A stretch of 47,532 nt of DNA from Nitrospirota bacterium (GTDB lineage: Bacteria > Nitrospirota > Thermodesulfovibrionia > Thermodesulfovibrionales > UBA6898): contig JAJZPM010000025.1 in the NCBI GenBank assembly GCA_021811105.1, positions 1 to 47,532 on the forward strand, given 5' to 3'. Under the pieces are notes generated by a model, which made no database searches, was not told where the DNA came from, and saw only the letters and a list, made by a program, of their open reading frames with translations. Below, piece by piece: positions 1-47,532 of the stretch (its first letter is position 1; each line of letters opens with the position of its first letter). A program made the position numbers and the translations under genes.

Positions 1-14
1 TGAAACGAACATCC

Positions 15-1652
15 ATGAGCAAGATTTTGTTCTTATTTATGATTGCAGCATCGCTGCCGACATTCTCTACCTTCTCCTTCGCCGACACAGCGAACATTTA
101 TTACGACGACGTTAACCGCGTTGTTCGCGAGGAATACGGGCAGAATATTCCCACTACTTTTACCATTGCCGCTACGGCGGGGACAAACGGGACTATTTCT
201 CCAGCCGGTACCACCACTGTAAACAAGGGGGCAAGCCAGACATTCTCGGCATCTCCCACTACACCCGGCTATCATGTCGCGGATGTCCTAGCAGACGGCG
301 TATCCGTCCTGTCCCGATGTACCTGGGTGGGTTCAACTGCTTCGTATACGTTTACAAATATAACAACGGACCATGAGATAAGTGCAACCTTTACGAATAC
401 ATACAAGGTGACGCCATCAGCCGGAGATTATGGCGGCATTAACCCTAATACGGTTCAAACGGTGGCTTATAACTCAACTCCTTCGTTTACAGTATCACCG
501 AATACAGGTTATCATGCGGCAATTGGAGGCACCTGCGGAGGAACGCTAACAGGAAATACCTATACGACAAATCCGATTACCGCGGACTGCACCGTGGCAG
601 CGACCTTCGATATCAACCAGTACTCGGTATCTGCGGGCATTTCAGGGGGTAATGGAACCCTCGATGTTACTACTCCTTCACCTCAGACGGTAAACTATAA
701 TTCAACGACATCATTCAAATTTAACGCCAATGCCGGCTACCATGTCTCGAACGTCACCGGCTGTTTTCGTGCGGACTACAGCAACTCAGACAATGGCGTA
801 TCCAGCTACACTTACACAACTGGTCCGGTTATCGATAATTGTACGGTGACCGCAAGCTTTGCAAGAAACCGATACCAGGTTACTGCCTCGGCGGGTCCAA
901 ACGGAAGTCTGGACGCATCCACTCCTTCACCTCAGACAATAAGTTACAACGGGACTACCAGTTTCACATTCGATTCAAATACTGATTATCATATCGGCAG
1001 CATAGAGGGATGCTGGGGGACGCCATATACTAACACTTCTCCGGCTGTCACAAGCTATCCGTATTCAACAGGTCCGATAACCGCAGACTGCATGGTTATG
1101 GCGACTTTTGTCATTAACCCGCCCGTTGCCAGTTTCGTGATCCTTGGATCAAAACCAAGTTCTGGAAAGGTACCTTTACAGGTTAGTTTCCAGGACACTT
1201 CAACGCCCGCTGCTTCATCATGGCATTGGGACTTTGGAGACGGCACCTATAGTACAGAACAAAATCCTGTTCATGTTTTTGAAACGTATGGAAGCGGTAG
1301 TTATTCAGTTAAACTCACTGCGATAAATGACGGCGGTTCTTCCGGTTCTGCTCCGCAAAGTGTAATTGTACTTGCCTGCGATAATCCTCAAAGCGTCAAA
1401 CTTTCCAGCTCGATAACGCAGTACACGAGTATTTCTACAGCTCTTGGTGACGCCGCAGGAGGGGATACGATACAAAGTCAGGCCATTCACTTTACGGAGA
1501 GCGTCAGCGTCGATAAAGACATCATATTTGACGGCGGCTATGATTGCGATATAGCGGAGAAGGTGGGAAATACGACGATAAAAGGGGCAACGGCCCCGTC
1601 GCTCTCGATAGACACAGGCTCCGCAACGATGGATGGAATTTCAGTCGAGTAA
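15..1652 (+). CDS. Secreted InlB-type repeat and PKD-domain protein, C-terminus apparently cut short
   Basis: The 545-residue protein starts with a Sec signal peptide (about residues 1-23, hydrophobic core then SFA-D). The short YYDDVNRVVREEYG segment that follows resembles linkers of extracellular repeat proteins. Four Listeria/Bacteroides-type beta repeats of about 75-85 residues follow (roughly 50-370). Each has a G-x-NG-x-(I/L) strand, a Y-(N/D)-(S/G)-(T)-x-S-F segment, a GYH or DYH motif and an A-T-F end. A PKD domain (about 372-455, motif WDFGDGTYS and NPVHVF) comes next. The last 85 residues look like the start of a parallel beta-helix (ISTALGDAAGGDTI, NTTIKG), but the frame stops after only two or three rungs. 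A surface or secreted adhesive role is inferred. No partner gene is adjacent and the start of its transcription unit lies outside the window. Confidence 0.75.
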   Translation: MSKILFLFMIAASLPTFSTFSFADTANIYYDDVNRVVREEYGQNIPTTFTIAATAGTNGTISPAGTTTVNKGASQTFSASPTTPGYHVADVLADGVSVLSRCTWVGSTASYTFTNITTDHEISATFTNTYKVTPSAGDYGGINPNTVQTVAYNSTPSFTVSPNTGYHAAIGGTCGGTLTGNTYTTNPITADCTVAATFDINQYSVSAGISGGNGTLDVTTPSPQTVNYNSTTSFKFNANAGYHVSNVTGCFRADYSNSDNGVSSYTYTTGPVIDNCTVTASFARNRYQVTASAGPNGSLDASTPSPQTISYNGTTSFTFDSNTDYHIGSIEGCWGTPYTNTSPAVTSYPYSTGPITADCMVMATFVINPPVASFVILGSKPSSGKVPLQVSFQDTSTPAASSWHWDFGDGTYSTEQNPVHVFETYGSGSYSVKLTAINDGGSSGSAPQSVIVLACDNPQSVKLSSSITQYTSISTALGDAAGGDTIQSQAIHFTESVSVDKDIIFDGGYDCDIAEKVGNTTIKGATAPSLSIDTGSATMDGISVE

Positions 1653-1939
1653 GGACGGCGAACCCTCCATGATTCCCAAAATATCGCCGTTCTGCGGAGG
1701 GCGTCCCTAACCCCGATCCCCAAGGGGCGCCCTCCACCCTCTTATACTTTTCCGGCGGCATTTTCGAGTCTGAATGCGAGGCGTTGAATCTGTAATGACC
1801 TTCCCGAGTGTAATGCCATGCAGGGCCAGCCTCAGGGGGCGGCCGGAAAGGGCGGGATGAGCGGCCTGAATCCCGGAATAGGCACTGGAGGCGGGAGAAA
1901 ATGGATTGTAAGTGATCCTGCAGGCGGAGAAAAACGCGA
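1653..1939. other. Non-coding gap between two convergent genes
   Basis: These 287 bases separate the ends of the repeat protein and nfnB. No frame resembles a known protein, and translation past the stop at 1650-1652 does not restore the beta-helix pattern. The stretch holds a 7-bp inverted repeat (ACGGCGA at 1655-1661, TCGCCGT at 1684-1690) and a strong GC hairpin at 1696-1735. Confidence 0.5.
1696..1735. terminator. GC-rich hairpin between convergent genes
   Basis: GGAGGGCGTCCC (1696-1707) pairs with GGGGCGCCCTCC (1724-1735), giving 12 pairs including one T-G wobble and a 16-base loop. No uridine run follows on either strand, so it is not a textbook intrinsic terminator. Its place between convergent genes favours transcript-end formation or stabilisation. 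Confidence 0.45.
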
Positions 1940-3367
1940 TTACACGGGTTCGGCAGCGGCGTCTTTCCCGGTGACATATTTATGGATGGCCTTGGCTGCT
2001 TTTCTGCCCGCGCCCATTGCGGATATCACAGTCGCCGAGCCTGTCACGATGTCCCCGCCGGCGAACACGCCTTTTTTGTTGGTGCGGCCGGTATCCGCAT
2101 CAGCGACAATGTATCCTTTCCCGGACAATGTGAGGTCCTTCGTGCTCTGCGGTATCAGAGGATTGGCAGTGGTGCCGACCGCAATGATCATCACGTCCAG
2201 GGGGATCTGAAACTCCGATCTCTTTATCGCCATAGGACGTCTCCGCCCCGATTCGTCAGGGCTGCTCAGTTCCATGCGAACGCACTCTGCTGCCTTTACC
2301 CATCCATCCTGTCCGATAATCCTGATCGGGCTGGTAAGCATTTCGAAATGGATCCCTTCCTCTCTTGCGTGGAGTACTTCTTCCTTCCTCGCCGGCATTT
2401 CTGCTTCGGACCGACGGTAGATGACGGACGCCTCTTCGGCGCCAAGCCTGAGCGCGGTTCTCACCGCATCCATCGCCACATTCCCGCCCCCCACGACGGC
2501 AACGCGGCGGCCTTTGATGATCGGGGTATCGTATTCAGGGAACGTATAGGCTTTCATCAAATTGGCACGCGTCAGGAATTCATTGGCGGAATAGACGCCG
2601 TTCAGATTTTCTCCCTCAATGTTCATAAAATTGGGGAGTCCCGCTCCCGTGCCGATAAAACAGGCATCGTACTTCTCCAGTAATTCATCGACGGCAATGA
2701 GTTTCCCTATCACGGCGTTCATCACAAACTCTATGCCCATCTTTTTCAAGAGTTCGATCTCCGCAGCCACAATATTCTTGGGCAGGCGGAACTCCGGGAT
2801 GCCGTAAAGAAGCACTCCCCCCGCTTCATGGAGCGCCTCGAATATCGTCACGCTATGCCCCCATCTTGCAAGGTCGTATGCGCAGGTGAGACCTGAGGGG
2901 CCGCTCCCTATCACCGCCACTTTCCTGCCGGTGCGGCCGGCCACAGACGGCAGGCATACCCGGCAGGTGCTGTGTTCTAAGTCGGCGGCAAAACGCTCGA
3001 GGCGACCTATACTCACCGGTTCGCTCTTTTTGCCGAGGAGGCAAAGCTTTTCGCACTGCTCCTCCTGCGGACAGACCCGTCCGCACACCGCCGGCAGAAG
3101 GTTCTTCTCCTTAATGATCTCGATCGCCCTTTGAAAATTTCCTTCTCTCACCTCCCTGATGAACTGCGGGATAGGGACATTGACGGGACATCCCTTCACG
3201 CATGAGGGCTCCTTGCACTGGAGACAGCGTTCAGCCTCCTTCACTGCCAGTTCGGGGGTATACCCGAGCGCTACCTCTTCGAAATTCGTGCGTCGCCGCA
3301 GAGGGTCCTGTTCCGGTGCAGCTATTTTGTGGGAAATGATCTTAGCTTTACTTTTTACCTTGTCCAT
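1940..3367 (-). CDS. nfnB: NfnB/SudA-type NADPH oxidoreductase, glutamate synthase small-subunit family
   Basis: The 475-residue flavoprotein belongs to the GltD family. The N-terminus carries iron-sulfur cysteines (CLQCKEPSCVKGCP near 48-61 and CGRVCPQEEQCEKLC near 95-109). A first dinucleotide fold (GSGPSGLTCAYDLARWG, FAD) and a second one (VVGGGNVAMDAVRTA, NADPH) follow, then the FAD-contacting GVFAGGDIVTG near the C-terminus. No glutamate synthase large subunit is nearby. The gene follows the FAD/2Fe-2S subunit at 3401-4246 by 33 bases, the usual layout of NfnAB (electron-bifurcating NADH-dependent ferredoxin:NADP oxidoreductase) or sulfide dehydrogenase SudBA. In an anaerobe with formate dehydrogenase and Fhs, balancing NADH, NADPH and reduced ferredoxin is the likely job. 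Bifurcation versus sulfide dehydrogenase activity cannot be decided from sequence. Confidence 0.9.
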   Translation of the reverse strand: MDKVKSKAKIISHKIAAPEQDPLRRRTNFEEVALGYTPELAVKEAERCLQCKEPSCVKGCPVNVPIPQFIREVREGNFQRAIEIIKEKNLLPAVCGRVCPQEEQCEKLCLLGKKSEPVSIGRLERFAADLEHSTCRVCLPSVAGRTGRKVAVIGSGPSGLTCAYDLARWGHSVTIFEALHEAGGVLLYGIPEFRLPKNIVAAEIELLKKMGIEFVMNAVIGKLIAVDELLEKYDACFIGTGAGLPNFMNIEGENLNGVYSANEFLTRANLMKAYTFPEYDTPIIKGRRVAVVGGGNVAMDAVRTALRLGAEEASVIYRRSEAEMPARKEEVLHAREEGIHFEMLTSPIRIIGQDGWVKAAECVRMELSSPDESGRRRPMAIKRSEFQIPLDVMIIAVGTTANPLIPQSTKDLTLSGKGYIVADADTGRTNKKGVFAGGDIVTGSATVISAMGAGRKAAKAIHKYVTGKDAAAEPV

Positions 3368-3400
3368 CTTCCTCGGCGCAAATACTTGGCATGAGATTAT

Positions 3401-4246
3401 TCATTGGCACACCGCGTCTTCATGCCGTTTTTTCCACTCTTCGAATGATTTTTTTTCATCGGTCACGTACGCCTTCTGTCGGTTCATCAGCACGTCCCAG
3501 TCGACCTCGTGACCGTCGAAATCAGGACCGTCGGTGCAGGCAAAGCGGGTCTTTCCCCCCACCAAAACCCTGCAGCCCCCGCACATGCCCGTGCCGTCGA
3601 TCATGATGGGGTTCAGGCTGACGATCGTCTTGACCCCGAAAGGCTGGCTTGTACTGCTCGCAAACTTCATCATTACGGGCGGGCCGATAGCCACAATGAG
3701 ATCGGCTGCATGCTGCTGCAACTTCTGTTTTAGGGCGTCTGTGACCACGCCCTTAATGCCTTTGCTGCCGTCATCGGTCGTAATCAGGACTTCGTCGCAC
3801 ACCTCCCGCATCTCTTTTTCATAAATCAGGAGGTCCTTGCTCCGCGCCCCGAGTACGGCAGTCACTTCATTTCCCTCGGCCTTGAAAGCCTTTGCGATGG
3901 GCAAGAGGGGGGCGACGCCGAATCCTCCTCCCACGAGGATTACCCTGCCTACTTTTTCGATGTGGGTCGGCTGACCAAGCGGCCCGCACACATCGAGGAT
4001 ATCCTTGCCCTCAGTGAGCGTGGACATTTCCGATGTTGTCTTCCCGACCGACATCACCATGAGACTGATCGTTCCTTCTTGTGGATTTATGTCGGCGAGA
4101 GAAAGTGGTATCCGTTCCCCTTCCTTATTGAGGCGGACAATCACGAACTGGCCTGGTTTGGCCTTCCCAGCGATCAGGGGGGCATCGAGCTTGTAATAAA
4201 AGATATCCGGAAAGCGGACCAATTTCTTTTGAATTATTTTTGCCAT
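3401..4246 (-). CDS. nfnA: NfnA/SudB-type ferredoxin-NADP reductase subunit
   Basis: The 281-residue protein is of the dihydroorotate dehydrogenase electron-transfer (PyrK-like) family. The FAD-binding barrel includes RIPLSLADINPQEGTI, the NAD-binding fold starts at VILVGGGFGVAPLLPIAKA, and a 2Fe-2S cluster is held by the C-terminal cysteines of GTGMCGGCRVLVGGKTRFAC. It is the first gene of the nfnAB pair. In Nfn complexes this subunit carries NAD(H) and the FAD that exchanges electrons with the large subunit. The ATG at 4246 has no Shine-Dalgarno sequence. A TAAAAT box ends six bases before it (4253-4258), so the mRNA may begin at or next to the start codon. SudB is the alternative name for the same family. 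Confidence 0.9.
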   Translation of the reverse strand: MAKIIQKKLVRFPDIFYYKLDAPLIAGKAKPGQFVIVRLNKEGERIPLSLADINPQEGTISLMVMSVGKTTSEMSTLTEGKDILDVCGPLGQPTHIEKVGRVILVGGGFGVAPLLPIAKAFKAEGNEVTAVLGARSKDLLIYEKEMREVCDEVLITTDDGSKGIKGVVTDALKQKLQQHAADLIVAIGPPVMMKFASSTSQPFGVKTIVSLNPIMIDGTGMCGGCRVLVGGKTRFACTDGPDFDGHEVDWDVLMNRQKAYVTDEKKSFEEWKKRHEDAVCQ

Positions 4247-4252
4247 TTTTTT

Positions 4253-4258
4253 ATTTTA
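4253..4258 (-). promoter_or_regulatory. Candidate -10 box of nfnAB
   Basis: TAAAAT on the minus strand lies six bases before the nfnA ATG. No good -35 hexamer is visible 16-18 bases upstream, so the call rests on the -10 and on the lack of a ribosome-binding site. Confidence 0.35.
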
Positions 4259-4339
4259 ACTTATTCATATTAATCTTTGGGCGGAGGACGGAAACACCCG
4301 GAAGCATGAAATGACAGGGAAGTACTCACCGGGAAATTA

Positions 4340-4371
4340 GTCCGGGCGGGGCATGCACTCCCCGCCCGGAC
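4340..4371 (-). terminator. Perfect 12-bp hairpin after fhs
   Basis: GTCCGGGCGGGG (4340-4351) and CCCCGCCCGGAC (4360-4371) pair without mismatch around an 8-base loop, 17 bases beyond the fhs stop codon. The following minus-strand bases are TAATTTCC, so the uridine tract is poor. It likely ends or protects the fhs transcript. Confidence 0.6.
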
Positions 4372-4387
4372 ATTCTTAGGAGTATTA

Positions 4388-6151
4388 TTAGAACAGTCCG
4401 CTCACCTTTCCGGTATTGACGTCGACGTCGATCCTTCTGAATGCAGGATTTGAACTCGTTCCCGGCATGAGGCTGATAGTCCCGGCGCAGGGGCAAAGGA
4501 ACTTGGCGCCGGAATAGATCAGGACGTCCCTGATAGGCAGAGTCCAGCCCTTCGGCACTCCCTTAAGGGCGGGGTCGTGAGTGAGACTCAGGTGTGTCTT
4601 GACCATCATGGTGGCATAGTCAGCGTATTTCGGATCGTCTTCAAGCATCTTGGCCTTTGCTTCGGCCTCCGGCAGCCATGAGACCCCGTTGGCTCCGTAT
4701 ACTTCCTTTGCAATGAGCGCCACGCGATCGCGCAGTTTCATTTCCAGAGGATAGAGGAAGGTAAAGTCGTTCTTGTCTTTGCACGCATCGATGACCGCAT
4801 CCGCCAGTTCGAGCGCACCCTCACCGCCCCTGAGCCAGTGCTGCGATTCGGCGCACCGTGCTCCCGCGGCTTCAGCGGCTTTTTTGACCACGGCAACCTC
4901 GGCATCTGTGTCAGTATAAAAACGATTGATGCATACCACCGGGTTAATGCCGGACTTCCGGATGACCTGTATCATGTGGACCATGTTTGCGCAGCCTTTT
5001 TCCACGAGAGCAATATTCTCCTTTGTGTACTCTTCCGGCAATGCCTTGCCCGCCACGACTTTGGGACCGCCGCCGTGCATCTTCAGGGCACGGACAGTGG
5101 TGGTCAGTACCGACACATGAGGTTTTAGGCCGCTGAAACGGCACTTGACATTCCAGAATTTTTCAAAGCCGATGTCCGCGGCGAATCCGCTCTCGGTCAC
5201 GTGGTAGTCGAACAGTTTCAGCCCGACGCGGTCGGCTATGATGGAGGACTGACCCACCGCTATGTTGGCAAACGGCCCCGCGTGCACAAAGCACGGGTTA
5301 TATTCGGCCGTGCACATCAGGGTCGGGTTAATCGTATTTCGCATGAAGGCAGTCATGGCGTTGCCGACTTCGAGATCGCCCGTCGTCACAGGTTGGCCGC
5401 TCTTGTCAAAGGCAACGGTGATGCTATTCAGGCGCCGTTTGAGGTCTGCGAGATCGTTCGCCACGGAAAGAATGGCCATACACTCTGAGCCCACTGCGAT
5501 ACCGAACTTCGATTGCATCATGAAGCCGTCCTGCCGTCCTCCGATCCCGATAATGATATTACGGAGACTCTGGGCGCAGAAGTCCATAATCCAGCCCATC
5601 TCCACACGGGTGGGGTCTATATTGAGACGCCTCATCTTGGTAAGACGCTCCAGTTGCTCGTCGTTGTAATTGCGCTCGTGCTGCATCCGTGCGGTGACGG
5701 CGACCATCGCAAGGTTGTGGGCGTTCATGATGTCGTTGATGTCGCCGGTGAGTCCGAGGGAAAACTCGGTCATCGGAATCAGCAGGGAGTTGCCGCCGCC
5801 GGCCGCGGTGCCCTTTACGTTCATCGTAGGTCCGCCGGACGGCTGGCGCAGCGCCCCGCCTACGTTTACGCCGCGCTTACCCAGGCCCTCCATCAGGCCG
5901 CAGGAGGTGGTGCTTTTGCCTTCGCCAAGTGGGGTAGGGGTAATAGCGGTTACCTCGATGTACTTGCCGTCAGGCTTGCCTTTGAGGCGGTCGATGACTT
6001 TGAGAAAGTCAATCTTGGCGAGGCGGCCCATCGGGAGCATCTCGTCCTTGTGCAATCCTAACCGCTCCCGCCACTCTTCCGGAGTGGGCATGTTCTTCTC
6101 GGCTTCCTCGGAAATCTGCCAGTCAGCTAATTTTGTTGCATCATACGGCAT
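4388..6151 (-). CDS. fhs: Formate-tetrahydrofolate ligase
   Basis: This enzyme joins formate to tetrahydrofolate with ATP, giving 10-formyl-THF, the second step of the methyl branch of the Wood-Ljungdahl pathway and a C1 source for purine synthesis (purN is in the window). The ATP-binding loop [16 protein letters not shown] and the [20 protein letters not shown] block identify it. The chosen ATG at 6151 gives 587 residues ([12 protein letters not shown]) and has AGGAGG seven bases upstream; an ATG 24 bases earlier has no such site and overlaps it. The protein is somewhat longer than clostridial enzymes (about 556), as seen in several anaerobic proteobacterial and Nitrospirota forms. It stands alone between nfnAB and the formate dehydrogenase locus. 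Confidence 0.96.
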
Positions 6152-6263
6152 AGTACGTCCTCCTTTTGCGTGCATGATATTTCCGTAACAGCAGGTTTTC
6201 GGTCAATAGGGTAATTAGGTCACTTACAAACGAAATATTCCGTGCAAGTCGCGGCCCCATCAC

Positions 6264-6713
6264 TTAATAACTGATGAGTGCATTCAAGAACTTGTCGTTC
6301 ATCCGCCTGAGGTTCTTGCACATCACAAGAGCGATCTTCTTCATGATTTTGAACGCAAGTGCGGGATCGTCCTTTTCCATCTTCTCAAAATCTTCCTTGC
6401 CCAGGAGGAGTATCTCGGTGTCTTCCACGGCAAACGCCGAGGCCTCGTGTTTTCTTTTTTCGAGGATCGAGAGTTCGCCGAAAAAATGCCCTTTCGTGAA
6501 AGCCGCGAGGGTCTGTTTCCAGCCGTCTGTCGTTACCTTCGAAATCTCGACTTTGCCCGAATGGATAAGGTAAAGCCCCTTTGTGTCTTCCTTTTCCTTG
6601 AAAATGGCTTCACCTTTTTTCATATGGAGCCTCCGGATCGCCTTGGACATCCTGGTCAGCTCCTGGGTATTGAGATCCTCAAGAAGAACCTGCTGTTTCA
6701 ATAACTTGTTCAT
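6264..6713 (-). CDS. Orphan cyclic-nucleotide-binding domain protein
   Basis: The 149 residues hold a single Crp/PKA-type cNMP-binding barrel (about 20-130), with KKGEAIFKEKEDTKGLYLIHSGKVEIS and the phosphate-binding-cassette segment FFGELSILEKRKHEASA. No helix-turn-helix follows, so it is not a Crp/Fnr transcription factor. The last 20 residues (ALVMCKNLRRMNDKF) look like a dimerisation helix. AAGGAG lies eight bases before the ATG. It sits between the formate dehydrogenase operon and fhs on the same strand, which suggests a sensory role for C1 metabolism, but no output domain is visible. Whether it binds a nucleotide is uncertain: the cassette lacks the usual arginine-alanine-threonine order. 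Confidence 0.85.
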   Translation of the reverse strand: MNKLLKQQVLLEDLNTQELTRMSKAIRRLHMKKGEAIFKEKEDTKGLYLIHSGKVEISKVTTDGWKQTLAAFTKGHFFGELSILEKRKHEASAFAVEDTEILLLGKEDFEKMEKDDPALAFKIMKKIALVMCKNLRRMNDKFLNALISY

Positions 6714-6759
6714 GCCTATTCTCCTTAGGCCTGAGCTTTTTTCCCCAGGCTTAGATAAT

Positions 6760-6774
6760 CAGGTATTTTACCTG
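6760..6774. promoter_or_regulatory. Perfect dyad upstream of the cNMP-binding gene
   Basis: CAGGTA and TACCTG flank three bases in the gap between fdhA and the cNMP-domain gene. The minus-strand centre includes TAAAAT, a possible -10, so a regulator bound here would cover a promoter. A role as small hairpin is equally possible. Confidence 0.35.
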
Positions 6775-6827
6775 TTTTGAAAGAAAAAGGAAAAAATAAA
6801 AAAATGTCAGCGCTGCAAAGTTCCGGA

Positions 6828-9506
6828 TTACTGCCCGCCGTGCCCGGTCTCAATTTTCACGGCGCAGACCTTTAGTTCAGGTATCTTGCAGACCGGATCG
6901 AGTTGGGGGTTGGTCAGTATATTCGCGGCGGCCTCCCTATAATGGAAGGGAATAAATACTAATCCCTCATAGGGTCTTTCGGAGACAAGGGCCCTGAGGT
7001 CGATGCTCCCTCTCCTGGAAGTGACCCTCACTGTATCACCATCGGCTATCTTGAGCCTTTCGGCATCTGCTGGATTTATTTCGACATAGGCTTCGGGCGC
7101 CACAATATTCAATTCTTTAACTTTTCTGGTCATGGAGCCCGTATGATACTGAAAGAGCTGCCTCCCCGTGGTGAGTATAAACGGATATTCTTTGTCGGGC
7201 AGCTCCTTAGACGGCTCATAGCGCACCGGAGTGAACGAGGCTTTACCTCTTGGGAAGCCGCCCTTAAAGAGATACGGCGTCCCGGGATGGTCGAGCGTCG
7301 GGCAGGGCCACTGGAGCCCCCATTTTTCGATTCTGCCGTAGGTGATTCCCGCTACCGCCGGCCAGAGTCCCCCTATCTCTCGCAACACTTCTTCGATGAG
7401 ATTATATTTCATGTCGTATCCCATGCGTCTCGACAGCTCAAGGATGATCGCAGAATCCTCTCTTGCCTTCCCGGGAGGGTTCAGTGCCTTTTTTACCCTC
7501 TGGACCCTTCTCTCGGTGTTGGTAAAGGTGCCGTCTTTTTCTGCGAAACACGCAGAAGGAAGGACCACATCGGCAAGCTGCGCTGTTTCTGTCATAAAAA
7601 TATCCTGAACCACGAGGAACTCAAGGTTCTTCAAGGCCTTTACGGTGTGGTGCGTATCAGGATCGCTCATCACAGGGTTTTCTCCCATGATATACAGCGC
7701 CTTTACCTTATCTTCCATAGCGGCATTCATCATCTCTGTCGCCGTAAGGCCCGGTTTGTCAGAAAGTTTTGCGTCCCAGGCGGTCTCGAACTTGGCCCGT
7801 ATGCTTGGCAGGTCTACCCTCTGATAACCGGGATATTGATTCGGGATGCAGCCCATGTCGGTCGCGCCCTGGACATTGTTCTGTCCCCTCAGGGGGTTCA
7901 CCCCGGTACTCTCCCTCCCGAGGTTGCCGGTCATAAGGGCGAGGTTTGCTATTGCGAAGACGTTCTGCGTGCCGTGCGCATGCTGCGTAATGCCCATGGT
8001 GTAATAGATCGCCGGTCTTTTTGCCTCTCCGTATAATAGGGCCGCCCTCACAATATCCTTTTTGGGTACCCCCGTGATCTTCTCGACCTTTTCCGGAGAG
8101 TAGTCAGCGAGACTTTTCCTGAAGGTGTCGAAGCCCTCGGTCCATTCCGTTACAAAGCCTTTGTCTACCATTTGCTCTTGCAGCAGCACATGCATCATCC
8201 CGTTGAGCAGGGCCACATCGGTTCCGGGTCTATGCTGCATCCAGACAGTAGAAAAGCGGACGAGATTTATTTTCCTCGGGTCGGCAACGATGATCTTTGC
8301 ACCCTTTCTCACCGCCTTTTTCATCCTCAGGCCGATGATCGGGTGGGTCTCGGTGGTGTTCGAGCCTATGACGAAGAGGACGTCGTTATTCTCGATCTCC
8401 GGGATCGAATTGGTCATCGCCCCCGATCCGAATACAGTGGCCAGACCGGCCACAGTTGCGCTGTGTCAGAGACGGGCGCAGTGATCGACGTTGTTCGTTC
8501 CCACCGCGGCCCTCATGAACTTTTGGAAGAGGTAATTCTCCTCGTTCGTGCACCTTGCTGACGAGAGCCCGGCGATAGAATCCGCGCCGTACTTTGCTTT
8601 TACTTTCCCGAGCCTGTCCGCAATGAAGTCAAGAGCTTCATCCCAGGTAGCCTCCTTCAACTTGCCTTCTTCCCTGATAAAGGGCGTTTTCAGCCTAGCG
8701 GCGTTGTTGATGAAGCTGTATCCGAAACGTCCCTTGGGGCAGAGCCATCCTTCATTAAGAGTGTCTTCTCTGGAAGAGACACGGATGACCTCATTCCTTC
8801 TCACGTGGAGCGTAATGCTGCACCCGCAGCCGCAGTAAGGGCAGATCGTTTCGATCTCCTTAATATCCTTCTGCCGGCCCCTCTGTCCCCACGCCTTTCC
8901 GGTCAGGGCACCTGTGGGGCAGACCGAAACGCACTGACCGCAGAATTCGCAATCAAGGTTTTTTTCGAAAGGGGGGCAAACTTTTGCATTGAAGCCCCTG
9001 TAAGCGATGTCTATCGCACCAACACCCTGCACCTCGTCGCAAATGCGGACACATTTCCCGCAGAGAATACATTTTTCCATGTTTCTTTCGATGAACGGAT
9101 TGTCATCTTTCTTGGCATAGACCCTTCGTTCGCCGTCCAACCGGTTCTCTCTTATGCCGTAGAAATACGCAAGTTCCTGAAGCGTGCAGTCGCCCGCTTT
9201 CTCGCAGACCATACAGTCATTCGGATGGTCCGACAGTATCAGTTCAAGGATCGTCTTGCGCAGTTTCTCGATAGTGGGGGACGTTGTCGTGACCTCCATC
9301 CCCGCTGTAACCGGCGTTGTACAGGATGTCACTGGTCTGTTGATTCCCTTCACGTCAACGATGCAAAGCCTGCAGCCGCCGTAGGGCGTGAGTTTAGGGT
9401 GATGGCAGAGGGTGGGGATGGGAATATCGGCGAACCTCGCCGCATCCAGAATAGTCGTCCCCTCAGGGACCGAAACCGGCAAACCATTTATGCTCAGGTC
9501 TATCAT
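6828..9506 (-). CDS. fdhA: Selenocysteine formate dehydrogenase catalytic subunit, NAD-linked type
   Basis: The frame is read through a UGA at 8466-8468 as selenocysteine 347, giving 892 residues. In order: 2Fe-2S plant-type domain (C34, C45, C48, C62), a NuoG-like His-Cys cluster (H94, C98, C101, C107), two 4Fe-4S clusters (C146-C156 and C186-C196), then the molybdopterin domain with its own 4Fe-4S motif (C222, C225, C229, C256). The UGA lies in NVDHCARL-U-HSATVAGL, exactly where FdhF-type enzymes carry Sec or Cys. The C-terminal guanine-dinucleotide domain contains FILTTGRQLFQYHTG. The cytoplasmic enzyme interconverts formate and CO2. The adjacent NuoF/NuoE-like subunits, five bases upstream, supply FMN and NAD. 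Selenium and molybdenum or tungsten are required; the selABCD genes and tRNA-Sec must lie elsewhere. An ordinary ORF call splits this gene at 8466. Confidence 0.95.
8430..8468 (-). promoter_or_regulatory. SECIS hairpin for selenocysteine insertion in fdhA
   Basis: On the minus strand GTGGCC (8453-8448) pairs with GGCCAC (8442-8437) around the five-base loop GGTCT (8447-8443). Below the stem are a U-U mismatch and then C-G and A-U pairs. The loop begins 18 bases after the UGA. The loop sequence and the 18-base spacing match, from memory, the E. coli fdhF SECIS bound by SelB. Confidence 0.88.
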
Positions 9507-9511
9507 AGTTC

Positions 9512-11290
9512 TTATCCCTTGCCTATAGCTTTAAATTTGCACGCCTCGAAACATGCCCCGCATCTCACGCAGATATCGGCGTCGATTGTATGAGGCTGCT
9601 TCTTTTCCCCGCTTATGGCGCCGGCGGGACAAACCCTCTTGCAAGCCCCGCAGCCCTTACAAATCTCGGCGAGTATGACGTATGAAAGGAGGTCTCTGCA
9701 AACACCCGCCGGACATTTCTTCTTTGTGATATGGGCATCATATTCATCCCGGAAATACCGTATCGTACTCAATATCGGGTTCGGAGCGGTCTGTCCAAGG
9801 CCGCAAAGCGACGTGGCCTTTATGTCGCGCGCAAGATCCTCGAGGAGTTCGATGTCGCCTTCTCTGCCTTTGCCGGAGGTTATCCTCTCCAATATCTCCA
9901 GGAGGCGCTTCGTCCCGATCCTGCAGGGTACGCACTTGCCGCAGGATTCCGACTGGGTGAACTGGAGGAAGAACTTAGCTATATTGACCATGCAGTCGCC
10001 TTCATCGAGTACGACCATGCCGCCGGAACCCACGATCGAGCCGACACTCGCCAGGGATTCAAAGTCGACCTTGATATCAAGAAGATGCGAGGGGATACAT
10101 CCTCCGGAAGGGCCGCCGGTTTGGACCGCTTTAAACGCCTTGTCGTTTTCGATGCCGCCGCCGATATCGTATATAATCTCCCTCAGGGGGATCCCCATAG
10201 GAACTTCGATAAGCCCCGAATTCCTAATCTTGCCGGTAAGGGCAAACACCTTCGTCCCTTTGCTCTTCTCCGTACCGAAGGAAGAGTACCACCCGGCGCC
10301 CTTTCTTATGATGTACGGGACATTGGCCAGCGTCTCCACATTGTTGATCACCGTGGGTTTACCCCAGAGGCCTTTATAGACGGGGAAGGGCGGTTTTGCA
10401 CGCGGCATACCTCTCTGGCCTTCTATCGAAGCGATGAGAGCTGTCTCTTCGCCGCAGACAAAAGCGCCGGCGCCCAGCTTTATCTTTATGTCGAAATTGA
10501 ACTTCGTTCCTAAGATGCCTTTCCCCAGGAAGTTGTGCTGTCTGGCCTCTTTTAGCGCATTCTTGAGCCGTTCCACTGCAAGCGGATATTCGGCCCGTAT
10601 GTATACGTAACCCGCGTCCGCGCCGATAGAATAGGCGCCGATGATCATCCCCTCGATCACCGCGTGGGGGTTGCCCTCTATGACGGAGCGGTCCATAAAC
10701 GCACCGGGATCGCCCTCGTCTGCGTTGCAGATGATATATTTGTGCTCCGACGTCTCTTTGCTGCAGATCTCCCACTTTGTGCCGGTGGGAAAGCCGGCGC
10801 CGCCACGGCCCCGCAAACCGGATTGTCTGATCACGCCGATGGTTTCCGCAGGGGACATGGTAGTGACGACCTTCTTCAGGGCATCATAGCCTTTGACATT
10901 CAGATACGATCCTATGTCTTCAGGGTCGACTGAGCCGCAATCAGACAGCACGACCTTTACCTGTTTGCTGTGGAAAAGATAATAATCTTCTGGGACTGTC
11001 CATTCCTCAACCGGTTTGCCATTAATTACATGTTCATCAATAATCCTTTCGACCATAGCCGGCTTGATAAACTGGTAAGTGGTTTTGCTGTCATTCACTA
11101 CTATGTCAACGAGGACGTCCCTTGCGCACAACCCCCTGCAACCGACCTTATGCATGGTGCAGTTCTTTTCTATCTTGGCCTTTAGCCCTTTGGACTTAAG
11201 GAGTTTCTTGAATGCCTCCATGACTTCGGCCCCGCCCGCGGCAATGCCGCCCGTCCCCATGCACACCCTTACGACAATATCAGTCTTCAC
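9512..11290 (-). CDS. NuoF/HymB-like flavin subunit of NAD-dependent formate dehydrogenase
   Basis: The 592 residues comprise an N-terminal thioredoxin-like 2Fe-2S domain (about 1-110), the NuoF core with the FMN/NADH site (GLRGRGGAGFPTGTKWE, then GAGAYVCGEE-like GAGAFVCGEETAL), the N3-type 4Fe-4S motif ESCGKCVPCRIGTKRL, and two C-terminal ferredoxin clusters (CKGCGACKRVCPAGAI and CVRCGACFEACKFKAI). This architecture matches HydB/HymB/HndC and the beta subunits of NAD-linked formate dehydrogenases. It passes electrons between NAD(H) and the iron-sulfur chain of FdhA. It overlaps the NuoE-like gene by 11 bases and ends five bases before fdhA, so the three form one operon. An alternative partner such as an iron hydrogenase is not supported because none is present here. 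Confidence 0.93.
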   Translation of the reverse strand: MKTDIVVRVCMGTGGIAAGGAEVMEAFKKLLKSKGLKAKIEKNCTMHKVGCRGLCARDVLVDIVVNDSKTTYQFIKPAMVERIIDEHVINGKPVEEWTVPEDYYLFHSKQVKVVLSDCGSVDPEDIGSYLNVKGYDALKKVVTTMSPAETIGVIRQSGLRGRGGAGFPTGTKWEICSKETSEHKYIICNADEGDPGAFMDRSVIEGNPHAVIEGMIIGAYSIGADAGYVYIRAEYPLAVERLKNALKEARQHNFLGKGILGTKFNFDIKIKLGAGAFVCGEETALIASIEGQRGMPRAKPPFPVYKGLWGKPTVINNVETLANVPYIIRKGAGWYSSFGTEKSKGTKVFALTGKIRNSGLIEVPMGIPLREIIYDIGGGIENDKAFKAVQTGGPSGGCIPSHLLDIKVDFESLASVGSIVGSGGMVVLDEGDCMVNIAKFFLQFTQSESCGKCVPCRIGTKRLLEILERITSGKGREGDIELLEDLARDIKATSLCGLGQTAPNPILSTIRYFRDEYDAHITKKKCPAGVCRDLLSYVILAEICKGCGACKRVCPAGAISGEKKQPHTIDADICVRCGACFEACKFKAIGKG

Positions 11291-11750
11291 TTTCTTTTTC
11301 CTTGAGCTGCTTTATCTCTTTCATCAATTTGTCGGCAGTCATTTTCCCATGAACTTTGTTGTTGACGATGACCACGGGCGCGATACTGCATGCGCCGACG
11401 CAGTTGACCTTCTCCACGGTGAATCTTCTGTCCTCAGTGGTGCTTTCTCCCTCGGGGAGTCCCAGCTCTCTTACAAGCCCGTTCAACAGTTTCTCCGACC
11501 CCTTGACGTGACAGGCGGTACCACAGCAGGTCGTTACCACATTCTTCCCCCTCGGCTGGAGATGAAACTGGGCATAGAATGTGGCGATTCCGAAAAACCG
11601 GCTGGCTGGAATATCGAGTTTTTTCGAGAACCAGGCAACCGCATCCTCAGGGATATACCCGAGTTCACCCTGAATGTCCTGCAGCAAGGAGATGATATTG
11701 CCTTCGTTGTCCTTGTGGTTCTTGTATATCTTATCTAAGATTTTTTCCAT
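11280..11750 (-). CDS. NuoE/HymA-like 2Fe-2S subunit of formate dehydrogenase
   Basis: With the ATG at 11750 the protein has 156 residues (MEKILDKIYKNHKDNEG). A TTG three codons upstream is possible, but neither start has a clear ribosome-binding site. The helical NuoE N-terminus (LLQDIQGELGYIPEDAV) is followed by the thioredoxin-like 2Fe-2S fold with CCGTACHVKGS and the second pair in VNCVGACSIAPVV. It is the first gene of the fdh operon and transfers electrons within the NAD-reducing module. The family is the 24-kDa subunit of complex I and the gamma subunit of multimeric hydrogenases and formate dehydrogenases. Its direct coupling to an fdhA gene makes the formate dehydrogenase assignment firm. 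Confidence 0.93.
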   Translation of the reverse strand: MEKILDKIYKNHKDNEGNIISLLQDIQGELGYIPEDAVAWFSKKLDIPASRFFGIATFYAQFHLQPRGKNVVTTCCGTACHVKGSEKLLNGLVRELGLPEGESTTEDRRFTVEKVNCVGACSIAPVVIVNNKVHGKMTADKLMKEIKQLKEKESED

Positions 11751-11782
11751 GGCGATCAATTAATATAAGAATACGGATTTGA

Positions 11783-11812
11783 AACTTATCATATGGGAAG
11801 AAACAGTGTCAA
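11783..11812 (-). promoter_or_regulatory. Candidate promoter of the formate dehydrogenase operon
   Basis: A perfect minus-strand TTGACA (11812-11807) is followed after 18 bases by TAAGTT (11788-11783), a weak -10. TATGAT also occurs but at too short a spacing (13). Only the -35 is convincing. Confidence 0.4.
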
Positions 11813-11937
11813 GGAAAACAGAGGATTATCGGCATTAATAATTTTAATAGAAATATTGAGATATTCCCGCATTGATGATCTCTGTTAATATATTGACACA
11901 ATCTTCAGATTAAGAGCAATTCATCGGAGGAAACGAA

Positions 11938-12894
11938 ATGCGCATAATGAGGTTGCTTGCAGTCGTCTTTTTTATCTCCTTTCTGACCGCCTCTTCCCAG
12001 GCGAGCATCCTGCTCGATAAGGTCGTTGCCGTGGTCAATCAGGAGGTGATTACGTGGAGCGAATTGTACAAGTCTATGGAGTCTGACGCGTCTCCCCAGT
12101 TGCGGGAGATGAAGGATGAGGAAAAAAGAAAGATATTCAAGGAGAACGAGGCGGCGTACCTCGAGACGCTGATCAACGTGAAATTGCAGTTGCAGGAGGC
12201 TAAAACTCTCGGCATAGGAGTCTCCGACGATGAACTCAAAGAAGGTATCGAGAATATCAAGAAGAAATACGGCATGAGCGATTCGGCCTTTCTCGATTCG
12301 CTGAAAAAGGAAGGGTTCACTATGGACGAGTACAAACGGCGGCTGCGCGAACAGATAGTGATCAGCAAGGTCGTAAACCAGGAAATACGCAGCAAGGTCG
12401 TCGTTTCCGAGGGGGACATCCAGAAATATCTCGATCAGAACAAGGCAATGAATGACACGGGCGAGGCATACAGGATAAGTCAGATTCTTTTCAAAAAGCC
12501 GAAGAGCGAGGGAGAGAAAGCTGCAGTCGAAGAAAAGGCCGCGGCGGTGCTGCAGAAGCTTAAAGAAGGGCAACCTTTTGCCGAGCTGGCCAAACAGTAT
12601 TCGGAGGATACTACTGCCGCAGCGGGAGGAAGCCTTGGTCTGGTCAAGAAGAGCCAGATGATGAAGGAGTTTGTCGCCGCGACGGCCGCGATGAAACCTG
12701 GAGAAGTGAGCGCTCCTTTCTGGACCGAGCGGGGGCTTCACATTATTAAGCTCGACGAAGTCGTGGCGCCGAAGGACCCAAACGAAATCAGGGAAGAGGC
12801 AAGGACTGCAGTGGTAAACAATATCTTCGCGGATCGCTATAAGGCCTGGATAAAGGCGCTCAGGGAAAAGGCGTACATCGAAATCAGACTTTGA
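11938..12894 (+). CDS. SurA/PpiC-type periplasmic peptidyl-prolyl isomerase and chaperone
   Basis: The 318-residue protein has a signal peptide (about 1-20, ending near ASSQA), a SurA-like N-terminal helical domain (ILLDKVVAVVNQEVITWSEL, about 22-150) and one parvulin/PpiC domain (about 170-270: YRISQILFKKP, FAELAKQYSEDTTAAAGGSLG, FWTERGLHIIKL). SurA has two parvulin domains; one is common outside the gammaproteobacteria. It probably helps outer-membrane proteins fold in the periplasm. GGAGG stands seven bases before the ATG. purN follows after 22 bases on the same strand and may be co-transcribed. A TTGACA at 11893-11898 upstream has no good matching -10. Confidence 0.9.
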   Translation: MRIMRLLAVVFFISFLTASSQASILLDKVVAVVNQEVITWSELYKSMESDASPQLREMKDEEKRKIFKENEAAYLETLINVKLQLQEAKTLGIGVSDDELKEGIENIKKKYGMSDSAFLDSLKKEGFTMDEYKRRLREQIVISKVVNQEIRSKVVVSEGDIQKYLDQNKAMNDTGEAYRISQILFKKPKSEGEKAAVEEKAAAVLQKLKEGQPFAELAKQYSEDTTAAAGGSLGLVKKSQMMKEFVAATAAMKPGEVSAPFWTERGLHIIKLDEVVAPKDPNEIREEARTAVVNNIFADRYKAWIKALREKAYIEIRL

Positions 12895-12916
12895 ACCGAA
12901 ATACAGGGGAGGGACT

Positions 12917-13573
12917 ATGGGTCATCTCGGAATCGGTGTTCTCGCATCCGGCCGGGGTTCTAATTTTCAGTCAATTATAGACGCAGTCGAAAGGGGTTAC
13001 CTCCGAGTCACGCTGAGGGTGCTCATCACCGACAATCCCGCAGCATTCGCGATCGAACGCGCGAAGAATCACGGCATTGAGCATCTGGTAATGCGGCCGA
13101 AACAGTTTGCTTCGAGGGAGGACTACTTCGAGAGAATCGCCGCTGAAATGAAACGCCGGGAGGTAGGTCTTGTGGTTCTTGCCGGTTTTATGCGGATCGT
13201 GGGGAAGCCGCTGATCAATGCGTTCCCCGGCAGGATCATGAACATTCACCCTGCCTTGTTGCCTTCCTTTCCCGGTCTGCACGGGCAGAGACAGGCCCTT
13301 GACTATGGAGTAAAGATATCGGGATGTACGGTGCATTTTGTTGATGAAGGAATGGACACGGGGCCGGTGATTATTCAGGCCGCCGTCCCGGTGAGGGATG
13401 ATGACACCGAAGATTCGTTGTCCGCACGGATTCTTGCATTCGAGCATAAGATCTATCCGGAAGCGATCAGGCTTTTTTCGGAGGGAAGACTGAGCGTTGC
13501 TGGCCGAAGGGTGGTGGTTAAAGGTGAGGACATCGAGGGAGTGGGACTGACGCATCCTCCCGCAGGCCCATAG
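12917..13573 (+). CDS. purN: Phosphoribosylglycinamide formyltransferase
   Basis: The 218-residue enzyme moves the formyl group of 10-formyl-THF to GAR, the third step of purine synthesis. The phosphate loop is GVLASGRGSNFQSIID near the N-terminus. The catalytic Asn-His motif is in MNIHPALLPSFPGLHG, and the catalytic aspartate is in HFVDEGMDTGPVIIQ. GGAGGGA precedes the ATG. Its formyl donor is the product of fhs in this window. It ends two bases from the end of the convergent DUF4416 gene, leaving no room for a terminator between them. Confidence 0.96.
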   Translation: MGHLGIGVLASGRGSNFQSIIDAVERGYLRVTLRVLITDNPAAFAIERAKNHGIEHLVMRPKQFASREDYFERIAAEMKRREVGLVVLAGFMRIVGKPLINAFPGRIMNIHPALLPSFPGLHGQRQALDYGVKISGCTVHFVDEGMDTGPVIIQAAVPVRDDDTEDSLSARILAFEHKIYPEAIRLFSEGRLSVAGRRVVVKGEDIEGVGLTHPPAGP

Positions 13574-13575
13574 CT

Positions 13576-14124
13576 TCAGGACCGCTTCTTAAGAGCCGCC
13601 TGTCGGCGATCCAGTTTATTTTTGAGAAGCGTCCTTGCGTCAGTGAATATCCTCAGAAATGCCTTGTCCCGATAGTCGAAGTACGTGTAGGGAAGGGGGT
13701 TGAACCTTCCTTTTTCGTAGAAGAGTTCAAGTTCGCAAAATACCCCTTTGGCGAGACAAATCCGGTGGGAATAGTTCTTTCCGGAAGCGAGCACTACCTT
13801 TGCAAGGGTGAGGTATCCGGGGTCAAGATTGACTCGCCTCTTCCCCTCCGTCGAGAATTCCTCTTCCACTTCGGTTGTCGCGCGTTTTGCGTCCACAAGG
13901 CAGACCGGATCGACGATGGCATCAAAAAACAGAAAATTGCGGAAAAGCGGTGTCCCCAGCTCTTCGTCGTAGTAGGAACTATAATTCCAGGGCAGGGAAG
14001 GGCACTCATAGAACGTGTCTCCGAACCTTCTTCGAAGAACAGGAACAACAGCGGCAAACACCTCGGGAGAAGAAAAGAGCGAGCCGACAAAAATCACAGC
14101 TTCCTCGCTGCGTCTCCGGAACAT
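13576..14124 (-). CDS. DUF4416 family protein of unknown function
   Basis: The 182 residues match my recollection of DUF4416: an N-terminal VIFVGSLFSS strand, the SSYYDEELGTPLFRNFLFF block, VNLDPGYLTLAKVVLASGKNYSHRI in the middle and the YTYFDYRD segment towards the end. No signal peptide or membrane segment is present, so it should be cytoplasmic. The family is found mostly in Nitrospirota, Desulfobacterota and Thermodesulfobacteria; its biochemical role is unknown to me. It is the last gene of the clpC-tlpA-DUF4416 series, 11 bases after tlpA. Confidence 0.8.
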   Translation of the reverse strand: MFRRRSEEAVIFVGSLFSSPEVFAAVVPVLRRRFGDTFYECPSLPWNYSSYYDEELGTPLFRNFLFFDAIVDPVCLVDAKRATTEVEEEFSTEGKRRVNLDPGYLTLAKVVLASGKNYSHRICLAKGVFCELELFYEKGRFNPLPYTYFDYRDKAFLRIFTDARTLLKNKLDRRQAALKKRS

Positions 14125-14135
14125 GCAGGAGACCC

Positions 14136-14648
14136 TTAAAGCAGGGTCTTGATCATATTTTTTTCATCAGGGGCATTCCAATCCAACCCCCCTATCACTC
14201 GCTTGACCAGCACCCCTTTTTTGTCGATGATATAAGTTTCCGGAACGCCGGTCACCCCGAAGTCCCTCGCAACATTGCCGTCAGGGTCGACAAACACAGG
14301 GAAATTATACCCCATCGATTTCATATACGCGAAGGCGTTATCGGGGCTGTCCTTATAGAGGACAGTCAGCATGACGAAATCCTTATGGACGGCCATTTCG
14401 CGATAGAGGGCCTCTATGGACGGCATCTCTTCTTTGCACGGCTGGCACCAGGAAGCCCAGAAATTGACGAAAATCACCTTATCGTTCATGACGGCAGAGG
14501 ACACTATCTGTCCCGTCACTGCATCTTTGACTTCAAAGGAGGGGGCACGGTCCTCTTTCTTTACCACCGTGTCCCGTCTGGTGACGAAAAAAAATACGGC
14601 CGCCCCACAAAGCAGAAGGACGGCCAGGACTAAGGTCTTGTTTTTCAC
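14136..14648 (-). CDS. TlpA/ResA-type membrane-anchored thioredoxin-like protein
   Basis: The 170-residue protein has an N-terminal membrane anchor or signal (residues 3-22, LVLAVLLLCGAAVFFFV) and a thioredoxin-like domain of the ResA/TlpA type with active site ASWCQPCKEEMPS. The cis-proline loop is TGVPETYII, and the central insertion of the family (LTVLYKDSPDNAFAYMKSMG) is present. It is a thiol-disulfide reductase facing the periplasm, typically used in cytochrome c maturation or reduction of exported proteins. It begins six bases after the clpC stop codon, so it is probably translated from the clpC mRNA. A second TlpA-type protein lies at 36691-37212. Confidence 0.9.
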   Translation of the reverse strand: MKNKTLVLAVLLLCGAAVFFFVTRRDTVVKKEDRAPSFEVKDAVTGQIVSSAVMNDKVIFVNFWASWCQPCKEEMPSIEALYREMAVHKDFVMLTVLYKDSPDNAFAYMKSMGYNFPVFVDPDGNVARDFGVTGVPETYIIDKKGVLVKRVIGGLDWNAPDEKNMIKTLL

Positions 14649-14654
14649 GCGGCG

Positions 14655-17096
14655 CTAATTCACACCGGTAAGGACCGATGCCTCGTCTCCTGAGACGAAG
14701 ACGGGCACGCCGGCCTCCAGCAGCACCTTTATCTTGTTAGCTCCTTTGAATCTCCCCTTGAGGATTTCTTCGGAGAGGGGGTCTTCGATCATCTTCTGGA
14801 CGGCCCGTCGCATAGGCCTTGCGCCGTATGCGGGCTTATAGTACTGGTCCAGTATCCACTCCTTGACTTCCTGGGACACCTCTATGACCAACTCCTGCTC
14901 GATCAGCTGCATGTTCGTCTCCTCAATAAGGAGGTCGATGATCGAGATAAGATGGCCCTTATCGAGCGGATGGAAAACCACCACTTCGTCGATACGGTTC
15001 AGGAATTCCGGGTTGAACGTCTTCCTCAGTTCGCTCAATACATTGTCCTTGATATTTTCGTACACCTCTATCGATTCATTGCGCTGGAATCCGAGAGGCG
15101 TGGACTTCTCAATGATTCTCGCCCCCACGTTCGACGTCATGATGATGACCGTATTTCTGAAATCGACCCTTCTGCCGAAACTGTCGGTCAGCACCCCTTC
15201 ATCGAGCACCTGCAGAAGGATGTTGAAGACATCCGGGTGGGCCTTTTCTATTTCGTCGAAGAGGATGACCGAATAAGGTTTCTTCCTCACCTTTTCAGTC
15301 AGCTGCCCCCCCTCTTCATATCCCACATAGCCGGGAGGCGCTCCTGTGAGCTTCGACACGTTAAACCTTTCCATATACTCGGACATGTCGATCTTGATCA
15401 AGGAACTCTCATCATTGAAGAGAAAGCTTGCAAGTGCCTTCGCGAGTTCCGTCTTGCCGACGCCCGTCGGGCCGAGGAAAAAGAATGAACCAATCGGCTT
15501 CTTGCTGCTCTTTAAGCCCGCCCTCGACCTTCGCAAAGCCTTCGATACCGCCCTGACCGCTTCGTCCTGCGAAATAACCCTCCTGTGGAGTTCATCCTCC
15601 ATCCTGAGAAGTTTTTCGGACTCCTTCTCCTCGATCTTAATGATCGGGATGCCCGTCATTTTCGAGACGGTATAGGCGACGTCTTCCTCACTGATTACGG
15701 GTATTTCCTTGTTGAGGTCCTCGCGCCAGCTCTTCTGCATCTGCTCGAACAACTTCTTGACCTTCTCCTCCTCCGAGCGTATCGATGAGGCTTTGTCAAG
15801 ATCGTGCAGTTTCACATAAAGGTTCTTTTCCTTCGAAAGCCTGTTCATCCGGTATTCGAGTTCCTTCAGCTCCAGAGGGGGGGTAAACCTTTTCAGTTTT
15901 ATCCTCGATCCTGTCTCATCGAGCACGTCGATCGCCTTATCGGGCAGAAACCGGTCGGTGATATACCGGTCCGAAAACCTTGCGGACGCGCTGATCGCCT
16001 CGGGACTGATCTTGACCCGATGATGGGCCTCGTATCTCGTTCTCAGGCCGGCGAGGATTTCGACCGTAGCTGCCACATCAGGGGGCTGAATATATATAGG
16101 CTGGAACCGTCTTTCCAACGCCCTGTCTTTCTCAATATATTTCCGGTATTCATCGGGCGTGGTCGCTCCGATGCACTGTATCTCGCCGCGTGAAAGGGCC
16201 GGCTTCAGCATGCTCGACGCATCGATCGACCCTTCCGCCGCGCCCGCGCCTATCAGCGTATGCAGTTCGTCGATAAACAGTATGATATTGTCGATCTGGA
16301 CGATCTCCTTCATGACGATCTTGAGGCGCTCCTCGAACTGGCCGCGGTATTTCGTGCCGGCGATGAGCGCACCGAGGTCGAGTGAAATAATCCTTTTCCC
16401 GAGGAGGCTCTCCGGCACATCGCCCGCCACAATTCTCTGGCAGAGGCCCTCAACGATCGCGGTCTTTCCGACACCGGGCTCGCCGATGATCGCAGGGTTG
16501 TTCTTGATCCTCCTTCCGAGGACCTGAAGCACCCTTTCAATTTCGTCTTCCCTGCCGATCACGGGATCAAGACGATTCTCCTTTGCGAGCATGGTGAGAT
16601 CCCGGCCGAATTCGTCGAGAGCAGGGGTAGCACTCTTCTTCTCTCGTATATTGCTGTATGATTTCATCGAAAGGTTGATGGTAAGCTGACGTGCACCCAG
16701 CAGGTTGGCGCCCAGATTACGCAGGATCTTTCCCGCGATCCCCTCGTCTTCCCGGATAAGGCCCAGGAGAAGATGTTCGCTGCCTATATAATTATGCCCG
16801 AGAAGTCTTGCCTCTTCGACAGCCAGCTCAAGTACCTTTTTCGCCCTGGGAGTAAACGGGATATCTCCGAAAGTGAGGAGGTTCATGCCGGCGGGGAGGT
16901 TCCTCTCGACCTCCATCCTGAGTTCTTCGACGGTGAGCCCCATCTTTTTCAATATCGCGACGGGGAGCCCGTCATCCTCCCTCAGGATCGCGAGCAGCAG
17001 ATGTTCGGTCCCCAGATAGTCATTTTGACGCTTTTCGGCCTCTTCTTTTGCGAAGATTATGACCTTTCTGCCTCGTTCCGTAAATTTCTCAAACAT
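14655..17096 (-). CDS. clpC: ClpC-type AAA+ chaperone of the ClpCP protease
   Basis: The 813-residue protein has two N-terminal Clp repeats (about 1-145), a first AAA module (Walker [14 protein letters not shown] near 205, Walker [15 protein letters not shown]), a coiled middle segment with a UVR-like stretch (about 400-470), and a second AAA module (Walker [16 protein letters not shown], Walker [15 protein letters not shown]). The D2-small domain ends the protein. With ClpP it unfolds and degrades proteins. The ATG at 17096 has AAGGAG six bases upstream; a TTG two codons earlier is unlikely. A promoter and a perfect dyad precede it (17109-17164). No ctsR or mcsAB genes are adjacent, unlike Firmicutes. 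Confidence 0.95.
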
Positions 17097-17108
17097 TGTC
17101 AACTCCTT

Positions 17109-17130
17109 TTAGGAACTCCATAGTTCCTAA
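17109..17130. promoter_or_regulatory. Operator-like dyad upstream of clpC
   Basis: TTAGGAACT (17109-17117) and AGTTCCTAA (17122-17130) are perfect 9-base arms around four bases. The dyad covers the predicted transcription start and leader of clpC. It resembles neither CIRCE nor the CtsR heptads. The inner GAAC and GTTC are six bases apart, not the four of Gram-positive LexA boxes. Confidence 0.6.
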
Positions 17131-17134
17131 TAAA

Positions 17135-17164
17135 ATAATACTTTTTTTAAGGAGTCAAAGTCAA
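17135..17164 (-). promoter_or_regulatory. Promoter of clpC
   Basis: Minus-strand TTGACT (17164-17159) and TATTAT (17140-17135) are 18 bases apart, each five of six to consensus. Transcription would begin inside the dyad at 17109-17130. Confidence 0.6.
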
Positions 17165-17253
17165 TAAAGGGCGCGCGTCAAGGCAGCGTTTCCGATGCGG
17201 CACTCAACTGCTGTCGGAAAGGAAGAAAAATGGTATCGAAAGGGAAGAATTCT

Positions 17254-17994
17254 CTAATTGTTCTCCTGATGTACGTTGATCAGGTACTTGGCGGCCACGG
17301 CTTCCAAAGTAACTGCGGCAGCCTCCCCCCGGTGAAGTTTCCCAAGCGCATCGAGGTCGGTCTTCCAGACAATGTCTCCGGGAGCAAGCAAACAGACACT
17401 GCCGGGTTCGTGCGTCAGGGAGAGCGTGCGGTCCTTGAAATAGTAGTGTTTTTCGTTTATCTCCGTCGGATATGTCCGCATGGAAGGGGGGATATCGACA
17501 GGACGGAACCAGAGTTTAATCTCCCGTTCGGCATCCTCATTCGTAGCCGAGGCGTGTATCAGGTTATCCATCCGGTCACCGATTACTTTTCCCTGGCCGT
17601 CTTTGATTGGAACAATCGTGCCTAGCGAGCGAACACATCCGGGTCTCGTCTCACGCGCGACATGAGGATTGGTCGGTCCGCAAATTTCCCTCATCCTGCC
17701 CGTCGCCCCCGGACCCTGATATACAAACGCAATCACCCTGCGCTTCCTCGGCTCATCAGGATAATGGAGACGCCCCATGATGTATTCTATCAGGGAAGGA
17801 TAAAATATCTTTCCGCGGTGCTCGGCATAATGCTCCTCCGCGAGCATCCTGCTCACATGGACTATCTTGGCGCCGGCAAAGCGCAGACCGGTATGAAATT
17901 CCGACAGAAGAGAAAGCACATACCCCGTCAGAGAATTCTTCAGTGCGTCGGGTTTAATCAGTACGAGAGTCTGTTCCATTACTTCTTTCTCCAT
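17254..17994 (-). CDS. ndk: Nucleoside-diphosphate kinase-like protein, extended form
   Basis: The N-terminus EQTLVLIKPDALKN is the canonical NDK start, and the phosphate-accepting histidine is H147 in DNLIHASATNEDAEREI. The protein has 246 residues against about 140 for usual NDK. Extra segments lie near 75-95 and 120-140, and about 80 residues follow the catalytic histidine, including YYFKDRTLSLTHEPGSVCLL. The product should equilibrate nucleoside di- and triphosphates. The canonical histidine block NxxHGSD is changed to NLIHASA, so the activity should be tested. The ATG at 17994 or the one five codons later may be the start. It follows mdh by 35 bases in the same direction, suggesting one transcript. 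Confidence 0.82.
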   Translation of the reverse strand: MEKEVMEQTLVLIKPDALKNSLTGYVLSLLSEFHTGLRFAGAKIVHVSRMLAEEHYAEHRGKIFYPSLIEYIMGRLHYPDEPRKRRVIAFVYQGPGATGRMREICGPTNPHVARETRPGCVRSLGTIVPIKDGQGKVIGDRMDNLIHASATNEDAEREIKLWFRPVDIPPSMRTYPTEINEKHYYFKDRTLSLTHEPGSVCLLAPGDIVWKTDLDALGKLHRGEAAAVTLEAVAAKYLINVHQENN

Positions 17995-18029
17995 TTCAAG
18001 GTCCCTTTTCAGGGCAAGTTGTGCGTCTT

Positions 18030-18956
18030 CTATTTCAGCGCTCCGCTCAGCAATTCCCTTACCGATGAGGAGGATTGAATGAACGCCTTCCTCTCTTCAT
18101 CCGTGAGATCGAGTTCGATGATCTTCTCGACCCCTTCTTTGCCCAGGACGACGGGCACACCCACAAAAAGGCCCGATATCCCGTATTCCCCCTGGAGATA
18201 CGCGGCACACGGCAGCACCCGCCTCTCATCGAGCAGGATCGCCCTCACCATCTGAAAAACCGCCGCCGCCGGAGCATAGTAGGCGCTCCCGGTCTTCAGC
18301 AGCGACACGATCTCCGCGCCCCCATTCCTCGTCCTTTGTATCAACTCGGCAATGCGGGCCGCATCGAGAAGTTTTTCCACGGACACACCCTTGACAGTAG
18401 TAAATCTCGGCATCGGAACCATAAGGTCCCCATGTCCCCCCAGCACCAGAGCCTCTACGTCTTCAGGGGAGACCCCCAGTGCAAAGGAGATGAATGTCCT
18501 GAACCTGGCTGAATCGAGTACCCCTCCCATGCCGACAACCCTGCGGGGAGAAAAGCCCGACAGCGTCCAAGTTATCTGAGTCATGACATCCATCGGGTTG
18601 GTGACTATAATGTAGACCGCATTGGGTGACAATCCCGCGGTCCCTGCGGTTACGCTCTTTATGACGGCGGCGTTTGCTTGAAGGAGATCGTCGCGGCTCA
18701 TGCCAGGTTTTCTCGGGAGTCCGGCGGTGACGACTATGATGTCCGATCCCGCAGTGTCAGCCAGATCGTTGGTCCCCTTGCAGGCCGTGGAAACATTCCA
18801 GAGCGGGGCTGCCTCGTAGAGGTCGAGCGCTTTGCCTTGCGGAACGCCTTCGGCGATGTCATACAGCACCACATCAGCCAGTCCGGACTGTAGAATCAAC
18901 TGGGCCGTGTTTGAGCCGACATGGCCCGCACCTATGACCGATACTTTCGCCTTCAT
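18030..18956 (-). CDS. mdh: Malate dehydrogenase, lactate-dehydrogenase-like class
   Basis: The 308-residue enzyme (from ATG 18956, MKAKVSVIGAGHVGSNTA) interconverts malate and oxaloacetate with NAD. It has the dinucleotide loop GAGHVG, the substrate loop VTAGLPRKPGMSRDDLL with the arginine that selects malate over lactate, and the catalytic histidine in LGGHGDLMVP. The earlier ATG at 18968 lies inside the TATAAT of its own promoter and is unlikely to be used. With transcription starting about seven bases after that box, the mRNA would begin only three or four bases before the chosen ATG. ndk follows. Confidence 0.95.
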   Translation of the reverse strand: MKAKVSVIGAGHVGSNTAQLILQSGLADVVLYDIAEGVPQGKALDLYEAAPLWNVSTACKGTNDLADTAGSDIIVVTAGLPRKPGMSRDDLLQANAAVIKSVTAGTAGLSPNAVYIIVTNPMDVMTQITWTLSGFSPRRVVGMGGVLDSARFRTFISFALGVSPEDVEALVLGGHGDLMVPMPRFTTVKGVSVEKLLDAARIAELIQRTRNGGAEIVSLLKTGSAYYAPAAAVFQMVRAILLDERRVLPCAAYLQGEYGISGLFVGVPVVLGKEGVEKIIELDLTDEERKAFIQSSSSVRELLSGALK

Positions 18957-18966
18957 ATGAGCCGTC

Positions 18967-18996
18967 ATTATAAAATATGACGTTATCGAATGGCAA
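18967..18996 (-). promoter_or_regulatory. Promoter of mdh-ndk
   Basis: Minus-strand TTGCCA (18996-18991) and a perfect TATAAT (18972-18967) are 18 bases apart. Ten bases separate the -10 from the mdh ATG, so the transcript is predicted to be almost leaderless. Confidence 0.7.
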
Positions 18997-19021
18997 GCAT
19001 GGGTATGTTCTATGATTTATC

Positions 19022-19050
19022 TTGACATAAAAACCAATCTTTGCTATAAA
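19022..19050 (+). promoter_or_regulatory. Promoter of the inositol phosphate operon
   Basis: TTGACA (19022-19027) and TATAAA (19045-19050) are separated by 17 bases and precede the start codon at 19104 by about 50 bases, leaving a normal leader. Confidence 0.75.
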
Positions 19051-19103
19051 AATTTTGGCAGAAATCCCGCTCAAACAGAGATTGAAGAAGGAAAAAGAAC
19101 ATC

Positions 19104-20207
19104 ATGAGAGAAATACGCATTGCAATCGCCGGCGTAGGAAACTGCGCAAGCTCACTCATCCAGGGGATCGAATACTATAAGAGCATTAAAAAGAAAGTTC
19201 CTTCGCGTGCGATCGGGTTGATGCACCACAGCCTTGGCGGTTATGTCCCTGCGGATATCAAGGTAGTTGCCGCCTTCGACATAGACAAGAGGAAGGTCGG
19301 GAAGTCCGTGGATGCCGCCATCCTGAGCGAGCCGAACTGCACTAAACAATTCCACGTTATATCCCGCCGCATGCCGGTAAAGGTACAAATGGGACGCGTG
19401 TTGGACGGCGTGGCGGATCATCTCAACAGCTATCCGGAATCGCGAAGGTTTGTGATATCCGGCAGAAAGCCGACGAACGTTGCCAGGGTTCTGAAAGAGT
19501 CCGGCGCCGAGATGCTTCTGAATTACCTGCCCGTCGGATCCGAAAAGGCGACCGCCTTCTATGCCGAGGAATGCCTGAGATCCGGGGTAAGCTTGATCAA
19601 CTGCATACCCGTGTTCATCGTCTCAAACAGGTCATGGGCCAAGAGGTTTGAAGAGAGGGGGATCCCCGCAATCGGCGACGACGTGAAGAGCCAGATAGGA
19701 GCGACGATCATTCACCGCTGTCTCGCCAGGCTCTTTGAGGACAGGGGAGTAAAGATCGGCAGTACTTATCAGCTGAACGTAGGCGGCAACACCGACTTCC
19801 TGAATATGCTGAACCGCTCGCGCCTGAGGATGAAAAAAATATCCAAGACCGAAGCGGTCCAATCGCAGCTGCAGGTGCCCCTCGGCACGGAAGATATCCA
19901 TATAGGGCCCTCCGATTATATCCCGTGGCTGAACGACAACAAGGTCTGCTTCCTGAGAATCGAGGGGAGGGGGTTCGGCAATATTCCGATGCATCTGGAG
20001 ATGAGGCTGTCGGTGGAAGATTCGCCTAACAGCGCCGGGGTGGTGATAGATGCGATACGGTGCTGCCGGATCGCGAGGGACAGAAAAATAGGGGGGGCAC
20101 TTCTCTCGCCCTCCGCCTATTTCATGAAGCACCCCATGAAACAGTTTCCCGACGAAGCGGCAAAGATGATGGTCGAAGACTTCATTCGGGGGACGAGAGA
20201 AAGATAA
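19104..20207 (+). CDS. ino1: Myo-inositol-1-phosphate synthase
   Basis: The 367-residue enzyme converts glucose 6-phosphate to 1D-myo-inositol 3-phosphate with bound NAD. The N-terminal Rossmann motif is IAIAGVGNCASSLIQGIEYY, and the core blocks NYLPVGSEKATAFYAEECL, INCIPVFIVS, GDDVKSQIGATIIHR and LNVGGNTDFLNM are typical of the actinobacterial/archaeal-length form (about 360, against about 530 in yeast). AAGGA stands upstream of the ATG. The CDP-alcohol transferase follows after four bases, so inositol phosphate is probably made for a phospholipid head group. Confidence 0.94.
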   Translation: MREIRIAIAGVGNCASSLIQGIEYYKSIKKKVPSRAIGLMHHSLGGYVPADIKVVAAFDIDKRKVGKSVDAAILSEPNCTKQFHVISRRMPVKVQMGRVLDGVADHLNSYPESRRFVISGRKPTNVARVLKESGAEMLLNYLPVGSEKATAFYAEECLRSGVSLINCIPVFIVSNRSWAKRFEERGIPAIGDDVKSQIGATIIHRCLARLFEDRGVKIGSTYQLNVGGNTDFLNMLNRSRLRMKKISKTEAVQSQLQVPLGTEDIHIGPSDYIPWLNDNKVCFLRIEGRGFGNIPMHLEMRLSVEDSPNSAGVVIDAIRCCRIARDRKIGGALLSPSAYFMKHPMKQFPDEAAKMMVEDFIRGTRER

Positions 20208-20211
20208 GCAT

Positions 20212-20799
20212 TTGATCGGCGAAAAGTTCGGCCACCTCTTCGACGCGCCGCTGGAGAAATTCGCCAAACGTATCCCCGTCCATCCAAACGTGATCACTAT
20301 CGTCGGGTTCCTGCTGACGGCATTCGCGTCGGCAGTGCTCGTGGCGCACGTGCGACTGGGAGGGGGTCTCGTGCTCGCGGCCGGGTTTTTCGATGTGCTT
20401 GACGGCGTGGTGGCCCGGGTGAACGACAAGAAGTCGGCTTTTGGGGCATTTCTTGATTCAGTCCTCGACAGATATTCCGACGCATTCATTCTTCTTGCCG
20501 TTGGTTGGAATCTTTATGACAGCGGCCAGCCGACCGGTTTGATTCTCAGCCTGCTGACCCTTGTTGGGGCTTTCCTCATCAGCTATACGAGGGCCAGGGC
20601 CGAAGGTCTCGGTCGGGAATGCAAGAACGGCCTGCTGGAACGGCCCGAAAGGGTGGTGCTCATCTCCGTGGGCGCGATGACCGGCCTGATAATCCCCATA
20701 TTATGGGTCATGGCGGTATTCACGCATATTACCGCCTTTCAGAGGATTTACCACGTATGGAAGGTCTCCCGGGAGCGGGGTGCCGTCATGCGCGGTTAG
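20212..20799 (+). CDS. CDP-alcohol phosphatidyltransferase, probably inositol-phosphate lipid synthase
   Basis: The 195-residue membrane enzyme has the complete family signature D-x2-DG-x2-AR-x8-G-x3-D-x3-D in DVLDGVVARVNDKKSAF followed by GAFLDSVLDR. About six hydrophobic segments are visible. It joins a CDP-activated lipid to an alcohol. Coupling to ino1, with four bases between them, suggests inositol 1-phosphate as acceptor, giving phosphatidylinositol phosphate as in mycobacterial PgsA-like or archaeal AIP synthases. Phosphatidylglycerophosphate synthase is the main alternative. The start is the TTG at 20212 (MIGEKFGHLFDAPLEKF). Confidence 0.85.
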   Translation: MIGEKFGHLFDAPLEKFAKRIPVHPNVITIVGFLLTAFASAVLVAHVRLGGGLVLAAGFFDVLDGVVARVNDKKSAFGAFLDSVLDRYSDAFILLAVGWNLYDSGQPTGLILSLLTLVGAFLISYTRARAEGLGRECKNGLLERPERVVLISVGAMTGLIIPILWVMAVFTHITAFQRIYHVWKVSRERGAVMRG

Positions 20800-20867
20800 C
20801 CAGGTTGTCGCAGAAACTACGGGAAAGGACCTTTGCGGCGCGACAGGAGACACACGAAGGGAAGGGG

Positions 20868-21392
20868 TTAGAACTCTATACCGCGCCGTGCCTGGAGATT
20901 TTTGTCATAAGGGTGTTTGATGTTTTTCATAAAGGTCACATAATCGGCCAGCGCTATGATTTTTTCTGTGGCGCCGTATCCCGTAAGAATGAGTTCCAAC
21001 TGACTGGATTTGTTGCCGAGAAATTCTACCGCCTCGTCCTCTGACAGGACGGCCTCGGAAATAAGACATATGAATTCATCAAGTACGATGAGATCGAAAT
21101 CCTGCCGGCCCAACTCTTCCTTCAGATGGGAAAGGGCCTTTATCGCTTCCTGCCTGATAGACCCCTTATCGATATCCGGGTTGAAAAAAGGCGACTTAAC
21201 CTGATCGAAGACGATGGTCTTTACGCCTATTTTCTGCAGTAGTGCGATCTCACCGCCGGGATCATTCTCCTTGAAAAACTGCACGAACATCGTCCGGAGG
21301 CCCCTGCTTTTCGCCCTGACCGAGATCCCAATGGCAGCAGTGGTCTTTCCTTTACCATCACCCGTATATACGTGAATCAATCCCTTCGCCAC
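20868..21392 (-). CDS. cobO: Cob(I)yrinic acid a,c-diamide adenosyltransferase
   Basis: The 174-residue protein is of the CobA/CobO/BtuR family, with Walker A YTGDGKGKTTAAIG, the DFDLIVLDEF Walker B strand, and the C-terminal HPYDKNLQARRGIEF. It adenosylates the cobalt of corrinoids with ATP. The start is a GTG at 21392 with AAGG seven bases upstream. It lies downstream of the tRNA-Gly gene on the same strand, 41 bases away. Corrinoids serve methyl transfer in the C1 metabolism inferred from fhs and fdhA. No other cobalamin gene or cobalamin riboswitch is visible nearby. Confidence 0.93.
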   Translation of the reverse strand: MAKGLIHVYTGDGKGKTTAAIGISVRAKSRGLRTMFVQFFKENDPGGEIALLQKIGVKTIVFDQVKSPFFNPDIDKGSIRQEAIKALSHLKEELGRQDFDLIVLDEFICLISEAVLSEDEAVEFLGNKSSQLELILTGYGATEKIIALADYVTFMKNIKHPYDKNLQARRGIEF

Positions 21393-21433
21393 AAAGAAGC
21401 CTTGCCTGGAGGTAGATTTTTTCCTGTCAAGAA

Positions 21434-21508
21434 TGGAGCGGGCGACGGGATTCGAACCCGCGACTTTCAGCTTGGGAAGCTAACACTCTACCACTGAGTT
21501 ACGCCCGC
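21434..21508 (-). tRNA. tRNA-Gly, anticodon CCC
   Basis: The cloverleaf reads fully. The acceptor stem is GCGGGCG with CGCCCGC, the D stem ACTC with GAGT, the anticodon stem TTAGC with GCTGA around TTCCCAA (anticodon CCC, reading GGG), and the T stem GCGGG with CCCGT around TTCGAAT. The discriminator base is T, followed by an encoded CCA. A strong promoter lies at 21517-21546. Confidence 0.95.
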
Positions 21509-21516
21509 GATAGTGT

Positions 21517-21546
21517 TTTATAAACCAGAATATGGCGAAATGTCAA
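21517..21546 (-). promoter_or_regulatory. Promoter of tRNA-Gly
   Basis: Minus-strand TTGACA (21546-21541) and TATAAA (21522-21517) are 18 bases apart, with the tRNA 5' end nine bases after the -10. It occupies the region an upstream start of the divergent nucleotidyltransferase would use. Confidence 0.75.
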
Positions 21547-21633
21547 GCGGCGAAGCCCGCGCGATCGAACGGGCGTTATAGACATGAAAGCGCGATGCGT
21601 TACAATTATCGTATATCACAGAGGTCAAGGACA

Positions 21634-22842
21634 TTGAGAATCGACAGCACGGAATTAGCAACCCGAATAGCCGGGGATCCTTTCAAGGAAATCGTCTTTC
21701 GAAGACGGGGGGGCCACCATGCGTATCTTGTAGGCGGAAATCTGAGGGACGTTATTCTCGATCGCCAGAGCAGGGACCGTGATTTCGCGGTTGAGGGATC
21801 TCCGGAAGTTTTGGCCGGAAGGATCGCGGCGGAAACCGGAGGGAAAATGGTCATTTTGGGGAAAAAGCTTCTGTACAGGATTGTCCTTGCGGACGGCTCA
21901 ACGCTCGATTTTTCTCGGGTATCAGAAAGCATCGAGTCAGATTTAAAATTACGTGACTATACCGTCAATGCACTTGGGTGGTCGCCCGAAGAGGGCATTA
22001 TCGATCCCACAAATGGTCTGGGCGACCTGGAGCGGAGGATAGTGCGGATGACAGGCAGAGACAACCTCCGGAGTGATCCAGTGAGAATCATCAGGGCATA
22101 TCGCCTCGCCGCGGAACTCGGGTTCACGATAGAGCCGGAGACGAGAGAGGCACTTAGGGAACTCTCGGCAGAGGTGGCGACATCCAAGAGTGAAAGGATC
22201 ACTTTAGAATTTTTCAGGATTTTGAACCTGGAGGAGCCTTCCTGCATACTGAAGTTGATGCTTGATGATGGTGTTCTCAGTTATATAATTACCTTTAACA
22301 ATAATATGTTAGGAAAGCAAGCTCGAGTAATTTCTACTATTTGCGAAATATTTGATGTGTTACCTTTAAAGCAAAAGTTGAGGCTAAGCGATATTGTCTC
22401 TCAAAACCTTCGCTATTCAGGGCTTTTGCGTCTTCAGTCACTTCTCTGGAATAGTTCAGGGACGCTATTGCGGCTCAGTTCCCGAATACTCGATGATCGC
22501 AGACGCCTATTGACGGGTGAAAAAATCAAAAAAGAGGCGGAAAAAAAGGGGAAAAAAGTCAGGGATATTCTTTTTGACTTGCTCGCAGCGCTGGATGGCG
22601 CGGCCGAAGACTATTTTATCATCAGGGGGATGCAGGAGTTTCTACCCGAATGTGAAAGATACCGACAAATTATTAAGAAAGGTCTCTTATCCACAGGTGA
22701 GATTATCGAATGCACGGGTCTGGATTCGGGAAAAGAGCTCGGCAGGTTAATCGAGATGATGCGAAGGGCTGAATTCTATCGTAAAATCAACGATAAATAC
22801 GGTGCCGTTCAATTCCTTCTTGAAAACTTGCCGAGATATTAA
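21634..22842 (+). CDS. tRNA nucleotidyltransferase / poly(A) polymerase family protein
   Basis: The class II nucleotidyltransferase head contains YLVGGNLRDVILDR, the metal-binding pair in RDRDFAVEG, RDYTVNALG, IDPTNGLGDLERRIVR and DPVRIIRAYRLAAELGF. It adds CCA to tRNA ends or, in a split system, the CC or A part. With the TTG at 21634 (GAGG nine bases upstream) the protein has 402 residues. An ATG at 21598 is possible but lacks a ribosome site, and starts before it overlap the divergent tRNA promoter. The encoded CCA on the adjacent tRNA means the enzyme is at least partly for repair here. The C-terminal half is unusual: 22261-22380 holds 36 G or C in 120 bases, against about 55% in the first half, and shows no motif I know. 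Confidence 0.9.
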   Translation: MRIDSTELATRIAGDPFKEIVFRRRGGHHAYLVGGNLRDVILDRQSRDRDFAVEGSPEVLAGRIAAETGGKMVILGKKLLYRIVLADGSTLDFSRVSESIESDLKLRDYTVNALGWSPEEGIIDPTNGLGDLERRIVRMTGRDNLRSDPVRIIRAYRLAAELGFTIEPETREALRELSAEVATSKSERITLEFFRILNLEEPSCILKLMLDDGVLSYIITFNNNMLGKQARVISTICEIFDVLPLKQKLRLSDIVSQNLRYSGLLRLQSLLWNSSGTLLRLSSRILDDRRRLLTGEKIKKEAEKKGKKVRDILFDLLAALDGAAEDYFIIRGMQEFLPECERYRQIIKKGLLSTGEIIECTGLDSGKELGRLIEMMRRAEFYRKINDKYGAVQFLLENLPRY

Positions 22843-23009
22843 TTTAACATAATATACCTTATCGGACATTATATTTAAACAGCTATTGTCAGTATTATGT
22901 TGATATCGCTGTGGAAAATAAGTCCTCCCCCCGAAGAGTATAGCCTGTGACGGTCTTGTCTATGTATTAGGCAGCGCTTTTAATAAGTAATATCCGGAAC
23001 TTACGGCAT

Positions 23010-24236
23010 TCATATAAGGACTGCTTCAAGTATGCCTTCAATAATAGCGACCGGCCTTACAAAGACAAGGCTTCCCCTCTTCCCGGCTGCCCGAAGTGCT
23101 CTGATCTTTAGGTAATTACCGGATGTGCCAAGGCAGTCTTCGCCGTCCTCTTCTTCCGCAATGATGTCAAGTGAGCTATTCAACTGTCTCGCCATATATT
23201 CAAGCCTTTTGTTTTTGCTTATCTCGGCGAGCCTCTCTACTCTTTTTTTGACTGCGCGTGCATCAGGCCTGTCAGGCATTCTGGCGGCATCTGTGCCGGG
23301 CCTCGGAGAAAAAGGGAATACATGCAAATATGATAATGGAAGTTGACGAACAAAGGTCAACGTGTTCGAGAAATCCTCTTCACTTTCCCCGGGAAAACCT
23401 GCAATGACATCCAATCCAAGCGCGATATTGTCAACTTTTCCGGCTATCCTCTCGACCGTTCTGGAAAAAGTCCTCAAGGTATAACGTCGGTTCATCCGCT
23501 GAAGAACGCGCTCGCTCCCGCTTTGGAGCGGCAGATGCAGATGCCTGCATATTCGTACATCACCGAGAAGTTCTATTATTTCATCGTCGATTTCGCTTAT
23601 TTCAAGCGAACTTAGCCGGATTCTTCTGATTGAGGTGTCTTTCAGTAGTCGTCCCAGAAGTTTTTTCAGAGTGACATTACCGGGAAGATCGTGTCCATAG
23701 GACCCCAGGTGTATACCTGTCAACACTACTTCCTGATATCCGGCAGACTCAATAATTCCGGCCCTTTCGATCACCGTTTCTTCCGGCACACTTACGGATT
23801 TCCCCCTCGCCAGCGGGACAGAGCAGTAACTGCAGCGAAAATTGCATCCGTCCTGGACCTTGAGATAAGGCCGCGAGCGGCTGTAATAATCATAGATTGG
23901 GGAGGACTTACCGTAGATGATTTCATCTATCACATCAAGTTTTTTCCTATTATCGATAACCTTCCATACACCGGGCAGGCCCCTGGCTTCATCATTCCGT
24001 AGTTGTGAATAACAGCCGGTAACGATAACTTTGGCGCCCGCCTTTGCCGCTCTCCTTATTAGCTGCCGCGAATTATAATCGCTCCTGGCGGTAACTGTGC
24101 AGGTATTAACAATGCAATATTCAGGTTGTTCATTTAGATTTACTATGCTTACGCCATTTTGTTTAAGTGTTCCTTCAATAACAGCGCTTTCAGATTGGTT
24201 AACCCGGCAGCCTAATGTCAAAATAGAGACTTTCAT
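23010..24236 (-). CDS. mtaB: tRNA t6A37 methylthiotransferase
   Basis: The 408-residue radical-SAM enzyme makes ms2t6A at position 37 of tRNA. The N-terminal cluster cysteines are in TLGCRVNQSES, NTCTVTARSD and TGCYSQL. The radical-SAM motif is DGCNFRCSYCSVPLARG, and EVVLTGIHLGSYGHD and HLHLPLQSGSERVLQRMNR are typical. The C-terminus is short, as in MtaB. It lies six bases downstream of miaB on the same strand, so the two position-37 thiomethylases appear co-expressed. RimO is excluded by its different HLPLQ context and C-terminal domain, though the distinction rests on overall resemblance. Confidence 0.93.
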   Translation of the reverse strand: MKVSILTLGCRVNQSESAVIEGTLKQNGVSIVNLNEQPEYCIVNTCTVTARSDYNSRQLIRRAAKAGAKVIVTGCYSQLRNDEARGLPGVWKVIDNRKKLDVIDEIIYGKSSPIYDYYSRSRPYLKVQDGCNFRCSYCSVPLARGKSVSVPEETVIERAGIIESAGYQEVVLTGIHLGSYGHDLPGNVTLKKLLGRLLKDTSIRRIRLSSLEISEIDDEIIELLGDVRICRHLHLPLQSGSERVLQRMNRRYTLRTFSRTVERIAGKVDNIALGLDVIAGFPGESEEDFSNTLTFVRQLPLSYLHVFPFSPRPGTDAARMPDRPDARAVKKRVERLAEISKNKRLEYMARQLNSSLDIIAEEEDGEDCLGTSGNYLKIRALRAAGKRGSLVFVRPVAIIEGILEAVLI

Positions 24237-24242
24237 TAAAAT

Positions 24243-25535
24243 CTAACAGGGGAGAGGCTTCCCCGATAATGAATGATGGCGCGCCTGTTCGATGAACACC
24301 TGAACAAACGAACCTTGGACATATCCGTCGCCAGCTACTGTGACGATCTTATTTGTCCTTGTTCTGCCCATAAGTAGGGTGCCGTCAGTATCCGATGGCC
24401 CTTCGACAAGGATCTCCTGCACCGTACCCTCAAGCGCCCTATTCTTTCTGAGTGTAATCTCCTCCTGTAATTTCAATATCTCGCCAAGCCTTAGGGATTT
24501 CTCTTCATCAGAAATCCTGTCGTCCATTTCCGCAGCCTTTGTACCCTTTCTCGGAGAATACTTAAAGGCAAAAATGCCGTCATATCCTATTGCGCGGAGC
24601 GCCCTCAGCGTCTCCTCATGGTCGCGGCTTGTTTCGCCCGGAAACCCGGCAATCACATCGGCAGTGATCGAGACATGAGGCACCTCACTTCGGATTTTCT
24701 CTATCTTGACCATATACTCCTCGTATGTGTAGCCTCTGTTCATGCGAGACAGTATCTCTCTGGAGCCGGACTGGATCGGAAGGTGGATATGCTCACAGAC
24801 ATGCGGCAATTCAGCCACGGCTCGGATCAGTTCATCCGAGAGGTCCCTCGGATGGGAGGTGACGAAGCGTATTCTTTCTATTCCCAGTGCGTCGATTCGT
24901 CTCAGGAGTTGAGGGAAGGTAATATCGCTGCAGTATGAGTTTACATTCTGGCCCAGAAGAGTCACTTCCTTATATCCTTTTTCACTGAGACTCCGTATCT
25001 CGGCGATGATCGCACTGCTCGGCCTTGAAACTTCACGCCCCCTTGTCAAAGGCACGATGCAGTACGAGCAGAAGTTGTTGCATCCGAACATTATGGAAAC
25101 CCACGCCTTGATTTCGCTCCCGCGTCTGGCTGCAACCTCGGTGGAGGCCAATTCCCTGTTATCGTCAAGCAGGGCGGTGCGACGTTCTCCGCCAATCGTC
25201 TCGGCGATCAGATGAATATTTTGGGGCCCGACAATAAAATCAACATAAGGGGCCCTCCCGAAAAGCCTCTCTTTCGTCTCCTGGGCAACACATCCCGCAA
25301 CCGCGATCTTAACTTCATTGCGCCTTCTTTTCAGCATCTTGGTTCTGCCGAGCTGACTGTAAAATTTCTGTTCGGCTTTTTCTCGGATTGCGCAGGTGTT
25401 GAAGATTATAAGGTCCGCGCCTTCCGGACTTTCAGCACGGGCATATCCCTGGCCATGAAGAATACCGAGCATCTTTTCGGAGTCGTGGACATTCATCTGG
25501 CATCCGTAGGTGTAAATATATACTGATTTTCTCAT
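24243..25535 (-). CDS. miaB: tRNA i6A37 methylthiotransferase
   Basis: The enzyme converts i6A to ms2i6A at position 37 of tRNAs reading UNN codons. It has the MiaB cysteines (YTYGCQMNVHDSEKM, NTCAIREKAEQK, GCVAQ), radical-SAM motif GCNNFCSYCIVPLTRGRE, LLGQNVNSY and a C-terminal TRAM domain. With the ATG at 25535 (MRKSVYIYTYGC) it has 430 residues, the family length. A TTG 36 bases upstream would add an atypical MKKPTPACYIFR segment. mtaB follows after six bases. The gene is divergent from secA. Confidence 0.95.
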   Translation of the reverse strand: MRKSVYIYTYGCQMNVHDSEKMLGILHGQGYARAESPEGADLIIFNTCAIREKAEQKFYSQLGRTKMLKRRRNEVKIAVAGCVAQETKERLFGRAPYVDFIVGPQNIHLIAETIGGERRTALLDDNRELASTEVAARRGSEIKAWVSIMFGCNNFCSYCIVPLTRGREVSRPSSAIIAEIRSLSEKGYKEVTLLGQNVNSYCSDITFPQLLRRIDALGIERIRFVTSHPRDLSDELIRAVAELPHVCEHIHLPIQSGSREILSRMNRGYTYEEYMVKIEKIRSEVPHVSITADVIAGFPGETSRDHEETLRALRAIGYDGIFAFKYSPRKGTKAAEMDDRISDEEKSLRLGEILKLQEEITLRKNRALEGTVQEILVEGPSDTDGTLLMGRTRTNKIVTVAGDGYVQGSFVQVFIEQARHHSLSGKPLPC

Positions 25536-25629
25536 CCTGAAAATGTAACACGCCGGCGTGGGTTTCTTCAATTTCCAGATTCCAATGAATGGAAATATCT
25601 CATCTAACGCTTTGATATACCGGCATTTC

Positions 25630-25658
25630 TTGCATTCTTGCTATGGTTCAGTTATTAT
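25630..25658 (+). promoter_or_regulatory. Promoter of secA, leaderless arrangement
   Basis: TTGCAT (25630-25635) and TATTAT (25653-25658) are 17 bases apart. Six bases follow the -10 before the secA ATG, so transcription should begin at or beside the start codon. No ribosome-binding site precedes the ATG. Confidence 0.6.
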
Positions 25659-25664
25659 TAAAAG

Positions 25665-28286
25665 ATGTTCGGAATATTGAAAAAAATTATAGGTACAAAG
25701 AACGAGCGAGAGGTCAACAGGCTACTTCCTGTCGCGGATAAGATCAACTCGCTGGAACCTGAGATCTCGGCACTTTCAGACAACCAGTTGAAAGAGAAAA
25801 GCGCGGAGTTCCGCAATCGGCTCAAGAATGGAGACACCCTGGATGATCTGCTTCCGGAGGCGTTCGCGGTGGTACGCGAGGCATCGAAGCGCGTTCTTAA
25901 AATGCGGCATTTCGACGTGCAGATGATCGGAGGAATGGTCCTGCACGAGGGTAAGATCTCGGAAATGAAGACCGGCGAAGGAAAAACGCTTGTGGCAACC
26001 CTCCCCGTCTATCTGAACGCCCTGGAGGGCAGGGGCGTGCACGTCGTGACGGTGAACGATTATCTTGCAAAAAGGGACGCGCAGTGGATGGGGCCGCTGT
26101 ATCAGTTCCTCGGCCTCAGCGTCGGGGTCATCGTGCACGGTCTTACGGACGAGGAAAGACAGGCGGCATACAACTCCGACATCACATATGGAACGAACAA
26201 CGAATTCGGCTTCGACTACCTCAGGGACAATATGAAGTATGATCTCTCCCAGTATGTCCAGAGGGAGCTGAATTACGCTATCGTGGACGAAGTCGACAGC
26301 ATACTGATAGATGAAGCCCGGACGCCGCTGATCATATCGGGCCCTTCCGAAGAATCCACGGACAAATATTACAAGATCGACAAGATAATCCCTAAACTGC
26401 AGAAGGAAATCGACTACACCGTCGATGAAAAGGCGAGGGCCGCAATACTGACTGAAGAAGGGAACATCAAGACGGAAAAGCTTATCGGGGCCGGCAACCT
26501 CTACGACCCTGCCAATATCGAACTCGTCCATCACGTTCTGCAGGCATTGAAAGCGCACACCCTTTTCAAAAGGGATGTCGATTACGTTGTCAAGGACGGA
26601 GAGGTCATAATTGTCGACGAGTTCACCGGAAGGCTTATGCCGGGGAGGCGATGGTCGGACGGCCTCCACCAGGCGGTGGAAGCCAAGGAAGGGGTGAAGA
26701 TTGCGAGCGAGAACCAGACCCTCGCAACAATTACCTTCCAGAATTATTTCCGCATGTACAACAAACTTGCGGGCATGACGGGCACCGCCGAGACCGAGGC
26801 CGAAGAGTTCGCGAAGATCTATAACCTTGACGTATTGGTGATTCCTACGAACAGACCGATGGTAAGGGCCGATCACCCGGACGTGATCTATAAGACGGAG
26901 AAGGGAAAATTTAACTCGGTCATCCGGGAGATAGAGGAACTTAACAAAAAAGGACAACCGGTTCTCATAGGTACCATTTCGATAGAAAAGTCCGAGCTGC
27001 TGAGCAGCCTGCTGAAGAAAAAAGGCATCAAACATTCGGTCCTCAACGCAAAGTATCACGAGAAGGAGGCCGAGATCATTGTCCAGGCAGGCAGAAGCAG
27101 CGCGGTCACCATCGCCACGAATATGGCCGGCAGAGGCACCGATATTATCCTTGGCGGAAACCCTGCGGGATTGGCTCGCGAGATGATGCTGCAGGATAAG
27201 CCGGAGCACTCCGGGGAAGAGTGGACAAAGGCGTTGCAGGAAGCGGAAAAAAAGTGCGCGACGGATAAGGAAGAGGTCCTCGCCGCGGGAGGCTTACATA
27301 TCCTGGGAACTGAGCGTCACGAGGCCCGGAGGATTGATAACCAACTCAGGGGGCGTTCCGGAAGACAGGGAGACCCCGGCTCGACCCGTTTCTATCTCTC
27401 CCTTGAGGATGACCTGATGAGGATATTCGGCTCCGACAAGATCTCTGGCCTTATGGGCAGACTCGGAATGGATGAAGATGTCCCCATAGAAAATAGAATG
27501 GTATCGAAGGCGATCGAGAACGCCCAAAAGAGGGTCGAATCGCAGAACTTCGATATCAGGAAACACCTCCTCGAATACGACGATGTAATGAACAAACAGA
27601 GGACGGAGATATACGCCTTCAGAAAAGAAGTGCTTCAGGGGGGTGAAGGCCTCAAGAGCAAGATCCTCTCGATGATCGATGACAACATCGATGAACTCCT
27701 TTCCATATACTGCCCCGAAGACACGAGATTTGCCGAGTGGGACGTAAAGGGGCTGAAAGACTCGGTCTATGGCATTTTTGCCATGTCCCTCGACAATACT
27801 CCCGAAGAGATTGGGGCGCTCAGCGAGACATTATCGAAAGATATCAAAGGGTCTTACGCAAAGAAAGAGGCTGAGGTCGGGAACGAGATGATGCGATACC
27901 TCGAAAAGATGATCGTACTTCAGGTCGTGGATTCCCAGTGGAAAGACCATCTGTTGGCGATGGACCACTTGAAGGAAGGAATCGGCCTGCGTGGGTATGC
28001 GCAGAGAGATCCCCTCGTGGAATACAAGAAAGAGGCATTTGAGATGTTTTCCGAGCTGTCGGGGAGGATGTCGACTGAAATCGTATCGAGGCTCTTCAAA
28101 ATACAGATACAGAGAAATCAGGAATCGGTAGCGAGGTCACAGCAGCGGAAGGTCAACCTGAATTATAACAGGGGAGAAGGCGGCACTTCTCAGACGGTCA
28201 CGAAAGGGAAAAAAACGGGGCGCAACGAGCCCTGTCCTTGCGGCAGCGGAAAGAAATACAAAAAATGCTGCGGGGCGAATGAGTAG
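25665..28286 (+). CDS. secA: Preprotein translocase ATPase SecA
   Basis: The 873-residue motor drives export through SecYEG. The N-terminus [15 protein letters not shown] is typical. Walker A is [14 protein letters not shown], the DEAD-like box is [17 protein letters not shown], and the second ATPase domain has [22 protein letters not shown] and [16 protein letters not shown]. The C-terminal SEC-C zinc motif [13 protein letters not shown], which binds SecB or phospholipid, is intact. It shares eight bases with the GAF-GGDEF gene (ATGAGTAG), so translation is coupled. The start at 25665 has no Shine-Dalgarno sequence. Confidence 0.97.
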
Positions 28287-29679
28287 GATATTCTTGATAG
28301 GCCGGGGCCCCATACTGAAAAAAAAAGAGATCGCCCTTGCGGCAAAGGGCGGGGACATTGTCCCCTTCAAAACTATCGACGATATCCGTTATCGTCCGGG
28401 AAATGAGCCGCAGCTTATCCTGATCGACAAGAATCAAAGCGCAGAACCGTCTTTCAGGGACTTCCAGCTCTCGTTTAAGGACACGCCCAAAGTCGTTTTT
28501 TCGGATTCTCGCCTGTTTACAGGGTTCGGACCGTGGATGAAATATCCCCTGACCTACTTCGTCGCTGAGCCTTCGTCAAGAGAGCTCGAATACCTCTTCA
28601 AAAAGGCACTGAGGGAAAAAGAAATACTTGAAGAGAATTCCGCACTCAAGAACCGCCTTGCAACGCTCACGAGGGAACTCGATTTTTTCGACGAGGTGAG
28701 CAAGACCCTCACGTCGACGCTTGAACTGAACGATATCCTCACCACCATCATGAAGAAATCCAGGAAGCTCATCAAAGCGGACACATGGTCGATTCTGCTT
28801 GTCGATGAGGGTACCGGCGAACTCGTGTTCGAGAAGATCACCGGCAAAAAAGAAGACAAGAGAAAGATGAGAAAGATCAGGCTCAAGATGGGCGAAGGCA
28901 TTGCGGGCTGGGTGGCGCAGGAAGGGATACCGGTTGTCGTACCTGATGTCTCGATCGATAAAAGGTTCTGGTCCAAGGTAGACAAGGAGACGGGCGACAA
29001 GACCAAATCGCTCATGTGCGTTCCGATCAGGAGTAAGGGAAACATACTAGGGGTCCTGGAAGTCGTGAGCAAAACTGCTGATGACCCTTTTTCAAGGGAG
29101 GATCTGGATCTCATCATGAGGCTGGTCGACCGCGCTGCCCTTGCGATAGAGAGGGCGGCCCTCTATCAGAAGATGGCTGAGCTGTCGATCACCGATGACC
29201 TCACTAAATTATTTAATACCAGATACCTGAACCGTACCCTCGAGCTCGAGATTACGAGGTCGAACCGGCACAAGAGCTCCCTGTCGCTCATTTTTATGGA
29301 CATCGACCATTTCAAGGTGATCAACGACAATTACGGTCATCTGGTGGGGAGCAAGCTTCTTGTCGAGATGGGCCAGCTCCTGATCAAAAGCCTACGGGCA
29401 ATCGATATCGTCGCCCGTTACGGCGGAGACGAATTTGTGATCGTGCTGCCTCAGACCGTTCCTGCTTCGGCGGTGCAAATCGCCGAGAGGATACGCAAGG
29501 GGATTGAACAGAACGTTTTTCTGAAGAAAGACGGATACTCGCTCCGTTTGACGGCGAGTTTCGGGGTCGCATCGTACCCTGAGAGCGCCCGCTCGAAGGA
29601 GGATTTGCTGAGGATAGCAGACGAGGCGATGTACCGCGTCAAGTACCAGACTCGAAACGGAGTTTATGCTATAGTATAG
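28279..29679 (+). CDS. GAF-GGDEF diguanylate cyclase with receiver-like N-terminus
   Basis: The 466-residue protein has an N-terminal alpha/beta segment (1-110) resembling a degenerate receiver, with no convincing phosphorylatable aspartate. A coiled helix (about 105-140), a GAF domain (about 140-295), and a GGDEF domain (about 300-466) with the intact active site YGGDEF at 382-386 follow. The inhibitory site RAID (373-376) is five residues upstream. It should make c-di-GMP with product inhibition. No membrane segment is present, so it is cytoplasmic. Its start overlaps the secA stop, and the MglA-like gene follows after seven bases, tying the cyclase to export and polarity functions. Confidence 0.9.
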
Positions 29680-29686
29680 AGGACCT

Positions 29687-30913
29687 ATGGCACTCTTTAA
29701 CTACGCGACAAAAGAGATCACTTTGAAGATCGTCTATTACGGGCCCGGCCTGAGCGGCAAGACGACAAACCTGCAGTACCTGCATTCGATTTTGAATCCG
29801 GAAAATAAGGGCAGACTGCTCTCCTTGTCTACGGAGGCCGACCGGACCTTGTTCTTTGACTTTCTGCCGGTTGAACTCGGGAAGATCCGGGATTTTTCTA
29901 TACGGTTCCAGCTTTACACGGTGCCCGGCCAGGTCAGGTATAATGCGACCAGAAAGGTCGTGCTCAAAGGAGCTGATGCGGTCGTGTTCGTGGCAGACTC
30001 CCAGCGTGACATGAGGGAGCAGAATATTGAAAGTTTCGAGAATATGCGGGAAAATCTTCTTTCGAATAACATCAATCCGGATGAGGTGCCGATCGTGCTC
30101 CAGTATAATAAAAGGGACCTCGGGAATATTGCCTCGGTAGAAGAACTCGACGCCGATCTGAACCGCAATCGGTATCACTTCGTGGAATCCTCGGCGATCA
30201 GTGGGACCGGGGTGGAGGATTCTTTCCGGCTTATTACGAGACTGCTTCTCAAACATATATCCAAGAAGCACCAGATAGAAATCCAGCCTTCAAAAGAGAA
30301 AGCGGCCGTGAGTCCGCAGCCGCCTGCCGGGAAGAAGGAATCTTCATTTGAAGAAGTCGCTCCCGAGCCCCCTATTGCGGCTGCCGCGCCAGTAACGTCG
30401 GCCGCTCCCCCTGCAGGGGACGTTCGGGCGCTGTGGCCGCAGGAGGAAACGAGACGGAATGCCATGCCGGCTGTTGAAACCCCTCGCGCGATCGAACCCG
30501 CCTATGAAGCACGGGAAGCGGAGGACAAGAAGATTGTGCCGCCTGCTGAACAGCCCCCGGCCCCTTCGGTTGAAACCCGCTCGAAAAAAGGGGAGCCGGC
30601 GGAGAAGATTGTCTTGCCGACGGAAAGAGATGTCCCGGGTCCGACCTCTGAAGCCGCTGAGGAAAGGCCCTCCACGCAACGGCTCTCGGAGGTTCCGGAA
30701 ATTCCGCCCGACAAGATTGACCGCATTATCGACGAAATTTCAAGCATCAACGGCCTGCTGACGGATCTTAAGAATTCGGTCTATGTCCTCACCAAGGAGA
30801 TGAAGGACCTGAAAGAAACGAGGAAGGAACAGGAGGAGACGAACCGTATCCTTAGGGAAATTTCGGGGCATTTTCAGCGGCTACAGACAAAAAAAAGCTG
30901 GTTCAGGTTCTGA
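29687..30913 (+). CDS. MglA-like small GTPase with long proline-rich and coiled-coil tail
   Basis: Residues 1-195 form an MglA-type Ras-like GTPase: P-loop GPGLSGKT (19-26), the family-specific TVPGQ in place of DxxGQ (78-82), and NKRD (141-144). MglA switches the poles of motile deltaproteobacteria with its GAP MglB. The protein continues to 408 residues with a Pro/Ala/Glu-rich linker (about 205-335) and a terminal heptad-like coil (about 340-400, IDRIIDEISSINGLL and KEMKDLKETRKEQEE) ending in SWFRF. MglA is normally about 195 residues, so the tail is extra. No mglB or roadblock gene lies beside it. It is the third gene after secA and the cyclase. Confidence 0.88.
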   Translation: MALFNYATKEITLKIVYYGPGLSGKTTNLQYLHSILNPENKGRLLSLSTEADRTLFFDFLPVELGKIRDFSIRFQLYTVPGQVRYNATRKVVLKGADAVVFVADSQRDMREQNIESFENMRENLLSNNINPDEVPIVLQYNKRDLGNIASVEELDADLNRNRYHFVESSAISGTGVEDSFRLITRLLLKHISKKHQIEIQPSKEKAAVSPQPPAGKKESSFEEVAPEPPIAAAAPVTSAAPPAGDVRALWPQEETRRNAMPAVETPRAIEPAYEAREAEDKKIVPPAEQPPAPSVETRSKKGEPAEKIVLPTERDVPGPTSEAAEERPSTQRLSEVPEIPPDKIDRIIDEISSINGLLTDLKNSVYVLTKEMKDLKETRKEQEETNRILREISGHFQRLQTKKSWFRF

Positions 30914-30941
30914 CGCCAACCCGGGAGACAAGAGCGTCTTC

Positions 30942-32345
30942 CTATAAAAGGTATTCTGCGAGGTTGATCTTGTATTTGTTAGGGTCCATCGTCCTGGTGA
31001 TAGACCGAACGAAGGCATCCTGAGCGTTCTTTTCCGTCAGATCCACGATATGACCCTTCACCCTGCTTCCTTTTTCGTCGATGATGATCATTACGCGCGG
31101 CCGGGCAGGGAATAACTGATTGCTTTCGCATACAAGCCCCAGTTCTTTTGTGTTGAGCATCACCACTGTCCCGATAGGAAAGACACCGACCATGTTGATG
31201 AAAAATTTGAAAAGGAGCGGGTCAAGCTGGCTGCCCGACCGCTCCATCATGATACTCAGCGCCTTATCCGGGGCCATAGGGATTCTCGAATATACTCTGG
31301 ATGAGGTCATCGCGTCATACTGGTCCGCGAGGCATACTATTTTGCTGAAAAAATCGAGATCGAATCTCTTGCTGGCCCTCGGATATCCCGACAGGTCGAA
31401 ATTCATATGGTGTTCGAAAGAAACAATGGCCGACTTCGTCGTAAGCGGATCGAGTTTTTTCAGTTTCAGCAACGCCTTGACGCCCCAGACCGGATGTTTC
31501 CGTATGATCTTCCATTCCTCGTCCGTGAAGTTGGACGGCTTGTTGAGCACTTCATACGGTATATCCATCTTCCCTATGTCGTGAAAGAGCGCCACCATGC
31601 CGAGATCCGTAAGCGTCTTGCGGTTTAACCCCAGCCGCTGTCCCAGCGCAATCGACAGAATGCTGACATTAACCGAGTGATGGTATGTATATTCGTCATA
31701 ATCCTTTATCGCCGTCATGCCGAGGAGGAGCTGTTCTTCCTCAAGAATATGGTCAACCATGGTCTCGATGACCCTCTTGGCTTTCTTGATGTTTACCTTT
31801 TCTCCGCCCTTGATCTTGTTGATGACCCCGCGCGTAAATGACACTGCATTAAAATAGGTCTTCTTCACCATCTTGCGCGGCTCGAGCGCATCCTCCTCTA
31901 CAATCTTTCTCAATTTCCCGACGGAGACATTTTTTACATTCGCCATCTTCTCTTCGATTACTTCGTAAGGCGTCTCGGAAAAAGGCGAGGCGATAAAGGC
32001 CCCTACAAAAACCTTTATCTGCTCGGCCGCAATCTTATCTTTGAAAGTGATGCTGCCAAGTTCCCTCTTCTTGAATTCCCGTATCAGGAAATCGAAGTTA
32101 AGCAGGTACTCCAGAGAATAGCGTATGCGGTAATCGTTGATGTAAAAAAACTCGCCTCTCAGTTCAAGGGAAACCACGCGTTCGTCCTCAACAAGCAGGT
32201 TGACCATGGGGACAAGCTTATCGATGACGGATACCACCGCTATATTGTTAGGGTCATGTATATGGGATGTGCGAAGCACTACGGAAAGCTGGTTGACCAG
32301 ATCTTTACCGATCCTGAACCGCTCGATGTCTTCCCTACTGTCCAT
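30942..32345 (-). CDS. HD-GYP domain phosphodiesterase
   Basis: The 467-residue protein has an N-terminal region of about 200 residues without a recognised domain. An HD-GYP domain follows: HHSVNVSILSIALGQ, HD pair at 255-256 in FHDIGKMDIP, HHMNFDLSGYP with GYP at 320-322, and DQYDAMTSSRVY. The metal and substrate residues are complete, so c-di-GMP hydrolysis is expected. A short PilZ-like or unknown C-terminal segment (about 400-467) follows. Its start overlaps the end of the HEAT-repeat gene by 11 bases. It converges with the MglA-like gene, 28 bases away. Confidence 0.9.
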   Translation of the reverse strand: MDSREDIERFRIGKDLVNQLSVVLRTSHIHDPNNIAVVSVIDKLVPMVNLLVEDERVVSLELRGEFFYINDYRIRYSLEYLLNFDFLIREFKKRELGSITFKDKIAAEQIKVFVGAFIASPFSETPYEVIEEKMANVKNVSVGKLRKIVEEDALEPRKMVKKTYFNAVSFTRGVINKIKGGEKVNIKKAKRVIETMVDHILEEEQLLLGMTAIKDYDEYTYHHSVNVSILSIALGQRLGLNRKTLTDLGMVALFHDIGKMDIPYEVLNKPSNFTDEEWKIIRKHPVWGVKALLKLKKLDPLTTKSAIVSFEHHMNFDLSGYPRASKRFDLDFFSKIVCLADQYDAMTSSRVYSRIPMAPDKALSIMMERSGSQLDPLLFKFFINMVGVFPIGTVVMLNTKELGLVCESNQLFPARPRVMIIIDEKGSRVKGHIVDLTEKNAQDAFVRSITRTMDPNKYKINLAEYLL

Positions 32346-33975
32346 ACTCGATCCTCTTGATCGCGGAGTACACGAACTCCCTCAGAAGCTTATTGCCGTC
32401 GTTCTTATACTTGTTCAGGAGCGGGAGCGCATCCTTGTTCCCCAGCAAGCCGAGACAATAAGCAGCGCATGCGCGGTTTTCATAATTCTTCGCCCTTCCG
32501 AGAAAGGTCTTCCTCTTGATCATGCTTACGGCCGAATTGTATACCTCGCCATCTTTCCAGTGCGACAGCACTTCGAAATACTCCTTCTTTTCGTCAAATT
32601 CCTTGTCCCTGAAATACTTGTCGGCGACCTTGTTCATGATGATCCTCTTTGCAGCCTCGGACTTAATATTGCCGAGGGCCTTCAGGGCCGCTGATCTTAC
32701 CTGGTGGTCTGCGTCGTCCAGGCAATCCCTGAGCGTCTGCAACACGCCCGCGCCGCCGAGTTCCCCGAGCGCCCTGATCACCTCTTTCTTAACCCTGATA
32801 TCTCCGTGTCTGACGGTCTTCAGGAGGTAGTCGACCGCCTTTCTGTCCCCTATCTTCCTCAGAATATAGATGATATTTCTCACTACGTACCAGCGGGAGT
32901 CGTTCAGCCCCTTGGAGAGCGTTGCGATGTCCTTCGTCCCCAGGACGATCAGGGCGTCGATCACCACCTTCCTCGCGTGGATGCTCTTGAGCTCACCCAG
33001 TATCTTCATAAAGGGCACGATCGCGTTTCGGTCAAGATACCTTACAAAATCCTCGAAGACCCTTTCCTCAACCTCCTGTCCGCTGTCCAGGATCTCCCCG
33101 AGAAGCGTGATTATAGATTCACTACCCGCAAGCAAGAGTATTTTCTTTGCGTACTTCTTCCTCTCCTCGTCCTCGTTTTTTCCATCCAGAATCTTCTTCA
33201 TCCTGGCAAGCACGCTCGTGACCAGCTGGATATCACCCCTGCCGATCGAGAATTCTATCGCGTTGATAAAGAAGCCGACCATATCTTCATAGTCTTCTTT
33301 CGGCTGAGGGAGGGAAAATATTTCATATAGGATATCGGTCAATTTATCCGTTTTGTCCCGTGAGTCTCTTTCCAGCTCCGTGAGGAGTAGCTGGAGGTCC
33401 TTGTCCGACAGCGGAACAATCGAAACGTCCTTCACGACTTCCTCCTCTTTAAAGGCGTCTTCGTATGCCTTCAAAAGCGTGTCCTCATCAGGCACCCTCT
33501 CTTCGATTTTCCTGACCGCGGTCTCCTCGTAGTCGTCCTCGTCGGCGAGCACCGTCTCATCGACCACGTACTGTATGTTCTGAAAGTCCTTTTCCCAGAA
33601 GAGCGTAACGATATCATCGTCGACGGCCTCGCGGTTGAAATCGAGCGATATGATCTTCAGAAAATCTTCCATTTCCTCAAACGTCAGCCCTTTCTTGAAG
33701 GTAATCTCCCGCAAGCCGTCCTTAAAGAAAAAGAGCGCCAGGTTGTCCTCTTTTTCAGGGCTGAAATATACCTGCTCTGAATCATAATAGATATCGTTTT
33801 GCCGGACCTTCAACGCCAAGTCGTCCCGGTAATAAAAGAACTCTCTCAATTTGTTGAAATTATCTTCGAGGGTGTTCACATAGATGGGATTATTCGAAGG
33901 ATACATCCTCAGAATTTTTTTGGACTTTAGAAAAGACTGGATGACCTCTTTTGCTTTCTTAAGCTCTTCACTCAT
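32335..33975 (-). CDS. HEAT-repeat protein
   Basis: Residues 1-320 are helical and acidic, without a domain I recognise. About 325-545 carry HEAT/PBS-lyase-like repeats (DSRWYVVRNIIYILRKIGD, HGDIRVKKEVIRALGELGG, DADHQVRSAALKALGNIKS and similar) and a last repeat ending RREFVYSAIKRIEYG-like. Such solenoids bind protein partners; no enzymatic residues are visible. The end overlaps the HD-GYP gene start by 11 bases, so the two are translated together and the HEAT protein may scaffold or regulate the phosphodiesterase. Upstream, 36 bases away, is the 92-residue unknown. Confidence 0.85.
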   Translation of the reverse strand: MSEELKKAKEVIQSFLKSKKILRMYPSNNPIYVNTLEDNFNKLREFFYYRDDLALKVRQNDIYYDSEQVYFSPEKEDNLALFFFKDGLREITFKKGLTFEEMEDFLKIISLDFNREAVDDDIVTLFWEKDFQNIQYVVDETVLADEDDYEETAVRKIEERVPDEDTLLKAYEDAFKEEEVVKDVSIVPLSDKDLQLLLTELERDSRDKTDKLTDILYEIFSLPQPKEDYEDMVGFFINAIEFSIGRGDIQLVTSVLARMKKILDGKNEDEERKKYAKKILLLAGSESIITLLGEILDSGQEVEERVFEDFVRYLDRNAIVPFMKILGELKSIHARKVVIDALIVLGTKDIATLSKGLNDSRWYVVRNIIYILRKIGDRKAVDYLLKTVRHGDIRVKKEVIRALGELGGAGVLQTLRDCLDDADHQVRSAALKALGNIKSEAAKRIIMNKVADKYFRDKEFDEKKEYFEVLSHWKDGEVYNSAVSMIKRKTFLGRAKNYENRACAAYCLGLLGNKDALPLLNKYKNDGNKLLREFVYSAIKRIEYGQ

Positions 33976-34011
33976 AGAAGTCCGAAGTACCTCACCAAGA
34001 AGTTACTATCG

Positions 34012-34290
34012 TTATGCGAGAGGAACTCTTCGTTCCTTCGCGTAATTCCGTATTACCATCGTGGCCGCGAAAAGTCTCTGCAGTCTCAGGTTCCTGCTTC
34101 GTATCGCAAGAATATCGTGTGTCGGAAACCTTTCCGCACGGATCTCGACCTGGACTTTCGATATCTCGCTGTAGAAATCGCGCAGCGTTTCGCGATCGAA
34201 CGACTTCAGGAACAAAGGATTCACGATGACATATCCCTCCGCCACATCCCGTATCGTTGCTTTGAGACTCTTTCCCCTGACGTTAGACAT
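34012..34290 (-). CDS. Small conserved-looking protein of unknown function after tatC
   Basis: From the ATG at 34290, which overlaps the tatC stop (ATGTCTAA), the product has 92 residues, MSNVRGKSLKATIRDVAEGY to RRVPLA. It is basic, with no signal peptide or membrane segment, and contains TLRDFYSEISKVQVEIRAERFPTHD and a helical C-terminus. I do not recognise the family. Coupling to tatC and position before the HEAT and HD-GYP genes make it a real operon member. An upstream in-frame start at 34332 would lie inside tatC. Confidence 0.75.
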   Translation of the reverse strand: MSNVRGKSLKATIRDVAEGYVIVNPLFLKSFDRETLRDFYSEISKVQVEIRAERFPTHDILAIRSRNLRLQRLFAATMVIRNYAKERRVPLA

Positions 34291-35053
34291 TCTTCCGTTT
34301 CCTGTAAATGAGTCTGGACAATAGTATACCAATTTCGTACAGGATAATTATAGGTACGGCCATGAGGGTCTGGTTAAAGGCGTCCGGCGTGGGGGTGAGA
34401 ATCGCACCGGCAATAAAGGCGAAGAGTACCGCGAATTTTCGGTTTTTCGCCAGTGTCTTCGGGGTAACTACGCCGATCTTCGTCAGGAAGACAATGACCA
34501 GCGGCAGCTCAAAAATAATCCCGAACGCAAGTATGAACTTCAGGCAGAAGTCGACATAGCTCCCGACCGACAACATCGGGGCGATGTTTTGTGTCTTGTA
34601 GCCCAGCAGGAACGTGATGGCGAACGGCAGGACAATCCCGAAACAGAAGAGAGCACCGACGAGAAATAGTGAAGTGGCGAAAAAAATAAACGGTATCACA
34701 TATTTTTTTTCTTTCTCGAGAAGCCCGGGAGCAATGAAGCGCCACAGCTGATAAAATACTACCGGCAGCGATATGATCAGGGAGGCGACAAGAGACACCT
34801 TGAGGTGCATCCAGAAGGCCTCTGCAGGGGCAAGGAAGACGAGCGGAGCGGCTGTCTTCCGTATCACCTCGATATACGGTGCCCCGACGCTGAAATGCAA
34901 CTCGGCCCTGAGGGGGAACGTAATGAGTTCGAAGAGTTTTTCGGAGTAGTTAAAGACGACGACGAAAACAACAAAGACCGCCGCGAGGGAAGTAAGTATC
35001 CTCCTCCGAAGCTCCGAAAGATGTTCTGTCAGGGGCATCTTCGCGCTTTCCAA
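34283..35053 (-). CDS. tatC: Twin-arginine translocase subunit TatC
   Basis: The 256-residue membrane protein has six transmembrane segments and the TatC marks MPLTEHLSELRRRI at the N-terminus, the SF-like periplasmic loops, WRFIAPGLLEKEKKYVIPF and FGIIFELPLVIVFLTKIG. It binds the twin-arginine signal and exports folded, often cofactor-bearing proteins. It directly follows tatB without a gap and overlaps the next small gene by eight bases. Confidence 0.96.
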   Translation of the reverse strand: MESAKMPLTEHLSELRRRILTSLAAVFVVFVVVFNYSEKLFELITFPLRAELHFSVGAPYIEVIRKTAAPLVFLAPAEAFWMHLKVSLVASLIISLPVVFYQLWRFIAPGLLEKEKKYVIPFIFFATSLFLVGALFCFGIVLPFAITFLLGYKTQNIAPMLSVGSYVDFCLKFILAFGIIFELPLVIVFLTKIGVVTPKTLAKNRKFAVLFAFIAGAILTPTPDAFNQTLMAVPIIILYEIGILLSRLIYRKRKNV

Positions 35054-35335
35054 TCAGCCCTTGTCCTTCCCTTCATCCGTTTTTTTTGTCTCAGAGTTGT
35101 CGCTATCTATTTTTTCTTTTTCGCCCGAAACCGACTTTGCCTCTTCTTCGGCGTGCTTTTTTTCGGTCTCTTCGAATTCGCTTTCCATCTGGACCTTCGC
35201 GTTTTGGATCCCCCTTCTGATTTCTATCATCCATTTGCCGAGCGTCCTGCCGATCTCCGGAAGCTTTTCCGGGCCGAAGACGAGCAGGGCGATCACAAAG
35301 ATGATCACTAATTCCTGAAAACCGATATCAAACAT
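35054..35335 (-). CDS. tatB: Sec-independent translocase subunit TatB
   Basis: The 93-residue protein has one N-terminal transmembrane segment ([22 protein letters not shown]), the hinge [15 protein letters not shown], an amphipathic helix and a long charged Glu/Lys-rich tail. The MFDIGF start is typical of TatB rather than TatA, and the adjacency to tatC fits. No separate tatA is seen in the window, so the protein could also serve as the TatA/E type. Confidence 0.9.
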
Positions 35336-35367
35336 TGTCGTGTCCGGGGAAGATCACCGCGGAGAGG

Positions 35368-36150
35368 TCACTCTTCTTCAAAAATCTTCTTGATCTCCTT
35401 CTTCTTTTCTGGAGGAGCGTAACTTATCGCGATCAATATGCGAAGTTCCGGCGACCGCCTCTTCAAATCCGTGCCGACCCCTAGGGTAGTATAAATTGAA
35501 TCAGTGGTCCTGAACCGGTACCCGAAACGCGCTTCCACCTGATCGTAGTTATTCGAAAAATGGCTTTTTCTGGCAAGTATCTCTCCGAGCATCTTAAAGT
35601 TATGGGCGGCAGAAAATTCTATTCCCCCCAGGAAGGTGATTTCATCTTTGAGTGTGCCTGTTCCCGGCTTCTCATAAAAGAAATTCATGTGTCCCTTAAA
35701 AGGCCCTACCCTTTTGCTTATAATGAGCCCGGCACCGAATCTGCCGCTGGTGCCGAATTCGTCCCGGCCGTTATTGATCGAGACGTTGAGCAGATAGGCC
35801 AGAGAAGGGCCGTATTTGCCTTCATTGTAGAATCTGTGCTTGAAACCGAAAGCAATATCTTCCATGCCATCCACCGAATCCGCGAAGTTAAATACGTACG
35901 GCACCGTGATATCGAATTCGATGGAATCGGAAATCCCGTAAGCTCCCCTGGCGCTGAAACGGTAAAAATCCGGGTCATTCGACCGTTCGAACCCTACCTC
36001 AAAGGCAGCCTTGCTTTTTGGAAGGCTTTCGGCGCTGAACGTCGAGAAGACGCCGTATGGCGCAACAGGCTGCAGACCGGAAATGTCGAAGCCATATGAT
36101 GTGCCCGCCATAAAAAGAAACGCCAGAAGAAGGAAATAAGCTCTTTTCAT
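35368..36150 (-). CDS. Predicted outer-membrane beta-barrel protein
   Basis: The 260-residue protein has a signal peptide (about 1-20, ending TSYG-F). Amphipathic beta-strands alternate through the rest, such as YRFSARGAYGISDSIEFDITVPYVFNF, GFKHRFYNEG and EARFGYRF. The short turns are typical of transporter-like or phenol-MetA-type barrels. The lysine-rich C-terminus (PEKKKEIKKIFEEE) lacks the usual terminal aromatic residue. It lies alone between tatB and the trxA promoter. A -10 box nine bases before the ATG and the lack of a ribosome-binding site suggest a nearly leaderless mRNA. The substrate is unknown. Confidence 0.78.
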   Translation of the reverse strand: MKRAYFLLLAFLFMAGTSYGFDISGLQPVAPYGVFSTFSAESLPKSKAAFEVGFERSNDPDFYRFSARGAYGISDSIEFDITVPYVFNFADSVDGMEDIAFGFKHRFYNEGKYGPSLAYLLNVSINNGRDEFGTSGRFGAGLIISKRVGPFKGHMNFFYEKPGTGTLKDEITFLGGIEFSAAHNFKMLGEILARKSHFSNNYDQVEARFGYRFRTTDSIYTTLGVGTDLKRRSPELRILIAISYAPPEKKKEIKKIFEEE

Positions 36151-36159
36151 TTATTATGA

Positions 36160-36188
36160 AAAATAGCAGAAAAATCTCCGGCTGTCAA
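36160..36188 (-). promoter_or_regulatory. Divergent promoter of the outer-membrane protein gene
   Basis: A perfect TTGACA (36188-36183 on the minus strand) and TATTTT (36165-36160) are 17 bases apart. The -35 lies in the left arm of the long inverted repeat at 36183-36237. Confidence 0.5.
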
Positions 36189-36237
36189 TGAAACGCCCCT
36201 TTGACTCATCCTGCAGTTGCAGGGCATTTCATTGACA
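36183..36237. repeat. Long inverted repeat carrying both divergent -35 boxes
   Basis: Arms 36183-36198 and 36222-36237 are 16 bases each, pairing at 15 positions, with 23 bases between. The outer six bases of each arm are TGTCAA and TTGACA, the -35 elements of the two divergent promoters. Confidence 0.75.
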
Positions 36238-36261
36238 AAGAGCGAAATTTCGCAATATAAT
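36232..36261 (+). promoter_or_regulatory. Strong promoter of trxA with palindrome in the spacer
   Basis: TTGACA (36232-36237) and TATAAT (36256-36261) are both perfect and 18 bases apart. The spacer contains the perfect 12-base palindrome GCGAAATTTCGC (36242-36253), a possible operator. Confidence 0.8.
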
Positions 36262-36288
36262 GTAAGAACTTTTCTGAGGAGGTACTAT

Positions 36289-36621
36289 ATGGCTGAAGGT
36301 TTGCTTGAGGTGACAACTGCGACATGGGAAAAGGAAGTGCTGAACGACGCCGGGCTGGTGATGATCGATTTCTGGGCTGTCTGGTGCGGCCCATGCCGTA
36401 TGATAGCCCCGACCGTAGAAGAACTGGCGAAAGAGTATGCCGGAAAAGTCAAGGTCGTAAAACTCAACACGGATGAAAACCCCGAAATTGCCAGCAGATA
36501 TAAAATAATGGGGATCCCGACGCTCATGTTTTTTAAGGCGGGCCAAAAAGTGGATCAGATCGTAGGTGCTGTTCCAAAGCCGCAGCTGAAGGCAAAGCTT
36601 GACGCGCTGATTAGTGCATAA
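36289..36621 (+). CDS. trxA: Thioredoxin
   Basis: The 110-residue cytoplasmic thioredoxin has the active site [11 protein letters not shown] and the cis-proline in MGIPTLMFF. The ATG at 36289 has GAGGAGG six bases upstream; frames open further upstream run through the promoter and are not used. It lies 69 bases before a TlpA-like lipoprotein gene, so cytoplasmic and periplasmic thiol proteins are neighbours. Length and motifs are standard. Confidence 0.96.
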
Positions 36622-36690
36622 GGCGTTCTCCCGTTCTTTTGCAAAGTCCATCAATCCGTTTCGGTTGCATCATAATCGAGAGGTGAATTA

Positions 36691-37212
36691 TTGAAAAAGG
36701 TACTGCTTGTTTTGTTCCTGCTGGCGTTGATCGGTCCTGTTGCCTGCAGCAGGAATGGTGCGGGAACGCGGGAACGCCATTCTGCACAATTAGGCGGGGT
36801 TGCGCCTGATTTTGTTCTTAAGGGCGTTGATGGCAAGGAGGTGGCCCTCTCTCACTTCAGGGGAAAGATGGTCTTACTGGAGTTCTGGGCCACATGGTGT
36901 CCTCCCTGCAGAGCGACCGTCCCTGAACTGACTGCGATTCAGGAAAAGTACTCCGGCAAGGGGTTGGTCGTTCTCGCGATATCTCTCGACGAGGGGGCGG
37001 ACCTCCCGGCGAAGCTGTCCTTCTTTTCTAAGGAATTTAAGATCAATTACCGCCTGTTAATCGGCAATGAAGAAACGGAGCGCGCTTACAATGTGAGGAG
37101 CATCCCGATGACGTTTCTCATCGACAGACAGGGAAAGGTCGTCGCCTCATATGTGGGGTACGTCGATAACCTCGCCGCGGTCGTCTCCGAGCAGATGGAC
37201 AAAACCATTTAG
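36691..37212 (+). CDS. TlpA-family thioredoxin-like lipoprotein
   Basis: The 173-residue protein starts at a TTG (36691) with GAGGTG six bases upstream. The signal peptide ends in a lipobox-like GPVAC (Cys 19), so it is probably lipid-anchored in the periplasm. The thioredoxin-like domain has LEFWATWCPPCRATVPEL and the cis-proline in VRSIPMTFLID. It reduces disulfides outside the cytoplasm, for instance in cytochrome c maturation. It is a second TlpA-type protein beside that at 14136-14648. ffh follows after eight bases, so it may share the trxA or ffh transcript. Confidence 0.9.
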   Translation: MKKVLLVLFLLALIGPVACSRNGAGTRERHSAQLGGVAPDFVLKGVDGKEVALSHFRGKMVLLEFWATWCPPCRATVPELTAIQEKYSGKGLVVLAISLDEGADLPAKLSFFSKEFKINYRLLIGNEETERAYNVRSIPMTFLIDRQGKVVASYVGYVDNLAAVVSEQMDKTI

Positions 37213-37220
37213 GATTTACG

Positions 37221-38540
37221 ATGTTCGAAAATATCAGCGATAAGCTCGACGCCGCACTGAAAAAAATAAAGGGAAGAGGACTCCTTAAAGAAGAGGACAT
37301 CGATGCGGCGATGAAGGAAATCCGCCTCGCGCTCCTTGAGGCGGACGTAAATTTCAAGGTCGTGAAGGACCTTGTAGAAAAAATCAAGTCGAAGGCGGTG
37401 GGGAAGGAGGTCCTCGAAAGCCTGACTCCGGGGCAGCAAGTCGTGAAGATCGTAAACGATGAACTCTGCGATCTTCTCGGAAGGTCAACCAGCAGGATAG
37501 CACTCGCTCCCAATCCTCCCACGGTTATCATGATGATAGGACTGCAGGGCTCGGGGAAGACCACGACCTCCGCCAAACTGGCGCGGTACTTCAAAAAAGA
37601 GGGACGGCGCCCCCTGCTCGCGGCATGCGACCTCCAGCGGCCGGCCGCAATAGACCAGTTGATTGCGCTCGGAAAACAGATAGACGTCGCTGTCTACGCC
37701 TCCAGAGATGCGAAGGACCCTGTGCTGGTGGCGCGTGATGCGCTCGCCAAGTCCAGGGCCGCTGCCCACGATATCGTGATTATCGACACTGCCGGAAGGC
37801 TGCACGTAGATGAGTCCCTTATGCAGGAACTGAAAAAGGTCAAGGAAGGCGTCGCGCCGAAAGAAACGCTTCTCGTCGCAGATTCAATGACAGGCCAGGA
37901 CGCCGTCACCATCGCGAAGCATTTCAACGATCAGATAGGCATTGACGGTATTATATTGACGAAGATGGACGGCGACGCGCGCGGGGGTGCCGCGCTTTCG
38001 ATACGGGCCGTGACCCAGAAGCCCATCAAGTTCATCGGCTTGGGTGAAAAGATAGACATGCTGGAGCCGTTTCATCCTGACAGGATCGCGTCGAGAATTC
38101 TCGGCATGGGCGACGTGCTCAGCCTGATCGAGCAGGCCCAGAAATCCTTTGACCAGAAGGAGGCGGAAACGCTCCAAAAAAGGATTCTGGAAGATTCGTT
38201 CACCTTCGACGACCTGAAGGAACAACTGAAGAAGGTGAGAAGCATGGGCCCTCTCGAAAGCGTCCTGGGCATGATTCCGGGGTTCAACAAGGTGAAAAAT
38301 ATTACTGTTGACGAGAGGGAGTTCGTAAAGGTCGAGGCGGTCATCAACTCCATGACGGCGAGGGAAAAGGCGAATCACAATCTCTTGAACGGCAGCCGGA
38401 GAAAAAGAATCGCTCTCGGCAGCGGAACGACCGTCGCTGACGTCAACAGGGTGATCAAGCAATACGTTGAGCTGAAGAAGATGCTGAAGATGTTCAAGGG
38501 GAAGAAGAACATCAAACTTCCCAAGTTTTTTTGCCTCTGA
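37221..38540 (+). CDS. ffh: Signal recognition particle GTPase
   Basis: The 439-residue protein has the N domain ([18 protein letters not shown]), the GTPase G domain (Walker [36 protein letters not shown]) and the methionine-containing M domain (about 300-439: [30 protein letters not shown]). It targets nascent membrane proteins to SecYEG. It heads the ffh-rpsP-khpA-rimM-trmD-rplS-rnhB series. The M domain is shortish and ends KLPKFFCL. Confidence 0.96.
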
Positions 38541-38601
38541 CCCACTTTACTTTCCAAACCCTAATATATTAAAATTTACGATACTTTACAGGAGGTGTTT
38601 G

Positions 38602-38838
38602 TTGGTTAAGATTAGACTGACGAGATTGGGAGCACATAAGAGACCGTTTTACAGACTGATTGTTGCCGATACAAGGGCGAGAAGGGACGGACCTTTCATC
38701 GAAATCCTCGGCACCTATGATCCTCTGAAAGAACCTTCCGAAATCAAAGTGGACATCGAGAAGGCCAGGTATTGGCTGCAGAAGGGCGCGCAACCTACTG
38801 ATACCGCGAAGAAGCTGATGCAAAGGGCCGGCTTATAA
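38602..38838 (+). CDS. rpsP: 30S ribosomal protein S16
   Basis: The 78-residue protein begins [22 protein letters not shown], the S16 signature. The chosen start is the TTG at 38602, with GGAGG at 38591-38595 six bases away. The TTG at 38599 would be too close to it. It is a universal component of the small ribosomal subunit. khpA, rimM, trmD and rplS follow, as in most bacteria. Confidence 0.95.
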
Positions 38839-38865
38839 GCTATTTTTCACATGGAGGTGCTTGCG

Positions 38866-39096
38866 ATGAAGGAATTAGTCGAGCGGATGGCGAAGGCATT
38901 GGTGGACAAACCGGAAGAAGTCGCTGTGAATGAAATCGACGGGGAGAAAACTACCGTCTATGAGCTGAAAGTTGCTTCGACCGACCTTGGAAAGGTAATA
39001 GGGAAACAGGGAAAGACGGCCCGCGCGATGAGGACCATACTTAGCGCATCGGGTACGAAGATAGGCAAACGCTGCGTGCTTGAGATTCTCGAATAA
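38866..39096 (+). CDS. khpA: KH-domain RNA-binding protein KhpA
   Basis: The 76-residue protein (ATG 38866, GGAGGTG six bases upstream) is a single KH domain with the RNA-binding loop [15 protein letters not shown]. KhpA, with KhpB/Jag, binds many small RNAs and mRNAs. Its place between rpsP and rimM is conserved. Confidence 0.94.
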
Positions 39097-39120
39097 TTCA
39101 TTATCAAAAGAGGAAAATTC

Positions 39121-39630
39121 TTAGAAGTTCCGGCACTCACCTCATTAGCAAAAATCATCAGGGAATGGGGGGTAAGGGGAGAAATGAAGGCCCTACCCCT
39201 CTCAAATAAATTTGTCGTGCTTGCCCCCGAAACGCCTGTGTACCTGTGCACCCCCAGCGAGGTCCGACAATGCACGATACGATCACTGCGGCATATGGGC
39301 AGGTATTTCATTTTTTCCTGTTACGACATCACGGACAGGCAGATGGCATTATCATTAAAGGGGGCCATGATCACTGTTCCGACTGCTTCGTTGTCGCTTG
39401 CCGAGGACGAGTTCCTTCAGGAAGAAATTATCGGCCTTACGGCAATTACAACCGGAGGTGCTGAGATAGGCAAGGTCATCGATATACTGCAGACCCGTGC
39501 CCATGACATCTATGTCGTCCGCCGGGACGAAAAGGAGTATCTCATTCCGGCGGTGAGAGAGTTTATCGTAAAGATCCTCCCGGAAGAGAAAAAGATCATC
39601 CTGCGAGAGATGGAAGGATTGTTTGACTGA
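39121..39630 (+). CDS. rimM: Ribosome maturation factor RimM, start codon not standard
   Basis: RimM binds S19 and matures the 30S head. The first ATG (39184) would remove the family-typical N-terminus. The in-frame codons just before it encode SLAKIIREWGVRGEMKALPLS, the usual RimM opening (GKI..HGIRGEVKV). The only stop bounding this extension is TAA at 39094. AGAGGA at 39109-39114 would serve a start near 39121, where the codon is TTA; no ATG, GTG or TTG exists between 39097 and 39184. ATT at 39100 is the next alternative. From 39121 the product has 169 residues, the usual length. The PRC-barrel C-terminus (EFLQEEIIGLTAITTGGAEIGKV) is intact. Confidence 0.85.
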   Translation, partial: LEVPALTSLAKIIREWGVRGEMKALPLSNKFVVLAPETPVYLCTPSEVRQCTIRSLRHMGRYFIFSCYDITDRQMALSLKGAMITVPTASLSLAEDEFLQEEIIGLTAITTGGAEIGKVIDILQTRAHDIYVVRRDEKEYLIPAVREFIVKILPEEKKIILREMEGLFD

Positions 39631-39633
39631 AAT

Positions 39634-40368
39634 ATGAAGTTCAGTATCGTCACGATCTTCCCCGAGATGGTTCAGGCCTATCTGGGGGCAAGTATTATGA
39701 AAAGGGCCATCCAAAAAGGCATTATCAGCGTTGCCGTTCATAATCTTCGTGACTACACGACCGACAAACACAAGACCGTTGACGATTACCCTTATGGCGG
39801 CGGAGCAGGGATGGTGATGAAGCCGGAGCCTTTTTTCACCATTGTGGAGGAACGCTGGCCCCGCAAGGAAGAGAGGAAGATCATTCTTCTGAGTCCGAAG
39901 GGCCGATTGTTCGGGCAGGAAAGGGCGCTCGAGATGTCGCGCGAACAGGTGGAAATAGTCTTTCTTTGCGGCAGGTACGAAGCTATCGATGAGCGGGTCG
40001 GCGAACACCTTGCCGATGAAGAAATTTCGATCGGCGACTACGTTTTGACTGGCGGAGAACTGCCCTCTTTGGTTATAATAGATGCCGTCGCCAGATTGAT
40101 ACCGGGTGTTCTCGGAGACAGCCGTTCTTCTGAGGAAGACTCCTTTTCGTGCGGTCTCCTTGATTATCCGCATTATACGAGGCCGGAATACTTCAGGGGC
40201 ATTCGGGTACCCGACGTATTGCTTTCCGGCAATCACCGCGAAATTGAGAGGTGGAGAAAAAAACAGTCGCTAAAGCTGACGATGGAAAGAAGACCGGCAC
40301 TTGCAGAAAGGCATGTTCCGACGCCGGAGGATGAAGATATTATAAAAGAGATAAAGGAGGAACTGTAA
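39634..40368 (+). CDS. trmD: tRNA (guanine-N1-)-methyltransferase
   Basis: The 244-residue SPOUT enzyme methylates G37 of tRNAs that have G at position 36. The N-terminal [25 protein letters not shown], the trefoil-knot segment [20 protein letters not shown] and [18 protein letters not shown] are signature blocks. The stop codon shares an A with the rplS ATG (TAATG), and GGAGG lies within its last codons, so rplS is translated by coupling. Confidence 0.97.
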
Positions 40369-40721
40369 TGAATTTGATGGGGGCAGTTGAAGAAGGCTTC
40401 AGGAGGGACCTCGGCGTATTCAGTATCGGAGATACCGTAAAGGTCTTTGTCAAGGTGGTAGAAGGCGACAAGGAAAGGATCCAGCCTTTTCAGGGTGTCG
40501 TGATAGGCAGAAAAGGCAGCGGGACAAGGGCGATGTTTATGGTTAGAAAGGTCTCCTTCGGTGTAGGCGTCGAAAGGATATTTCCCGTCTGTTCGCCGGC
40601 TGTGGACCGCATAGAGGTGATGAAGAGAGGTCACGTCCGGCAGGCAAAATTGTATTATCTGAGAGAGAAAAAAGGCAAAGCCGCAAAGATAAAGGAAAAA
40701 GAATCGTCGCCGGCGGGATAA
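40368..40721 (+). CDS. rplS: 50S ribosomal protein L19
   Basis: The 117-residue protein has the L19 blocks [37 protein letters not shown] and [21 protein letters not shown]. It stabilises the subunit interface. Its ATG overlaps the trmD stop codon and rnhB follows after ten bases. Confidence 0.96.
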
Positions 40722-40731
40722 ACTCGTTGCG

Positions 40732-41340
40732 ATGGATTTATACCGGCATGACGAGTCCTGGAGGCAAAGGGGCTTTGCGGTCATCGCCGGAATTGACGAA
40801 GCAGGAAGGGGCCCCCTTGCGGGCCCTGTAGTCGCCGCAGCAGTCGTTTTACCTCCCTCCGCCAGAATAAAGGGGCTCCGTGATTCCAAGAAAGTCCCTG
40901 AAAAGGAGAGGGAGGGACTCTTCCACGATGTGCTTTGTCTGGCCGGAGCGATTGGGGTCGGGGTAGTCGAGCACGATGAAATCGACCGGTTGAACATTTT
41001 GCGGGCAACGAAACAGGCGATGACGCTTGCCATACGTGATCTGAACGTGGCGCCGGATCTGTTGATTATCGATGCGGTCGCCCTCCCCTCCATTCCGATC
41101 GAGCAGACTTCTCCTGTCAAGGCCGAATCCAAGAGCGCATGCGTGGCGGCCGCCTCAATCGTCGCCAAGTATCTGAGGGACTCGATTATGCTGAGATATC
41201 ACGAGACCTACCCCCAGTACAACTTCAATAAACACAAGGGATACTGCACGCGAGAGCATGTTGCGATGCTGGCGCTTCACGGCCCCTGCGCCATCCACAG
41301 AAAGTCGTACAATAAAGTTAAGACGATAGATTTATTCTGA
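40732..41340 (+). CDS. rnhB: Ribonuclease HII
   Basis: The 202-residue enzyme removes misincorporated ribonucleotides and RNA primers. The catalytic acids sit in IAGIDEAGRGPLAGPVV (Asp, Glu), LLIIDAVALP (Asp) and KSACVAAASIVAKYLRD (Asp). HKGYCTREHVAML is also typical. It ends the ribosomal-protein operon; no clear terminator follows, and the dtxR-like promoter begins 24 bases later. Confidence 0.95.
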   Translation: MDLYRHDESWRQRGFAVIAGIDEAGRGPLAGPVVAAAVVLPPSARIKGLRDSKKVPEKEREGLFHDVLCLAGAIGVGVVEHDEIDRLNILRATKQAMTLAIRDLNVAPDLLIIDAVALPSIPIEQTSPVKAESKSACVAAASIVAKYLRDSIMLRYHETYPQYNFNKHKGYCTREHVAMLALHGPCAIHRKSYNKVKTIDLF

Positions 41341-41363
41341 AGGGCAGGGATGCGAATTTGTAT

Positions 41364-41392
41364 TTGAGTTATTCACGTCTTTAAAATATAAT
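41364..41392 (+). promoter_or_regulatory. Promoter of the DtxR-family gene, leaderless arrangement
   Basis: TTGAGT (41364-41369) and a perfect TATAAT (41387-41392) are 17 bases apart. Seven bases separate the -10 from the ATG, so the transcript should start at the start codon. Confidence 0.7.
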
Positions 41393-41399
41393 TAATCTT

Positions 41400-42065
41400 A
41401 TGGGCATGATCACCGATAAAGAGAGAATAGACGAAGCACTGGAACTGCTGTGGGTGCTCGAAGAGGAAGGCCACAGGGAAGTCGACCGGTTCAGTCTCAG
41501 TTCTGACGACGCCGATATCTCCTCCCTCATCGAAACCTTGAAGGAAGACGGCTTGGCTGCCGTCGCCGAGGGGGACATACACCTTACGGAGAAAGGTCGA
41601 AAAATCGCGCGGGGCTTGATTAGAAGGCAACGACTGGCCGAGCGTCTTTTTACCGATGTATTCGAGATGCCGGAAAATACAGTCCTGGACGACGCCTGCA
41701 AAATGGAACACATCTTAAGCGAAGAACTGACCGAGAGCGTATGCATCTTTCTCGGTCATCCCCCTACCTGCCCCCACGGAAAACCTATCCCTCGCGGAGA
41801 ATGCTGCAAAAAACTGAAGGTGGAAGTGGCACCGGTAGTGACAAGACTTTCGGAATTCGAAGTCGGCGCAACAGGGAAGATCACTTTTATCGTCCCGTCG
41901 GATCCTTCAAGAATCAGCAAACTCAACTCTCTAGGCATCACTGCCGGAAGTGTCATTAAGTTCCTGCAGCGAATACCCTCTTGTGTCCTTCAGATAGATG
42001 AGACGACAGTCGCGCTTGATCCGGAGATCGCAAAAGAGATCTATCTGAAGAAGATCGTGAAGTAA
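41400..42065 (+). CDS. DtxR/MntR-family metal-dependent regulator with FeoA-like domain
   Basis: The 221-residue protein has a winged-helix N-terminus (about 5-65, DISSLIETLKEDGLAAVAEG and LTEKGRKIARGLIRRQRLAERL), the dimerisation and metal-binding domain (DDACKMEHILSEELTESVCIFLGHPPTCPHG) and a C-terminal FeoA/SH3-like domain (about 150-221). It should repress iron or manganese uptake genes when metal is bound. No transporter gene of that kind adjoins it. The winged helix is less conserved than usual in its first helix. Confidence 0.85.
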   Translation: MGMITDKERIDEALELLWVLEEEGHREVDRFSLSSDDADISSLIETLKEDGLAAVAEGDIHLTEKGRKIARGLIRRQRLAERLFTDVFEMPENTVLDDACKMEHILSEELTESVCIFLGHPPTCPHGKPIPRGECCKKLKVEVAPVVTRLSEFEVGATGKITFIVPSDPSRISKLNSLGITAGSVIKFLQRIPSCVLQIDETTVALDPEIAKEIYLKKIVK

Positions 42066-42127
42066 ACGTCGCCCCCTGTCTCTTTCCTCTTGTATTCACA
42101 GCAATCTTTTTGTAGTTTAAATAGGAT

Positions 42128-42574
42128 ATGACCGACAGGACATTCTCCGACGAACTCTTTGATAAAGGCGTTCAGTTCCTGCGTGAATCCAACTCCCTCG
42201 GTGCCCTTGCCTGTTTCGAAAAGGCCTATCTTCGCGAGAAGACGCCGAAAATCCAGTCGTATCTCGGATACTGCATCGCAGCGCAAAGAGGACAGATTGC
42301 CGAGGCGTTGAAGCTCTGCGCGGGTGCGATCGAAGCCGACCCGGGGACACCCGAACACTATCTCAACCTCGGAAGGGTCTACCTCAGGGCAAAAAGAAAA
42401 GACGAGGCTATCGCGACCCTTAGAAAAGGGCTTTCCGCCGGAGACAACGGCAAAATAAGGGCGCTCCTCGAAGACCTCGGAACAAGGAAAAGGCCTTTGC
42501 TTCCTTTTCTACCGAGGCGCCATTTTCTGAACAAATACGCAGGGCTAATCCTCCGCCGTCTCAGGCTGCGCTGA
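42128..42574 (+). CDS. TPR-repeat protein
   Basis: The 148-residue cytoplasmic protein has three tetratricopeptide-like repeats (SLGALACFEKAYLREKTPKI, EALKLCAGAIEADPGTPEHY, LGRVYLRAKRKDEAIATLRK) and a basic C-terminal helix rich in arginine. The function is unknown; a protein-binding adaptor is likely. It converges with the dppC-like gene, 17 bases away. TTCACA and TAAATA with 17 bases between them occur directly upstream but are weak promoter matches. Confidence 0.8.
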   Translation: MTDRTFSDELFDKGVQFLRESNSLGALACFEKAYLREKTPKIQSYLGYCIAAQRGQIAEALKLCAGAIEADPGTPEHYLNLGRVYLRAKRKDEAIATLRKGLSAGDNGKIRALLEDLGTRKRPLLPFLPRRHFLNKYAGLILRRLRLR

Positions 42575-42591
42575 TCTCCGGCAGCCCATAT

Positions 42592-43404
42592 TCAGCCGGC
42601 CCGCCCTTCCCGGTCAATTCCGTATCGTTCCCGCAGTGAATCGCCGAGCAGGTTGAAACAAAGCGCAGTAGCCGCGATCATAATCCCCGGCGAAAGCACC
42701 ATCCAGGGGGCGGAGTTTATGTACGCCCTGTTGGCGCTTATCATCGAACCCCAGGTCGCAGTAGGAGGTTGCGCACCGAGGCCTAGAAAACTCAACGCAG
42801 ACTCGGTCAATATGTAGCCGCCGAGCCTGAGGCCGGTCATCACGAGGGCAAGAGGCATACACTGCGGCAGAAAGTGCACAAACACGATCCTCCAGTTGTT
42901 GCACCCGATGGCATGTGCCGACTCGATGTATGGCGATTCTTTGAGCATTAAAACCTGCCCTCTTATCAGCCGCGCAAAAGATGCCCAGCCGACTGAGGAG
43001 AGCGCGATCATTACCGTGTAAATTCCCGGCGGGAACAGGACGGAAACGCCTATGGCGAGCAGTAGCGATGGAAAGGAAAGCACCAGGTCGACTACCGCCA
43101 TAAAAACCGTGTCGACCTTTCCTCCCGCATAGCCCGACACAAGCCCCACGAGAAGGCCGATCCCCATGGAGAGGAGAGCAGCAAGCACCGAAACGCTGAT
43201 GGAAATCCTGCCGCCGTAGATCACCCTCGTCAGGATGTCCCTTCCCTTGTTGTCTGTGCCAAGGGGATGCCCGAGTGACGGCGGCATATGAAGACTGTCG
43301 AGATCGATCGCATCGGGGTCTTTATTCGCCAGGTAAGGAGAAAACACCGAAATCAAAAAAATGGATACGATAAAGAGGGAGGCTATTTTACCGGTCAGTC
43401 CCAC
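42592..43404 (-). CDS. dppC: Peptide ABC transporter permease, DppC type
   Basis: The 270-residue permease has an N-terminal segment, then five further membrane helices and the EAA loop ESAHAIGCNNWRIVFVHFLPQ. HPLGTDNKGRDILTRVIYGGR is the typical DppC/OppC opening. It pairs with the DppB-type permease, which it overlaps by 17 bases. It forms the inner-membrane channel for peptides or nickel; the substrate is not decided. Confidence 0.92.
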   Translation of the reverse strand: MGLTGKIASLFIVSIFLISVFSPYLANKDPDAIDLDSLHMPPSLGHPLGTDNKGRDILTRVIYGGRISISVSVLAALLSMGIGLLVGLVSGYAGGKVDTVFMAVVDLVLSFPSLLLAIGVSVLFPPGIYTVMIALSSVGWASFARLIRGQVLMLKESPYIESAHAIGCNNWRIVFVHFLPQCMPLALVMTGLRLGGYILTESALSFLGLGAQPPTATWGSMISANRAYINSAPWMVLSPGIMIAATALCFNLLGDSLRERYGIDREGRAG

Positions 43405-44320
43405 GGATCCTCACACGCGGGTCGATATAATAATAGAGGATGTCGACGACAAGATTGCTTAGGACGAAAAGCGTTGTCCCCACGATGATGCATCCCATAA
43501 TGACCGGATAGTCCCTCTTAATTATGCCCTCCATAGTAAACCTGCCTATGCCGTCCCATCCGAATATGGTCTCGGTAAGGACCGCGCCGTTTAAATAACT
43601 GGCGAAATCAAGCCCTATGACAGTCACTACCGGTATCAGCGCGTTTTTCAAGATATGCACCGCCTTAATGCGGGAGGAGGCAATTCCCTTCGCCCTGGCC
43701 GTTCTGATGAATGGCATGTCAACGACATCTAGAACAGATACGCGCGTGACCCGCGCGATCGTGCCGAGGGCCGGGAGCGATAGCGTTATCGCGGGAAGAA
43801 GCATATACCGCAGACCGCCGGTGCCCGACGGAGGCAGGAGTTTCAGGACTAGCCCGAAGAGAAGCATGAGTAAGAGTCCCGACCAGAAGACCGGAACACT
43901 CAGAAGAGATATCGAAAAAGCCGATATGACCCGGTCGGCGAATCTCCCCTTTTTCAGAGCGGCGATCAGCCCGAGCAACATGCCCGGCGGGACCGCGATG
44001 ACCATCGCTCCCAAAGCAAGCATTAGCGTGTTCGGGAACTTCGCCACGATATCGTCGAGCACCCTCCGGTTCGTAAAATAAGATCTCCCCATCTCCCCCG
44101 TCAGAAGTAAAGAGACGTATCCAACGTATCGTCTCGCTATTCCTTTATCCGCACCGATCTCCTTCCTTACTTTGCTGATTATCTCCGGAGTACTCCTCTC
44201 ACCCACCAGATTGTAAACAGGATCTCCCGGCAGGGCATTTGTCAGAGCGAACGTGATGAACGTTATCCCGAACAAAAGCGGAACAAGCAGTGCAACTTTT
44301 TTGGCGATATAGCAGTTCAA
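43388..44320 (-). CDS. dppB: Peptide ABC transporter permease, DppB type
   Basis: The 310-residue permease opens with MNCYIAKKVALLVPLLFGITFITF and NALPGDPVY, the usual DppB start, and has six membrane segments and the EAA loop RTARAKGIASSRIKAVHILKNA. Its start overlaps the binding-protein gene by four bases and its end overlaps dppC, so the three are translated as a unit. Confidence 0.93.
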   Translation of the reverse strand: MNCYIAKKVALLVPLLFGITFITFALTNALPGDPVYNLVGERSTPEIISKVRKEIGADKGIARRYVGYVSLLLTGEMGRSYFTNRRVLDDIVAKFPNTLMLALGAMVIAVPPGMLLGLIAALKKGRFADRVISAFSISLLSVPVFWSGLLLMLLFGLVLKLLPPSGTGGLRYMLLPAITLSLPALGTIARVTRVSVLDVVDMPFIRTARAKGIASSRIKAVHILKNALIPVVTVIGLDFASYLNGAVLTETIFGWDGIGRFTMEGIIKRDYPVIMGCIIVGTTLFVLSNLVVDILYYYIDPRVRIRGTDR

Positions 44321-45897
44321 AAGGAAATCTCCGTGCCTTTATCGATCGTGTAAATAGGGTATATCCGGTACTTCTTCACGTAAGGCTGGCGGATCGTGAA
44401 GTCCGTCCTGTGCCAGAAACTTACCCAGGGGATGTCCCTAACAATGATATTTTCCGCACGGCCGTAACACCGGTCCCGCTCTTCGGCATCGCCAGCCGCC
44501 TGTCCCTCCTCGATAAGCCGGTCCACCTCATTGTTCGTATACCATGTCCTGTTTCCTCCAGCACCATGGTTCGAAGAATGGAACAAGGGGAATAGAAAAT
44601 TCTCCGGGTCAGGATAATCAGCCCACCAGCTTATCCAAAACATATCCTCATCACCCCTGTTGAGGGCGGCCTTATAGGCACTCCATTCGAGCTGAGTGAT
44701 CTTGACGTCTAAACCCACCTTCCTGAGGTACGACTGGATAATCTCCGCGATATCAACCACCTCCGGGTCGGAAGTGACATAGAACTGTATAGGCCTGGTT
44801 ACCTTGTCTTCCTCCTTGAGGATTCTCTTTGCCCTCTCGGGGTCGTAGCGGCGCGGCGCCCCGACCTCCCACTTTCTCAGCAGGTCCGGAACCGGTCCTT
44901 CCGCCAAACGTCCCCTTCCGTCATAAAAGGTGCGAAGGATTTTTCCCTTGTCTATCGCGCAGGCAACCGCCTCTCTCAGTTTGAAATTATTGAATGGCGG
45001 CCTTGCGCAATTGAAACCGAGATAATATGTATTTAGCCCTTTTGCGGAGGCTACCAGATTGCTCCACCGCGAAGATGTCCGGTATCTTGAATATTCGTAA
45101 GCAGGAATCGTCAGCACATCGAGATTCCCTATCTCGAACTCTGTTACTGCGGTCAGATCCTCCGGAATCACGCGGTATACAATCCCTTTCACTTGGGCCG
45201 GACCTTCAAAATACCGGTCGTTTCTTTCGAGCACCAGCTCGCTGTTATGGTCCCAGCGCTTCACAGCAAAGGGCCCCGTACCTACGGGATGAGTCCCGAA
45301 ATCCGGGCCCAATTTCCTAACCTCCTCTTCAGGCACGACATATGCCGCCGTCATCGTAAGGAGGTACAAAAACGGCGAGAAGGGCCTTTCGAGGCGGATC
45401 TCGATCGTATGCCGGTCGATGACTGTAATTCCGGCCACGTCTGTTGCCTCGCCTCGAATGAATTCTTTTGCCCCTGCTATCTTATCCAGCACCCAGGAAT
45501 TAGCGGACTTTCCGCGGGGATCGAGGATTCTCATGAAGGAAAACTTGACGTCACGAGCTGTAACTTCCAGCCCGTTCGCAAACTTGACGCCGCGCCTGAG
45601 GTGGAAGAGGTATGAAGCACCCCGCTCCCCGGTCTCCCATCTCTCGGCAATATCAGGGACCACCATCAGATTGCGGTCAAGCCTTACAAGACCGTTGAAA
45701 AGTTTCGCGGATATTGTACCGCCCTGGACATCGTTGACCAGTGCCGGATCAAGTGTGGTTGGATTGGAATTCAGCCGGTAATAAATGTACCCTTCAATCC
45801 TGTTTCGTGCAGTACAGGCGACAAGAATGAGAGAAAATGCAATAAGGTAACTAAACAGTCCTGTTTTCCTGATCTTGTTCCCGATGACGCGCGGCAC
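44317..45897 (-). CDS. dppA: Peptide-binding lipoprotein of an ABC transporter, DppA/OppA type
   Basis: The 526-residue solute-binding protein (SBP family 5) begins with a GTG at 45897 and has a lipoprotein signal ending LILVAC (Cys 28). The family blocks include NPTTLDPALVNDVQGG, LRRGVKFANGLEVTARDVKFS, THPVGTGPFAVKRWDHN and FNCARPPFNNFKLREAVACAIDKGKIL. It captures peptides in the periplasm for the DppBC channel. No dppD or dppF ATPase gene follows, so shared ATPases elsewhere must power it. A TATAAT ends five bases before the start codon. Confidence 0.93.
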   Translation of the reverse strand: MPRVIGNKIRKTGLFSYLIAFSLILVACTARNRIEGYIYYRLNSNPTTLDPALVNDVQGGTISAKLFNGLVRLDRNLMVVPDIAERWETGERGASYLFHLRRGVKFANGLEVTARDVKFSFMRILDPRGKSANSWVLDKIAGAKEFIRGEATDVAGITVIDRHTIEIRLERPFSPFLYLLTMTAAYVVPEEEVRKLGPDFGTHPVGTGPFAVKRWDHNSELVLERNDRYFEGPAQVKGIVYRVIPEDLTAVTEFEIGNLDVLTIPAYEYSRYRTSSRWSNLVASAKGLNTYYLGFNCARPPFNNFKLREAVACAIDKGKILRTFYDGRGRLAEGPVPDLLRKWEVGAPRRYDPERAKRILKEEDKVTRPIQFYVTSDPEVVDIAEIIQSYLRKVGLDVKITQLEWSAYKAALNRGDEDMFWISWWADYPDPENFLFPLFHSSNHGAGGNRTWYTNNEVDRLIEEGQAAGDAEERDRCYGRAENIIVRDIPWVSFWHRTDFTIRQPYVKKYRIYPIYTIDKGTEISF

Positions 45898-45902
45898 GTA
45901 TC

Positions 45903-45908
45903 ATTATA
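45903..45908 (-). promoter_or_regulatory. -10 box of the dppABC operon, leaderless arrangement
   Basis: A perfect minus-strand TATAAT lies five bases before the GTG start of dppA. No matching -35 hexamer is evident, so an activator or an extended -10 could be needed. Confidence 0.45.
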
Positions 45909-45943
45909 ATATATCCGCCGGCATTGAAGCTTGAAGTGCCGGA

Positions 45944-47002
45944 TTACGAAACGACTGCTCCGCTTTCGACGCTCCTGAAGATCTCTATGACCGAAATGAA
46001 AACGGCCGTGATGAGAGGTCCCATGATCAGCCCTATCATGCCGAAGAACTTGATGCCGCCCAGCACGCTGAACAATATGATGATCGTCGGCATCTTCGTC
46101 CTGCTGCCGATGATCAGCGGCTTGAGAATATTATCCACCATACTGATCACAAAGACGCCGAACAAAAAAAGGCCGATGCCATGCACGTAGTCCCCCGTGA
46201 TCACCAGATAGGCCGCGGTCGGACCCCAGATGGCGAAAGTGCCGACGAGGGGAACGAATGACATAATAGACATAGCTATTCCCCACATGACCGGGGCCTC
46301 GATGCCGATGACCGAATATGCCATCCCTCCGAGGAGCCCCTGCAAAATGGCGACGATGACACCGCCATAGACGGTCGATACGATCATGTCCTTAATTTGC
46401 CCTGCAAGTTTCTCCTTTTGTTCCATGCTGAAGGGCATATAGTCTTTCGCCTTCGATAGGAGGCCCGGACCGTCTTTCAATAAGAAAAAAGTCGTGAAGA
46501 GCACGATAATGAAATCGATCACTGCGCCCAGAATATTCGTGATTCTTACCGAAAAGTTCTCGATCAGAGTCTTCCCCGCCTTCGTGATATTTTCGACGAT
46601 TACGTCCTCCGACAGGAGATCCTGTAATCCCGGATAAGACCGCATCTTCTCAAAAAAAGGCCACGATTCAAGCTTCTGCACGATCTCGTTGACCGAGCCG
46701 AGTCTGTTCTCGCTGATCTTCGCCCCCACAATCTGCAATTCATTTATCAGAGATATCGTAACGTATGAGAACGGTCCCACAATGATAATGAGCATTAGAA
46801 TCACGGTGAGCACCGAGGCGACCGCCCTGATCCTTACGTGCCGCGCCACGAACGCATAGACCGGATAGAAAACGATGGAAAGCACTGTCGACCATGCGAT
46901 CGCGATAAGAAAAGGGCTCATTATTACATAGGTTAGATACCCAAGCACGCCGAGGAGAAAGAGCACCACTGCGAGATAAAATCTATCTTTTCTGACAGGC
47001 AT
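45944..47002 (-). CDS. AI-2E/PerM family membrane transporter
   Basis: The 352-residue protein has paired N-terminal hydrophobic segments, a soluble helical region (about 85-145) and five to six C-terminal segments. The signature blocks are FTTFFLLKDGPGLL, VYGGVIVAILQGLLGGMAYSVIG and PVMWGIAMSIMSFVPLVGTFAIW. Members transport quorum signals or ions; the substrate cannot be named. Its ATG overlaps the end of the amidotransferase remnant by 20 bases. Confidence 0.9.
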   Translation of the reverse strand: MPVRKDRFYLAVVLFLLGVLGYLTYVIMSPFLIAIAWSTVLSIVFYPVYAFVARHVRIRAVASVLTVILMLIIIVGPFSYVTISLINELQIVGAKISENRLGSVNEIVQKLESWPFFEKMRSYPGLQDLLSEDVIVENITKAGKTLIENFSVRITNILGAVIDFIIVLFTTFFLLKDGPGLLSKAKDYMPFSMEQKEKLAGQIKDMIVSTVYGGVIVAILQGLLGGMAYSVIGIEAPVMWGIAMSIMSFVPLVGTFAIWGPTAAYLVITGDYVHGIGLFLFGVFVISMVDNILKPLIIGSRTKMPTIIILFSVLGGIKFFGMIGLIMGPLITAVFISVIEIFRSVESGAVVS

Positions 47003-47456
47003 TGATAAACCTTTCGAACAACTCTGTCGTTAATGAGGATTTCATGCGTTCGGGGTGCCACTGGACCCCCACGAGAAAGCCGTATCCCCCGTGATAAATG
47101 CCCTCGACAACGCCGTCACTCGCGGCGGCAAACGGCAGTATCCCCCTGCCAATCCCCCGCACGGACTGGTGGTGACTGCTGTTGACTTTACATTCGCGGG
47201 GCGCTATGTGCGGGTTGTCCTTTATCTCAATGAGGTGATCTCCATGTGCGTGATCAAGAGCGCCGGAGACACCGGCGCGGATGTCCTGGAAGAGACTCCC
47301 TCCAAAAAACACATTGATAAGTTGCATGCCGTAACATATCCCTAGCACGGGTTTTTCCTCCCTCATTATCGCACTGAGCAGAGAAAATTCAAAGCGGGTC
47401 CTTTCCGGCGGGTGTGCGTCCTGAAATTTGGTTTTTGCATAAAGGCAGCGAATTGG
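46983..47456 (-). pseudogene. 5'-truncated class I glutamine amidotransferase (PuuD/C26-like)
   Basis: The open frame runs from a TAG at 47457-47459 to the stop at 46983. It encodes HPPERTRFEFSLLSAIMREE, the nucleophile elbow KPVLGICYGMQLIN, SSHHQSVRGIG and the catalytic pair in VGVQWHPERMK, so the catalytic triad is present. The first 60-70 residues of the family, including the G-G-x-D-x-D-P segment, are missing. No standard start lies before the ATG at 47366 (127 residues), which would begin inside the domain. The lost part is replaced by the promoter and start of a divergent nitroreductase gene. A 127-residue active fragment is possible but unlikely. Confidence 0.75.
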
Positions 47457-47463
47457 CTATACT
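47435..47463 (+). promoter_or_regulatory. Promoter of the nitroreductase gene
   Basis: TTGCAT (47435-47440) and TATACT (47458-47463) are 17 bases apart. The predicted start of transcription falls in the dyad at 47462-47487. Confidence 0.6.
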
Positions 47464-47487
47464 ATTGTAGACATTACTCTACAATAG
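47462..47487. promoter_or_regulatory. Perfect operator-like dyad before the nitroreductase gene
   Basis: CTATTGTAGA (47462-47471) and TCTACAATAG (47478-47487) are perfect 10-base arms with six bases between. The dyad overlaps the -10 and the transcription start, as expected for a repressor site. The regulator family is not identifiable. Confidence 0.7.
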
Positions 47488-47499
47488 GGAGGTTCCCTT

Positions 47500-47532
47500 A
47501 TGGATGTGATTGAGGGCATTGAGGCACGCAGG
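47500..47532 (+). CDS. Start of a nitroreductase-family gene, cut by the window end
   Basis: Eleven codons (MDVIEGIEARR) are visible after GGGAGG placed seven bases before the ATG. MDV-x-E-x-I-x-x-R-R is the standard opening of FMN-dependent nitroreductases, which usually continue SIR. The rest lies outside the window, so the call rests on a short segment and the promoter and ribosome site before it. Confidence 0.65.
   Translation, partial: MDVIEGIEARR

Follow-up and report, generated by a model that had tools for sequence, protein, structure and literature searches.

Gene neighborhood of the OMP-trxA intergenic region

The window, that is, the whole 47,532-nt stretch of Nitrospirota DNA analyzed here (contig JAJZPM010000025.1, assembly GCA_021811105.1), contains an OMP gene on the minus strand (35371-36150; start codon ATG at 36150-36148) whose product has a signal-peptide-like start and is a predicted beta-barrel. 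It is the first gene of a minus-strand OMP-tatA/B-tatC-orf106 cluster, being followed by a TatA/TatB-family gene that passes the NCBIfam tatB cut-off (35054-35335) and by tatC (34283-35053). The thioredoxin gene trxA is read in the opposite direction (36289-36621, plus strand); the next gene is ResA-like (resA), and the ORF beyond trxA-resA is presumably ffh. The linked genes, from the predicted beta-barrel OMP through the TatA/B-family gene and tatC to a small ORF, extend over positions 34012-36150 of the minus strand. No NCBIfam match was obtained for the small ORF (106 aa).

Neither Pfam (threshold 0.001) nor NCBIfam (threshold 0.01) gave a match for the OMP encoded in the window; at a looser threshold of 0.1 it matched Phenol_MetA_deg (0.004, below the curated cut-off), a family that was also matched by 25 of the 30 members of OMP alignment A2 (best 2.1e-6). 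A relationship to FapF, the best match among solved structures, was considered and found unconvincing (E value 0.033 over 38 positions). We regard the beta-barrel assignment as a family-level guess, with a weak resemblance to Phenol_MetA_deg.

Comparison with relatives was based on 69 OMP loci, comprising the window and 68 named records. Most of these records were metagenome genomes of Nitrospirota, several of them assigned to Thermodesulfovibrionales or Thermodesulfovibrio, together with a few labeled as uncultured bacterium and one Nitrospinota. A same-strand tatA/B match followed OMP in 65 of the 69 loci and a tatC match in 64. Three of the misses were contig ends (L109 and L152 were cut just after or inside OMP, and L115 after tatA), and two loci, L095 and L143, had no tat matches within the available stretch downstream of OMP. 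In L095 the small ORF lies directly after OMP with neither tatA/B nor tatC matched in that stretch, an apparent loss or relocation of the tat genes.

An inverted repeat that holds two divergent -35 boxes

The intergenic region holds an inverted repeat with 16-nt arms located at 36183-36198 and 36222-36237, which are 23 nt apart and pair at 15 of 16 positions (94% complementary). No other repeat in the window combined pairing at 15 or more of 16 positions with a loop of 3-60 nt. Simple arithmetic gave approximately 0.03 repeats of such quality expected by chance, but six of the 15 pairs are contributed by the two facing -35 boxes themselves. A previous sequence-only reading of this DNA had described the arms and had recognized the outer six bases of each as a -35 box, one belonging to the OMP promoter and the other to the divergent trxA promoter; both observations were correct.

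On the OMP side, the -35 box TTGACA forms the outer end of the left arm (36183-36188, minus strand) and is accompanied by an extended -10 element, TGC-TATTTT (36160-36168), which ends 9 nt from the ATG; this promoter, TTGACA-N17-TATTTT with TG (36188-36160), scored 10 of 12. On the trxA side, the TTGACA box forms the outer end of the right arm (36232-36237, plus strand) and the -10 box is TATAAT (36256-36261), so that the whole promoter, TTGACA-N18-TATAAT (36232-36261), reached the full score of 12 of 12. A Shine-Dalgarno-like sequence, GAGGAGGT (36276-36283, plus strand), was noticed by eye ahead of trxA, which has an ordinary short leader. The inverted repeat is real, yet it is mostly two ordinary promoters pointing apart.

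A small perfect hairpin, CCTGCA-GT-TGCAGG (36210-36223), lies off-centre between the arms; by eye, it is imperfect in the congener G001. No Rfam match to a structured RNA was obtained up to an E value of 1 within 35300-37300.

Conservation of the promoters in relatives

Orthologues of trxA with at least 69% identity were found in 55 of 61 genomes, and 50 of the 55 loci were read. We assembled 24 divergent OMP-trxA pairs, including a second contig of G002 (the first stops 17 nt before trxA). Start codons in these pairs were set by hand at the signal-peptide start; in L036, L040 and L041 this meant taking a GTG instead of an ATG in the same frame, which lies a few codons farther upstream and overlaps the -10 region. 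In G002, one contig stops just upstream of trxA and another starts within the gene.

Both promoters were retained in all 24 pairs. The OMP side invariably showed TTGACA, a spacer of 17 or 18, TG before the -10 box and a start codon 5-9 nt after it, and the -10 box was TATTTT or TATGTT in 22 pairs. The elements of a sigma-70 promoter with an extended -10 (TTGACA, 16-18 bp, TGn and TAnnnT) were thus present in the window and in every pair. On the trxA side, TTGACA-N18-TATAAT was found in 24 of 24 pairs, with the ATG located 25-70 nt past the -10 box.

A wider set of OMP loci, which overlaps with the 24 pairs, gave a similar picture using start codons picked by a script blind to the promoter. Sixty-six of the 69 loci were analyzed; L091 was dropped at a contig edge, and L137 and L146 had no start found. 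A strong promoter (score of at least 9.5) was present in 61 of the 66 loci, and among these, the start lay 5-11 nt beyond the -10 box in 59, TG was present in 58 and an exact TTGACA in 59. Regardless of promoter score, the distance from the -10 box to the start was 5-11 nt in 61 of 66 loci, two of which had weak promoters (L130 and L136), and lay outside this range in five (L112, L129, L132, L140 and L141). The case of L112 is a matter of start choice, because G024, its apparent source genome, gives 7 nt with its GTG. The same distance of 7 nt was found in Thermodesulfovibrio sp. N1 (L147).

The promoter of trxA was similarly stable: TTGACA-N16-19-TANNNT was present in 46 of the 50 trxA loci (23 divergent and 23 not). 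Of the other four, L003 was cut, and L014, L028 and L046 had no TTGACA promoter by this pattern. Among readable loci without the divergent arrangement, 23 of 26 carried the trxA promoter, and the OMP promoter kept its shape at loci with no divergent trxA visible within 400 bp, a definition under which some stretches were contig-cut and L085 was removed by hand. Since each promoter keeps its shape at non-divergent loci, neither needs the other. All these genome counts differ from counts of events because the relatives are not independent.

With good confidence, we interpret the region as a back-to-back arrangement of two separate promoters of the sigma-70 type, the OMP one giving a leaderless or near-leaderless mRNA. 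One promoter would serve trxA (then resA), and the other would serve the OMP-tatA/B-tatC cluster, probably as a single transcript; RNA polymerase would bind at each promoter independently, and the two sides may well be regulated independently. The repeat itself would be a necessary outcome of facing TTGACA boxes whose upstream contexts are alike, each side having TTTCA in the window and in G003. The trxA transcript would be translated from a Shine-Dalgarno site in an ordinary leader, and the OMP transcript would start at the AUG or within about 6 nt, implying leaderless or near-leaderless translation.

Proposed shared regulation of the two promoters

The sequence-only reading had proposed that one protein bound to both arms would control both promoters at once. 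An operator of this kind should have its arms and spacing conserved with the gene pair. In relatives, the distance between the boxes varied from 27 to 285 bp, and a matching run of at least five bases beyond the boxes was observed in only four of 33 distinct pairs, which belong to two genera; the run was 0 in 19 pairs, 1-3 in 10 and 5-6 in four. The proposal was not supported. Loss of the arms in close relatives that keep the gene pair had been named as an argument against it, and the congeners were divided on this point: G002 keeps the pair and loses the right-arm extension, with CATCG in place of TTTCA on the trxA side, and G003 keeps the arms, with TTTCA on both sides.

Arms of the same genome nevertheless matched each other more often than under permutation. 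In the 24 pairs, 61 of 120 matches were found over five positions versus 47.5 in permuted pairs (p 0.0002); permutation within groups raised the expectation to 55.6 (p 0.03), and with four positions p was 0.29. The overall p values ranged from 0.00005 to 0.02, and those within groups from 0.02 to 0.29. In the 33 pairs, the counts were 74 of 165 versus 61.3 for five positions (p 0.007) and 135 of 330 versus 105 for ten positions (p 0.0001), and without the four best pairs p was 0.015 and 0.005, respectively. Matching was strongest in the true register, and four of 18 shifted comparisons also gave p 0.007-0.045. These permutation tests take no account of the tree, and relatedness is a confounder.

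The context of each promoter on its own explained part of this excess. A T was frequent at -4 and -3 before TTGACA in both promoters at non-divergent loci (10 and 11 of 23 for trxA; 21 and 23 of 34 for OMP), so the excess is partly shared promoter context. The trxA-side TTCA extension occurred in 4 of 23 loci with a divergent OMP and in 4 of 23 without it, and TTCA preceded the OMP -35 box at 7 of 33 divergent loci, compared with 2 of 34 others (Fisher p 0.08). We read the arm-matching excess as shared context and ancestry, plus a weak unexplained remainder.

This remainder may reflect a clade-limited shared site on the arms: a repressor or activator would bind both arms, TTTCATTGACA, and co-control the two promoters in this and a related genus, the site having turned over elsewhere. 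Both arms are indeed TTTCATTGACA in G000, G003, G026 and G019, and the strongest within-genome matching in the aligned register would fit such a site. Position -2 upstream of the OMP -35 box also tracks the divergent arrangement, being C in 18 of 24 divergent versus 3 of 34 other loci; this association is possibly due to ancestry or to a shared constraint. We nonetheless consider such a regulator quite unlikely, given the freely varying arm-to-arm spacing, the restriction of TTTCATTGACA-type arm pairing to four of the 33 distinct pairs and the altered trxA side of G002. In addition, TTTCA is kept at trxA in G001, although no OMP orthologue was found there beyond a match with an E value of 7e-4. 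Two of the three exact genomic copies of this 11-mer are located here; the third precedes an ORF whose start is signal-like, with no trxA or OMP nearby, and a TTTCATTGACA regulon was rejected on the basis of this single further copy. No regulator was present among the neighboring genes named within the window.

Near-perfect arms could also arise from template switching between the facing -35 regions and serve no purpose other than that of the promoters. In favor of such homogenization, the arms match only patchily across the relatives, and the matching is strongest in the aligned register; beyond the boxes, 9 of 10 positions match in the window genome, three in G002 and six in G003. However, inherited TTTCA on both sides together with chance would yield the same picture, and we regard homogenization as unlikely. 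Two independent promoters in a similar upstream context remain our preferred explanation of the repeat.

By eye, the similarity between the window and the congener G001 (G001:C33, L002) stops at the left arm (36183-36198). The trxA promoter is retained in G001 and the OMP gene is absent there, a pattern suggestive of a rearrangement breakpoint at the repeat.

The palindrome in the trxA spacer

A palindrome, GCGAAATTTCGC, is present at 36242-36253 within the 18-bp trxA spacer, as had been reported before together with the suggestion that it might be a redox-responsive site. A palindrome of this length is unremarkable as such, because the window contains 15 perfect 12-bp palindromes versus approximately 12 expected from its length. 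The position between the -35 and -10 boxes of trxA brings to mind MerR-type operators, in which a conserved palindrome occupies an over-long spacer. Here, the exact palindrome was found in one of 46 trxA spacers and was the sole palindrome of at least 8 bp among them, and an 18-bp spacer, found in 24 of 24 pairs, is the rule in trxA promoters that lack any such palindrome. With regard to the close relatives, the palindrome was lost in the congeners G002 and G003 despite the retained gene pair; in G001, with no OMP beside trxA, it was present with one changed base.

The genome contains one exact copy and four further places with one mismatch, close to the three in a reversed control. Three of these four copies are inside open frames of at least 100 codons, and a palindrome regulon was rejected. 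The fourth (L203) lies in a gap between two ORFs; the ORF that begins about 150 nt farther on is taken to encode a universal-stress-protein-like product, and this location could be counted in favor of an operator. Overall, it is very improbable that a redox regulator of trxA uses GCGAAATTTCGC as its operator.

A probably leaderless OMP transcript

The position of the OMP promoter suggests that OMP mRNA is probably leaderless and heads an OMP-tatA/B-tatC operon in most relatives examined. The -10 box is close to the start codon (5-9 nt away in each of the 24 pairs), and no match of at least 4 nt to AAGGAGGTGA was detected in the stretch scanned before the OMP start in 63 of 66 loci; in the remaining three, the match was 4 nt. 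The TANNNT signal near the start is treated as a mark of leaderless genes by Zheng et al. (2011; PMC3160421). The distance of 9 nt in the window is at the long end of the range, and under the spacing between -10 box and start site given there, it would allow a leader of up to about 6 nt.

Similar layouts were over-represented across the genome. The arrangement TTGACA-N16-18-TANNNT-N5-9-ATG occurred 48 times, compared with 21 times for the same pattern with N25-29; reversed controls gave one each. Using a crude ORF picker, we collected 274 ORFs from a 447-kb sample (400 kb plus the window), none overlapping another and each with a length of at least about 200 codons; 142 of them had no 5-nt Shine-Dalgarno match at a candidate start. 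In these 142 ORFs, TANNNT was found in 5.6% (eight ORFs) at a distance of 5 and likewise of 6, and in 0-3.5% at the other printed distances. Nineteen of them, including the OMP gene of the window, additionally possessed a -35 box with at least four of six positions, some of the 19 being due to chance. Other ORFs that have no Shine-Dalgarno match likewise begin with an ATG 6-10 nt after a -10 box, for example at 24242-25571 and 18029-18968 (minus strand) of the window and at 35564-36215 of contig C90; judging from their N-termini, we assume these ORFs to be MiaB-like, malate-dehydrogenase-like and RdgB-like, respectively. Because further ORFs share this layout, leaderless genes may be common in this genome.

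No report of leaderless transcription in Nitrospirota was found in the openly licensed papers searched. The main text of PMC3160421 does not contain the string 'Nitrospir', though the phylum could be covered by its row for 'Other Bacteria' (8 of 20 genomes). In the accessible part of PMC10783764, Nitrospira and Thermodesulfovibrionia appear in an anti-Shine-Dalgarno table only. The corresponding part of PMC5397173 does not name the group and describes an AT-rich bias at about -20 to -10 that is not simply attributable to leaderless starts. In Nitrospirota, the OMP gene is probably a well-conserved case of the leaderless genes already known in bacteria.

Should leaderless transcription be confirmed, start-codon calling and expression modeling in the largely uncultured Nitrospirota would have to take leaderless genes into account, with the OMP-tat cluster as a clean test case for why a gene stays leaderless. 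The proposed regulatory switch is replaced by two well-conserved promoters. A broader scenario is speculative and, in our view, doubtful: in Thermodesulfovibrionales and their neighbors, a Tat-export operon headed by a beta-barrel protein would have a leaderless mRNA group-wide, often opposite a Shine-Dalgarno-led thioredoxin gene, and envelope export and the thiol system would thus respond differently whenever leaderless translation is favored.

Comparison with known systems

The region resembles an ordinary sigma-70 divergent pair in that two promoters close to consensus stand back to back, their -35 boxes facing each other; it differs in that one side has an ordinary leader and the other apparently none. 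Divergent operator systems with a regulator between the promoters likewise show an inverted repeat in this position, whereas here neither spacing nor arms are conserved and the named neighbors in the window include no regulator. The closest similarity is to the bacterial leaderless genes described by Zheng et al. (2011; PMC3160421), in which a TANNNT -10 box lies approximately 12 bp upstream of the start codon; the first T of the OMP -10 box precedes the start codon by 11-15 bp in all 24 pairs, with no Shine-Dalgarno sequence. Compared with those genes, the OMP promoter is distinguished by a near-invariant TTGACA at -35 and an extended TGn, and by a gene that heads a tat cluster.
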